64,000 nt of DNA from Branchiostoma floridae (lineage: Eukaryota > Chordata > Leptocardii > Amphioxiformes > Branchiostomatidae), in contig NC_049981.1 of assembly GCF_000003815.2 (NCBI RefSeq), positions 16,041,646 to 16,105,645 of the forward strand, read 5' to 3'. Both the position numbers and the translations under genes were made by a program. The notes below the pieces were generated by a model, which was given only the letters and a program-made list of their open reading frames with translations, did not search any database and had not been told where the DNA came from. Of the stretch, positions 1 to 64,000 are shown piece after piece; position 1 is the first letter of the stretch, and every line of letters begins with the position of its first letter.

Positions 1-551
1 GGTCTCTGAGGCATTGCCAATAATATTATACTGCAAGAATCTCAGAGGTGTTAAGCAAAATTTGCTTGATGAAACGTAACTTGGATATGAACTGTAAAAA
101 TGGATATGAACTGTAGTCGTGTGTCGTGTGAAACATTAGTCGCTCCATTTTGCCAAAGCAACTTGCAGAAAATGGGTACAGTGGACCACTACTTCGTAAT
201 GCTTGGGTTGGAACATATAGTGACTACCAAAAGTCGGCCTCAGCAGCCAGATGATCACAAAATGGGCTAGAATATAATGCTACGGAGATGGCCACTGGCA
301 AAGACATGTCCTGTTTTGCGATGTCTAACAGCTGGTATTCGTCTCACTTTGTTCCAGTTATGTGTAAGAAGATCGCGGAAAAACAGCATGAAGGGGAACA
401 TGTATGCTATAAATGAGGAGGGCAGAAAAGAGTCGCTACTCTGGATGCATAAGAAGGACGCCAACGGTTTTCATGGCTCCCTTGTGAGCGACGGGAGGCA
501 TGATGGGAAGACCACTGCTCAAGAGATGAGGGAGATGAGAAGTCACCCGTC
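1..551. other. No recognisable gene
   Basis: Noncoding by inspection. Open frames here are short, overlap on both strands and resemble no family I know. They run into the tandem repeat that follows. Confidence 0.5.
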
Positions 552-815
552 TGAGCTGCCATTGGTCAGTAATAAAGCATGTGACATACTTTGCATTATT
601 TTCTGAGCTGCCACTGGTCAGTAAGAAAGCACGTGATCTCAATTGCTTTACATTATTTCCTGAGCTGCCATTGGTCAGTAACAAAGCATGTGGCTTTGCT
701 TTATTTTTTTTTGAGCTGCCATTGGTCAGTAGTAACGAATGAGACTGCTTCACTTTAATTTCTGACCTGCTGTTGGTCAGTTGTAAAACATGTGACTTTG
801 CTTCACACCATTTAT
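552..815. repeat. Tandem repeat, five copies of a ~51-57 bp unit
   Basis: Units begin near 552, 604, 661, 712 and 763. Each starts with a version of tgagctgccattggtcagta followed by an AAAGCATGTGAC-like stretch and a T-rich end. The last unit is the most diverged (tgacctgctgttggtcagt). It is a short degenerate minisatellite with no coding role visible. Confidence 0.85.
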
Positions 816-3630
816 TGACACATACTTCACCAAGTCGTCGTGAGCATCTTGTTGAATATGATTGAAAAGTTTTGACAGTTAAAAGGGGTCAATTATCATC
901 TATAATTAAAAGTTTGATGCTTTAATTGTTTATTCGGTTCAATAACGTACTTTCATTGAGCTGCATAATAACCTCAAGGTGACTCTCTTTTTGTCCCTAT
1001 ATACAGAATGGTAGTGCTCCTATCAACGGTTATGGCGAGCTCAATTACGGCTACGTTTTGAATGCAGAGGACAACGACACATATCTCTGAGACAGCTGCG
1101 GTTGTTGAGATTCTAAACAAAAGTCTAAACACTTGTAGGTTGGAATCCATCCAATTCCAGCTCCTCTGATCGCTTCCCTGTTGGATGGTCTGGCACACAT
1201 TCAGTGCGCCGGACGTTAAGTATTTGGGACCGCATTTGTAACAGTGCAGCAGCGACACCTAGCTGTAGTGCAAAGCAGAAACAGTCAGCACGGAGGACAG
1301 TCGTCACAGGTTGTATGACTATTTGGTTGTGAATAAATAACTTTGAGAACTATTCAGATGAGTGACGGACTGTTCGACATTGAAACAAAGAGAGGAGTGT
1401 GCTATTGCTAGAATGATATGGTTTCCAGGCTAAAATATAAAGTGTACTACTGTAACAGTACACGATGCTGCTGAAACAGATTGGACACCCCCAACTGAGA
1501 TTGTTTTTTACCTATTCTTTCAGTATTAGCATTGGTTCCGAAGATTCCATTTTGAGTTTTATTGGGGTGCTTTTGTCACAATGTGATCTATAGTTACCTT
1601 CAAATGTACAGTGTATTACATGTCATATTCAGGTTATATTGTGGTTTTAAGTATGGTAAAACAATAACCAGGAAACAGTTCAAACTTAAAAAAAAGTATA
1701 TTTTGATAGAAAATATTGCAAAAATTGAGCACATACTAATCAAGCTGATCGATACTAATCAGAAATCATGTTAGTTAGATATTGCCATTGAAAAGAATAA
1801 AGATCATCATTATTAACCTTTTGAATTGAGATTACTTCATAAAAACATTTTGAGCTGGACTCATGTCAACAGAGTAATTTTAGCATTCTATTTCATGTTT
1901 CGACATGCATTTTGTGAATTTAAAGTTTGTTAGCCATCCTACTCTAGCTCCAATCTCCTCTTTTAAATACTTCCCCTAGGCCTTCATATCAGTGGCCTTG
2001 TGCATATTTTACTGAAATATCTCGTAAACATTAATTAGTTGTTGCTCTGCTCATGGGTGCCAAACTATTTGGTAGAGTAGGACATAAGAGCTGGAGTGGA
2101 TTATAGACTACTTTTTGTTTATTCCAAAACATCTTTATTATATTAGACGAGTTAATGTTCATCCATATATCATCTACAAGTGTCTTGATAAAAGTAACAG
2201 AAATGTACGTATGTACAGTTTCGTACCTACCAAAAGTAACATATCTCTCAAGAAATTGTATGAGAAAAAGGCAACAATTGTGCCATAGTGTTCTTTTGTT
2301 GCAATGTCAGCACTAAGTTAACCCCAGTCCTGCTTGGAAACCAGTGTGTACTGTAAGCCACAAGGCTTCTTAGCTGTATGAGTGTTAAAGAGTGTTGAAC
2401 AACTTGAACCTCAATTATAATAATTATATTGGTAGCTTACATTTATTCATATCGAAACAAATACTACTGATATTCTATTAGCACTACAATAATATATAAC
2501 ATTTAGTATCCAAACTGCTACCAAGTTTTGAAAGGCAACAAACCATATTTCAAGACTTTAATATACATGCTCTAAGAACCCAGTTCTAAGATTGTTATAT
2601 GTATCATGTTTATTTTTGTCTTTATTCTATGATGTATAGTCTATTTTGTACAATTATGTATTAAACAGAATACGAAATACAATGTTGTGTGTGTTTGTAT
2701 TACATGGACAAGATATGGATATAAGCTAGACCAAATGAATGAGAAAGAAACATTTCAAATACTTCAGTAAAACAAACACAGAATACTGTGAGCTCTCTTC
2801 TTCTGTTAAAAGGACCAAAGCAAAATACATCTGATTTTAAGAGAAAAAATTGACTATTTATGCATATAAGAAAATTCACAAAAAAAATCACAGAACGGCT
2901 GGCTCTACATGTAAAAGTCAAATTAGTGTGCCCCAAATTTCTGCATCAGGTGAGCCTATGAAAATTGATTACAAGTAAAATAATATTCAAAAAAATGCAC
3001 CTTCATGTTTGATCACACCAAAAAGGTACATGTATTTGGTATGTACGTATATTGAACAAGAGTACAACAACCAATCAAAACAACTTTTTTCAACTAGATT
3101 AATTCCAGAATAGAATGTTCCCCTGAAACGGTCTGAAAATACTTTCTCTTCTATCTGACTGGAAAAAAAAGAATGCGAATTTATAAACAACTTTCATAAA
3201 TGTAGCACCAAACCTCACAATCCATGCTTCATACTTCCAATATATTCTTTGGTATGAAAAAAAAGGGCAAAAACTTATCATTATCTAAAATAGTAGCCAG
3301 ATTTCCAAAATTAGTCTTTATCAATTGAACATAAAGATGTATAGATTTCAAAATCAGAGGACAGTATCAGTCATTTTTAATCTGTACAGAATCCAAGCAT
3401 AAACATATGCACTGACGCCCTTGCTGATACTGTATGGCTAAATAAAGCTTAAAGGCCAATCTTTGGTTACATGTCAATGAATATATGCATAATGAATTCA
3501 TTCCCAAAATGCGCTTACTTCACCTTGGTGCATGGCTGTCTCCAGGACCTGTCCCACTTTTCTGGGACGGGAATTTGCTTGTTGGGACGGAAAGATATTT
3601 CACCCCTTCCATCCTAAAAATCTGAACTGA
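816..3630. other. AT-rich noncoding stretch with a foldback-element relic
   Basis: No gene is supported. Around 1235-1310 there is a piece (gcagcgacacctagctgtag, then a gtcgtcac-like end) matching the right arms of the foldback elements at 22307-22566 and 29416-29693, so this is probably a degraded member of that family. The remainder is AT-rich with only short open frames. Confidence 0.45.
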
Positions 3631-4694
3631 AACTAGAGTTCGGCGACCTCATACCTCCATGAAAATTTAGAGCTTTCGTAAATTTCATGCAATTGACTAA
3701 CATATTAACATAATTTATGCATGGTGTTGTTCATCATTGACTAACGTACACATGTCACAATTATAAAATCCCCATTATTAATCATTAAGTGGTTTTGCAA
3801 TTTTTTTACATAAATTATGCAAATAAGCTCATCATTACCATATTTGGTATCAGCTTATATTCCACCTATCATAATTAACATGTGTTACATGTATTGAGGT
3901 TCAATTATTGAAAACAATGGAATTATACAATTTCCTCATTAATCATGCAAATTAAGTCATCATTTGCATAACATGTATATCATTATGAACATCTTTGCCT
4001 AAGCTACCTGCATGCCTAAAATGCAGGCAATCCGTCGTTCCTTTCTGCAGTTATCCTCTTTGGAGTATCTTGACAAAAATGCCCCTGCAGTTCCACAATT
4101 AAATGTTAGGGGGCTAAAACTTGCCCCACTTTTTCAGGTCACTAAAAGCTATCTACCACCTAATTGTCACGACCATATCACATCCGTGACAAGAGATACA
4201 TTGAAAAAACTGCTATGATAGAATATTCTCATTAATTATGCAAATGTACTCCTATTTTGCATAATTAGTATTTCATCTTGTACAACATTGTCTAAGGTAC
4301 CTACATACCAAAAATCATGAAAATTCGTTGTTCCCTTCTTGAGTTATCCTCGTCAGAAGTTTTTGACAAAAATGCCCCTGCTATCCCAAAACTAGACGCT
4401 AGGGGACCCAAACTTATGTCATTTCTTCCTGAGCACAAGAGCTGTCTAATACTAAAGAATCGTGACCATAGCATGTTCAGAACACCGAGATAGCAAAACC
4501 GGAAGTTGCGCTGCAGTACCAAGGGGAGTCGCTAGGGGGTCCAAAATCTAATCATTTTCAGCTTTCGTCAGACACTACCAACACACCAAGTACGAAACCA
4601 ATCCACCCAACCGTTCATGAGTTAGTTTGTTTACACACACACAGACAGACAAACGCGGGGTAAAATATAACCTCCATGACATTTCATGGAGGTA
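3631..4694 (+). mobile_element. ~1 kb interspersed repeat, full-length-looking copy A
   Basis: It starts at actagagttcggcgacctca followed by tacctccatgaaa and ends in a hairpin, cctccatgacatttcatgga. The outer CCTCCATGAAA of the left end is inverted at the right end, giving a short terminal inverted repeat. The interior has many ATTATGCAAAT-like motifs and blocks shared with 48703-49748, 53888-54632, 54826-55560 and, inverted, 37487-37862. There is no intact protein, so it is a non-autonomous element. Confidence 0.7.
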
Positions 4695-5258
4695 ATTAAT
4701 AACATGAGCTCCAAACAATGAGTGGGACAGTAAAGACTTTAAAGCTGGAGACAGCCCCGCCTTGGTTAACTGTAAAATGTAATGCAACATAATAGCACTC
4801 AATTCCCAACTCTTAAAAAACCTACAACAACAACAACAAAAACCCATTCCAAATGTACAATCATAATTGTGTTGTTCATATTCTAACTTTGGCGAGTAAG
4901 TTCGTCGATTATGAAAACGCAAGTGCTGAAATTTGCTATTTTCTACAAAGGTCACTATTTGCATTTTAGTGAATTGTAGCTCATGTGTTTTGGACATTTT
5001 AAGATCTTTTGACACTCTCAAACACCTGATATTGGATGTTAACAGCTCAAAGAAGGGAATACCACGATAACAATATTTTAAAATTTGCTGCTTAAACATA
5101 AATGTGTAAACTTAAGCTAATCTAATGCCAATTGGGGCACCTAAGTGGCAATCAGCACCTCCCTCCTTCATTGATAAAGGCAGTGAGTAACTCTATTATA
5201 TTAATGCACTTGTAGGCAGTTAATATACATGTCTATCAAGCAAAATTTACTAAATCAT
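4695..5258. other. Noncoding stretch downstream of CARNMT1
   Basis: No gene is supported. A 174-residue minus-strand open frame overlaps the end of the ~1 kb repeat and has no recognisable domain. Part of this region could be 3' untranslated sequence of CARNMT1 if a more distal poly(A) site is used. Confidence 0.4.
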
Positions 5259-5264
5259 TTTATT
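5259..5264 (-). terminator. Possible poly(A) signal of CARNMT1
   Basis: TTTATT on the plus strand reads AATAAA on the minus strand, 18 bases past the CARNMT1 stop codon. It is close to the stop, and other AATAAA-like sites occur further downstream, so the assignment is tentative. Confidence 0.35.
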
Positions 5265-5281
5265 TACATGTAATGTATCTG

Positions 5282-8200
5282 TTATACTGCTTGGGAGTGA
5301 TTTGTGTGATTGTTGGCAACTTCCAGAGGTTTTCTGGCAACAAAATAAACACAGTCATATTCATATTGCAGCATGGACTTAGTGTTCTGTATGTACATTG
5401 TAGGCTTTTTGGTGTCTTCTTTCTGTAAGGTGATAAAAGAAATCTAAAATTATTAATGAATGAATGAATGAAGACCTTTATTGTACATACATACCCACTG
5501 GGTTCAGTACAGGTCACAACAAACGACACATACATCAGAAGGTATGCATGTGCACACACACACAGACACATATGCACACACATGTAGTCAGGCAAATGAT
5601 CTATGCACACACACACACACATGCTCACACACCCACACACCCACACCCACATGCACACACACACATAACAACAAACACAGAGACATATGCACGTGCACAC
5701 ATATCCCAACACACACACACACACACATACACATACACACATAAACACACTCATAGTCATGCACACAAGAATTCTTCAAGATCTTCTTTGAAATCACATC
5801 AAAATGGGATCAGTATGACTTCAACACTTCCACATAATCAACTCACCAGTATTTCGAAGCCAAACTCCAGAATCACGCTCCTGAGGTCTTCATAACTCAA
5901 CTCTATGGAAGCTTCGTTCACCATATCAGCAAAATGGTACAACAACGGACCTACAGAACAACAACAATTAAAAACAAGTCAACATAATATGTCTATCAAC
6001 CAATATCCACATTTTCTTTTCATAACTTCTATGATAACCAAAATTAATGTACTGTATTTTCTAGAAAAAGTTCCTCAATTATAAAAAATTCAGGACAACT
6101 AAACATAGGTCCCATATTGCACTACTGTTAACAGATGACAACTACTGAAGAAGACAAATTGACGTGTACATGTCAAGGGTAGAGATTACAGTCTGACTGT
6201 GTCAGGACAGCTCCTGATCAGAGCCTGTAAATTGTTCTGCACATTTGGATATTCACTTAAAAGACAGACCTTTTCAACTTTGATTCATGTCACTTTAGAT
6301 AAATGAATTAACCTTATTTGAAAGTCAAGGGTTTACAAATGGCAGACCAACCTAACACATTCAGCACCTAGCATCATGATTGTGATAAACTGGTTATGCT
6401 GACAAAGACTCCAATCATGATCTTTATTGGTAGGATCAGCAGTTCTGACAGATTATAATCTCTGCCCTTACATCACTTCCTGATATACAAAGTTTAACAT
6501 ACCAAGGTTGATCCAGTAACCTCCAGGCTTGAGGATGTTGTGTATTGTTTCCACATAAGACACAATGTTGTGGGCAGTGTCTATGAAATAACAAGTTGCC
6601 ACGCAGTCCCACGTCTCTGCAAAAGTAACACATTAGATAGAGATTCAGTAAAATCAAAAGTTTTTGCTACATGATTATAAGGTCAGTGTTTTTATTTCAA
6701 CTTTCATAGCCATTTTGTTTTAGTAACAGTCTTAAACAAGGCCATGTCCAGAAAAACCCTGTTCCTCTTTGATCTAGATAAGATGATAAAATGTCTGGGA
6801 TTTAACCAAATTTAAAGAAATATGAAATTAAAAGTTACCCTGTTCCTTGTAGACCTCCAAAAAATCCCCAGCAGTCATTGAGAAGTTGCCGACCTGTGGT
6901 AAACTGTGGGGGTCGATGTCTGGGATGGCGACAGCGCGGGCCTGGTCACGTGATGTCCGGTTGTTGCAGAACTGGTGAATCCATGGATGGAGTGTGATGG
7001 AGTTGATACCTTCACACCTGGGGGGTCAGACAGTTAAGCTGTCTTTTATAGACAATATTTGTGATATAAGGATGACTGACACATGACCTTTGATCTACAA
7101 GTTAGATAGACAATAGAGGATAATTGGCAATTGACTGATGACCTACAAGTTAGTTGAGTTGACTTATATAGACATATAAGACAACTGAGTTTTGACCAAT
7201 TGTCAGACACATTTCACCTGAATCTACTCTATTCAGGAAATTAATCAATCAATCTATCAGTCAATCAACAAATCGATCAATCATCAATGGGCATTAATAC
7301 CTGATTCGTATTGTTGGCTGTAGTAAACCAAGTAGTCACCTATCATTACTTTAACAACTACTGCTACAAATCTTTCATGGCCCTTACGGAACAAAATTTC
7401 AAGTTAACATTAAGCATGTGTATTACAACAAAAATTGAAATGTACTGAAAATAGTTTTCACTTTGACTTTTGATTTTGTAGAAAATGCAGAGTTTGCAGG
7501 CAGAAGACAGACAGGCATCTTGGCAGTGCTTTGAAGTTTGAAGTGGAAAGGTCACTGTGAAAACTGCAAACATTAACCCAGCACGGCAATCTCAACATTT
7601 AAAGAAACACTAATAATAGCAACAAAATCTTGTTATCTCCATTTATCAAGAGAAATAGTCACCACACCACATTTTGACTATAGATGGGAGTACTGACTTG
7701 TTTAGGATGTAGTTGGAGGCAAACAGCATGAAGAAGCTCCACTCGTTTCCCTGACACTGGTAGCCTAACCTGGCCAGCTCCCAGGCTAGCCTGCCTAGTC
7801 CGGCACCAGGCACCAGGATGGACAAGTCCCATGGATCACTGTAAACATATATTTGTATACATGTAAGCCATCTTCTAAACCTGGAAGCCTAACCTGGCCA
7901 GTTCCCAGGCTAGCCTGCCTAGTCCGGCACCAGGCACCAGGATGGACAAGTCCCATGGATCACTGTAAACAGTCATAGATCTGTTATCAGAATGGGACTC
8001 TCAAATAATACACAATTATCAAAATGGGCAAGCACTATGAACCGTCCACAAAAAAATGCATCAGTTTTAAAAAAAACAATGTAACACAGCTACAAATCCA
8101 GGATAAAGTTGAAAAAATGAATGAGTGAAAGTTGAACTAAAGGACTGTACCACTGCTCTGCAGGGAACCTCTGCTGTATCTCCTCTATGATTGGTTTATA

Positions 8201-11200
8201 ACAGGCGTCCCTCTCCACCTTCCCCTCCGCGCTCCAATCACGCACAAACTGCTTCAGTGTGGTCTTCACCTTGTCCATGTCAAACTCCCGGGGAAACGGG
8301 AGGGCGCTTTCTGACAACATGACGTCTGCATTGTCTGAGTACACATCTCCCTGAAAACAGTAGAAACACACAAGGTTGAAAAACAGATTGGATATACAGT
8401 GTAAATGTATTTAAGTTTGTTGTGGTTTTCTGTTGCAGTTTTCTCAGTGAGGCCACTGTGGTAATGCTTGTTCTGCATGTCTTCTGCCTGCCTACCCAAT
8501 TGTTTCAACAGCAAACACTCAATTTTTCTCACTACTACAAAATCAAAGTGTTGCAAACTTAAATGCATTGATAGTAAAAAGCACACTGCCAGCTTTTATC
8601 TTAACCTACATGTACTAGTCTACAATGTGCAAAGACATTTGTTCTTGGTGCATATGGCACCTGGCTACAAAATCAAACAAAAACTCTACCGATTTTTCTG
8701 ATAACCTTATTCAATTTCAAAATTGTAAAAAAATGTACATTTTTAGACTTTGTTTACAGAAACTCAACACATACAAAGGCCTGTTCTGGCTGTTCATCAA
8801 TATGCATGTATGGCCGACTTTCAAAACATGTCCATAAAGTTTTACAGGAACATGAATATTGATTAGTACCAGGTATTGTAATTATGAATCTAACGGTAAT
8901 GTCTGATAGTCATGTTGAGTTAACATATCAATCAATTTTCAATTTTTAATGGACTGCTGATGCATGGCAGCTACAGACACCACTCTCCAGGATGTTCTGT
9001 TTTTGGCACGGCCCCAGGGCAGATACCACAGTTACTGCTCACCAGGATTTTATAAGGAAGGATTTTATAAAACTGTCTTAGTGACTGAGAGTTCCTGCAC
9101 TGCAAGCGCTACAGGTGCAGGTTTTTGTAGCTCGTTCTTTGGGCATCCCCCGATGGTGCAGAGTTTAAGAGAAATTTATTTCAAATGGTTCATTCTAAGG
9201 TATCCTGAGGGACAAAATTATTGTCAGAGAGGTCAGCTACTAGTACTGAGGCTAAATTTGTGCTACCAACATCCCTGGTCAATCAGAATTTTATGATGGC
9301 AGAGGACTTAATCTGTAAGGGCATTCATTTTCAGCTGCAGGGCATCTTGCTTAAAGTGTTGCCTGCAACTTCTTATCATTTTTAGAACAGCACATCCAAA
9401 AGATTCATGGACACATGCCTGACTAAAAACCTGCTGCTGACCATAGGAGACTATATTTAAATACACTAATACATGTCTTGATGAAAGTACAATGTATTAA
9501 TCCAAATTTCAATCTTAAAAACGAAGAAAAAAGGAGCCAGGTTGGACAGATCAAACTGCTAGAATGGCTGAAAGTTCTATTTCAAAATTATATAATAATA
9601 AAAACACAGCCTTTACTCCAATATCCATCCACAATGCCAGTGTGAGTACCAGACCACACAACTCAGATCTGTTCTTATGCCCCTAAAAACTTAATTGAAG
9701 TGAATACATTTTTACCAAACTGGTTAAAACTAGACTCTACATGTACTTGTCCATATTAACAAAAATATTTTCAACTTTCAAGAAAAGAAAGATTTCCCCC
9801 AATTTTGAGCCCTCCACTGCACGAAGTAACTGTGATGTCATCCCTCCAGTCTCTCAGTGTGTCAATGACCTCCCACTTCTTCTGAAACGTCCTCTAGGGC
9901 ACTTCACTTGCCAGCTGGCCCATAAATATCCTCTACACAGTCAGCTGGAGTTTTACTGGCTGGTATTTGAATTAACATTTTTGTGTGGAATTTTACAGGA
10001 TGACTGTACATTCTTGTGTGGTTACACATCATGGACAAGTGATACCATAAAAACTAAAAGTAGCATTTTTACAAACAAACATTTAACGATGGCTTTGTAA
10101 TGGTGACCTTTGACAAAGAACACCTGTCTTACCAAACCTTCCACTGTGGTGCAAACATGATAAGACTAGTCAGTGTGTAGTTGAATAGAATAGTAAAAGT
10201 CTAATGTTACAAACTCTTAAACAGTGACATCTATTAAAAGGGAAATATAGCACATTTGCAAACTAAGACTGTCTAAGTGCATATAAGAATTGTATGTATT
10301 TATCTTGCTCTTTAAACAAAGGATATTCCACTTACGCTCTCACTCACCACCTCTGCATAATATATAATTATCACCTGGCTAAACAACAGTCAAACCTGTG
10401 CTAGTGACCTCTGCATAATGACCACCTGATATACAGTAAACCTTTACTAGAGACCAACTGTACATAAGAACGACCTGACTATTGATATATAGTCAAACCT
10501 GTACTCATAACCACCTCTCAATGGATAAGGACCACTAACTTTTAAGCCATTATTATAAGGACAAACCTATACTTCTGTACTAATGACCATTCACACGAGA
10601 GCACGAATGAGCCGGAATGCCGTCCGAATGAATTTTTTTTCTATTCGTGGCAATTCCTCGCAATTCGTACTGTATTCTAAACATTCTTACTGCATTCGAG
10701 ATATTCGTCCCCGTTCTTTTGGCTGGCTCGAAAGTTTTTGACATGTTAAAAACTGTCAAGGTGCATTTGAAGTGGAGAAATATCGAATGGCATTCGTAGC
10801 AGATTATTAGTGTATTCTAACTATTCTGACTGCAGTCTGACCGCATTCTGCGGCATTCTAACATTATTCGAAACATTCTTATCTCATTCGATGGAGAACC
10901 GAAACGGCAAGCCACCTCGAATCCTGCCAGAATGTGGCCGAAAGAATATTTTGAATGCCATAAGAATGTCTAGAATGCACTACGAATTGACAGGAATAGA
11001 CAAGAATTTTCATTCTGACGGCATTCCGGCTCATTCCTTCTCGTGTGAAGGGGATTTAAAGCCCATTTGGAATTCCCACCCGAATGTGACACAAAGTTTG
11101 CAAATACTTCATTCCGGCTGGTTCGGATTGATTCCTGCTAATTCGATTTCCGTGTGAAGGCCCTATAAGAGAGAGAGAGAGTCATAATGTATGGACAAAC

Positions 11201-13004
11201 CTTACTACTACTAATTACCACCTCTACATAAGGACCACCTGGCCAATGATATCAGTCAAACCTGTACTACTAGTAGTAATACCAGTGGTCACCTCTAACT
11301 GTTACATAAGGACCAACTGGCCATTTATGTACAGTTATACCTGTACTACTAGTGACCACCTCTGCATAAGCACCACCTTGCCATTGACATACAGTCAAAC
11401 CTGTACTAGTGATCATCTCTACATATATACCTGGCCAAAATAACCACATTTTATTGGTCCCTCAACATACTTTCCCCATTGACCAAAGCATATACTATTT
11501 ACTGGTATATTGACACCCTGTCAACTGGGAAAATTTCTTTAAATCCTTTGACTGCTGCTGCTACTTCTGGAATAAACAGATTTGCATATAAGATAATGCT
11601 TCTTACATTTCCTGTGTAATCTTTGTTCTCAAACATGTTCTCTGTCATCTTGATGATGTTGAGCAGAAAGTCGTAGTTCTGGTCCACACATGCTCTGAGC
11701 TCTCCCAGGTGAGCCAGGTGATTGGGCAGCAGCTTCTGTTGGTACAGGGGCAGCTGGCGAAAACATTTCTCCGCTTTGTCAAGGCGCTGCATGGAGTGTG
11801 TTCTGAAAGAAATGGTACATAATGTGAAGGGTAAATGTATGTTTTTTCATTTTTTTCATGACATATACATAAAAAGCTTTGTTAATCATTCTGCAGCTAG
11901 CTAGTGTCCAGGTGCGGTCATTATGTTGAGGTAGACACTTGTTCCGGTATGACTGTATATAAGTGGCCAGGTGGTGCTTATGCTTATAAATACTAGTTGC
12001 TTTACAGGTTTTACTTTATATAAAATGGTACTAGTAGGTGGTCCTTATGTAGACATATAGAGATTTGTTAAATTGTTTTGCAACTTGCTTTTTCAAGTAG
12101 CTCACTGCAATGCACATTTGCTATGCCTTGCTTTTTTAGCCAAGCATACCAGGTCACCCCATGCCTACTCTTCTTCATGTTTTGAGTTCTGTTGTGTGGC
12201 TGACTGCAGGGACTATCAATTTTTGTCAGAAATGGCAAATGTAATTTCCACATGTTATCGGATCAACCTGGGATCGACCCCTGCCCACAGATCCACAGAA
12301 TGGATCCATATGGTTAAGTAGCAGGACTGCTTACAATTTATGCAGAGGGGAATTCATCTAAAAGTTTTTTTTTTCTTGATTAGTTGGATTATCCTTCTTG
12401 TGGCCATGTGGCCCCCAATGTTCTGAACATGTCTATGCTATACATGTACATGTCCTCTAAATGGAGTCTAGTATTTGCTACCCACACAAATTACTGGTTA
12501 AGGCCCATATACAGATTGTATATTTAAAGCATCTAACTCTACATCTAGGAGTTGTGCATATCTTGGAAGCTTCCAGATGATTACATAATCGCAGTATGTA
12601 ACAACACGTACAGAAGGAAAGGCGATAACACGACTTGGACATGCAGAAAAAAACAATCAAAGCAACACAGTTGCTAAAGACGTCACAGAAAATATAGACA
12701 GCTCAGTGAACTGTGCAAAGCTCACTACGTGGACACTTGTGCCAAAATCCGGGCGTAGTCCCAACGCCCCCTCCCCAATACAACTCATACACAGAGCTAT
12801 AAATAATCACAACATTGCAAAGTAACGAGACCTCTTCTGATAGAGAAAAGTTTTAATAGTTATTAAGAGATACCTGTAGTGTCGGAAGGCGCTGATGACT
12901 CGGAAGAAATGCTGCTGTTCAAGGCGTTCTTCCTCGTTTTGTGTCCGGGTTTCTTTGCCATGTTTCTTCTTTTTTCCACCCGTCGCCATGTTGGACGCTG
13001 CCAT
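5282..13004 (-). CDS. CARNMT1: Carnosine N-methyltransferase (8 exons, 401 aa)
   Basis: This SAM-dependent enzyme of the N2227-like/UPF0586 family methylates carnosine to anserine. Coding exons, in order of transcription, are 13004-12874, 11802-11607, 8350-8151, 7838-7698, 7017-6839, 6616-6503, 5950-5847 and 5422-5282. All have GT-AG borders and matching phases, and total 1206 bp including TAA. The start ATG is at 13004, giving a short Lys-rich leader. Family landmarks are [18 protein letters not shown] (exon 3), the SAM motif [13 protein letters not shown] (residues 185-196), [13 protein letters not shown] (exon 4), NFSMTAGDF (exon 5), FIDTAHN and [12 protein letters not shown] (exon 6), and GPLLYHF/IELSYED (exon 7). 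The length is close to the ~409 aa of the human protein. The exon 3/4 junction gives Cys where relatives tend to have Trp. Intron 4 side sequence contains a partial duplicate of exon 4 (7881-7970). Confidence 0.93.
5455..5762 (-). repeat. Retroposon-like tail plus (CA)n microsatellite in CARNMT1 intron 7
   Basis: At 5455-5530 the minus strand reads an AATAAAGGTCTTCATTCATT-type end, like the 3' tail of a retroposon with a short tandem tail. From about 5553 to 5755 an impure CA/TG repeat follows. The long His/Thr-rich and Cys/Val-rich open frames here are products of this microsatellite. Confidence 0.65.
7698..7838 (-). CDS. CARNMT1: CARNMT1 exon 4, SAM-binding exon
   Basis: This exon encodes the glycine-rich SAM motif I ([19 protein letters not shown]) followed by [20 protein letters not shown]. 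The acceptor is tttacag/TGATCC and the donor is AACAA/gtcagt. The exon enters in phase 2 from exon 3 and leaves in phase 2. The start half has a near-identical copy 124 bp upstream in gene orientation, described separately. Confidence 0.9.
7881..7970 (-). pseudogene. Partial tandem duplicate of CARNMT1 exon 4
   Basis: This copy repeats 7757-7846 at an offset of exactly 124 bp, with only a few differences. It includes the splice acceptor and the codons for [20 protein letters not shown], then diverges after RLGFQ, where CCAG/GTTTAG could act as a donor. If spliced in place of exon 4 it would lack the second half of that exon. It is most simply a decaying partial exon duplication, though its conserved acceptor could compete with that of exon 4. 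Confidence 0.8.
8351..10375. other. CARNMT1 intron 2, first part
   Basis: No independent gene is supported inside this part of the 3.3 kb intron. Short open frames (for example around 8964-9296 and 9741-10100, plus strand) show no domain or conserved motif that I recognise. Confidence 0.5.
10376..11450. repeat. Degenerate minisatellite interrupted by a short transposon
   Basis: A loose ~60-75 bp unit recurs: acagtcaaacctgtactagt, then gaccacctctgcataagga, then ccacctggccattgatata. Copies lie at 10376-10586 and again at 11180-11450. An inverted relic is visible near 11915-12055. The two blocks are separated by the element at 10587-11164, which evidently landed inside a once continuous array. 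Confidence 0.75.
10587..11164. mobile_element. Short non-autonomous element with inverted arms
   Basis: The left arm begins ttcacacgagagcacgaatg and continues gagccggaatgccgtc. The inverse, gacggcattccggctc followed by attccttctcgtgtgaa, lies at about 11019-11048. A second, outer end reads tttccgtgtgaaggcc near 11147-11162. The interior is full of diverged attcg/cgaat motifs. No protein is encoded. The exact ends and target duplication are not certain. Confidence 0.6.
11803..12873. other. CARNMT1 intron 1
   Basis: Apart from the minisatellite relic near 11915-12055, nothing recognisable is present. Confidence 0.55.
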
Positions 13005-13521
13005 GGGACACCTTACTCCGAACTAGGGAGAATTTTTCTTTACACACTTTATGTTTCCGTCAACTTTGTGGATAGCTGCTGTAAAGATAATCAGCTGTAA
13101 GATCAGAAAGTGGAATTTTGACGTGTTTTTGTGGAAAATATATGATTTTACTGAGCTGTTACATATATTACTTCGAATAATAGGCCCCTTTTTAATAGTG
13201 GTTTCCTCCACATATGGTTGTTCACTTTGGCGCTTTTGTGAACTTCTGTGCCAACTACGTGTCTTAGAAATTGTCTATCACGTACCTTGTCAAAGGTGCC
13301 GTCAAAGACGTTCTGAATATAGAAAATTTAGAAGGGGAAAACATCTCTACTCTAGATTATTGAGCGTTATCATTGAACAAGGTGCGTTATTGTGTAACAA
13401 GTGGTCGACCTAGGGCATCGGTTTTAGGCAAATTGCAGCAAAATATCGGTACACGTTTGTTTGTGTTTTGTTTCTATGTACATGCACATGTACATGCCAC
13501 AGAAAAGTTATTCCCACCTAG
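13005..13521. other. CARNMT1 upstream region
   Basis: This lies directly upstream of the CARNMT1 start and should contain its promoter and 5' untranslated region. A 120-codon plus-strand frame at 13051-13413 has no recognisable domain and no supporting splice structure, so I do not call it a gene. Confidence 0.4.
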
Positions 13522-13539
13522 GCACCCCCGTTAAACTCC

Positions 13540-13657
13540 AGCTCCGGCCCGCACGGTCCAGCTCTTGCCCGCACGGTCCAGCTCCGGCCCGCACGGTCCA
13601 GCTCCGGCCCGCACGGTCCAGCTCCGGCCCGCACGGTCCAGCTCCGGCCCGCACGCT
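13540..13657 (+). repeat. 20-bp tandem repeat in left inverted arm
   Basis: About six copies of gctccggcccgcacggtcca, nearly perfect; one copy has cttgcc in place of ccggcc. In frame it would read a Gly/Pro/Ala-rich repeat, but this is an artefact of the minisatellite. Confidence 0.9.
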
Positions 13658-15169
13658 CCCTTTTTCACTAAAAAATTGGCCAAAAAAGTTTAAAAGTTGC
13701 CCGTTTTAAGAAAATTTCGGAACGACATGCAAAACTTTTTAGCGTATTCGTTGGCAAACATGTTCGCCCATCCTCTGACCGAATATGACGGCCCAAGACC
13801 CGCTGGTTTTTCAGATTACCCCATACCTCCCGTCGCGATACCATAAGTCAGGCGCGCCTAGGCGTAGAACGCCATGGCCAATGGAAGTTTACGCTTTACG
13901 CACAGAAGGAACGCACGATCTTTAATGAATACAGATAACATGGATAACATGACTGTCCATTTTCACAACTTCAAACGGTGGTCCATGGCCCGCTTCCTCT
14001 TGCGACACCCATCATGTCCTTGACTGACTTCTATATGGCTAAAAATGCCTATGATAGAGACTACTTACCAAGGAGCTTAAAATTTTTTAAGCTCCTTGCT
14101 TATACATGGTTAACAAATTGCCCATGATAGAGACTATTTACTTGAATGTGGTTAACAAAATGCCCATGCTAACAACAATACATAACTATCAGGATGATGC
14201 ATATCCCCTCATATCTATAGATGCTTACAAATTAACATGTCTGATATCCATGTATACTATGGAAACAGTTGTTGTACTTTTATGGTGAGCACAAGAGCAA
14301 CAAATGAGATGTATTGGTCATGCCCAAAAGTGTATCCTGAAGAAAGTTGTGTAACAGAAGGTTTTTAGTTTTGGTTATGCCAATTGCTGTTTAACAGATT
14401 GTTGTTAAACATATTGAAATAATATGGGACTAGATAAAATGCTTGTCATGTAATCAAGCCTATCATGTATATACAGCTTAACCTGAACATAACAGAAAAT
14501 GAATGAAAGTGTTAGCAGGGACAAAATCATGTACATGTATTTTCGATGTACATTGCTACTGCAGTTGTAAACAAAATCATTAACGTTTGGACATTTTGAC
14601 AGAACATGATATGTTACAATGGTTCAAATAGAAAAATTACAGGAAAACAGCATGTAATTTTACAGAATAGAGAGGGTGACTAATATTACTCAGAATGCAT
14701 TGAAAAGGAAGTGAGGTGATCAACGTCTTGTTTTCAAATGTCTTCTGTACTGATGCTGGTCTTTGTATCCACCCCCTCCCCCACCCCACATTCCACATGG
14801 CACAGTCGTATGTGTGGATATGAACCGGGTCTTTTACCACCGTTTGAAGTTATGAAAATGGACAGTCATGTTATCCATATGTTATCTGTATTTATTCAAG
14901 ATCGTGCGTTCCTTCTGTGCGTAAAGCGTAAACTTTCATTGGCCATGGCGTTCAACGCCTACTCGCGCCTGACTTATGGTATCGCGACGGGAGGTATGGG
15001 GTAATCTGAAAAACCAGCGGGTCTTGGGCCGTCATATTCGGTCAGAGGATGGGCGAACATGTTAGCCAACGAATGCGCTAAAAAGTTTTGCATGTCGTTC
15101 CGAAATTTTCTTAAAACGGGCAACTTCTAAACTTTTTTGGCCAATTTTTTAGTGAAAAAGGGAGCGTGC

Positions 15170-15305
15170 GGGCCGGAGCTGGACCGTGCGGGCCGGAGCT
15201 GGGACGTGTGGGCCGGAGCTGGACCGTGCGGGCCGGAGCTGGAATCAGTGCGGGCCGGAGCTGGACCGTGCGGGCAAGAGCTGGACCGTGCGTGCCGGAG
15301 CTGGA
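15170..15305 (-). repeat. Same 20-bp tandem repeat in right inverted arm
   Basis: Copies of ggccggagctggaccgtgcg run here as the inverse of the left-arm array, with more variants (one unit with ggacgtgtgg, one with a short insertion ending tcagtgcg). Both arms carrying the array shows that it is part of the element and was not acquired once. Confidence 0.9.
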
Positions 15306-15348
15306 GTTTAACGGGGGTGCTAGGGAGGCTATGATAATCAAACATTTA

Positions 15349-16019
15349 GACCCCGTTCACACTCAAAAAAATGAAGCGGCTTCAACGTCGAAGCCGCTTG
15401 ATCCGGATCGTTTTCTTGAGTGTGAACGCTCCAAGCGGCTTGGATTTTCACCGATCCGGCTCGTTTGCAATCCATCCCTGGGAGGTAGTTTGAGACACTT
15501 GTGAACAAGCCGCTTGGCTGAAATCGCGAGTGTGAACGCAACGCGGGATAGATTCTATGCAAATTTGCCCCCTGTTGGAGGTTATATATCCAGGTATCGG
15601 GAGCAGGAACACACGCCACACTGACAGGTTTGCTCACGTTACTGATTTTTGTGCCCAATGATAATGTCTGGAAAGAAAAAAAATCGCTGTAGGGTCAAGG
15701 CAAGTGGAATGGGAAGCAAACAAAGCTTTTTTTATCACACGAAGAGAGAGGAAACACAGCAAGCTAAAAAAAAATCACAAAAAACAAGCATATCTTTGAA
15801 CAGCTTTCTCTCTGGATCATGATATAAGACTATTAAGAGTGGGTTTGAGAAAACCTACAAACAATGTTGTAAAAAAGTACCTGAATTCCAGGTATGGAAT
15901 TGTGTGCGATTAATCGGATTGTCTGAAATGAGTGTGAACGTAATTTTTTTGAAGCGGCTTAACCGTTGAAGCGGCTTCGACGTTGAAGCCGCTTCATTTT
16001 TTTGAGTGTGAACGGGGTC
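15349..16019. mobile_element. 671-bp element with TTA target duplication (Harbinger-like)
   Basis: The inverted ends start GACCCCGTTCACACTCAAAA and continue into nested gaagcggcttcaacgtcgaa-type motifs at both ends. TTA flanks both sides (15346-15348 and 16020-16022). A 3-bp TTA/TAA duplication with inverted ends of this kind is typical of PIF/Harbinger-type non-autonomous elements. The interior encodes no recognisable transposase. Confidence 0.8.
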
Positions 16020-16022
16020 TTA

Positions 16023-18053
16023 ATGCTGATTTATAGTAGATTGATATTCCATTTCAATCCCTGGTAATGGCATCCGGTAAGGCTTAGGTCACATTTCCAA
16101 ACCGGGGTCCGGCCGGGATGTTTTAAGAAACAAAAAATTAAAATGTATACCTAGAAATATACAAATATCAGCCTAACTTACAACTAGCTGTTTCAACTTT
16201 TAAAAAGTCCTCAAATAAACTTGTCCAATTTCGTTAAATACTTTCTCCAGTGGCACGCGCCAAAGGTGACACGTAACGCAAGGTTACCAGTTTACGGTCG
16301 ATTTGTTAACAACGAAGTTTTACGGAAAACGCGCTATCAGAAGTTAAAATCTCTCCTTTTGGAGGATATCTTTGCACATGCCATCTTATTTTGTCACCCT
16401 ATAGATCAATTGATACAATATAGCAGCCTCGCAGCCACACTACGGGTTCCAATTGGTTAAGTTGGACATTCTGGTTGGAGCTGGGGACGTAAAATGGGGT
16501 CCCGTGTTCGCGGTGGTGCCTCAAGCACAATACAACAGCCTCATTACTCAGATGGGCACCTGCTCTCCACACTACAAGCTGAATTAAAAGGTAAAAGTAT
16601 TTATTTTTGTCATCTATTATTTACTGTGCGCGCAAATTGCACTGACAATAGCACCCGCTGGTACGTACATACAAGTAGTGAGTCATTTGATAGTTATTCG
16701 GACAATACTGTCACATACATACCTGACAGGTTATTGGCTGGGAAATTTGCAAAATGTATTATATATGGGAATTTGGGCGTATTTGTTTCAACACGGGATG
16801 TATCATAGTTTTCCGTTACCCGTTGCAGAAACAGGACATCTCCGTCTCGCCCCTCGATCGGCATTTCCTGCTGTTTGTGGTAGGTACTCGGACATGTTTG
16901 TTTTTAGGTTTCTTCAACTTTTATCCGTAGGTTTCCGTGCACTACAAATACTTATAAGTATATCGCTCAACAGCGTTATAACCGTGCATGACATATGGCA
17001 ACTTCTATGGCAGTGACGAAGCATGATGCTTTCGTTGCTTAGGTACTAGTGCAATGTGTATAGTAAGACCAAGCACTCCGGATCACCCGTACTTTTCTTA
17101 ATAAGTGTGTTGTGCTCTTTACCCTGGATGGTTTGCCCCAACACAAATAAGGGGTGTTATCCAGTACAAGAACAAGAACGTTTAGAGGTTCTATGCCATC
17201 AGCTACCTGGCCTCGAGCTTCATACAACATTGGGTCGTCCAATGTTATTTTGGTTGTATGGTTCAAAAACACGGAAAAATCGCAAATGAATGTTATGATC
17301 GAAATGTTCTTCGTGTACTTGTCCGAAATACTTATCCGAAGTAGCATTTCATTTGGCCAAAATTAAAAAGAATATATATTTTTCTTTGTATTTTCATTTC
17401 CAGTGATGAGATTCTTTTACTATTGTCTCTATTTGTCTGTGTTGAACAATGCTTGATGCCAAGATTGTAGAAAGTAACAAGTACATATATATCAAAATCT
17501 CCCTCATCGAAAAATCTTACTTGCCACTTACTTAAGTGGGGTAGGACATAAATTTGCCCAATTAGCACTTTCGTTTGCCCGGGACAATCGGTCTAGTGAA
17601 GTTGTCCTGGACGATGCAGACAAAAAGACAATTCTGTAGCAGATATAAACCGTTCGATCCTATAAGTACACTTAGCATGCGTAGAATGATGGTTCAATCA
17701 TTGACCCTGCCTCTCGACTAAGAGGGCTTATGTTTGAATCCCTGCAGTTGTCGCTCATCCTGCAATGGGTGGGCCACAGTCCATTGTGCATTGTTCATTG
17801 TGATTGTGAGAAATAGTAAGGGGGAATTTCACCGGTACTATGAACATAGCACCTTTCATCTGTGTCACGAACAATGAGGGAAGGCTCGCCCAATTGATTA
17901 GTAGTTTGAACTAGTTTAAGATCACTGTCACTTTTATTTTAAGGAATTGGTCCTAAGCATTTTGATATGACTTAAATTTTACATAAGAAATTACAGTATC
18001 ACAGTCTGTTAGATTTTTACAATCTTTAATGCAGCAAAACGGTGACAACCGCG
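16023..18053. other. Intergenic stretch, nothing firmly recognised
   Basis: Several short frames (16221-16460, 16494-16808, 17039-17347) show no family resemblance. Near 17690-17750 the sequence gtttgaatccctgc resembles a pol III B box and could mark a decayed SINE, but no clear A box or tail was found. The 3' part should hold the promoter of the mucin gene. Confidence 0.4.
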
Positions 18054-21000
18054 ATGTTGATATCAAGCAAACAATGGCTTTCGTTTGCCTTGTTTGGTAT
18101 TCTGTGGATTCAAGGCATGTCTCAAACAAGCACTGAACCGACCATAACGACCAAACCTACCGAAAACCAAGAGGCAACCCAACCAATCACAAAACCGAAG
18201 ACAACCCAACCTAGCACAGAGCAAAGCACAACCAAACCTACCACAGCGCTAGGGACGATCCAACCTACCACAAAACAATTGACATCCATGACCAAACCTA
18301 CCACAAAACCAGGGTCAACCCAACCAACCACAAAACCAGAAACAACCCAACCAACCATAAAACCAGAAACAACCCAACCAACCACAAAACCAGAAACAAC
18401 CCAACCAACCACAANNNNNNNNNNNNNNNNNNNNNNNNNNNNNNNNNNNNNNNNNNNNNNNNNNNNNNNNNNNNNNNNNNNNNNNNNNNNNNNNNNNNNN
18501 NNNNNNNNNNNNNNCGAAACCAATATTCAAACAAAGGTAAAAACTAAGTTGTCCCCTTTCTCAGGACCCATATACCCTGAACTGATAGAGCTAGCTGAGC
18601 GACCTTACAACAACGTAGTTTGAATATGGTGCAAGATGAAAAATGATGATTTAAAGACAAAGAAACACACAGAACCTGCCTTTACTATGCAGTTCGTTAA
18701 TCGATCATTGGTCGCTGAGCAGTCGAAGCCTCTAATGGGTAGTGCGTGTTAGAATTTCTTTACGTGCTGTATACACGATGCTGTGTCCAGTTGATGACTG
18801 GTGTCGAAATCTGTCCAGGTCTTGGCTAAAAAGTCTATGTAATTCTGAGTCAGTACAGACTGAAGTATATATCACGAAACCTTTCTGCTTCATGACCAGT
18901 TTTTCTTCTCTTTGCGTTCCCAATGTGTAGCTTGAGTCCGTTTTCCGAGAGGAGTTCGGCGCTCTGTTGCTGGAAGTGCGGATAACTGGCTTTAGGTACG
19001 TTTCAATGTTAGGTTGCATGACGTTCTGACACATTCCAATTTCGAGGCGTCGATTGGCCGAAAGACGGGGTCAGCGCACATGAGCTAAAGAGTTCATGGC
19101 TCTGTTTTCTGGTGTTCTTGGCTAGACGTTTATTTTCTTTCGACGATGTACCTTACATGATTTCTCTTTACTGCGCAATGGGCTCCACCTTCCGATAACT
19201 TGTCCTAGACACCGTGGAGAACCCACTGCCCTGCGCGCATGCGGCCTCCGAAAGGCTTTGGGACCAGCTTGTACTTTTACCTTTACTTTCCTACCTTCCT
19301 ACAGGTTTCGACTTTGTCATTGAAGTTAATTAAGATAAATAAAACATTGTCTTTAATAATGGTGAACAATCAACTAAGTAAGCCGAGGCATAACAAAAGG
19401 CTCTTAATTTTTCACGGTCTAAAATTTCTTTGACTTCATTTTTTTCAAAACCTCACATATGACAGCGAATTGTCATTAACAATTAAACAATACAATGGTG
19501 GTGAAATGCACAGTTAACGTCACTTTACGATTTCTATTAAATGTAATCTGCAACAGAACACCACACATCACGTCTTCTCCTTTGCATAGATGTCATCCAA
19601 GGACCGGTATCATTAAAACATTGCTTTTACGTTCTATCAAGTGACCGTTCGTATTTCTTAACCACACAGAAAGGGGAGTGTTGTGGTCGACTACGAGGTC
19701 TTGCTGGCGGACACGGCAACCGAAGTGACCTCAGAGGAGGTCCGAGAAACCTTCCTTGTGGCACTCAATGAGACGAGTGGCGAATTCCTCCCAGGCCTTG
19801 TGGTGGACCAGGAATCCGTGCAGGTTACTGGTAAAACACATAACTCAGGCCACTTTTTGTCCTCGTAGTGTATATGTATAATATGTGTTATTGTGTATAG
19901 GCACCATTGTTAAGCATGTCGAAATCCCATTAGCCTCTATGACCACTACCCTGACATTAGTTTTAGAACTGTAAGATCAGGTATGTTCTCGTGAGACATT
20001 GTCCTCGCAGGAGCACTTTTCAAAATAGCCGCAAAATATGCAAACATTATTATCATTTTTCGGACAAACCGTTTTATTCATGAACCATCATCTTCATCTC
20101 GGAATGTTTGCTCAAACTTCTCAGTGTGTCTTTGTTTTCCATGAAAAAAGTGCTGGACCTGCACTTCGCCATCCCATCCAAGTCTGTTTATTTTTTTGGG
20201 GACTGTTCTCCAAAAAGGGGAGGGGGTCATGACACCCCAATGTGCAGAACACCTCAAGTCCTAACACTTCAACACCCTAAGCCAACATCACTGTCTTGAT
20301 TATCTCAAGCCCCCCTAAGACCTGCAGTCGCACCCCAGGAAGTTTCTTTTCTTGGTTGGGGGAGGGGGGAAGACCCATATATTTGTCGTTATACGACACT
20401 TACATCTTCTTTTATAATCTATGCTTGATGCTGTGTTTATGTAGAGTACCAGGCGGGCGTGCCACCGGGTGACACATTCCCAGAGTGGGGGATCGCTCTC
20501 ATCTGTATCGGCGTCATCCTCACCATAGGGACTGCGGGCGCTGTCTTTTTGGTGAGACAAAGACATAATAGTACAACGACATCACACATACTCTAATACA
20601 ACATACACACATGCACCCCCACACACAAACACACCCACACGCACACGCACGCACACACACGTAAAGACGTACTGACTTTCATAACTTTATAGGAATGAGT
20701 TCATCACTTAAGTACTGTAAATGCATTTCAAGTTCGCGGGGATTTAATTTTGCGGTATCGGGAAAAGGACTGTTCGTGGGGGTAAATTGACAACGCGAAA
20801 ACCGGGAACATAAAACCACCGCGAACATTTCTGTATTTACAGTACCATTTTGGTCTCTGGTTACGCTTTGAAAAGACTAAGCTACATGTAAAGTTTTATT
20901 ATACAAGAACGTTTCAACTCAAAATCGCAAGAACTTGTTGAAATAACCCAATTTGGCTTTTAACAAAAGATACGGAGGTGGAGGCACAATCATGGCAAAC

Positions 21001-21643
21001 TAGACATCAGCAAGTATCGAGCACGGAGTGCCAAATATCACATCCCGCGAGCTAAAGTCGTGTTACCGATGGCTTACAACGACGTGTCCATCGAGATGGA
21101 GACAGTAGGGAAATCCCCGGACGAGAATGTTATCACGAATGAGATGCCCTCTTTGGTAAGTGCACACGGTTCATTTTGTAATGACACAATCAGTTGCAAG
21201 TCGTTTCTCGGGAACTCAATTTCGCTTTGTGGCGTTTAACGTTCGCGGTTGAAAAAAGTATAGTAGCACTGATACAAGTGAATAGTATATTAATACAAGG
21301 GAATAGTATATTCGCGGTGGAAATGACACAAAAATAAAACCAACGCGAACAAATTTTACAGCATTGAATACTTGTAGGTATGAATATATCAATGTCAACG
21401 GATACTACTGTGCAATCGGCTCTGTCCCTGAGTCCTCGCCAAAATGCGAGTTCACCAATGACTATGCAACTCTGCTGAAAATAGAGGTATTGACTGACAT
21501 ATGTGATACTTTGATTATATATACATCCAAGTCTTTGTCTGAATCTATTTTTTCTTTTTCCTCGCCAGGATGAACTCGACAAAGATAAAAGCCAAGTCGA
21601 TAGCCACAGTGTCAAGGATACCAGCATTACCATCGAGGAGTAA
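18054..21643 (+). CDS. MUC1-like transmembrane mucin with SEA cleavage site
   Basis: This is a predicted single-pass cell-surface mucin. Exons supported by splice sites are 18054-18536, 19674-19830, 20445-20551, 20970-21155 and 21569-21643 (TAA). Exon 1 has a signal peptide (core LSFALFGILWIQG) and a Thr/Pro-rich region with 9-residue repeats like KPETTQPTT, which runs into an assembly gap. Exon 2 holds the SEA autoproteolysis motif GSVVVDYEVLL and a C-terminal SEA half. Exon 3 gives a juxtamembrane AGVPPGDTFPEWGIALICIG and a membrane span. Exon 4 gives a basic stop-transfer IRRWRHNHGKLDIS, compared with the RRKNYGQLDI type of MUC1. The start ATG at 18054 is preferred over an in-frame GTG at 18042. 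The first half of the SEA domain (~60 residues) was not found, so at least one exon is missing from this model or lies in the gap. An alternative first-exon end after 18612 is possible. Confidence 0.75.
18292..18414 (+). repeat. 27-bp coding minisatellite of the mucin domain
   Basis: The tandem 27-bp unit encodes T-K-P-E-T-T-Q-P-T with small changes (GST, TIK). It runs into the 100-N gap, which was probably caused by this repeat. The true length of the array, and therefore of the mucin domain, cannot be read here. Confidence 0.9.
18415..18514. other. Assembly gap (100 N)
   Basis: Exactly 100 undetermined bases within the mucin repeat; the size is a placeholder. Reading frame across the gap is therefore not proven. 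Confidence 0.99.
19674..19830 (+). CDS. Mucin SEA exon
   Basis: It encodes GSVVVDYEVLLADTATEV and a following amphipathic segment ending DQESVQVT. G/SVVV is the self-cleavage motif of SEA domains. The frame is open to a GTAAAA donor in phase 1, and the next exon enters in phase 1. The acceptor could be cacacag (exon from 19670) or acagaaag (exon from 19674); the latter keeps phase with the phase-0 end of exon 1. Confidence 0.8.
20445..20551 (+). CDS. Mucin transmembrane exon
   Basis: It encodes EYQAGVPPGDTFPEWG followed by the hydrophobic IALICIGVILTIGTAGAVFL span. The borders are gtag/AG and TTG/gtgaga. The order of SEA end, then a GVP..WGIAL motif, then membrane span matches the MUC1 juxtamembrane layout. 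Confidence 0.85.
20713..20845. mobile_element. Short MITE in mucin intron
   Basis: The ends are GTACTGTAAATGCATTT on the left and GTATTTACAGTAC on the right, a terminal inverted repeat. The inside carries inverted TTCGCGGGGATTTAATTTTG-like and CCACCGCGAAC segments. A related, more decayed piece lies at about 21225-21362. Confidence 0.75.
20970..21155 (+). CDS. Mucin cytoplasmic exon
   Basis: It begins IRRWRHNHGKLDISKYRAR and continues through MAYNDVSIEMETVG to NEMPSL, with borders aaag/ATACGG and TTG/gtaagt, phase 0 on both sides. It contains the basic stop-transfer patch, several tyrosines and an acidic end. Direct splicing to 21569 keeps the frame. Confidence 0.8.
21378..21486 (+). CDS. 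Candidate mucin tail exon with YINV motif (phase unresolved)
   Basis: The open frame YEYINVNGYYCAIGS then VPESSPKCEFTNDYATLLKIE is flanked by ttgtag and GAG/gtattg. Its 3' end is in phase with the final exon. Its 5' end (one extra G) does not match the phase-0 end of the previous exon, so either another exon lies between, or this is not part of the main transcript. YINV fits the pYxN consensus for Grb2-type SH2 domains. Confidence 0.35.
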
Positions 21644-22306
21644 AACAAGGAAGAAGCACGTTCCTAAAAAGTGCTACTAAGAAACAATGGTGACTGGTTT
21701 ATTTCGAAATACAGATTGTCCCAGACAAACCAACCAACCGGCTGAATTACGACAGGACATTACAATCAGTTATCAATTACATATTCAATTAGGATTAATT
21801 AGATCTGAAGCACATTTACATGTAGAAGGAGGCACAGGTGACTAAAAACAAGTGATCTGTTTTATGACAATAGGTCATGAAGTATTGCGACAACAAGATG
21901 ATTAAAATGTCGATGCAGACAGACAGACAGACAGACAATTATACTCAAGCGTTTTGAGACCATACTTATACAAAAAATTTCATTATCATATTGTTTGTGG
22001 CATTGATATCATTTTGATATACTAAGTAATATACAACTTTTTTTATCAATAACATGCTATATTGAGCAATAGCCATTCAATGTTAGAGATGGGCAATGAC
22101 CAGATAATGAATCGCTCACAGATTTATCTTAGATGCCAAGTCTTAAGTTTCTTGCGACTTTTAGCTATAGTGTAAATAAAGTAGCTAAGGACGTGTGTCT
22201 TACAGGACTTGAGGCAGTAGTCACCGATAAATTGACCACCTTGTCCGGGAGAAAGCTCCAGGTGCTCCGTGAATTAATTTCACTGGGTTGGAACTCACTG
22301 GCTAAC
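21644..22306. other. Mucin 3' untranslated/intergenic stretch
   Basis: AATAAA at 22175-22180 is a possible poly(A) signal for the mucin gene. A short TG/CAGA microsatellite lies near 21917-21937. No other gene is supported. Confidence 0.4.
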
Positions 22307-22566
22307 AAGTTCTTTATTTTACAACCAGGATCATTGTACAATCATTAGCCGACGTCTCGGTGACTGTCTGTCACATTTCTCATGGCAATTCTGGCTGGTA
22401 CTATTCCACGCTGCAGCTAGGTGGCGCTGCGACCGTTTGAGACTGCACTGCTAGCAGCGACACCTAGATGCAGTGTGCAATAGAACCAGTCAGGGAGGTG
22501 ATAGAAAGTCACTGAGACGTCGGCTAATGATTGCACATAGATCCTGGTTGTAAATACAAAACCTTG
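22307..22566. mobile_element. Foldback (long inverted repeat) element
   Basis: The left arm reads aacaagttctttattttaca, then a tcattagccgacgtctcggtgac-like block and gcagctaggtggcgctgc. The right arm is its imperfect inverse: cagcgacacctagatgcagt, then gagacgtcggctaatgattg, ending aaccttgt. The whole forms an imperfect palindrome of ~260 bp. A relative lies at 29416-29693. Confidence 0.75.
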
Positions 22567-23617
22567 TCCAGTTATAGAGGCTGATCATGCCTGCCATGTC
22601 TATGAAGGTCCTTACAGATACGTCATACTTATCAACATATTTGTTCAAGCATCGTCTCAAAGGAAAATGTGTGACATTTGAGCTGCTTTATGAACTTGTT
22701 CAGTAACAGTGGGTAAGAAGCTAACACGTGGAACCACTGCTTTTAGATATTTGTTTATTTATCATTAGTCATTTTCCGCATGAACAATGAAGCCCCGAGA
22801 ATGATTTATTCTACATACATATATTTATGTATTTGTTTTAAGATAGCAAAAATTATGATTTAGACTGTAGACCATTGCATCACAGTGATAAACAAAGCTT
22901 TAAATCTTTTTGAGTTAGCATTGTCTGTTAATATCTTCATCAATAAAACCGAAGTTTTTCTGGCTTTGTGCATTTGTTTGTCAAAACGACTACTAGTAAC
23001 CTGCATCTGGAACAAGGCTGTTGCTAGAGCCGACCGACTCTCGGCTCCACGAAAAACATTTGCCCAACTTACTTGGCCTTAGCGCCCTGAGGACGACCTG
23101 TATTTATAGTTCTAGAGGAGGAGGGGAAACAGTAACGAGCTTTCCCTCAGACGATACGTGTAAACAAACGACATGTAACAAGTGCGGCTGTCATTCCACG
23201 CACGCGCGGTATGTGCATGAGTGTTCCGGGACAACACTCCCGCTCGTCTGTCACAATTTCTATTTGGATCAAATCATCGTAATGGCAGGGGGACAACTTA
23301 GTGAGGAAACTTTCAAACTAGGCTAACAATCTGTCGTAACCGTGAATATCCAAAGTAATCTATTTGAAAGGATATGTACAAAATAATAAATGTCTGTCAC
23401 AGAATAACTGCTTTCTGTTTTGAAGCACTAAAAACAAAACATGTACCCTATTCATTAAATGGACTCTGCTGTGCTGACGACCAGATTAAAAAACGCCCAG
23501 ACCAAGCCCCTAATTCAGAAAGCTTTGGAGATAACGCATTTATACCCCCGCTGCAGCCCTTTTAGTTTGTGTAGCCGCTTTATTTGTAATAACAAGAAGA
23601 ATAAGGAACGAAGTACA
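22567..23617. other. Upstream region of the P450-like gene
   Basis: No gene is recognised. The P450-like 5' untranslated region and promoter should lie here. I see no motif that I would assign with confidence. Confidence 0.4.
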
Positions 23618-26600
23618 ATGATTGACTTAAATGTCACCACCGTCCTCGCTGTGGTCTTTATCGTTCTGGTGGATGCCTGGGCGGTGTGGTACTATTTCCG
23701 TCGGCGAGGGACGCCGCCCGGGCCCGTGGCCTTCCCCGTGATCGGTAGCCTGGTATCTCTCGGCGACACGCCGCACGAGACGTTCAGCGCGATGGGGAGG
23801 ACATACGGGAACATCTGTAGTTTCTGGCTCGGTACACGACTGGTTGTTGTGTTGAATGGGTACGAGACCATGCGAGAGGCGTTCTTAGACAAGGCTGGCT
23901 GTTTTTCGCACAGACCGAGCTATTTTCTACCGAAGTTGGCCTCGGGAGGAATAAGCGGTGGTAAGTAAGCTTTTTTTTTTTCATCTTGTATTAGTACATG
24001 GAGTGAACTTAGCTTTGCCTCCTATGCAGTTTTTCATTCACCTATTTTATGTCCACAAATTGATAGCAGCACGACAGCTTATGCATTTCGTCGCCAAATG
24101 CCGTAGGACGTTATTTAAGTTTCCTTGTCAGTTATGAATAGCTTTGACGAACTGGAAAATAAACAATTGTTGCACAGAAATGAAAAGGGGGATATGTACA
24201 AATAGATGCTTATTTGTATTTCTGAATTATGAACTGAATAATGTACGAGTCAAATGTTGTTTTTTCCTCATATTGTTTTGTCTGCTTCGCTTGGAAACTG
24301 AACAAATATTTGCTTATGAAAACTTATGCACACTACCTTTGTGACGTCACTCGAGGTCTACGACTTCGAACACTGCCTTGCATGACTTAGATTTCATAAA
24401 AACACTGTGTCCTTTTCAATAGAGGACAAATATCTTTAGTTGTGATCGTATCATCGTCAACATTCAATGTCTAAAGGCTCTTGCTCTACACTCACAACAC
24501 ACACATGAAAATACTATCTAGAACAAGTAATTCACAGACTATATGTAACGTTATAGGGCAATGATGTGGCTGAAAGTTGGTAATTGGTTGCAGCTATAGG
24601 AGACAGCAAGTTCAACATCCAACAATATTTCAAACCCTAAGAAATCACGAGTGACTGTTGTGACTAGCTGTGCTGCTGTATAAACATGACTTTGACCGCT
24701 GAGAAACTCATAAAAACGTTAGCATCTATTCTGTACTCACTTTGCAATCGACATTCAGGACACGATGATAGTGTCATGTAAGCTATTCTAGTTGATAAAT
24801 AGCATGCCTGACGAATGAATCCAAAGTCTTTAATAGATAAAGCAGTGACTGCCTTTTCCCCACATAGTAACCCGAGCGCCCAGACTTACGATCTGATACT
24901 GGATCTGATACAATGACAACGTTGATACTGTCTAGTGACCTAAACCGACCCCGAGAAAAATACCTCCCCATATTGGGATAGCAGGAAGCCCAGCCGTCCA
25001 CATTAAGACTGTACCATTTCTAAAACGTTTAGAGTGACTGGTTGAATGAACTATCTTTCATTATAGATTTTACTGCAATCATCATGCAAATCAACATATA
25101 TGGCTTTATTTGCATGCACAAATGCTACGTTAACGTTTTCGTAGACGAGCAGAACATGAAAATAGTAGCTCCCTCTACTTTTAATGTGGTACAGTCCAAT
25201 CGCCAATATGTCGTCTGTCAACAGTAATTAGAGATCCCCAGACCAAAATGAAGCTTCCGGAATTAGATGTTATCTTCAAATGGTCTATTTGATTCCAGTG
25301 ATCCCTTGCAAATTAGGTTAAAAAGTTTCACCCCCATCTTTCAGGCGACTTTTTGCTTGGTTCAAATGTTCCGGTTATCTTTTGTTTCGAAACGTTTAGT
25401 GATTAAGACATGCTGTCAGGTCTGAGTTGTTAAGCAAACAAAGAAAAGAGAAACTAGACATATTTCAATGAAATGGGACCAGAAAACGCAAACATGAAAT
25501 TGAATGCTGCCTTTATAACATCCAATTTCGCTCACGAATGCCATTGTTTTGGCCATACTGAAATATTATAACGATTTCAGCTGTTTTTGTAAGAAATTCT
25601 GCTTGATAATTGCAAGATAACAAACAAAAATGCTGTCATTTGAAGACTCTGGGGTCTCAGTCGGTATCCATGCGGAAGTACGGGTCAGTAAAGATCATAA
25701 AGTCACGTAAATGGTTCTACTCGATAGTCAGAGTTCATCAGCTGATACGTCATATATCACTGACAAATGTTAGCCATCCTTAGCCCTGCAAGAATATCCG
25801 AAGCCAAAACAGGGACCGTTCATTTTACTCATGCGTCGTGATTACGTTGAAGTGATTGCGAAACGTCGGTACATGGTACATTTGTGCAGTGCATTTTGTC
25901 CGTCGAATTTGCAAATATTGAGTCAGCTAACATCGTTTCGTGTGAAGCAAATCTACTTGAAGCATCTAAGATTTCATAGTTGATGGCAAGTAAACTGTTC
26001 AGTGACACACGTTGGAGAAAACTATTTCAGTTTCAATTTCAGTTCATTTATTTATCCAGGATTTGCATGCCACATACTGGGGATTCCCGTGGCATAGGGG
26101 AGGGGGGGGGGGGGTACTTAGTAACATATCATTACAAGAAATGATCATAAAAAACAAATTAAAACAAGAGTTCGTAGACCTCAGGCCTGCATGAAATGTA
26201 TTGGGTTTCTGTAGACCTATTGTGTATTTTTGCCTTTTTGTCTGTGGTACGTGGTTGGAAAAATGAGCTTTTTACCGTGTTGGTTGTGCACCATGCAAAA
26301 GTCTGACTCTGAAATTCCATTTTCTGAATTTGTAAGTTTGGACATGGATGAACATTACTTATTTTGGATTTCTTAAGTATGTAACCAACCACAGTACTTT
26401 GAAGTTGTTGAGACGCTACCTTTTTTGTCTCAGATGGCCCATGCACATGTAGTTACTCTGTCACATGATATAAATATCTTCCTATTTCAATGTACTGACC
26501 TAATGCAGCTGCTAAGTCTCCTTGGTTTGTGTTCTTCCAATGATATTCATTAAAGATTTATTTCTGGGGTGTTATTCACTTGACATCGGAATGTTACTTG

Positions 26601-29600
26601 CATAATTTGACCAATGATACTTTTATCTGTAGTTCCATAGACATTAGACAATATGAATAGTGGTAGCCCCCATGCAGCAGCAACAGTTAGTCCCCAGGGT
26701 GGTATGATATTTTCATTCAATCCATCCAACCCAAACCTAAATCTCCTGTAGTATCTAAGCCAAATTTAACAGCATAATTTACTATGAAAAATGTCCTTGT
26801 CAATCCCATTTATAGATGGCAAGCTGCTGGCAATGGAAGCTTTGAAAAGTTCAGAAGCTGTTGTAGTCAGAGCAAACACCCAGCAAACATCCCCGCAAAC
26901 CAATGAGCAGTTGCTTAGAAGGGGAATTTCATCATATATTTGCCGCGACAAAATGCAACAAACGATACTGAATTTAAAACAGAACAAAGCTAAGCCTCCA
27001 CCACTTAACCCTGCCTGTACCATAGATTAAGCAGGCCCAAAAACCAAGCGAATATGACTAGCCCAAAACAGCAAATTACCTGTATACAGTATGGAAATGG
27101 CATTACCAAAGAAACAAAAAGAAACACAGGACAAATCATACACATACCTTTCTCTTATGCCCACTCTCTATACAGTTCTCCTCCACATTAGAAAATTGCA
27201 TCTTCTTCTGTTTAAGTTCAAGTTCAACCATGATTGCCAACAGGGTAAAGGAACTTGTACCAGAACTTTAAACTCAGTACTATACAGCTCTAGAAACACC
27301 ACAAAGAGTAATAAGCAAACTCCAATTATACCTGACCAACAGATATATAATCTGGCACACTCCCGTCATCTGGCAAACTGTCAGTGCCACTAAGTAACCT
27401 GATACATTGAAGGTAGCCCAGGCCAGATGATGGTTCTACACCCAACCATAATCTGTTTTTAAAATCAAGCAGATATTGGGAGGATGCCCCAACCACACTA
27501 AAACAGGGTCAACCTATACAGTATCAAGTTCAAGCACTAGGAGGCTCAAAATCAAACCTGACCACCAGGACACCACAAACAACTCACGTACCAAATGGCA
27601 ACACAATGGCACCTTGCGTTCCGGAGATACAGCGCACGCCCCGTGCCCGCACAAAAGGTAACCTAAAATGTCAAGTTCAAGCACCAAGGGCGCCAAAATC
27701 AAAATTGAGCATTATTCAGCCACCGCCGACACATGTGCCAAATATCATCGCGCCAGCACCAGCCGTTCAGAAGATATAACTCCGGAAACACCCCTCCCGG
27801 ACACAAAATTCGACCTGCCGGGTCAAGTTCAAACGCGACAAGGCCCAAAGTCAATCCTAGGCAACAGGCAACAACCCCCCACCCATGCACCAAAAATCGT
27901 CGCAATCGCGCGTATCGTTCCGGACACACAGCGCCAAAAGTGCCCCCAAAACACCAAAAATGCCACCTGCAATGTCAAGTTCAAACGCCAGGAGGCCCAA
28001 AATCAAACCTGAGTGTTAGGCTACCACCCCCAACCCACGTACCAAAAATCGTCGTGCTCGCACCATCCGTTCACGAGATACAGCGCCCTACATCCCCGGC
28101 TACCGAAAAGTTCCCACCAGCATCAAAACCATACCTGCATACATGCAGGTAATAAATTAGCATTCACACAAAACTATTTCAAAGATTGTTCATGTTGTTT
28201 TCATTGTATCTATTACTTTTAGTGGCTAAAACAATTAGCCATAGCAGGCCTTATTACATCTTTAGACCAAATGAACAGATCAACTGAATTGTATCAAACA
28301 ATTACACCATATCTAGAATACTATAAGATGCTTAATAAATATAAATTTTTGGGGGTTAATTTTGCGGTCGGTAGAAAATGGAGCGGTTTCGATGGCTTTA
28401 GGCGAGCAGAAAATATTCGCATTAACGAGGTTACCTCGAAAACCCATATGTGCAGTCAAAATCTCGGAAAGCATTTCAACTTTTATTATGAAAAAGCGTC
28501 GCGTTCCGCCAGAGCTCTATTCGTCTTTGATAGGCCTTGTGAAACTGCAATTTCATCAAGTATGATGGTATATGTACTGTTTTGTATAAAGAAAAAAATC
28601 CTTCTGTGAATCTTATTTCATTTCGTATATTTCAGATTCCACACCACGGCCCTCCCATTGGAGAGCTCAGCAACGGCTCAGCTCCTACATCGTTCGTAGT
28701 TTCACCCTCGGTCAGACCGTCAGCTTGGAAAGAAAAATCACTGTCGAAATACAAGGCCTGTTCGATCATGTAACCAGCATGCAAAGCGCGCCCTTTGACC
28801 CAGAAAGACTTCTCCTCAAGAGCGTTGCCAACACGATTTGCTCCGTCATCTTTGACGTCACGTTTCCTTACGATCATCAGGAATTCTGCGGCTTTCTAGA
28901 ACTTTTCAAGAGGAACACCGACGCAGCCTCGAAGATTCCTCTCGGCAACTACTTTCCCTTTCTAAGGCACCTTCCAATCGGTGGGCATAAGGAGTGTTTT
29001 GAGAATAGCGAAGTGGTGCAGGTGTTTATTCTATTCTATTCTATTTCTATTGCATTTCATCTTATTTTATTTACATATTATACTTATTGAGAATCGGGCA
29101 AAAAGTGCGTATTGAACCGCTCTGCTTTTGATAAAAATACAATCCAACATACATATAGGTTCAAGATGGATAAGGGAAATTTAAACATGAACAAGACAGG
29201 AAGGTGTATGACTGATCACGAAAATCTCTCCGTATAGTCAGCAGAAGAGTGAACAATATGTAAATACTTATGGTTGTGAAAGTGTGGGGTTTTGGAAGTG
29301 TGCCAAGCTTTAATAAGTTACAATGTTAAGGAGATATGGTAACAGTGAACGTCTTTGATTGGTAGAAAGTTTCCAGTATAGAGGCCTAGTGCTTAGTTGT
29401 TTTACTATCGTTACACAACAAGATTATCTATAAACAATCAAGACATGCAATCATCCGAAGTTTCGGTGACCGAGTGAGTGCTGATATTGCGCTTAGCACC
29501 GCATTTTTAACAGCGACACCTAGCTCTATTAGCTGACAATGCGCTTAGCACCACATTCTTAACAGCGACACCTAGCTACATTGTGGAATAGTACCGGTAA

Positions 29601-32600
29601 AAAAATGCCCCGAGGAAGGTGACAGACGGTCACCGAATCTTCGGTTGTGATCTTATGTATTGATTGTTTATAAAGGATCTTGTTATCCAGTGACTTACCA
29701 ACCTGATGACCTTATTGACGGAACCTGCAGGTATTCATGAAGAAGACGGTGGCTGAGCACAGAGAAAAGTTCGACCCGGAGAAACTGAGGGACTTTACGG
29801 ACGTCTATCTGTCAAAAGTTCGAGATGCAAATGATGGGATCAAGTTTACCGATGATTTACTCATGGAAGCGATTCGGTATTTGGCTAATGTTTTTTTTTT
29901 CTGTATAAGATGGTACACATTTCTCTCTCTGCTTAGAGGTTAGCTGTGAAAGGAGGTGAACTAGACCATTAACGGTTTTGCAGTGCTTGCCAAAGGGCTA
30001 TAGAAATGGACTTGAACTTTTCTCTTTGAACAAATATGTTTAATGCCTTATATTGTTACGAAGCAGAAATGGCTGAAGTTTATTAATGAATAGAATTTGA
30101 ATAGACCTTTTCACGAGTCCCATTGCATGCTCGTAGACGCAGGGCACTTTGGGTAGCTAAATGAGCAAATGTCATCACCATGACAACATAGACCGGACCG
30201 GACACAAGCCAAGTTGTCATGGTTATTGTACTGTCCAAAGTGCTCTACTTCTGCCAGCACGCGATGCGGTCTTTGTCTATTGGTTTATTACATCACCCCA
30301 AATTTACGCTATACTCTCTTTACCAGGGACATATTCGTGGCAGGTACGAGTACCGCCGCCGCCGCTCTACAGTGGGCTATCCTCTACATGACGGTGTATC
30401 CGGAAGTTCAGGAAAAGGTTCGCGTACATTTATTTTGAAGTTGCACGTTTTACAGCCTAGTAGACCACTTTATAGTACGTTGCACTTGCATGCGGCCAAC
30501 TGCTCCATAACGTCATAAGAATCGAACGGGAAACAAAAAAAGGAATTTTCCTTTGAGTCAATAGTGTAAACATAATTCAAATTCAAACTTTCTTTCATTG
30601 CAAAGAATCCGCTTCCTCTTTCCTCGGGTACATTGACCAATTGACCTCTAGAATGTGACCTTTCGGAAACATCATTTGGGACGAAGTCTGTATCGTCCAC
30701 CGTCCCTGTCTCTAAGCATCTTCGTTTAATATTCAAAACTTCGCATGTACAGTGGGATGTTGACACTTTTAGGGTAAATATGTCGGAGGTGAAAGCCCCT
30801 GAGACATAAATATGTCCGTCATGTAAAGTTATCAAGTATGCTGGTGACAGGAACTATTTATAAGTTTATATCGGAGCCTTCAACTTTGACATAATACCCA
30901 CGGTGCATCTCGCTGCGTATGTGCAGTTAGAACCATGAAAATGCTTATAACACGAGCAGTTAAACGAATTATCTGTAGCATTGTCTTCCCATGTAACCTA
31001 TTTAGTGAAGATAGTGTTTTGTTTTATCATTCAGGTACAGGATGAGATTGACCGTGTGGTCGGCAAGGACCGCCTCCCCTCTTTGATTGACAGGTCTAAC
31101 CTTCCATATACGGAAGCCACCATGATGGAAGTGAGCCGCCTGCGGCTAACCGGGCCCTTGTCTCTCACTCACGTCACCCAACAGGACACGGAGCTCTCCG
31201 GATTTAACATTCCAAAGGTAGGGGATACGTGAAAAAGTACCTACATTCTGAAGCATCATTGTATTGAAAGGCGGAACATACATGTACTGTTGTTTAAACG
31301 AATTTATAAACTCTTAAACCCTTAAACTGCCAGAGTTTCAGCCCAACAAAATGCTCTCAATGTCAGGCTTTGACCGCTGAAAAGAAACCCTCGAACATGG
31401 CTGACCCCCTAACTTCGGGTTTCGCGCCACACGCTTTTTCTTCCGGTAAGGCCATGTTGATTTGATTATATGGATGACATCCTCTGGGAACTCCAAAACT
31501 GATGCGAGCGAGCGAATAAAAAAAAAGTTTAGCAAAAAAAAAAAAAGTTGCCTCCAGTATGAAATCAAAGTGGCCAGGAAGGTTGAACATAGGACTAAAC
31601 ACACATAGTATGGTATACCAACAGTTAGGTGTAGGGACCAGTACATTATACAGGTGCAAGACATTTTTTTTCTTCTTGGACCAATCCGAAAAAAACAGAC
31701 CTGGAAAAAAATCAGAGGAACAGGTTTCGCCAATTACAAAATGGACACACTATGTCGGCAGGCATTTGGGGTCTTACCAGGGGCCAACAAGAGGAAGTCA
31801 AGTAGAGTTTATAGTCAATTGTACCAAGTTTTTACCTTATTATATGGAGATGGGATTTTTGAATGCCAGTGGGAGCCCAATAATCCACCAGAAAGATTCC
31901 TTTGTAGCAAAACTGACCAATTACCATTGTTTTGAGTATTGCCAATTCTCAAGTTTCGACATATCCGGACCTGAAATGATTCTCTGGACCTGAACGGGAC
32001 CTGAATTTTCTGTACTGGTACCTCCCCCTACCAACAGTAGATTTTTTTCTTTCTGTCCTTTCACATCTTATTCTTTGACTTTAGATTTATTTTGGCATTC
32101 CTTGTTATTCAAGAAGATCAAGATTAGACTATGATTAGTTATCTGTTTTCTGATACTTTTTTTCAATCTAGGGAATATTTGTGCTCATTTTACAGCTGCT
32201 TTGCACAATTTGTTGTGTGGTCGAAAACTTTTTTTTTTTTTTGGAAACGGCCGAAAATTGGTGCGAGCGCGGATGTCATCCATATAATCAAATCAACATG
32301 GCCTTAAATCAACATGGCCTAAGGCCATGTTGATTTGATTATATGGATGACATCCTCCGGGAACTCCAAAATTGATGCGAGCGAGCGAATAAAAAAAAGT
32401 TTGGCCCAAAAAAAAAGTTGGCTTCAGTATGTAATCAAAGTGGCCAGGAAGGTTGAACATAGGACTACAAACACATAGTATGGTATACCAACAGTTAGAT
32501 GTTGCGACCAGTACATCATACGGGTGCAAAACATTTTTTTTCTTCTTGGACCAATCTGAAATAAACAGACCTGAAAAAAAATCAGACGAACGGGGTTTGC

Positions 32601-35416
32601 CAATTGCAAAATGGACACACTATGTCGGCGGGTGTTTGGGGTCTTACCGGGCCAAAAAGACAACAAAAGCGAAGTGAGTAGAGGTTATAGTCAAGTTTCT
32701 ACAGTCAAGTTTCTACAGGCAAAGGTACAGAGACAGTTAGCCTTTATTACATGAAGATGGGATTTTAAAATGCCAGTGGTAGTCCAATGATCCTTTGTAG
32801 AGATTCCTTTGTAGCAAAATTGACCAATTACCATTGTTTTGAGTATTATCAGTTCTCAAGTTTCCACAGACAATCAGGTCCAGGTTCACGTCCACCTGGA
32901 AATGATCCTCTGGACCTGAACGGGACCTATCCTGAATTTACTGGTACATGTACAAACCCCTACCAAAAATCCTTTTTTTCTTTCTTTCTGTCCTTTCACA
33001 TCTTATTCTTTGACTTTTGAGATTTATTTTGGCATTCTATGGCATCAGTTATCGATTTTCTGATACTTTTTTTTCAATCTACGGAATATTTCTGTTCATT
33101 TTACAGCTGCTTTTCACAATTTACTGTGTGGTCCAAAACTTTTTTTTTTTTGGAAATGGCCGAAAATTGGTGCGAGCGCGGATGTCATCCATATAATCAA
33201 ATCAACATGGCCTAATGTCCAACTCTCGATGAGTCGGCAATAATTGACATAACGTTATGTTACTTCAGGGAAACCCTATCCCGGTTATAACCGGGCGCGG
33301 CACACAGGGCATATATCTGTATGCCGGCTATATCAGGGCTTGGCAGTTTCAGGGTTTATACATACGTAATAAGTACACCTCAACAGCCTTCAGTGTTTTA
33401 AAAGCTAGCCTACTGTTGTTTTCTATTCACAATTCGTATATTGTATGATTCTGATAACGTCTTGGGAATATGTATACAGGTGATATATTTCGAGTTTCTT
33501 GTTTAGTTGTACTTCATTAGTTATACCAGTCAGATTCTAATTGACATTACATGTGCTCATTGATCACCACAGGGAACAGTTATCATTCCCAACGTGTGCT
33601 CGGTCAGCACCAACCCGGAAGTATGGAAGAACCCGCTGGAGTTCGACCCGGCTGGTTTCCTGGACAGCGACGGGCGCCTGATGAAGGAAGGGGTCTTCTT
33701 ACCGTTCTCTTCTGGTAATATTTCATTCTAACATATCGTGAACAAGATCTTTTCTTGTACGTGTTGTTAAATCATAGCTAATCTATTATGAATTTCTGTA
33801 TTGATTAAAATTAAAGTATGTCCATTGATTACCTTCTGTTTCTCGTCGGTGAATATGACTATTAGTATTATATAATGGAGAATATGTAAACGTGAAAGTA
33901 CAAACACACAGCAGTCTAAAAACAATTCCGCCTCGCGTGAAGTAGCTTCCCATTGACCCCGTGACCTGGCATGTCTGATACTTTCTGTCACATCTGTGTG
34001 GCTAAATGACCACGGACACACAAGAACATACCAAACAGGCACACGGGAAAAAGTATTTGCACACGGAAGCAAACAATGGTTGTATTGAAATAAACCCACT
34101 TCACTTAAAGTGGCGGCGGCACCATGGGGGCAGTGGGGGCGGCCGCCCCCACAAAAAATAGGTCGTGGGGGCGTCGCCCCCACGATAGAATAAGCTGCAA
34201 CACTCAAAATCAAGCTGAAACCCTTGTGTATATTTTCACTAATGGAAATTCCAGCAAATCTCGCTAGTCTACTGGCAAAATTTGGCCCTAAAATGCAGGA
34301 AATGACGTTTCAGAGGGTCCAGATTTCAAAATTTCAAAGGACCTCCCTTGTGAGGATTCGCGCCTTCGGCACTGGACATGGTGGGAAAATGCTACCGGAG
34401 CGTCGTCCCCCACGACCTTTTTCTAGTAGAAAGTTCATTATCAAACTTTGTTTACAAGCAAAATGTTCCCCTCAAATGCAGGAAATGGCATTCAAAGTGT
34501 CCTGATTTAAATATTTCTCCAAAACTCCCTTGCGGCGGCTTGCGTCTTCGGGGTTCCCGACGACGTAGTGCAAAATATGTTGGTGCGTGGGTCGTCGCCC
34601 TCAAAAATCGTTTTCTCTACTAGAAGTTTAATTAATATAATATAAATTCAGCTTAGTCTGTCTGCAAAATTTGTCCCTCAAAATACAGGAAATGGCGCTT
34701 CAGAGGGTCTAGATTTCAAAAACTTCCAGAACCTACCTTGCAACGGCTCGTACCTTCGCCGCTCGAGATGGTGAAAATATGTTGGGGGTGTCGCCCTCAA
34801 TAACTAAAGCTAAAACTATGTGTATTTTTGATAGAAATGTCACTGAAGTTAGCTTAGTCTGGCAGCAAAATTTGCCCCTCAAAATACAGGAAATAGCGTT
34901 TCAGAGGGTTTAGATTTGAAATTTTTCCGGGGTGGCATGCCCCCGGACCCCCCTAGAAGGGTCGCGCCGGAGGCGCGACGCCTCGGGCCTTCGGCACTCG
35001 AGTGATATGAGAAATTTTCGCCCCCACAACTAAAAAATTGTGCCGCATATTATTTATTATTATTTGATTTAATCTGACTTTTATTTCGACGAATGTTCCC
35101 AGAAATCTATACAGCTTGCCGTGTCAGATCACCATATTGGCTACCTATATACAAGTCAACTTGCTTGCTATGAAAGAATTACATTCGAATCGTTTACGTA
35201 ATCTATGATGCCCACTTTACTTGTATTTCAGGCTGGTGTGCGTCCAACCCCGGCGAGCAGCTGGCGCGCATGCTGATGTTCCTGTACTTCTCCTGCCTCA
35301 TGCAGCAGTTCCGCTTCCAGAAGCCAGATGGCGCTCCTCCGCCCAGTTTGAGACCCAAAGCAGGCCTGAATCTCGTCCCCTGCCCTTATGAAATAGTTGC
35401 TATCCCACGAACTTAG
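23618..35416 (+). CDS. Cytochrome P450-like protein with degenerate heme site (7 exons, 491 aa)
   Basis: Exons are 23618-23960, 28636-29021, 29731-29876, 30327-30417, 31035-31217, 33573-33714 and 35232-35416. All have GT-AG borders and perfect phase, total 1476 bp including TAG, which is a normal P450 length. The fold markers are of clan 2: an N-terminal anchor and TPPGPVAFPVIGSL hinge, FSAMGRTYGNICSFWLG, DPERLLLKSVANTICSVIF, LQWAILYMTVYPEVQEK, DRSNLPYTEATMMEVSRLR (ExxR: E354, R357), GTVIIPNVCSVSTNPEVW and a GEQLARM L-helix. The signature residues are altered. The C-helix WxxxR is W123..Q127, the I-helix is AGTSTA (297-302) with no acid, PERF is PAGF (409-412), and the heme loop FSSGWCASNPGE (428-439) has Asn, not Cys, at the ligand position before GE. 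Ordinary monooxygenase activity is unlikely. It could be a non-catalytic P450 or, less likely, a very young pseudogene. Confidence 0.92.
23961..27522. other. P450-like intron 1, first part
   Basis: No gene is supported. It includes a G-run at about 26100-26114. Short open frames (26159-26446, 26766-27023) carry no known motif. Confidence 0.45.
27523..28130. repeat. Four tandem units of ~150 bp in intron 1
   Basis: Units start at tcaagttcaa near 27523, 27671, 27823 and 27975 (spacing 148, 152, 152). Each contains aggaggcccaaaatcaaacc-like and cgttcnggagatacagcgc-like blocks and a run of CACC-rich sequence. The units differ considerably, so the array is old. It is GC-richer than its surroundings and produces long spurious frames on both strands. 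Confidence 0.8.
28131..28635. other. P450-like intron 1, end
   Basis: A 67-112 codon plus-strand frame at 28271-28609 has no recognisable domain. The acceptor tatttcag at 28628-28635 leads into exon 2. Confidence 0.45.
29416..29693. mobile_element. Foldback element in P450-like intron 2
   Basis: The left arm has aacaagattatctataaaca and ccgaagtttcggtgacc. The right arm has ggtcaccgaatcttcggttg and attgtttataaaggatcttgtt. The centre carries two copies of ttaacagcgacacctagct. It belongs to the same family as 22307-22566. Confidence 0.75.
30327..30417 (+). CDS. P450-like exon 4, altered I-helix
   Basis: It encodes DIFVAGTSTAAAALQWAILY and MTVYPEVQEK. The usual (A/G)Gx(D/E)T(T/S) motif reads A-G-T-S-T-A: the acidic residue of the acid-alcohol pair is Ser300 and the last position is Ala302. 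Thr301 is kept. The borders are taccag/GGAC and AAG/gttcgc, phase 2 in and phase 0 out. Confidence 0.9.
30470..30835 (-). other. Unidentified antisense open frame in P450-like intron 4
   Basis: A 121-codon minus-strand frame without an ATG at its head (it opens at TTG). It contains DGHIYVSGAFTSDIFTLKVS, which faintly recalls one blade of a kelch repeat, and IDSKENSFFCFPFDSYDVME. No splice partners or start were found. It may be a decayed gene fragment or chance. Confidence 0.2.
31450..32303. mobile_element. Element with perfect 33-bp inverted ends, copy 1
   Basis: The left end reads GGCCATGTTGATTTGATTAT then ATGGATGACATCC. The right end is the exact inverse. TAA precedes it (31447-31449). 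Subterminal gcgagcgagcgaat and ggtgcgagcgcgg blocks lie inside. The interior shares blocks with the element at 41030-41460 (cctttgtagcaaaactgacc; tggacctgaacgggacctga). No transposase is visible. The length is 854 bp. Confidence 0.85.
32304..32319. repeat. Extra half-end between tandem elements
   Basis: ttaaatcaacatggcc repeats the last 14 bases of copy 1 right after it, followed by TAA and copy 2. It looks like a footprint or a recombination scar of an earlier copy. Confidence 0.7.
32323..33212. mobile_element. Element with perfect 33-bp inverted ends, copy 2 (TAA flanks)
   Basis: The same 33-bp ends as copy 1, in the same orientation, 890 bp, flanked by TAA on both sides (32320-32322 and 33213-33215). 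A 3-bp TAA duplication points to a PIF/Harbinger-like non-autonomous element. The interior is ~90% like copy 1 by eye, with indels. Confidence 0.85.
34110..35045. mobile_element. Non-autonomous element with internal ~190-bp repeats
   Basis: It starts near tggcggcggcaccatggggg with a G/C palindrome (gtgggggcggccgcccccac) and ends gcccccacaac, then attgtgccgc. Inside, a block with gcaggaaatg..gtttcagagggtc recurs near 34291, 34475, 34681 and 34882. It looks like a hAT-type derivative by its ends, but this is not certain. It lies in P450-like intron 6. Confidence 0.6.
35232..35416 (+). CDS. P450-like exon 7, heme-loop exon without the ligand cysteine
   Basis: Joined to TCTTCTG of exon 6 it reads FSSGWCASNPGEQLARMLMF, then a normal P450 C-terminus ending EIVAIPRT and TAG. 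Counting back from the conserved GE, the heme-ligand position is Asn436 and the FxxGxR arginine position is Ala434. The only nearby cysteine (C433) is three residues too early. The loop is also one residue longer than the FxxGxRxCxG consensus. The acceptor tatttcag is strong, and no alternative acceptor restoring the motif is visible. Confidence 0.9.
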
Positions 35417-35967
35417 TGTTCTTTTCTGGATTTGTTTATCACAGTATGTGGCTAAAGACTGTGGTCTTATCAATTTTGTCCTGAGAAAAAAAAGGAGCCT
35501 AGTACCCATGCTGGTCCCAGCTCCCGCCCGCTCCTGTGCCGCTTCCCTGCCGTACTGTACGTGTATTCTACCGAGAAGCGATCAGAGGAATCAAGAGTAG
35601 AACGGATTCCAGACTAAAAAAGAGGCACAGATTCTATTACCAGTAGTAGTAGCTGTCTTTGTCTCGTGATGCCAATATATGACTTTCTTGTTTAGAAAGT
35701 CAAATATGATTTAAAGGATTTTCTTTAGAAACAGACAATTTTTTTCTACGTGAAACGATAAAAGAGCAAAAATGATAAAATCCAGCTTTTAATGCCCCAA
35801 ATGACGTATGTGCTAAAATCAACCGATCCAACGCAACCAATAAATTGGGGCCTGGACGCAGTTCTAACGAGCATTCCTATTGGATGTGGGTTGTACTTCC
35901 CGACTTGCAATAAACTTCGTTATCTACTAGTATTACCTTTGTATGGATCAACCTATCAAAGAATAGC

Positions 35968-35973
35968 AATAAA
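35968..35973 (+). terminator. Possible poly(A) signal of the P450-like gene
   Basis: AATAAA lies about 550 bases past the stop codon. A second AATAAA is at 36450-36455, so either may be used. Confidence 0.45.
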
Positions 35974-36455
35974 GCCTACTTAATGTACGTGTAGATACAT
36001 TTAGCGTATTTAGCTTTTATATGTGCCTACATGATCACTTGACATGCCACCGATGTTGTGCTCTTGAACGTTACACGACTTTCTTCACTAGGCTCCACCC
36101 AGGTGTAAAAATGTTGGAAAGGTTTCAGTTGAGCTACGCCTCCTAACACAGTGGATAAAAACCCAATGCCTTCACGGCCTCAAAAAGGCTATGGGACTAT
36201 ATTTACCTTTGTTCGTTTAGTCGATGGGAAGTTGTAGGAACAAACTTGAGTGTTCTGTACTGTCTGTAGTATGTGACGTTGTTTATAGCCTATTTGATTA
36301 AGGACGTGTTGTTTGTAGATCACTTGTGCTGTCAAAAACATGATTTTACCCGTCATACATACCTATATTGATCTATATTATGTTTTAAAGAACTTTAAAA
36401 GTCATTAATAACTGGGGATTTGCATTCCTTGTATCACGTATGCGAGTCAAATAAA

Positions 36456-37171
36456 GATTGAGAGAGAATCAAGATTATCTCTGTGTTTGAGACAGCCAAC
36501 GGTTTATCTGTGCTCTGAGCCAGTATGGTCTACATGCCTTCTTAAGTTTCTCCGTGAGGCATAGCGAGCTATTTCAAATCACTAGAAAAAAAAGATTAAC
36601 GATGGCCATGGGAAAATTGACAACGCTAAATTCGAGAAGGTCGACAACGTTTAAATCATGAATGCCGGCAACGCTATACGCTAAATTCGGTACCTGTAGG
36701 CCGGCAACACCCACCATCCGGGGGCATGCTACATCCAGGAAATATTGAAACCATGACCTTTTGAAACGCAATTTCTTGCATTTTCACTGACAGACTAAGC
36801 TAAGTTTGATGGCATTTTTATCAACAAAATTTGCTAGTATGCTAAGCTGTGTTTGATTAAATGTCTACTACTGTATTAAAAAAAAAAACAGACAATGTTA
36901 TTTTTGTGGAGTGTCTGACCCCCTGTCACAACTCTAGGATACATTCAGGATCATTCTGCTACGCATAAAGCGAGGGTCAGACGGAGGCGGAGAGGGAAGG
37001 ACGATCAAGATGTGATTAAGATTGACTCCAGATGTTTTCTGCCATCCTGGTGTTACTCGCCAAGGTTGACCAACAACGATGTCATTGATCATCTCATACG
37101 ACGTACTCACATGACAAAATTTGTAGTCAAAAATGGCCAAAAAAACAAACAAATTAAGATATTTTGAAATG
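36456..37171. other. Intergenic stretch, nothing recognised
   Basis: It lies between the convergent P450-like and DCST genes. Short frames only, with a small inverted gccggcaac motif near 36665-36705. Confidence 0.45.
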
Positions 37172-37480
37172 ATCTATGAATAAAGTGCCCTGTGGGCATA
37201 TCTTCAATGCACTTCTGTACCAAATTTCAGGTCATTTGGTTTCAATACAAGGGCATAGGAGCCAACAATATGAATTTTTAGTCAAAAAAGGCCGAAAACC
37301 CCCAAATAATTCTTTTTTAAAGAAATCTATGAAAAAAAAAATTCAATGGGTCCTGTGGCCATATGTCCAATGCACCTCTGTACCTAATTCCAGGTCATTA
37401 GGCTGTAATACCAAGGCACAGGGGCCCATGGCCAAAATATATATTTTTTTGTCAAGAAATGACAAAAAAAAACAAAAACA
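37172..37480. repeat. Two diverged copies of a ~160-bp unit
   Basis: The first copy, near 37186-37290, contains gcccatgtgg-type text followed by ttcaggtcatttggtttcaa. The second, near 37348-37440, contains ccaggtcattaggctgtaat and ccaaggcaca. Each ends in a gtcaaaaaa..gacaaaaaa-like A-rich stretch. Confidence 0.6.
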
Positions 37481-37486
37481 TTTAGG

Positions 37487-37862
37487 CGGTAGATAGCTTT
37501 TAGCGTCATGACAAAGTGGGGCAAGTTTTAGCCCCCTAATATTTAACTGCGAAACTAGTTAACTGCTGGGGTGTTTTTGTCAAGACACTCCAAAGAGGAT
37601 AACTGCAGAAAGGAACGATGGATTGCCATCATTTTAGGCATGCAGGTAGCTTAGGCAAAGATATTCATAATGATATACATGTTATGGGTTTAATGTGCAT
37701 AATTAAAGAGGAAATTGTATCATTCCATTGTTCTCAATAACTGGACTTCAATAAATGTAACACATATAATTATGATAGGTGGAGTATAAGCATATACCAA
37801 ATATGCAAAAGAGGAACTGATTTGCATAATATATACATGTCTACCTGTGTACCGAGGGTCGA
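37487..37862 (-). mobile_element. ~1 kb interspersed repeat, truncated inverted copy
   Basis: This is the reverse complement of the middle of the 3631-4694 element: ctttctgcagttatcctctt on the minus strand, gtgtcttgacaaaaac, and the ATGCAAAT-rich block. It lacks both ends. Confidence 0.75.
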
Positions 37863-38149
37863 TTACGCTTTACGTGAAATGCACTGGCTTCGCTTTATAT
37901 TTACGGCAAAATTTCCAGTCCTCACTGCAAATTAGTAATTGAATAGCTTCTCTACGAATTACGGGAAATCAAAAAGACCTTGCGGAAAAGAGCATGCAAA
38001 GTTGGAGATCCTCCTATAGCATTTCTCCGTTCCGGGTTCCTGCGTGCCGGATTTCTGCGTGCCCGATTCCTGTGCCTCTATTTATATAACATAAATAACA
38101 GTATGTAGACAAGGTGCATGAAGTTGATATGTGAATGAAAACCCCATCA

Positions 38150-38462
38150 AATTTTATTTCTTGTATTGTTATTGTATTGTTAATTGATCATGTATTGTAT
38201 CGACCACCGATGTAAAATGTTCAAGATTAGAAAGCATTACAAACGCTGAGATTATCCTGTTGCTGTAAATCATATCAATAGAATTTAAAAATACTTTTAA
38301 TCTTAAGGCTGTAAATTTTATGTATAGGATTTTACCCAGCTGTATATTAATCAATTGTAATGCCCACAGTCGATTTTTGACTCTCTTGTGAAAGGAGTGT
38401 GCAATTCAGCCTAAAGGCAGCGAAATGCTTCTGTGAAATAAACCATTATTATTATTATGATA
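38150..38462 (+). mobile_element. 3' end of a non-LTR retrotransposon
   Basis: The sequence ends gtgcaattcagcctaaaggc, then gaaataaaccattattatta. A 'cagcctnnaggctg..aaataaacc(att)n' end is typical of CR1/L2-like LINE 3' tails. No open frame remains. Confidence 0.6.
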
Positions 38463-38762
38463 GGGAATTCTGCCAAAGGAATAGACTGTCACATGTCCAA
38501 TGTAGTATTCTATTTTTGTGTGGAGAAGATCACCATTTAAGATAGATTTACGCTTCCTACAGAGGTATTTGCATAATCAATGAAACAAGATAAAACAAGA
38601 AATTTACAAAAAATGAATATGTCATGCCGGTATGAGGTCTCTGAACTCTTGTTAATATAAAGGTCTTTGTCCTGTAGTCTATAGCAAGATTACACAAGTT
38701 ATCGATTCCCACTGTAAATCAAAGAGAAGAAGTGGTAGAATCACTATATTTGTATGCAAGTA

Positions 38763-41700
38763 CTACTGTCTGTCTATACGTATATCCGTTAGGTCGTCGT
38801 GTCCGTATTGGTATGTCTGATCCTGTCCGATGTAATTCCCGTCATATCCACTGTGTTCTACTGCGCAAGTCACGTCTTGGAAAGTCACCAGTTCAATGTT
38901 GCTCCTCACTCTTGTTGCGTCATTATCTTCAGAATCGGACTCAGAATCGGCTAGGAGGAGATATATGACAATTCGGTATTGCTCTTTGTTGCACAACGAA
39001 AATGATCTAGCTCCCAACGTTTAGATAGTTTTTCTGCTACCAATACAATAATGACTGGTCCTGCTTCCCGCCGCTAATTGGCGTAATAGTGGTAAGAATG
39101 CGATCCCAAACGTGGCTGAGCTTGTATCCCCTCTCATCATCATGGTTTACAAAGGACTACCGGAACTTTGCTAGGTAAATCCTTTTGGTTGAGCAACAAA
39201 GGCCAGCAAAGATTTTCACTTATTTACCAACCTGATGAAATCATACACGGAAGAACAACGTATTTTGTAAAAATCAAGAAATTGAATAATGTCATGTCAA
39301 TAATTACGTCGTCGACTCTTTGTTCCGGCGTATCTGGGCAGATAATGGCAATTGCAAACTCATAATTCTTGCAAAACTCATGTGTACTCGAAGTCAACAT
39401 GCACCGAAAGAAATGTTACATATGACCTTGTTGTTATGACAGAAGTTACCATAGTAACATTTTACCTGAGGTGTATTGGTAACCCATGTCCAGGTCAGTG
39501 TCGGCATCACTGTCGTCTGATTCCTCCACGCTGGCCTCAGGAGGCTTTGTTTCCTCTTCACCCTCTTGCTTTTCTGCCATCTTCTGTTCTTTCTTCAGTC
39601 GTCGCAGCCTCAGTTCTGATCCCGAGCTGCGCTTCTTTCTAGCTTGGTGGAGTTTTCTTACTTCCTCTTCGTCACTAGAATCTCTACAGGAGCCAGAAAA
39701 GAAGTTAGCACCTCCAATTTTTAAAACCAATTCAGGAAAAGGGATCAGGATTTGCGCATTCGGACCCTGCCAACAAATCACTGAGGTCATATGGATATTG
39801 AGGTCACTGAACAACAAGACTCTTTGTACACAAGCGTTCCGTCGATAAAGACCAGACATCAAGGTAATAAGATAGATATGTTAAAAAGCAATCACTCAGA
39901 CAAGTGGATATGATTATGGAAGTAGTGATGTTGTTTTCTCAACAGACGTTGGGTGACCATCTGTCTCCTTCCTCTTGACAATTCTGACTGGTTCACATTA
40001 CACTGCAGCATAGTTGTCCCTTCGTACAGTAATGTAAAGTATTAACATACATACAAAATCATCTACGTAGCAAATCACCATATACAGTGCATGCCAAGTG
40101 GTGTTCATCAAGGCGTTACGATCTCGTAGTGTGCGCAAGCAATGAGATGTTTCGATTTCTACAGCCGCACCGCCTCGTGCGTAACTTAGTAAGTTTTAGG
40201 AGAACATTGTCGTGTTTAATCTTCTTGTATTTTCGATGATAGCTCATAAAAATAAGATACTACTAGAAAAAGATACATTGTATCCGATTTCCTGAACTTC
40301 TGACCGTAGATAAGAACGTTATCGCCACAGATAAGCTTGTTGATGACTTTCAGAACACATGTACAAGCACGTGATCAACTCACAGTTCTTCACTGACGTA
40401 CGCAGCATCTGAATAGTCCACAGGGCGCATACACAGTGTGCAGGTGTTGTTGATTTGGACCCAGCAAGCCAAACAAAATATCCCTGTGTAGGAAGGGGAA
40501 CGTACATTTTGTCTACTCATGCCTTCTAGTATCAGAGTTATCAATTAACCCGTGATTCGGATACTACGAGTGTGAGTCAGAAAGCAATGCAAGTGGTTTC
40601 ATAACAGATTCATTTTAATCGACTGAAATGAAATATGGTACAAAGTTAGATGCACATGTCCTATTGAGACTAAAATCTTTCAATTTGGTCTTTATCACTT
40701 TATGAGCAACTGAGTTGACGTCTGAGTTGACGGCAGTACTAGTTGAACACACGCCACCACAAATGGGCTAGCACCTTGCTGTAATGGTTACACAACTGTG
40801 CGGCCCAATGGCTAAAGAAACGGAGATGGGTAGCGAAACCATGTACACCAAAAAAATGTCAAAGAATTGTTTATGCATGTATATGTTTAGTTCCGGAACA
40901 TTAAGGGTCCTACATATGTATATAAAGGTTTTAGAACTATTTTAAATTGCACGAGCACAGGTTATATTAAAGTTATTTGATGGTTTACAAATTTACATTT
41001 GGTCAAATTTATTGTCTATGACTAGGGCTGGGTATCGGTACAGCGTACCGGTACAAAACCGGTTTTTCTTATTGGACCGGTCCAGAAAAACCGGACCTGA
41101 AAAAATTAGGTGGACCGGATGTTGGACCGATTAGAAAATTAACAGATTATTTTATCAGGCATTCACACGTTTTGGCGCTTGCAGGTAGTGGAAAATAACA
41201 AGAGTGAAGTAGAGCAGAGTTTATAGTAATTTCTACCATGTTTTACAGCCAATTGCACAGTTGCAGTTAGCGTTGTAGGATTTTAAAATGCCAGTGTAAG
41301 TCTAATACTCCACCAAACAGATTTCTTTGTAGTGAAATGGACCATTGGTATGAGTCATACTGAATCAGGTCCAGGTTCAGGTCCGGACCTGGACCTAATC
41401 CTTTGGACCTGAACCGGACCTGGACCTGAATTTGCTGTACCGGTACCCACTCCTCTCTATGACCATACATCATCACAGCCCGGCTAGCTCAGTCGGTAGA
41501 GCATGGGACTCTTAATCCCAGGGTCGTGGGTTCGAGCCCCACGTTGGGCGACATTATTTTTTTCTCTCAGACAGCCTTATTTTAAGGCTTACGTATCAAG
41601 TGCCTGTGAGATGAAAAAGATGACTTATCACACACCTTTGCAGCCGGCATTTTCGCAATGTTTAAACTTCTTTTTGTCCTCCTGCTTTCCTGGTTTGGCG

Positions 41701-44700
41701 CAAGATATGCAGAACTTCTTCCCTTTCCAGCCGCACATTTTCAACAGCCTTTCAACACATGGAAAGCTATCGACACGTGCAACAGAGAAGAGAGAAAAAA
41801 TCAGATCAGTAGAATGATACAAATTCTATACTGTCGACATGTCCATAACATGTACAATTGCTTTAAAGTGTTGAACATGTTTTATAAATTAAAAAAAACG
41901 GCCAGTAAACCATGTAAACACGTCTAGGCAAAGAGTTGTAAATAAACGTTGACCTTAGACCACAATGCATCACGTACGATTGCACATGCGCACTCAGATC
42001 TGTGAGATGGCTTATTTATTTCCTTCTTTAGATAAATTTCCAACACTCACCTTGACGCACACCTGTCCAGCACGTTTGAGTCGTATTCTTCTCGGTCTGG
42101 GCCAAACGAAACCTCCTGATCAGCCTCTTCTGCCATTCGTTCTATCGCCTTTCGCGCCGCCCACTTTCTCAGGGTCGCCGCTAGGCCCCCTTTTCTCTAA
42201 GAAAAACGAAACTTTACATTTTTATGTGACTTGTTGACGCAAATAATAATAATAATAATGATAATATAAACTGGTCTTAGGTGCAAATGTACAGTTCTTA
42301 TCGATCTTAACTGTCATCGGCACACCAAATCAGTGTGTGTCCTCGTTAATGTTCTTGTACATTCCTTTCCACTGTGCCTTGTCCGCTGCCTGGTCCTGCA
42401 GCCATTTTAGCACATAGTGTGCCATCTTGACGTTCTGATTGTAGTACAGTTTCACGTAGTCAATCAGGCAGTCTAAAAGGCCTTCGCGGGGCCTACTGGT
42501 TTCTTGCTGAAGGCAATGTTGCGTGCCTTTTGGCCATGGGCAGGTGATGACTGAGGCAAACGTAGGATGTTGACGCAAAACCACAGAAATTATGTCATAA
42601 AAAGCAATTACATATCTTATAAGTAGAGTGGACTTATCCCTCAGCTGACCGACATCTATCGCACCGCACTCATCCCTCAGTGAGACATCTTGGCCGACAG
42701 GCTGAATAAAGGTTAGGGAACTGGAACTACGCGGCTCCAGATGTCTCACTGAGGGATGGGTGTGGACGTGCGATAGATGTCGGTTAGCTGAGGGATGAGT
42801 CCACTCTACTATATATCTTATAAGTTACGTCATGTACTGCAACTCTGTTCACGCGATATTTCACGAGACTTGGGTGACCATATCTAACCGTGTGGTGAAA
42901 ACGCTATATATATTGGACAACATGGTTATATACAGAACAGTAAAAAATCAAGCTATTTACCTTCTCTTGTAGGAAGACGTGGTTTTCAATCTCACATTCC
43001 ATGAACAAAAATAGAACAATCCATTCAAACTAAGCAGGTGAAAATACATGACAAGACATAACGAATTTCGAAACATTCCAAGTTTAAAAATGGCGACCTT
43101 CAGCATGTGGTTGTACAGCCAGACAACTCGTTCTCGTTCCCGGTCGGGAAAGTAGCTTGCACAGGTCGCTCTGCGCAGGCGCAATCCGTAGGACTCGAAA
43201 ATAACGGTGAACAGGCAAGCACCGTAAATCAAACCTAATAAAAGGGGAAAAATAGCAAATTGATATATTGTAGACAATGATTAAAGGTATCTCAGTATAA
43301 TGAATTGTCTTTGTTAAAAGTAACGAAATCTTTACTATCGCTGTAAAAAATTGTCTACGTTGAAATTGGTAAATGTAAAATGACGATATTTTGTCACCAG
43401 TAAGAAAACAGTCGGTCAGCTGTTGATTATACAATATCTTTGTTATCAAATTGTTTATGCTTATTAACTTATTCACATATTCCTACCTATTCTCTTGTAC
43501 ACGGAAAGGTCTGGGAATCTTGGATTAGGTAAACACTTGGTTGTGTCGAAGGTGAAGTCTTCCGCCGCTATGGGGTCAAAACTGGTGATGATCACACGGT
43601 ACATATCCGCTAACATCCCGTCCCCATGTATCTGCATGCCGATACGGTGGGGAGCTGAAGAGGGACAAGGAAAAGTTTACTAGTGAGAAGTGAGTAGATA
43701 TAAAATCACTAGTATATTTCAGATACCTTTTTAGCCACAAACCACTTTGATACTTGTCTTCGACGCGATTGATGTGTCTTTTCGTTAGCTGGATGATGTT
43801 GATTTTCCGCATAATAATTATAACAGCCCTGCTAACTCAGTCGGATCGAGCCCCATGTTGGGCGGTAGGTTATCTATTTTCCCTGAAGTATTTCCCCATC
43901 AACACATTTCCTAATCGGATTTTGACTGCCATCACGATGTTATGTTTAGAATAAAGATTGCGGCGGTCAATGGGTGGGTCAATGGGGCAGTCTACTGTAA
44001 TATGGGAGGAAATTTCTAAGAAAGATCTGTGTAGCTCATACCTTTTAAAGAAAGATCTGTGTGAGTGCTTTTGTCCAACTGTACTGTACATTCACCCTTG
44101 GGTAAGTACGCTATTGGGACGTACCGGGCATAGAATTCGAAAGGTGCACCGTAGTTATTTCAGATACGGCGATCAAGAACACAGCGACGCATAAAGGCTT
44201 GTATGGTAACTGACAGGATCAAAGTTCCCTTACTGTCTAAAACGTTAGTGTACAAATATTATACTGTATCGTATAAAAGCTGGGGTTAAATTTACAATTT
44301 ACAGTGTGCGTGTTGTATTTGACATTAAATACATTGTTCTTTGCGTGCGTGCAGTGTGCTTGCTATTTGCCATTAAGCACAACGGAAACCGTTATACTTT
44401 GCATAGGGCATGTTTTGAGTCGATACTCTTCTCAGCGACCACCTGTCCAAATCGACCGTTCTTGTCTGGTCCCCGGGTGGTCGTCTTGGGCAGGTTTGAC
44501 TGTATACAGATACAGATAGAAACCACAGGGTTGCTGATGCTGCATTGGTACATTTATGTATTCAACCGCTAATAAAATATTACAAAATATCTTCGACAGA
44601 AAGAGCTCATGATACATTGCAATCTTATATTTGTCTGTCGTTTCCTCTAGTATTTAATCATAAGCCAAGAGTCCGTTGCTATTCTGGATACACGCTGCGT

Positions 44701-47700
44701 TTTGGGTCGTCGATGGTAAGGGTGACGTTATCATGTACCGTAATGACAATAAAGTATTGCAAAGCATCCTTTGCCCTTGACCATGAGAAAAGCACACGAA
44801 TTTCCTTGACGGTGGAGACATGCCCACTGAGCTTTTCGGCTTCGCGTTTTTTTCTTCTCTGCTAGACAAGCTCATGATGCCATCACACTCACCACACCCA
44901 ACCAGTTATCCCTATCTTCGCCCCGGCCAGCTTTATTTATAAGCTATCTTGTTTCTTATGTGGCGGTAATATGGCATCTGGTGGAATCGGTAAGAGTTGA
45001 TGGTAAATATTTCATAAAGATATTCAGTTTGGTATTCTCGTTACATTTGTAATAAATAAATATGTCTTCAACCTCAAACGCTAGCAAAAAAAAGGTAGAG
45101 GGAATGGCCCCTGCAACAATATGTAAACGTGCATGAATGCACGTGCCTAGAAGTTAGACCACTGTGTAAAATGGTAGGAAAATACTAATGTGAATATTCT
45201 ATAATGATTTCTTTATTTGTGTATATTTCTATAGTGATACATGTGTAGGTAAATAGCTTACAATGTTCTGTATTGTAACGTTATGATTTGTGAATAAAAT
45301 TAAGGGGAAAAACACCTTCCGCCACAAAGAAATACTTTCTAATATTACATTTCATGGGATATTTTGCGTGACAAGAATTAAAGAAAGGTATTCGTTAAAG
45401 AAATATTCTAATGATGCCCAAACACGGCAGACATTTGTCCGAGCAAAGTGTCGCATAGTATTGTGGGTTGACTCACGGTTGGCGTCAATTTGCATGTCGG
45501 CGTGGATCGCGACCATCGTGAGCAGCCACCACTGCGACCAGTCCATGGCCATGATGAACCCTCCGTAGATGACGTTGATCAGCCAGAAGATCAGACCTTT
45601 GCCGAGGTTGTTTTTCTCCGCCTTACACATGCGGAAACCGGCTGGAAGGAACGGACAGATGGTTTACCGTACGAAGGATTAATATTGACCCAACAAAAAT
45701 TACAGTGACTTTCGTATTGTCACAAAAGAGAAGTACCTGCAAAAACTCAACACTCTACCTATTAAACAATAAAGGCTAATATACGCTGATCTCTAAGATC
45801 TCGATACCATAAGGTGGGCTGAACGTATCAATGTATCTTTTCTAACAACAGAGCAATATTTTATGTACTAGTTTTGCATTATGTCAAATATGGCAATACC
45901 CTTACCGGGATGGATGTATCTGTAGTAGTCTCTGTAATCTAGAGGCAGGACGGTTTCCTTCCACATATCATTCCGCTTCTTGTCCATGGCTTTAAACTCT
46001 TCCGTAATGTACAAGTTGTCAAACCTGTCCTTGGTCATGTACTTCCTCCGGTAGCTAACGGCCCTGGGTAAAACAGTAATGGCAAGCATTAAAGGGGCAT
46101 CCCACTCCAGAAAAATAGATAATAATGTATCAATGAACCAGCCTATCGTTTGTGGAATTCCGCTTCTGGTGAATTACGCGATGTATGTTTTGTAAAATAA
46201 CATGGCACTCACAACCCATCTTAACCATGCATGCCCTATACGTGTAGATACTTCCTTTATCGTGAATATGTCGGGAATAAATGAGGAGCGATATAAGCAC
46301 GCTAAGAAGGTACTCATGTGATATCGAAGAACTACTACTACATAGCAAGATGAGTTTCTTTAGCGCTATCTAAATTAGTTTTGTAATCAAACTGAGTAAG
46401 TCCAAATGCCTTCGCCACTAAAAAACTGGTCAGAAGACCAGTTATTGTCTGTCAATATGTACTAGTAATGTACAGGTGATCTACTTGAGTAGATGATTAG
46501 CTTAAGGTGAGAGGTTAGATCATAAGAAGCAGCGTTGCGCAGCGTAAGTGTGCTGGGCCCATAACCCAGAGGTCGATGGATCGAAACCACCCGCTGCTAG
46601 ATTTTTTTCCAAACTTTCTTTTCTTTGAGCAGATTTCGTAGGTACATTTTTTAATTTGTTTATTATTTTCCGATGTTGATTTCTTATTGTTTGTGAAGAC
46701 GTGGATCAAAACCACAAGCTTGATATATCTGTTAATCTTTCTTCTACAAAATAGATTCAATCAGTGCATTCTTATCATCTGATGTTCATTTGTTATTGTT
46801 TATGAAGAGTTTATTGGAAACTCTGTTCCAGTACAGCAGCGTGGCGCAGCGGAAGCGTGCTGGGCCCATAACCCAGAGGTCGGTGGATCGAAACCACCCG
46901 CTGCTAAGATCGTTTTGTTCAGTCAATGAGATATTCTTTTGCATTTTATGCAGAACACTTATGCACATAAATCATATCTATTTTCAAAATTAGCTAGACA
47001 TATTTACAACTAACCTATGATTTTATCTGTATATAATTCCCAACTTACTTGATGTACAAGACGAGAAAGGTGATGACCATGACATTGCTTACAGACCGGA
47101 TCAGTGTCCTGAATGTCTCTGTTCTTCCCTTGATCTCTTGAAGGATTTCTTCCTGTTGATTCAACACTTATGATTACTGCCTAGCCAGAGGCCAAATACT
47201 CAATAAAAAACAAGGTGGTGTAATATATTCAACAATTGTCTTGCCTATTCCATTTTATATTGGACAAAGCATTACCGGCAAACATCCCCAATCAACTGAG
47301 TTGTCTGTGGCGAGGCCAGCAGAACTCGAGCTGACAGAGTGCGCCTGTCATCTCAGCCCGGCTAGCACAGTCGGCAGAGCATGGGAATCTAAATCCCAAG
47401 TGTCGTAGGTTCCAGCCCAACGTTGGGCGATACACTTTTGTCTTACAATAAAATATTGGATTTTTGTGTGTGTGGTACACTTTAGCAAAGAGCAATCCAC
47501 TTGATATTTCACAACACAAAATAAATCAACAACTATAGAGTTAGACGTTTTAGATAGTACTCATTTGTTTTTGCTTGTGGCGACGTTTTAGGACGAAAGG
47601 TAGAAGATACGATGTGAAACGTCTAGCTCTTTTGAGATTTAATCCATTTGCTTTAATTCATCTTGTACTAAATAACATTCTACCTGGAATTAAAAAAAAA

Positions 47701-49672
47701 CACCAAAGCTTCATGTGTTACTACATGATACATGCACTCCCTCCAGGGCACACATAGCTTACCCTGATCTCTTTGCCAGACTTAGATACGTCCTTCACAA
47801 GAGTGTAGTTGTGATAGATGTCCACGTCAAAGTAGAACTCGCGCTCCAGGTTTTTCATAGCATTTGCGGCAGCTGAATGCGGACGAGCAGAAACAGAACA
47901 TCTTGTATCAGAAAGGCACAATACAGCTCTTCAAGACAGTTATAGTTTTCTGCTTTACTTGCCTAGATAACCATATTTGTTACCATACTTCTTCTCCATT
48001 TGCGTGAGCAATAGTATCATAGCATATACTAGAGCTGTAGAATATCATACCTTCGCCAAATGATATTAACCTTGAAGTTAATAGATTGCACGGATCAACA
48101 TGACATAATTTCTTCCATAAGTCAATACACCATAGAGCATACTGAGGGCAAGAGCACACTGAAGTAGTGAAGGAAGGGAACAGTTTTCCAGAAAAAGAGA
48201 TCTTAAACCGGAACTTCCACTACATTACCACAAGAGGTCGCTAGGGGGTCCATTATCAAATTTGACCTTCGTCTTTCCAACACGTTTTGCCTAGCAAATA
48301 TCATGAAGATCTATCCACATGGACGTACGGATTCTCAAACAGACGGAACCGAAAGAACAACCTTCTGGTGATGGTAATAAGTTACAAATGTTTGCACTGT
48401 AAGCTATGTTTTACTTACGCGTAACAATCAGCTTGTGAGCCATGTCCTTGATCTTTTTCGTTGCCTTACACAAAGCCTTTCCGACTACTTCTATCGGAAA
48501 CAACAGACAAAGGGCACATGTCATTGAAAACTTACCCAAAACGGTGGCTTGCTGAACTACGCCAAATTGCGCAATGAAATACCGTCAACATTGCAAATGT
48601 GTGCCAGTTTTCCCTCGAGGTCACACTGACGTATGACGCATTTGCTTATGAAGCCCAGGTCGGAAATCACCGTGTTGGCATTCAATTAAAAAATCAATGT
48701 TCAACTAGAGTTCGGCGACCTGATACCTCCATGAAATATTTAGACATTTTGTAAATATTATGCAAATACACATTTACATGATTTATGCATGGTGATGTTC
48801 ATCATTGGATAACGTACACATGTAACACTTATAGAATTCTCGTCATTAATCATTAAACGGTTTTGCAATTTTTCATATACCTACCTACCTATTCCCTTGA
48901 CCTCCTGGTCGTTGGAAGGGCAAGGAAGACATGTATATATGATGCAAATCAGTTCCTCATTTGCATATTTGGTATATACGTATGTTCCACCTATCATAAA
49001 AAGTCCAGTTATTGACAATGGAATTATACAATTTCCTCATTAATCATGCACATTAAGCCATAATTTGCATAACATGTATATCATTATGAACATCTTAACC
49101 TAAGATACCTGCATACCTAAAATGATAACAATCCTTCATTCCTTTTTCTGCAGTTATTCTCTTTGAAGTGTCTTGACAAAAAAGCGCCCTTGCAGTTTCA
49201 CAGTTAAATGTTAGGGGGCTGAAACTTGCCCCACGTTGTCATGACACTAAAAGCTATCTACCACCCAAATGTCAAGACCATAGCATGTCCGGGACAAGAG
49301 ACACATAGAAGAAACTGCAATGATAGAATATTCTCATTGATTATACAAATGTACTCCTATTTCGCATAATTAATATCTTATCTTGTACAACATTGTCTAA
49401 GGTACTTACATACCAAAAATCATGAAAATCCATTGTTCTCTTCTTTAGTTATTCTCTTCAGAAGTTTTTGACAAAAATGCACTTAAAAATCGTGACCAAA
49501 GCGTATTCAGAAAACGAGATAACAAAGCCGGAAGTTGCACTGCAGTACCAAGGGAAGCCACTAGGGGACCCAAAATCTAATCATTTTCAGCTTTCATTAC
49601 ACCCCACCACCACACCAAGTATGAAACCAATCCACCAAGCCGTTCTTGAGTTATCTTGTTCACAGACATACA

Positions 49673-49712
<40 letters not shown>

Positions 49713-52700
49713 CTAGTGAAAATATAACCTCCATGACATTTCATGGAGGAATAATAAAAATGCATCAAAACAGATTTACACAGATGAAAGAATGTTCATT
49801 TATGGTACCTGACCCAACATGGGTAAGATATTCTTTAATTTACAAATTATGCCTTTTTGTGAGATTTTGTGACTCGGGATTATTTTGGAAACTATTTGGG
49901 TTCAAACCATCCACTGTTGTACTAGTATCATCTTCTTAATAGCCTACTGTAGAAATCTGGTCATAGAAGTAGCTTATTAAGTTTAAATGCAGGTTTTCAT
50001 CCATATTATACTTACTGTTCACAGTTTTGCACATATCTTGCCGAATACTCCACGGGATCATGCCACAAAAAAAACAGTTTTTGTAAAGCATCTGGTCTAA
50101 GCAGACTTCCAAGGCGTCCATTTTATCTCCGCACCCTTCCGCAAGGCTGTCCAGCCATTCTGCCGCCTTCTTAATGGTATTTCCTGTGGTGATAAAAACA
50201 TGCTCAAATGGCTGTTCAATTTCAATTATTTTTTTCTTTTCTTGTTACAGTATAGCACTGTTGTCCTGAAAATTTCTTTCCCGGTTTGAAGTACGCATTA
50301 GCAGTATGATGCATTGTGGGTAATTGTCAGGGACCTTCAACTTTGATATGTTACCCACAATGCACCACGCTGCGCATACTCACTTGAAACCACGAAGTAT
50401 GGGGGAGACGTGTTTCTTGTTTTTGTTCACTCTTTCTCCCTCTTTTGTTCATCTCATAATTTTCAAAATTTTTCATTGGTGAAGAAGAATCTTTAATAAA
50501 AGATTTAAATTGCAAAGAGCAGCGTGGCGCAGCGGAAGCGTGCTGGGCCCATAACCAAAAGGTCGGTGGATCGAAACCACCCGCTGCTAAAAACATTGTC
50601 CTACTTGTTCAATGACAAACAATATTTTCCGCCAAGTATTAATGGACTGGCAACTGCGAAACATGTTTGTGACTTTTTTCCGGCGTAGATAAGATTAGGA
50701 CCCTTTTGCATTTCCTGTCATTTTTTGCCATCGCCCCGTTATAGACACTAAAATTGCTTGTGAAGCATTTACTTGACGTTCAACACGTACCTACTGAATA
50801 AATGGTGTCCCTGACGGCTATAAACCCCCTCTTGGCTTTCTCTGCGGCTTCCTGCAGCTGTTGGATGACGTCTTCTACAGCGTCTATTATATCTGTGACG
50901 AAATGCGATCAAAGTAAATATTCAGATATTTGTCAGAAATTGCTCCATGAAGCAAAATAAAACTTTCCTAAAAAAGACATGTATTTCGCCCAACTTGACC
51001 CACGGATGAAGAGTCCCGTGCTCTACCGACTGAGCTAGCCGGGCTACATGTCGCAGAGCTACTGTCAAGTAGAGACGAGCCAGCCTCTAGCTCGCTTTGG
51101 ACAACTCAGTTGATAGGAGATTCTGGTAACGTGTGAAATACTTTATCAATCAAGTCAAGTTTCTGACGGTGGGTTTGGCCTTTCTTCTGTTAACTTCTTC
51201 TGTTCTTTCTGAAAACTAAAAGGAAAGTTGGTAAGAAACATGCAGCAGTATATCATGAACTATAAAGGTGGGGAAACGTTCCCGATGATTTTTAATTTCA
51301 CTATAGGGTCACATGGACTGTTAGCGGTGGATGCAACAAAGGCGCACAGAAGAAAACTGAGCTCGAGGTCACGTTGTTGAACATTAAAACCGCGAACATT
51401 TATAACATTTTGCACAATGCACACAAGTATGGCTTTCTGTTTCAGGTATCGCGAGAATATAAGCGATGTGACGTTTACGTGTGTGTCACGGCCGTGGGGT
51501 ATTGATGTAATGGTTTGCTTGTTGGTAGAAACACTCCGCTGGCTCCCGGGATCGAGCCAGCGACGAATCCGGGCCATGCGCCACCAGATCACAAACCCAA
51601 CACGCAAACCATTACGCCAAAAGGCCCGATCCCTCTTGCAAAGTCGATTTGACGGTGCTTGAACCCACTGTCACATGTACTCACGCGAGACTGGCGACAT
51701 GATGAGATCAGCCAGAGCCTCTGATTGGTTCGCAGCCAGAGCTGACCCGCATGACATGCTCCGTGACCCCACCTCGATGTTGTGCTGCAGGTTGACGTAA
51801 GGACCGGACATCACCAACACCATGGCGTACGCCATCGCAACAGACCGGCCGCGGCCTAGGTATCATAAGAGCAGTTTTGGGTAAAAGTTTTTCCCGAATC
51901 TACAACTCACAAGATAAATCATATAACTGGGAAATGTCACTTACAGTGAAAGTCGGAGTTATTCATAAAGATTTTCATTATTGATTATTATTGCAAGAGA
52001 AATGCACCCAACGTGGGACTCGAACCCATGTCCCTGGGATAAGAGTCCCATGCACTACCGACTGAGCTAGCCAAGCTGTGAATGTCATCTATTTTCTTAG
52101 AAAGAGCAGACAGTTGCTTGTTCTCGTCACATTTCAGTCTTTGAAACAAAAGAAGCGTGGTTGCCTAAGCAATGTGTGTGAACAGATTTCAGCTGCCATA
52201 CGTACTTGAGAAGAAGTTGGGTAGCATGAGGAGGATGGTGCAGCGGAACTTGGCTGACACGGCCATGCCCACCGTGAGGATGACTCCAAGGATACAGCCA
52301 GCTGTATCCGCGCTTCCCTTGGAGTAGTTCATGTGGCGGATCATCAAATAGTACAGGAGAACCGTTAACATTAGGCCAGCTAGAACACAAAGACAACATG
52401 AAATTGAAGATCTCATACCTTAGTGAAATATTTAGATTAATTTCTGAAATGCTTGCTTTATTCATTACCATTATTGTGTCTATGTATTTTACTACTTGCA
52501 CCCTTCAGGAAACAAACATGCGTACACAAAGAATGGAAGACAGGAAATGAGATAACCTTTTCTGGAACATTTGACCTAACTTCCTGAACAGATTGCCGGT
52601 GACTTTTCCAAAACGAAACAATCGTATCGATTTACTCACAGATAAAACCGAGGAAGGTCTTTGCTATGCTGTTCTCCCTCGTGCCGGTGATGCAGCATCT

Positions 52701-53072
52701 TCGTATGGGGTTAGACGATTCTGTCACTTCCGATGTGCATAGACAACAACACAGCTTCTCCACACACTTAATGCAGATTGTACAAGAACACCTCTCGTCC
52801 CATTTACCCATGGGATGGTACTGTTTAGCAAGAAACTTCACCCTCTCGATATGGGCAGACGCTTTCGTTTCTTTCTCTTTCTCCATCATCTCCTTTGCCT
52901 TGTTTTTGGCCATTTGCTTCAGGCGCCTCTTGCAGCATTTTTTACACTGCTTCTTGCAGCATTTGACACACTGCTTGGCGCATTTCTTCCCCAGTTTTTT
53001 GCAGCACTTTTTGCAGCATTTCCCGAAACACTTGAAGCAGACCTTGCCGACCATCTTCAATAAGGCTGACAT
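38763..53072 (-). CDS. DCST: DC-STAMP-domain protein, DCST1/DCST2 family (17 exons, 914 aa)
   Basis: Multi-pass membrane protein of the family of vertebrate DCST1/DCST2, Drosophila sneaky and C. elegans SPE-42, which act in sperm-egg interaction; DCST1 is also a ubiquitin ligase. Exons: 53072-52640, 52379-52206, 51855-51685, 50892-50791, 50183-50016, 48490-48419, 47872-47763, 47152-47049, 46063-45906, 45641-45477, 43654-43487, 43234-43098, 42196-42051, 41766-41636, 40483-40384, 39683-39466 and 38950-38763. All phases match, total 2745 bp. Membrane segments: AGCILGVILTVGMAV, SVAMAYAMVLVMSG, NVMVITFLVLYI, FWLINVIYGGFIMAM and LIYGACLFTVIFESYGL. The DC-STAMP core is roughly residues 445-655, the RING-like C4C4 finger 703-770, and the rest an acidic tail. 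It is longer than human DCST1 (~706 aa) because of both ends. Which of DCST1 or DCST2 is the ortholog was not resolved. Confidence 0.9.
39466..39683 (-). CDS. DCST: DCST exon 16, acidic/basic tail
   Basis: It encodes LDSSDEEEVRKLHQARKKRS, a Lys/Glu-rich stretch, and then VEESDDSDADTDLDMGYQYT. It is low in hydrophobic residues and probably disordered and cytoplasmic. The S-x-D/E clusters are casein-kinase-2-like sites. The next exon (38950-38763) continues with ADSESDSEDNDATR and a Tyr/Gly/Gln-rich end. Confidence 0.85.
40384..41766 (-). CDS. DCST: DCST exons 14-15, RING-like zinc finger
   Basis: Exons 41766-41636 and 40483-40384 together encode CGWKGKKFCISCAKPG, FKHCENAGCKG and IFCLACWVQINNTCTLCMRP. 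The spacing FCxxC..HCxxxGC..FCxxCW..CxxC gives a cross-brace of the C4-C4 kind described at the C-terminus of SPE-42/DCST proteins, and probably supports ubiquitin ligase activity or complex formation. The intervening intron (41635-40484) contains a tRNA-Lys gene and a transposon. Confidence 0.88.
41030..41460. mobile_element. Non-autonomous element with TACCGGTAC ends
   Basis: The left end is gggctgggtatcggtacagc then gtaccggtac. The right end is ctgtaccggtacccac. Internal ccggacctgaa/ggtccggacctggacc repeats occur. Interior blocks also occur inside the two elements of P450-like intron 5, implying nested ancestry. Confidence 0.65.
41478..41550 (+). tRNA. tRNA-Lys (CUU)
   Basis: A 73-nt cloverleaf. 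The acceptor GCCCGGC pairs with GTTGGGC (one G-T pair), D-arm GCTC/GAGC, anticodon stem TGGGA/TCCCA with loop CTCTTAA (anticodon CTT), and T-arm GTGGG-TTCGAGC-CCCAC. All stems are intact, followed by T-rich sequence (attattttttt) as a pol III terminator. It lies in a DCST intron, antisense to the host gene. Confidence 0.95.
42330..42506 (-). CDS. Candidate alternative terminal exon of DCST
   Basis: A 58-codon open frame, from QETSRPREGLLDCLIDYVKL through KMAHYVLKWLQDQAADKAQW to INEDTH and TGA, follows a plausible acceptor (attgccttcag) in phase 0. The upstream DCST exon (43234-43098) ends in phase 0, so splicing to this exon would give a ~712-residue protein without the zinc finger and acidic tail. 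The composition looks coding. It could instead be a fragment of another gene or transposon. Confidence 0.35.
   Translation of the reverse strand, partial: QETSRPREGLLDCLIDYVKLYYNQNVKMAHYVLKWLQDQAADKAQWKGMYKNINEDTH
42624..42808. mobile_element. Small foldback element with 12-bp flanking repeats
   Basis: The left arm is tagagtggacttatccctca then gctgaccgacatctatcgca. The right arm is the inverse: gcgatagatgtcggttagct then gagggatgagtccactcta. The direct repeat atatcttataag lies on both sides (42612-42623 and 42813-42824), which could be a target duplication. It sits in a DCST intron. Confidence 0.75.
43825..43864 (+). pseudogene. tRNA-Lys fragment
   Basis: gccctgctaactcagtcgga joins directly to tcgagccccatgttgggcg. 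The 5' half through the D-arm is fused to the T-arm and acceptor, with the anticodon arm deleted. Confidence 0.8.
46528..46599 (+). tRNA. Initiator tRNA-Met (CAU), slightly degraded copy
   Basis: 72 nt. It has the eukaryotic initiator hallmarks: A1-T72 pair, three G-C pairs in the anticodon stem (CTGGG CCCATAA CCCAG) and the T-loop ATCGAAA. Compared with the copy at 46835 it has changes in the D-arm (TTGCGCAGCGTAAGTGT) and one T-stem mismatch, so its function is uncertain. Confidence 0.75.
46835..46906 (+). tRNA. Initiator tRNA-Met (CAU)
   Basis: 72 nt, apparently intact: acceptor AGCAGCG/CGCTGCT, anticodon arm CTGGG-CCCATAA-CCCAG, T-arm GGTGG-ATCGAAA-CCACC and initiator-specific A1-T72. The downstream sequence gatcgttttgt could terminate pol III. 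It lies within DCST intron 8, antisense to the host gene. Confidence 0.93.
47356..47429 (+). pseudogene. tRNA-Lys-derived sequence with CTA anticodon loop
   Basis: The cloverleaf of the tRNA-Lys family is kept in the acceptor (GCCCGGC/GTTGGGC) and the anticodon stem (TGGGA/TCCCA). The anticodon loop is ATCTAAA, which would place CTA as anticodon. The T-loop is TTCCAGC in place of TTCGAGC, the T-stem has a mismatch, and the variable region is one base longer. It is most likely a pseudogene. Confidence 0.75.
48190..48395 (+). repeat. Diverged relative of the ~1 kb repeat family
   Basis: Contains ccggaacttccactacatta and agaggtcgctagggggtcca, matching the ccggaagttgcgctgcagta and gtcgctagggggtcca blocks of the family at 4500-4560. 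Only this part is recognisable. Confidence 0.55.
48703..49748 (+). mobile_element. ~1 kb interspersed repeat, full-length-looking copy B
   Basis: The same ends as copy A: caactagagttcggcgacct at the left and the terminal hairpin cctccatgacatttcatgga at the right. It has an extra (CA)n microsatellite at 49674-49709 just before the 3' hairpin, where copy A has only a short CA run. It lies in DCST intron 5. Confidence 0.75.
50518..50589 (+). pseudogene. Initiator tRNA-Met copy with broken anticodon stem
   Basis: Same as the intact copy at 46835 except that the 3' side of the anticodon stem reads CCAAA in place of CCCAG, breaking two pairs. The A1-T72 pair and the ATCGAAA T-loop are intact. Probably non-functional or weakly folded. 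Confidence 0.75.
50987..51044 (-). pseudogene. Truncated tRNA-Lys (CUU)
   Basis: On the minus strand: gcccggctagctcagtcggt, agagcacgggactcttcat, then a shortened 3' part lacking most of the T-arm before gttgggcg. The anticodon CTT is retained. Confidence 0.85.
51535..51640 (-). mobile_element. Possible tRNA-derived SINE head
   Basis: The minus strand has a pol III A-box-like ggcgtaatggtttgcgtgtt and a B-box-like ggctcgatcccggga, separated by tRNA-like text (gggtttgtgatctggtgg). I could not define a tail or target duplication. Confidence 0.4.
52005..52076 (-). pseudogene. Degenerate tRNA-Lys (CUU)
   Basis: The minus strand keeps ggctagctcagtcggtag and an intact T-arm (ATGGGTTCGAGTCCCA-like), but the acceptor 5' strand is GCTTGGC and the anticodon loop is one base short (tgggactcttatccca). 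It is probably not functional. Confidence 0.8.
52640..53072 (-). CDS. DCST: DCST exon 1, Cys/Lys-rich N-terminus
   Basis: Residues 12-47 hold 13 cysteines in Cys-Lys patterns (for example CFGKCCKKCCKKLGKKC and CCKKQCKKCCKRR), followed by a charged K/E helix and a second Cys-rich block (CSCTICIKCVEKLCCCLC, residues ~100-117). The exon ends FLGFI in phase 1 and continues into the first membrane segment. The second Met (M7) is an alternative start. This leader is not a feature I know from vertebrate DCST proteins. It could bind metal or be heavily palmitoylated. Confidence 0.85.
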
Positions 53073-53435
53073 CTTGTATATTCACACGGAAATCTTGCTG
53101 AAATGAAACAAAAATTATATCCTATCTAAAGCATTTTGTAGGATTTCCCTTTCTGTGAGCTTCTCTCGTATCCAACCGAACCCTTGAGTCTCTGTGGTGT
53201 CAATGAGGGAGTCGAAACCATGGTTGTCCAAACTTTTCCCAGCCAGCTCATGATGCTTTGTTTACGGTGTGATTTGTTTTGTATCGAACATGCCTTCCCT
53301 AGAACATGGAAACAAACAAAAACTTCAACGGATACAACGAAATCGTTCTGAAGAACGCCATTCTACTTGTGATTTCTGTCCTCAAGGTGAAGACAACGTA
53401 ACGCGACTTTGGAGTTGAAGGTAAAAGACCAGGTA
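53073..53435. other. DCST upstream region
   Basis: Expected to contain the promoter and 5' untranslated region of the DCST gene. No specific element is recognised. Confidence 0.4.
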
Positions 53436-53836
53436 ATAATAATGATAATAATAATGAATGGTTTATTAGCACCAAAAACAAGTGCGCATATACATGTACA
53501 TATCATTGCAGCCAAACAAGGCTGAATTGGTGTATGATACACAATACGTTTGATTAAAACTTCATTAAGACTCGTTTAGCAATGACACAATATGAAAGGA
53601 TGTGTGCTATTTTTGAATCTGGATGATCTGCATATAAACTGTGTGCAGTTGTTCTTTGTTTGTAGTCTTTGCCATGAAGAGGCATGAACACTTCCCCGTT
53701 TCGGGGGTAATCAGCCAGAGGATAATGGGGACTTCGACACAGACAATGCAAACTTCAAACAAAGCTTTAAGACTGCGGCGTCTCAGCAGGTGCAGGGAAG
53801 TAAGTGACAGCTGTTCTAGGGCTCTGTCGTAGCCAA
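53436..53836 (-). mobile_element. Degraded 3' end of a CR1/L2-like LINE
   Basis: The minus strand encodes YDRALEQLSLTSLHLLRRR and, in a shifted frame, KFALSVSKSP..WQRLQ..CTQF.CRSSRFKNSTHPF, the pattern of the C-terminus of LINE ORF2. At least one frameshift and one stop separate these pieces. It is followed by gccaattcagcc-type 3' sequence, aataaaccatt and an (ATT)n tail (plus strand 53436-53460). Confidence 0.75.
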
Positions 53837-53887
53837 CATAGAGTCTACCTAGAATTATTCTGCACGCCAGATATATTGCAAAAAAAT

Positions 53888-54632
53888 GGAATTATACAAC
53901 TTCCTCATTAATTATGCAAATTAATTCCTCATTTGCATAACATGCAGATTATTATGAATATCTTTGCCCAAGCTACCTGCATGCCTAAAATAATGCCAAT
54001 CCGTTAATCCTTTCTGCAGTTATTCTCTTTGGAATGTCTTGACAAAAACGCCCCTGTAGTTCCAAAATTACATGTTAGGGAGCTGAAACTTGCCCCACTT
54101 TGTCATGACGCTAAAAGCTGTCTACCACCCAAATGTCAAGACCATATATCGTCCGGGACAGGAGATACATAGAAAAAACTGCTATGATAGAATATTCTCA
54201 TTAATTATGCAAATGTGCTCTTATTTTGCATAATTAATATTTTATCTTGTACAACATTGTCTAAGGTACCTACATACCAAAAATTATGAAAATCCGCTGT
54301 TCCCTTCTTGAGTTATCCTCTTCAGAAGTTTTTGACAAAAATACCCCTGCTATCCCAAACCTAGACGCTAGGGGGTCCAAACTTACGTCGCTTCTTCCTG
54401 AGCACAAGAGCTATCTAAAACTCAAATATCGTGACCATGCATAGTATGTTCAGAACACCTAGATAGCAAAACCGGAAGTTGCGCTGCAGTACCAAGGGGA
54501 GTTGCTAGGGGCCCAAAATCTATTCATTTCCAGCTTTCATCACACACTACCAACACACCAAGTATAAAACCAATCCATCCAACCGTTCTTGAGTGATTTT
54601 GTTTACACACAGACACACAGACAAACGCAGGG
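53888..54632 (+). mobile_element. ~1 kb interspersed repeat, copy lacking ends
   Basis: It begins with the cctcattaattatgcaaatt block and ends cacagacaaacgcagggtaa. The interior matches copies A and B (aagctacctgcatgcctaaa; ttttgacaaaaatacccctg). The terminal hairpin is missing. Confidence 0.8.
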
Positions 54633-54825
54633 TAAACAAGAGTCTGTTTTGTGATGGTGCCTAGGGTTAATATGGTTTGACGTTTGGCAAAATTATTCCA
54701 TCATTGTTCTTATATATCTACTTATGATAAACAGTGAGATCCAAATCTACACCTTTTTAGTGACCTAGCCATTTCATTTTTATTTCCTATTGTTACACCT
54801 GCACCTGGCACATATCCCTTATGGG

Positions 54826-55560
54826 TATTATGCAAATTAATTCCTCATTTGCATAACATGCACATTATCATGAACATCTTTGCCCAAGCTACCTGCATGC
54901 CTAAAATGATGCCAATCCCTCAATCCTTTCTGCAGTTATACTCTTTGGAATGTCTTGACAAAAACGCCCCTGCAGTTAACCAGTTTCGCAGTTAAATGTT
55001 AGGGGGCTGAAACTTGCCCTACTTTGTCATGACACTGAAAGCTATCTACCACCCAAATTTCAAGACCATATCACGTCCGAGACAAGAGATACATAGAAAA
55101 AACTGCTATGATTAAATGTTGTCATTAATTATGAAAATTTGCTCCTATTTTGCCGCAATTAGTATTTCATTTTGTACAACATTGTCCGAGGTACCTACAT
55201 ACCAAAAATCATGGAAATCCTTTGTTCCCTTCTTGAGTTATCCTCTTCAGAAGTTTATGACAAAAATGCCCCTGCTATCCCAAGCCTAGACGCTAGGGGG
55301 CCCAAACTTATGTCATTTCTTTCTGAGCACAAGAGCTATATAACACTCAAAAATCGTGACCATAGCATGTTCAGAACACCGAAATAGGAAACCCGGAAGT
55401 TGCGCTGCAGTACCAAGGGAAGCCGCTAGGGGGCCCAAAATCTAATCATTTTCAGCTTTTATCACACACTACCAACACACCAACTATGAAACCAATCCAC
55501 CCAGCCGTTAGGGAGTTATCTTGTTTACACACAGACACGCAGACAAACACAGGGTAAAGT
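54826..55560 (+). mobile_element. ~1 kb interspersed repeat, second adjacent copy
   Basis: A direct-orientation copy about 940 bp downstream of the previous one, with the same truncation points (ttatgcaaattaattcctca to gacaaacacagggtaaag). After its end, tagagttcgacgaaatcata resembles the 5' end sequence of the family. Confidence 0.8.
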
Positions 55561-56180
55561 AGAGTTCGACGAAATCATACCTTTGCCAAATGAACCAGGT
55601 TTGTTATGTAGAAAGATGTCTGTAGACATAAGTATGCTACTCATTACATATAATTATATATGTTATTTGATTAAGTCACACCTCTATGAGTGCAAGACTG
55701 CAAGCAAAAGCTTGTGCTAAGACGATTTCATTTTGGTAGTCTAGAGCTGAGATACAATTTTTTCTGAAATTCAGAAAAATACAATCCGTGAACCAAGACA
55801 TTGAATTGGACTGGCCTGACGTTATCGTAATAACAGTGAATGCTCTGAGCAACCTGATACTCGAGAGTAGCAAGGACGTTGGTACTATAAGGTCACATTG
55901 CAGGTGGAAGATGACCCGGAAACACAAACACACAGGCACACCCCAAACTATATCTCCATTTGTCATGGAACTAACTATTAAAAAAACCGCAGAAGTTCAA
56001 AACACATGGGATCAACCTATCCTCAATTTTCCTTCAACATAAGTCTGCTCTAGTTGGTTAAAGTGATTGGCACCCAGGGGGCAGGGGGCAGGGCTGGGTC
56101 AGCCTGAAGCTTGATCTACTTGCCTGGCACTGAACAGTTGTCAATAAGACACGTCCAAGCAGAGGTAAGGAGAGACAGTG
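55561..56180. other. Intergenic, no gene recognised
   Basis: A 96-codon minus-strand frame and an 84-codon plus-strand frame overlap each other at 55676-56042. Neither has a recognised domain. Confidence 0.4.
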
Positions 56181-56795
56181 GATTTATAAACTTCCCACAT
56201 TGATTATGCAAATTAGTTGTTAATTTGCATAACTAGCATCTCATTATGAACGTCTTCACTAAGGCTATCCACATATAAAAAATCATTACGATCCGGCAAC
56301 ACGTTCATATTTCCCATTAATTATGCAAATAAGCTCGCCATTTGCATAATTGATATCTATCGACATTTCTCTCTTTCCCAGCCACACATGTCACAAGTTT
56401 GAAAGTCCTATCATGGCCTGAGGTGGACTTATAAACTTTCCTCATTAATTATGCAAATGAGCGTCTCATATAAATAATTAGCATTCCATCACGCAGGCCA
56501 TCACTCATTCCATCTGCATACCAAAAATCATGACGATCCGTCAACACGTTCTCCAGTTATCCTCGTCCAAAGTTCGAAGAGTAAGCCGGCGCCTGCACTT
56601 CCAAGAAAGCCGCTAGGGGGCCCAAACTCGCAGCAATCACTCTCTGCTTTAAGGGCTCCCTACCGCTCAAAAATCACAAACGCAGCATGTCCGGAACGCG
56701 AGATATCAAGCATGGAGGTACCGCTGCAGTACCTTAGCAAGCCGCTAGGGGGCCCATTATCCAACTCCCCCTTCGTTCTCCAGACCCCTACCCAC
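56181..56795 (+). mobile_element. Diverged relative of the ~1 kb repeat family
   Basis: Contains three ATTATGCAAAT blocks (for example tcattaattatgcaaatgag), a ccgctagggggcccaaactc block and a gccgctagggggcccattat block. Much more diverged than the neighbouring copies. Confidence 0.6.
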
Positions 56796-56804
56796 CCAAC
56801 CAGG

Positions 56805-57085
56805 CTGAAGTTGGCCGCCGATTGGGCCGCCGATTCGTAGCCGCCGATTGGGCCGCCGATTCGTCATTAGACAAAACATAGCATCCGATTCAGACCCCCA
56901 TTCGAAGAAACTAAAAATTCCTAATTTCCGTTAAAAGCTTAAATAAATATCAAGCACAGCTGGATATTGTCTATTACCAACCAATATAGGCAAATATAAA
57001 CATAAATTATAACAAAAAGTAGGAAATCAACGATTAAGCGCAAATTATAGGCCCAATCAGCAGCCACTGTCTTCAGCTTGGTCTA
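56805..57085 (+). repeat. Outer module of the satellite structure
   Basis: It contains gccgccgattgggccgccga tandem text, then tagacaaaacatagcatccg and ggatattgtctattaccaac. The inverse of the same module appears twice in the right arm, at about 62175-62410 and 62530-62795, where it interrupts the inverted satellite. Confidence 0.75.
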
Positions 57086-57089
57086 ACGT

Positions 57090-59240
57090 TAGCTGCCACA
57101 CTTCTTCTAGAGCAAACTGCTACTTATCTAAACGTGGCCCGTGAACTTGTAAGACGAATTAAGATAGCGTATACCCTTAGGTATTCAATACAAGTGTCAA
57201 ATATTACGGGCCGGATTTAATTAATGATCCACAAGGGAATTAACCAATAGGAAATACGAAAGCAAAGGGGCGCTAAAATCGGCTTTCATACGGATTCTAG
57301 AGCAAACTGCTACTTATCTAAACGTGGCCCGTGAACTTTTAAGACGAATTCAGATAGCGTATACCCTAACTTATTCAAAACAAGTATCAAATCTTACGGG
57401 CCAGATTTAAGTAATGATCTACAAGGGAATTAACCAATAGGAAATACGCAAGCAAAGGGGCGCTAAAATCGGCTTTCATACGGATTCTAGAGCAAACTGC
57501 TACTTATCTAAATGTGGCCCGTGAACTTTTAAGACGAATTCAGATAGCGTATATCATAACGTATACAAGATAAGTATCAAATCTTACGGGCCGGGTTTAA
57601 TTAATGATCTACAAGGGAATTAATTAATAGGAAATGCGAAAGCAAAGTGGCGATAAAATCGGCTTTCATACGGCTTCTAGAGCAAACTGCTACTTATCTA
57701 AACGTGGCCCGTGAATTCTTAAGATGAATTTAGATAGCGTATACTCTAAGGTATTTAATACAAGTGTCAAATCTTACGGGCCGGATTTAATTAATGATCT
57801 ACAAGGGAATTAACCAATAGGAAACACGCAAGCAAAGGGCGCTAAAATCGGCTTTCATACGGATTCTAGAGCAAACTTCTACTTATCTAAACGTGGCCCG
57901 TGAACTTTTAAGACGAATGTAGGCAGCGTATATCATAACGAATTCAATACAAGTGTCAAATTTTACGGGCCGGGTTTAATTAATGAACTACAAGGGAATT
58001 AACTAATAGGAAATACGCAAGCAAAGTGGCGCTAAAATCGGCTATTATACGGCTTCTAGAGCAAAATGCTACTTATCTAAACGTGGCCCGTGAACTTTTA
58101 AGACGAATTGAGAAGCGTATACACCAACGTATTCAATACAAGTGTCAAATCTTACGGGCCGGATTTAATTAATGAACTAGACCGTAATAAACTAATAGGA
58201 AATGCACAGGCAAGGGGCGCTAAAATCGGCTTTTATAGGACTTCTAGAGCAAACTGCTACTTATCTAAACGTGGCCCGTGAATTTTTAAAATGAATTTAG
58301 ATAGCGTATACTCTAAGGTATTCAATACAAGAGTGAAATCTTACGGGCCGGATTTAATTAATGATCTACAAGGGAATTAACCAATAGGAAACACGCAAGC
58401 AAAGGGGCGCTAAAATCGGCTTTCATACGGCTTCTAGAGCAAACTTCTACTTATCTAAACGTGGCCCGTGAACTTTTAAGACGAATGTAGGCAGCGTATA
58501 CCCTAAGGTATTCAATACAAGTGTCAAATTTTACGGGCCGGATTTAATTAATGAACTACAAGGGAATTAACTAATAGGAAATACGCAAGCAAAGGGACGC
58601 TGAAATCGGCTATGACACGGCTTCTAGAGCAAACTGCTACTTATCTAAACGTGGCCCGTGAATTTTTAAGATGAATTTAGATAGCGTATACCCCAACGTA
58701 TTCAATACAAGTGTCAAATCTTACGGGCCGGATTTAATTAATGAACTAGACCGTAATTAACTAATATGAAATGCACAGGCAAGGGGCGCTAAAATCGGCT
58801 ATTACACGGCTTCTAGAGCAAACTGCTACTTATCTAAACGTGGCCGTGAATTTTAAGATGAATTTAGATAGCGTATACCCCAACGTANNNNNNNNNNNNN
58901 NNNNNNNNNNNNNNNNNNNNNNNNNNNNNNNNNNNNNNNNNNNNNNNNNNNNNNNNNNNNNNNNNNNNNNNNNNNNNNNNNNNNNNNCAAGGAATTAACC
59001 AATAGGAAACACGCAAGCAAGGGGCGCTAAAATCGGCTTTCATACGGCTTCTAGAGCAAACTGCTACTTATCTAAACGTGGCCCGTGAACTTTTAAGACG
59101 AATTGAGATAGCGTATATCATAACGTATTCAATTCAAGTGTCAAATCTTACGGGCCGGATTTAATTAATGAACTAGACCGTAATTAACTGATAGGAAATG
59201 CACAAGCAAGGGTGCTAAAGTCGGCTTTCATACGACTTCT
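57090..59240 (+). repeat. ~190-bp satellite array, forward orientation
   Basis: At least eleven units with the landmark aacgtggcccgtgaa near 57132, 57323, 57514, 57704, 57893, 58082, 58271, 58460, 58649, 58840 and 59077, a period of about 189-191 bp. A unit includes ttctagagcaaactgctact, tcttacgggccggatttaat and aaggggcgctaaaatcggct. A 100-N gap lies inside. More diverged units continue to about 59880. Confidence 0.95.
58888..58987. other. Assembly gap (100 N)
   Basis: Placeholder gap inside the satellite array; the true copy number is unknown. Confidence 0.99.
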
Positions 59241-61209
59241 AGAGTTGAATCTGTTTTGCCCGGAAATCGGCAAGTAAAGTGGTCTAAAAAACGGCTGCCA
59301 TGTAGCTTTTAAAACAATTTGCTTCTTATCTAAACGTAGCCTGTGAACTTTTAACTGAGGAATTTAGATATGTTATATCCCAATGCACTTGATACCAAGA
59401 TCAAAACTTACGGACCGGACGGCAGAAATTGAAGTTTCCCGCCTCCTTTCCCTAAATTACCATATTTAAATTATATCTTGCTTCTCCGCTATGCGCTACT
59501 AACTGTGCGTTTTCCGTGAGATTTAAAGATGAATTATATTAATATCAGGCCTATCTTATAAACATAAGATACTAAAGTTTACGGGCTGCATTTACTTAAC
59601 GAACCGCAGAGGAACGATTTGAGTATATGAATTCGAAGTGTAGTCTGTCGGAAATCGGCTACAAAATAGGCTGCAATATCGGCTGTTAGGCGGCTTGTCT
59701 GCTTATTTACTGGTATCCAAACGTTCTCCATGAATTTGAAATAGAGGTTTAGAACTTAATGGATTTAATACAAGTTTTTACGTTTTCGGGCCGGATTTGT
59801 TTAATGAACCGGAGGAAAGTAATTGGGTTTAAGCAGTTTGGCCGATATCTAACTGACAAGCAACGAGCTTGACTTTCCCTTGAACCGGTTGGCTTTCATG
59901 ATATTGGCCCTTGTAAACTTTAGGCAACAAGGACCAATAAAAACTAAAACACATAAGGCAAAGGTGCTTTTGACGAGGGAACGCACATTACTTTGTTTGC
60001 ATGTTGTCAAGGGAGAGACACTCCACATCTGTAACCCATTATTATCCTACACAACCAGTAACGGAAAGAAGAGGCATGAGGCGCCTTTCCGGATGTCACT
60101 GATGTAATGAACTTTTACGCCTGAATGCCAAGAAAGGTGCCGAGGGGACACATATAGCTTGTTTTCTGAAACAAAGTTTTACTCTAAATTGAAAATGAAA
60201 GTTTGTAAATCATCCTTCATTTTGTTAAGATCACGGTAACACATGTTATACTTAGGTTGTTGTTTGTCACTGTTGTTTCAGAGAGACCAAAGATTTCTCG
60301 GTTGCGGCATTAGCTTCTACGAGATGGCGGGCAGCAAACATTCATCACACCAACCGTGGGACCTTCTACAGTGTGTAATTTTGCCCTTCCTACGTTATCA
60401 TTAGATAATATTTAGTTCGTGTCGAAGATCATTAAAATATTGAAACCCAACTTGCCTGTGTGAGTTTGTTTCCTTCTTATTGTGACTTTAAAAGGAAGTG
60501 AGAAATTATATAGTTGCTTGTCAAATTAGTTGATTATCTATAAGGTTTCAATTAACGTTCTGAGCTGTACGGACAGACGAGTCACAGAGATATCTAAATA
60601 TTGATATGTAGTGTTGCAATGTTGTTTGGTCAGCACAACAGGAAGTAGATCGTTAAATACCTTGCTACAGATGTTGCTAGCAGCCTTTACAAAATGTTTT
60701 TTTAAGTTCCCAAACATGCATTAAGTGTTGAATGATTGTTTCTGTATTATACATATTCGTATTCATGTTTTACATTTACTGTTTTTGAAATGTCATCGAA
60801 TCTTCCCTGACAAAGGGCTGTCTAGAATAGAAATATGAATAGGATCGTAGTCGGATCGTACCAAATGCGTCAATCAGGTTACATGTTTCATTCCTTTACA
60901 TATAGCTAGTCCTGTACCCTGTAATACGATCGGAAATTTGCTACTTAGTATATATATACTCAGTCAACATCAATTCGGCGATAAAGATCATAAGACTCAT
61001 TGTAGTACAGTTCATTCAAAATAAGTTATTGGACTCCCAACTCCCCGAAATATTGTGGTGTCTGAGCCTCTGAGGAAACCATTGCGTCAGCAGTAGACAT
61101 GTGCTTTTGATCTAAGACCTGAAGGAAAGGACCCTATGCCATGCAGTCTCACTGCCCAGTCGTCAGTGAGTGTTGGGAGTAGTATACCATCGAGGGAACT
61201 GCTGCAAGT
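59241..61209. other. Spacer between inverted satellite arrays
   Basis: 59241-59880 holds old, strongly diverged satellite units (tacggaccggacgg, tttacgggctgcatttactt, ttttcgggccggatttgttt). 60110-61209 is apparently single-copy, AT-rich sequence. A 75-codon plus-strand frame at 59880-60107 (begins MNRLAFMILALVNFRQQG) and the segment around 60280-60380 have no family that I recognise. Confidence 0.5.
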
Positions 61210-64000
61210 GTTTGTAGTTCATTAATTAAGTCCGGCCCGTAAAATTTGACACTTGTATTGAGTACGTTATGATATACGCTGCCTTTATTCGTCTTAAAAG
61301 TTCACGGGCCACGTTTAGATAAGTAGAAGTTTGCTCTAGAAGCCGTATGAAAGCCGATCATTTAGCGCCCCTTTGCTTGCGTGTTTCCTATTGGTTAATT
61401 CCTTGTAGATCATTAATTAAATCCGGCCCGTAAGATTTGACACTTGTACTGAATACGTTGGGGTATACGCTATCTAAATTCATCTTAAAATTCACGGCCA
61501 CGTTTAGATAAGTAGCAGTTTGCTCTAGAAGCCGTGTAATAGCCGATTTCAGCGCCCCTTTGCTTGCGTATTTCCTATTAGTTAATTACGGTCTAGTTTA
61601 TTAATTAAATCCGGCCCGTAAGATTTGACACTTGTATTGAATACGTTGGGGTATACGCTATCTCAATTCGTCTTAAAAGTTCACGGGCCACGTTTAGATA
61701 AGTAGCATTTTGCTCTAGAAGCCGTATAATAGCCGATTTCAGCGCCCCTTTGCTTGCGTATTTCCTATTAGTTAATTCCCTTGCAGTTCATTAATTAAAT
61801 CCGGCCCGTAAAATTTGACACTTGTATTGAGTATGTTATGATATACGCTGCCTACATTCGTCTTAAAAGTTCACGGGCCACGTTTAGATAAGTAGAAGTT
61901 TGCTCTAGAAGCCGTATGAAAGCCGATTTTAGCGCCCCTTTGCTTGCGTGTTTCCTATTGGTTAATTCCCTTGTAGATCATTAATTAAATCCGGCCCGTA
62001 AGATTTGACACTTGAATTGAATACGTTATGATATACGCTATCTCAATTCTTCTTAAAAGTTCACGGGCCACGTTTAGATAAGTAGCAGTTTGCTCTAGAA
62101 GCCGTATGAAAGCCGATTTTAGCGCCCCTTTGCTTGCGTGTTTCCTATTGGTTAATTCCCTTGTAGATCATTAATTAAATCTGGCCCTTTAATCGTACGT
62201 TAATATAATACTTTCTGGTATTATCTATATTTCTATATACATACATTGGGTAGTATAGTAATAGACAATAAACAGCAGTTCTTGATATCCGTTCTAGCTT
62301 TTAAAGGAAATGAGCAGGAATTGTTTGGTTTCTTCGAATGGGAGTCTGAATAGAATGCTATGTTTTCTCTAATTTTGAATCGGCGGCTGGATCGTCGCCT
62401 ACAGCAATAGTTCATTAATTAAATCCGGCCCGTAAGATTTAACACTTGTATTGAATACCTTAAGGTATGCGCTTTCTAAATTTGCCTTAAAAACTCACGG
62501 GCCACGTTTAAATAAGTGACAGATTCCGATTTCAGACCAGGCTGAAGCCTTGGTCGTCAATGGGGCCTGATATTTGTGTTTAATCGTTGACTTAATACTT
62601 TCTGTTATTACTTATGTTTATATAACCATATATTGGGTAGTAATAGACAATATTCAGCAGTTATTGATATTTTTTACAAGATTTTCAACGAAATGAGGAT
62701 TTTTTTTGCTTTCTTCGAATGGACGTCTGAATGGGATGCTATGTTTTGTCTAATAACGAATCGGCGGCTAGCCTATGATCGTCGCCTACAACTATTGTTC
62801 ATTAGTTAAATCCGGCCCGTAAGATTTAACACTTGTATTGAATACCTTAGGGTATACGCTATTAGATTCATCTTAAAAATTCACGGGCCACGTTTGGATA
62901 AGTAGCAGTTTGCTCTAGAAGTCCTAGAAAAGCCGATTTTAGAGCCCCTTGCCTGTGCATTTCCTATTAGTTAATTACAGTCTAGTTCATTAGTTAAATC
63001 CGGCCCGTAAGATTTAACACTTGTATTGAATACCTTAGGGTATACGCTATCTAGATTCATCTTAAAAATTCACGGGCCACGTTTGGATAAGTAGCAGTTT
63101 GCTCTAGAAGTCCTATAAAAGCCGATTTCAGCGCCCCTTGCCTGTGCATTTCCTATTAGTTAATTACGGTCTAGTTCATTAATTAAATCCGGCCCGTAAG
63201 ATTTGACACTTGTATTGAATACGTTGGGGTATACGCTATCTAAATTCATCTTAAAAATTCACGGGCCACGTTTAGATAAGTAGCAGTTTGCTCTAGAAGC
63301 CGTGTAATAGCCGATTTCAGCGTCCCTTTGCTTGCGTATTTCCTATTAGTTAATTCCCTTGTAGTTCATTGATTAAATCCGGCCCGTAAGATTTGACACT
63401 TGTATTGAATACCTTAGAGTTTACGCTATCTAAATTCATCTTAAAAATTCACGGGCCACGTTTAGATAAGTAGCAGTTTGCTCTAGAAGCCGTATGAAAG
63501 CCGATTTTATCGCCACTTTGCTTTCGCATTTCCTATTAATTAATTCCCTTGTAGATCATTAATTAAACCCGGCCCGTAAGATTTGATACTTATTTTGTAT
63601 ACGTTATGATATACGCTATCTGAATTCGTCTTCAAAGTTCACGGGCCACATTTAGATAAGTAGCAGTTTGCTCTAGAATCCGTATGAAAGCCGATTTTAG
63701 CGCCCCTTTGCTTGCGTATTTCCTATTGGTTAATTCCCTTGTAGATCATTAATTAAATCTGGCCCGTAAGATTTGATACTTGTTTTGAATAAGTTAGGGT
63801 ATACGCTATCTGAATTCGTCTTAAAAGTTCACGGGCCACGTTTAGATAAGTAGCATTTTGCTCTAGAAGCCGTATGAAAGCCGATTTTAGCGCCCCTTTG
63901 CTTGCGCATTTCCTATTGGTTAATTCCCTTGTAGATCATTAATTAAATCTGGCCCGTAAGATTTGATACTTGTTTTGAATAAGTTAGGGTATACGCTATC
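61210..64000 (-). repeat. ~190-bp satellite array, inverted orientation, to window edge
   Basis: The reverse complement of the 57090-59240 unit, with ttcacgggccacgtttagat at a ~190-bp period from 61300 onward. It is interrupted by two copies of the outer module (62175-62410 and 62530-62795). The array continues past the right edge of the window, so its full length is unknown. Confidence 0.95.

Follow-up and report, generated by a model that had tools for sequence, protein, structure and literature searches.

A cytochrome P450-like gene of amphioxus with an open frame and no heme-ligating cysteine: a possible retained pseudoenzyme

Introduction

Does a cytochrome P450 gene that has kept its reading frame but not its heme-ligating Cys still make a useful protein, or is it a gene that is dying? 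The Cys ligand is a hallmark for recognizing P450s, and Arg residues of the C-helix and of the heme loop hold the heme propionates. The question is raised by a gene of the lancelet Branchiostoma floridae, for which an original prediction proposed an intact frame, several signature motifs changed together and a role other than monooxygenation. The passages of the annelid CYPome study cited here report the Cys in all its sequences, call exceptions “very few” with reference to Sezutsu 2013, and warn that a missing motif is likely to reflect an incorrect gene model, a pseudogene or a non-CYP (PMC4229089). Similarly, a stick-insect CYP survey, as far as the cited portion goes, dropped motif-less sequences (PMC9603955). 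No Cys-less amphioxus P450 was found among the titles and abstract openings listed in our literature search, which most subscription papers lay outside. Here we analyze the window, a stretch of 64,000 nucleotides (G000:C3:16041646-16105645), together with the genome from which it comes (513,431,437 bases in 431 contigs).

Results

An intact gene of the P450 superfamily

Spliced together, the exons of the gene (Table 1) total 1476 nt, i.e., 491 amino acids and a stop codon, and all six introns have GT-AG boundaries. The protein matched the Pfam p450 family (PF00067) with 329.3 bits (E 4.8e-98, cut-off 22.8) over positions 1-460 of the 462-position profile. The seven-exon, stop-free frame of 491 residues claimed in the original prediction was thus confirmed, and its residue numbering was also right (WRAQQ 123, AGTSTA 297, EVSR 354, DPAGF 408, FSSGWCASN 428). 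Both the full-length Pfam match and the ExxR motif (E354-V-S-R357), which had been reported as kept and was read in exon 5, indicate membership of the superfamily by descent. Among solved P450s, the top match was CYP2R1 (286.8 bits), followed by CYP2D6, with identities of 36% and 37%, respectively. The last intron, a phase 1 intron after PFSxG, has the same position and phase as in the paralogs. On the basis of the best solved match and this intron position, the gene is assigned to the CYP2 clan.

None of the usual signs of a pseudogene (stop codon, frameshift or lost splice signal) was found in the gene, and neither the gene nor its intron 6 contains N. GC content at third codon positions (GC3) was 0.65 in the exons versus an intron GC of 0.40. 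Intron 5 contains a direct tandem duplication of ~0.9 kb (31447-33213), with matched pieces of the two units 82-99% identical. In the neighboring carnosine N-methyltransferase-like (CARNMT1-like) gene, a part of 25 residues is present twice in tandem (7884-7961 and 7697-7837; span 7697-7961, minus strand), a repeat that may stem from duplication of an exon or from the assembly.

Table 1. Features of the window and of the adjoining downstream region. Positions are those of the window unless a locus is given.
Feature	Position	Strand	Remarks
CARNMT1-like gene	5327-12944	-	Pfam CARME; upstream of the P450 gene
P450 gene, seven exons	23618-35416	+	spliced ORF reading
Exon 1	23618..23960	+	start, anchor-like hydrophobic stretch (by eye), RRR, PPGP hinge; tblastn
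Exon 2	28636..29021	+	C-helix W123 at 28659-28661; Gln127 (CAA) for Arg at 28671-28673
Exon 3	29731..29876	+	
Exon 4	30327..30417	+	I-helix AGTSTA; Ser300 (acid position) at 30349-30351; Thr301 at 30352-30354
Exon 5	31035..31217	+	ExxR: E354 at 31128-31130, R357 at 31137-31139
Exon 6	33573..33714	+	meander PAGF at 33648-33659 (Gly411; Arg in displayed paralogs); 3' end FSSG
Intron 6	33715..35231	+	no N; FxxGxRxCxG absent in all frames
Exon 7	35232..35416	+	heme loop W432 C433 A434 S435 N436 P437 G438 E439; ARM-L445; stop
Ser435 (TCC) and Asn436 (AAC) codons	35243..35248	+	heme-ligating Cys codon here in paralogs
DC-STAMP-domain gene exons	45355-46173	-	downstream of the P450 gene
Broken partial P450 copy	L048:6440-6817, L048:9089-9239, L049:986-5798 (window scale 70440-79798)		several N runs in this stretch

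Conserved body and lost residues

Seven solved P450s (2R1, 2D6, 2C9, 2B4, 2E1, 1A2 and 17A1) served as the alignment reference and gave 49 invariant columns. The amphioxus protein kept 43 of these, or 42 if a displaced Cys433 is not counted, and the well-conserved P450 body that had been predicted was therefore borne out. The six lost columns were L89F, G120P, R127Q, the heme-loop Arg, E445L and L454M. In a leave-one-out control, each of the seven solved enzymes lost 0 to 13 columns, so the overall wear of the amphioxus protein is ordinary. Cys433 sits two to three residues before the ligand position; MAFFT set it opposite the ligand Cys at the cost of two gaps. We did not accept this placement of Cys433 as the ligand, which arises only in the doubly gapped alignment.

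With regard to the functional motifs, ExxR, Trp123 of the C-helix, Thr301 of the I-helix and His368 were kept; the C-helix Arg, the I-helix acid, the meander Arg, the heme-loop Arg and Cys, and the L-helix Glu were lost. The C-helix motif WxxxR of heme-thiolate enzymes had been described as changed; this holds for its Arg, replaced by Gln127, but not for its Trp. Eight displayed paralogs have Arg (seven) or Lys (L001) at this position, and none has Gln. In the I-helix motif (A/G)Gx(D/E)T, the proposed loss of the acid-Thr pair was half correct: the acid is replaced by Ser300, but the Thr is present. One CYP2D6 chain (2f9q, AGMVTT) likewise has no acid, versus AGMETT in chain 6csb. Of the claimed change from PERF to PAGF, the Arg to Gly replacement is real, but Ala is ordinary at its position (L007 has PARF and CYP2B4 has PGHF). 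Both the meander Arg and the I-helix acid were kept in all nine paralog loci displayed. The L-helix ARME became ARML, and a few paralogs (L020, L100 and L124) are also without this Glu; some of the altered residues, then, vary in other P450s too.

Losses were not significantly enriched at 11 heme-contact columns named from general knowledge (2/11 versus 4/38 other columns, P 0.61), nor when the Cys was counted as lost (3/11 versus 4/38, P 0.18). Therefore, the case for targeted loss rests on which residues were lost, chiefly the ligand, and not on their count.

The heme loop

The Cys of FxxGxRxCxG is absent: the loop reads FSSGWCASNPGE, in which Ser435 or Asn436 occupies the ligand position. 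It is one residue longer than normal and in frame (net +3 nt). All displayed last exons of paralogs, except that of the intronless L001, start at one phase, G|xR-x-C-x-G-E. The amphioxus exon 7 starts with GC TGG TGT GCG TCC AAC CCC GGC GAG, and that of paralog L057 with GC CGA CGT GTG TGT CCC GGC GAG. By parsimony, the simplest reading relative to L057 would be that Arg-Arg became Trp-Cys, Cys became Ser435 and Asn436 was inserted, followed by the common Pro-Gly-Glu. Anchoring the alignment on the left, which needs the fewest changes, puts Ser435 at the ligand position, and anchoring on the right puts Asn436 there; neither gives Cys. Thus, the absence of the Cys stands, but naming Asn436 as its replacement requires right anchoring. 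A double frameshift in the loop (-4/+7), whose other frame reads Leu-Val-Cys-Val, was set aside on the comparison with paralogs, since three single-base changes from the inferred ancestor and one inserted codon would account for the loop without any shift of frame. In two cases, a change in the loop may be read as C-to-T at CpG, typical of relaxed sites. In any case, with the ligand Cys and the Arg residues of the C-helix and heme loop absent, no ordinary heme-thiolate P450 is encoded, in line with the original prediction.

Rarity among P450 genes of the genome

The exon-by-exon search, in which 92 of 1138 candidates were scored, gave at least 118 P450 matches, showing that this genome is P450-rich. 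From the 150 matches listed we took those covering the last exon, down to E 5.4e-7, and read 80 last-exon starts as 78-base pieces, some of them from places near-identical to one another. This set excluded exon 7 of the window and its copy, the intronless C19 gene (Cys was seen in L001), matches that started in exon 6 and merely overran it, and lower-ranked matches. Cys was found at a fixed position in 68 of the 80, and inspection by eye located it one or two residues away in 11 of the other 12 (e.g., GRRACLGE), i.e., in 79 of 80 altogether. The remaining last exon (L078, G000:C18:2205993-2206070) lies against an N run and has TRVPGE in frame; its Cys is not readable.

Among the best-E-value matches listed, relatives of at least ~180 residues were 33-43% identical to the protein, and single short exons up to 59%. 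At the DNA level, exon 2 matched one place in the genome, i.e., itself, and exon 7 had two copies and one diverged paralog. The low identity of its relatives and the lack of a second exon 2 suggest that, apart from the partial copy, the gene is an old, solitary lineage. No relatives of the protein were found in viral contigs.

A partial copy and the search for another last exon

Approximately 38 kb downstream of the gene lies a broken partial copy. It contains exon 4 and the sequence on either side of it, exon 7, and two stretches of the 3' flank; exons 5-6 were not seen in this region. Exon 4 of the copy begins with a 10-bp insertion and shows no changes over 87 aligned coding bases. The two 3' flank copies are 97.8 and 97.4% identical to the flank of the gene (2.2-2.6% diverged). 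The copy of exon 7, whose first codon is that of Ser435, retains both Ser-Asn-Pro-Gly-Glu and ARML, so that a local sequencing error is unlikely for the Ser-Asn-Pro half of the loop and this change predates the copy. The Trp-Cys-Ala half is absent from the copy and hence uncorroborated. An assembly error in exon 7, which the original prediction had raised as a concern, is countered by the copy for one half of the loop only.

Exon 7 and its copy differ at five sites over 50 codons, four silent and one a conservative Asp/Glu change. If these were neutral, at least four of five silent would have a P of 0.011-0.026 (23-29% silent expected; transition weight 1-4), a figure that derives from only five differences and from a copy that is itself broken. 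The copy, which N runs adjoin, could have arisen by a genuine duplication or could be a second haplotype placed wrongly; if it is a haplotype, the exon 7 figures reflect polymorphism and not divergence.

FxxGxRxCxG was not found in any frame of the window, and tblastn for a further P450 exon in it gave only chance-level matches. In the 20 kb past the window, tblastn found the partial copy alone, and DNA matches of ≥88% to the exons were confined to this copy in the 50 kb past the window. Among the matches listed, the next P450 match downstream on the contig is ~208 kb from the end of the window. Exons could lie hidden in two 100-N gaps of the window itself and in seven N runs, of 67 to 502 bases each, within the 50 kb that follow; outside these gaps, no alternative exon 7 that would restore the motif was found in the stretches covered, in agreement with the original prediction.

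Decay versus constraint

In a neutral model that assumed 0.1 indels per substitution, the probability of an intact frame was 0.43, 0.18, 0.033 and 0.0002 at divergences of 0.005, 0.01, 0.02 and 0.05, respectively. Losing six of the 49 invariant columns would take a neutral divergence of ~0.05-0.06. Because an intact frame is improbable at such divergence, long neutral decay does not fit and is unlikely. Splice donors looked weak when scored with a matrix drawn up from general knowledge (summed score P 0.027). The mean donor score, 1.7, compares with 2.0 for seven hand-picked junctions of the CARNMT1-like gene in the same window. Decayed splice sites were considered and rejected, as there was no clear sign of them when the donors of this other gene score about equally.

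Discussion

Overall, the evidence leans toward a P450 kept for a job other than oxidation over a young dying gene. We see an even chance that the locus is a real coding gene for an ER-anchored, CYP2-clan P450 kept as a monooxygenase-dead pseudoenzyme. We counted for this interpretation the open frame, GC3, the kept columns, the neutral model, the loop of the copy, its unchanged exon 4 coding bases, the silent changes in exon 7, the splice donors that resemble those of the CARNMT1-like gene, the rarity of Cys-less last exons and the precedent of heme-less homologues. Counted against it were the small number of exon 7 differences, the broken copy, the lack of concentration of losses at heme columns, the CpG changes and the residues that vary elsewhere.

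It is possible, but less probable, that the gene is a young unitary pseudogene or a null allele, i.e., a P450 of the detoxification type in which the heme loop was lost recently and the frame is still unbroken. P450 turnover is fast (the cited part of PMC4076195 counts 58 pseudogenes among 115 human CYP genes), the partial copy on the same contig is broken, the loop lesion leaves the frame intact, and losses are not significantly concentrated around the heme. The neutral model would also allow an intact frame at a divergence of 0.01 and possibly up to ~0.02. However, the losses of conserved residues need more neutral divergence than the intact frame permits, and a young pseudogene would fit only if most changes were tolerated or occurred while the gene still functioned. 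Besides, the Ser-Asn-Pro loop is older than a duplication whose flanks have already diverged, subsequent changes in exon 7 are mostly silent, and none of the 79 other resolved last exons is Cys-less.

The simplest reading of the loop, a Cys to Ser change (TGY to TCC) plus a one-codon insertion, and the presence of Trp123, His368, Thr301 and ExxR raise another scenario, which we consider improbable: a selected chordate CYP2 in which Ser435 would hold the heme and which would work as an NADPH oxidase yielding reactive oxygen, or as a reductive catalyst, but not as a monooxygenase, a natural counterpart of “P411”. Both propionate-holding Arg residues are gone in this protein, the longer loop might make Ser miss the iron, and right anchoring would replace this Ser with Asn436. 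Least probable of all is that the assembly or the base calling is wrong here, or that FxxGxRxCxG is restored by a different last exon that escaped notice. The N runs in and beyond the window and a copy that could be a misplaced haplotype leave some room for it; but the gene and intron 6 are free of N, the copy repeats the codons from Ser435 to Glu and those of ARML, though not the Trp-Cys-Ala half, and the search for further P450 exons found none in the window and, with tblastn over the adjoining 20 kb, none but the partial copy.

If the gene is indeed a retained pseudoenzyme, its protein would be incapable of P450 monooxygenation, which established P450 chemistry does not lead one to expect once the thiolate and the two Arg residues are gone, and heme binding would be weak or nil. 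The N-terminal hydrophobic stretch and the kept core would fit a protein that is folded and located in the ER. By analogy with EryCII and DesVIII, such a protein may be retained as a binder of hydrophobic ligands or as a protein partner, possibly of other P450s or of an ER enzyme. Ligand binding, a partner role and the heme-free chemistry also proposed for the gene are all conjectural. If the gene is under selection, it would represent a chordate case of a CYP2-type P450 turned non-monooxygenase, would hint that pseudoenzymes go unnoticed in animal P450 surveys, and would offer a natural test of how much dismantling of the heme site a surviving fold tolerates. If it is a young pseudogene, the gene is ordinary.

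Among known systems, the gene resembles CYP2R1, CYP2D6 and the CYP2-like paralogs of its own genome in length, the PPGP hinge, the phase 1 intron after PFSxG, ExxR and most core residues; unlike CYP2-clan P450s, it has no Cys ligand, no Arg in the C-helix, heme loop or meander, no L-helix Glu, and a loop longer by one residue. Vertebrate CYP pseudogenes such as CYP2D7P1 (PMC4076195, in the part cited) are also derived from P450s, with no predicted P450 activity and a broken copy beside, but the amphioxus gene differs from pseudogenes of this type in that its frame has neither stop nor frameshift and all its GT-AG signals are in place. Engineered P411 and CYP2B4 C436S have Ser at the ligand position, as in the left-anchored amphioxus reading; in these enzymes the change was engineered into an otherwise working heme site. 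P450 homologues that lack heme and yet have a real role do exist: the cited part of PMC3391682 describes EryCII and DesVIII as bacterial activators of glycosyltransferases, EryCII being a P450 homologue without the heme-ligating Cys. Absence of the Cys ligand is common to these proteins and the amphioxus P450, and they are the nearest precedent for a kept, non-enzymatic role. In EryCII, an extra N-terminal helix binds the glycosyltransferase and the C helix is missing (PMC3391682, same part); judged from its sequence, the amphioxus protein has neither feature and possesses a C-helix and an N-terminal hydrophobic stretch. The amphioxus P450 and the EryCII/DesVIII proteins probably originated independently.
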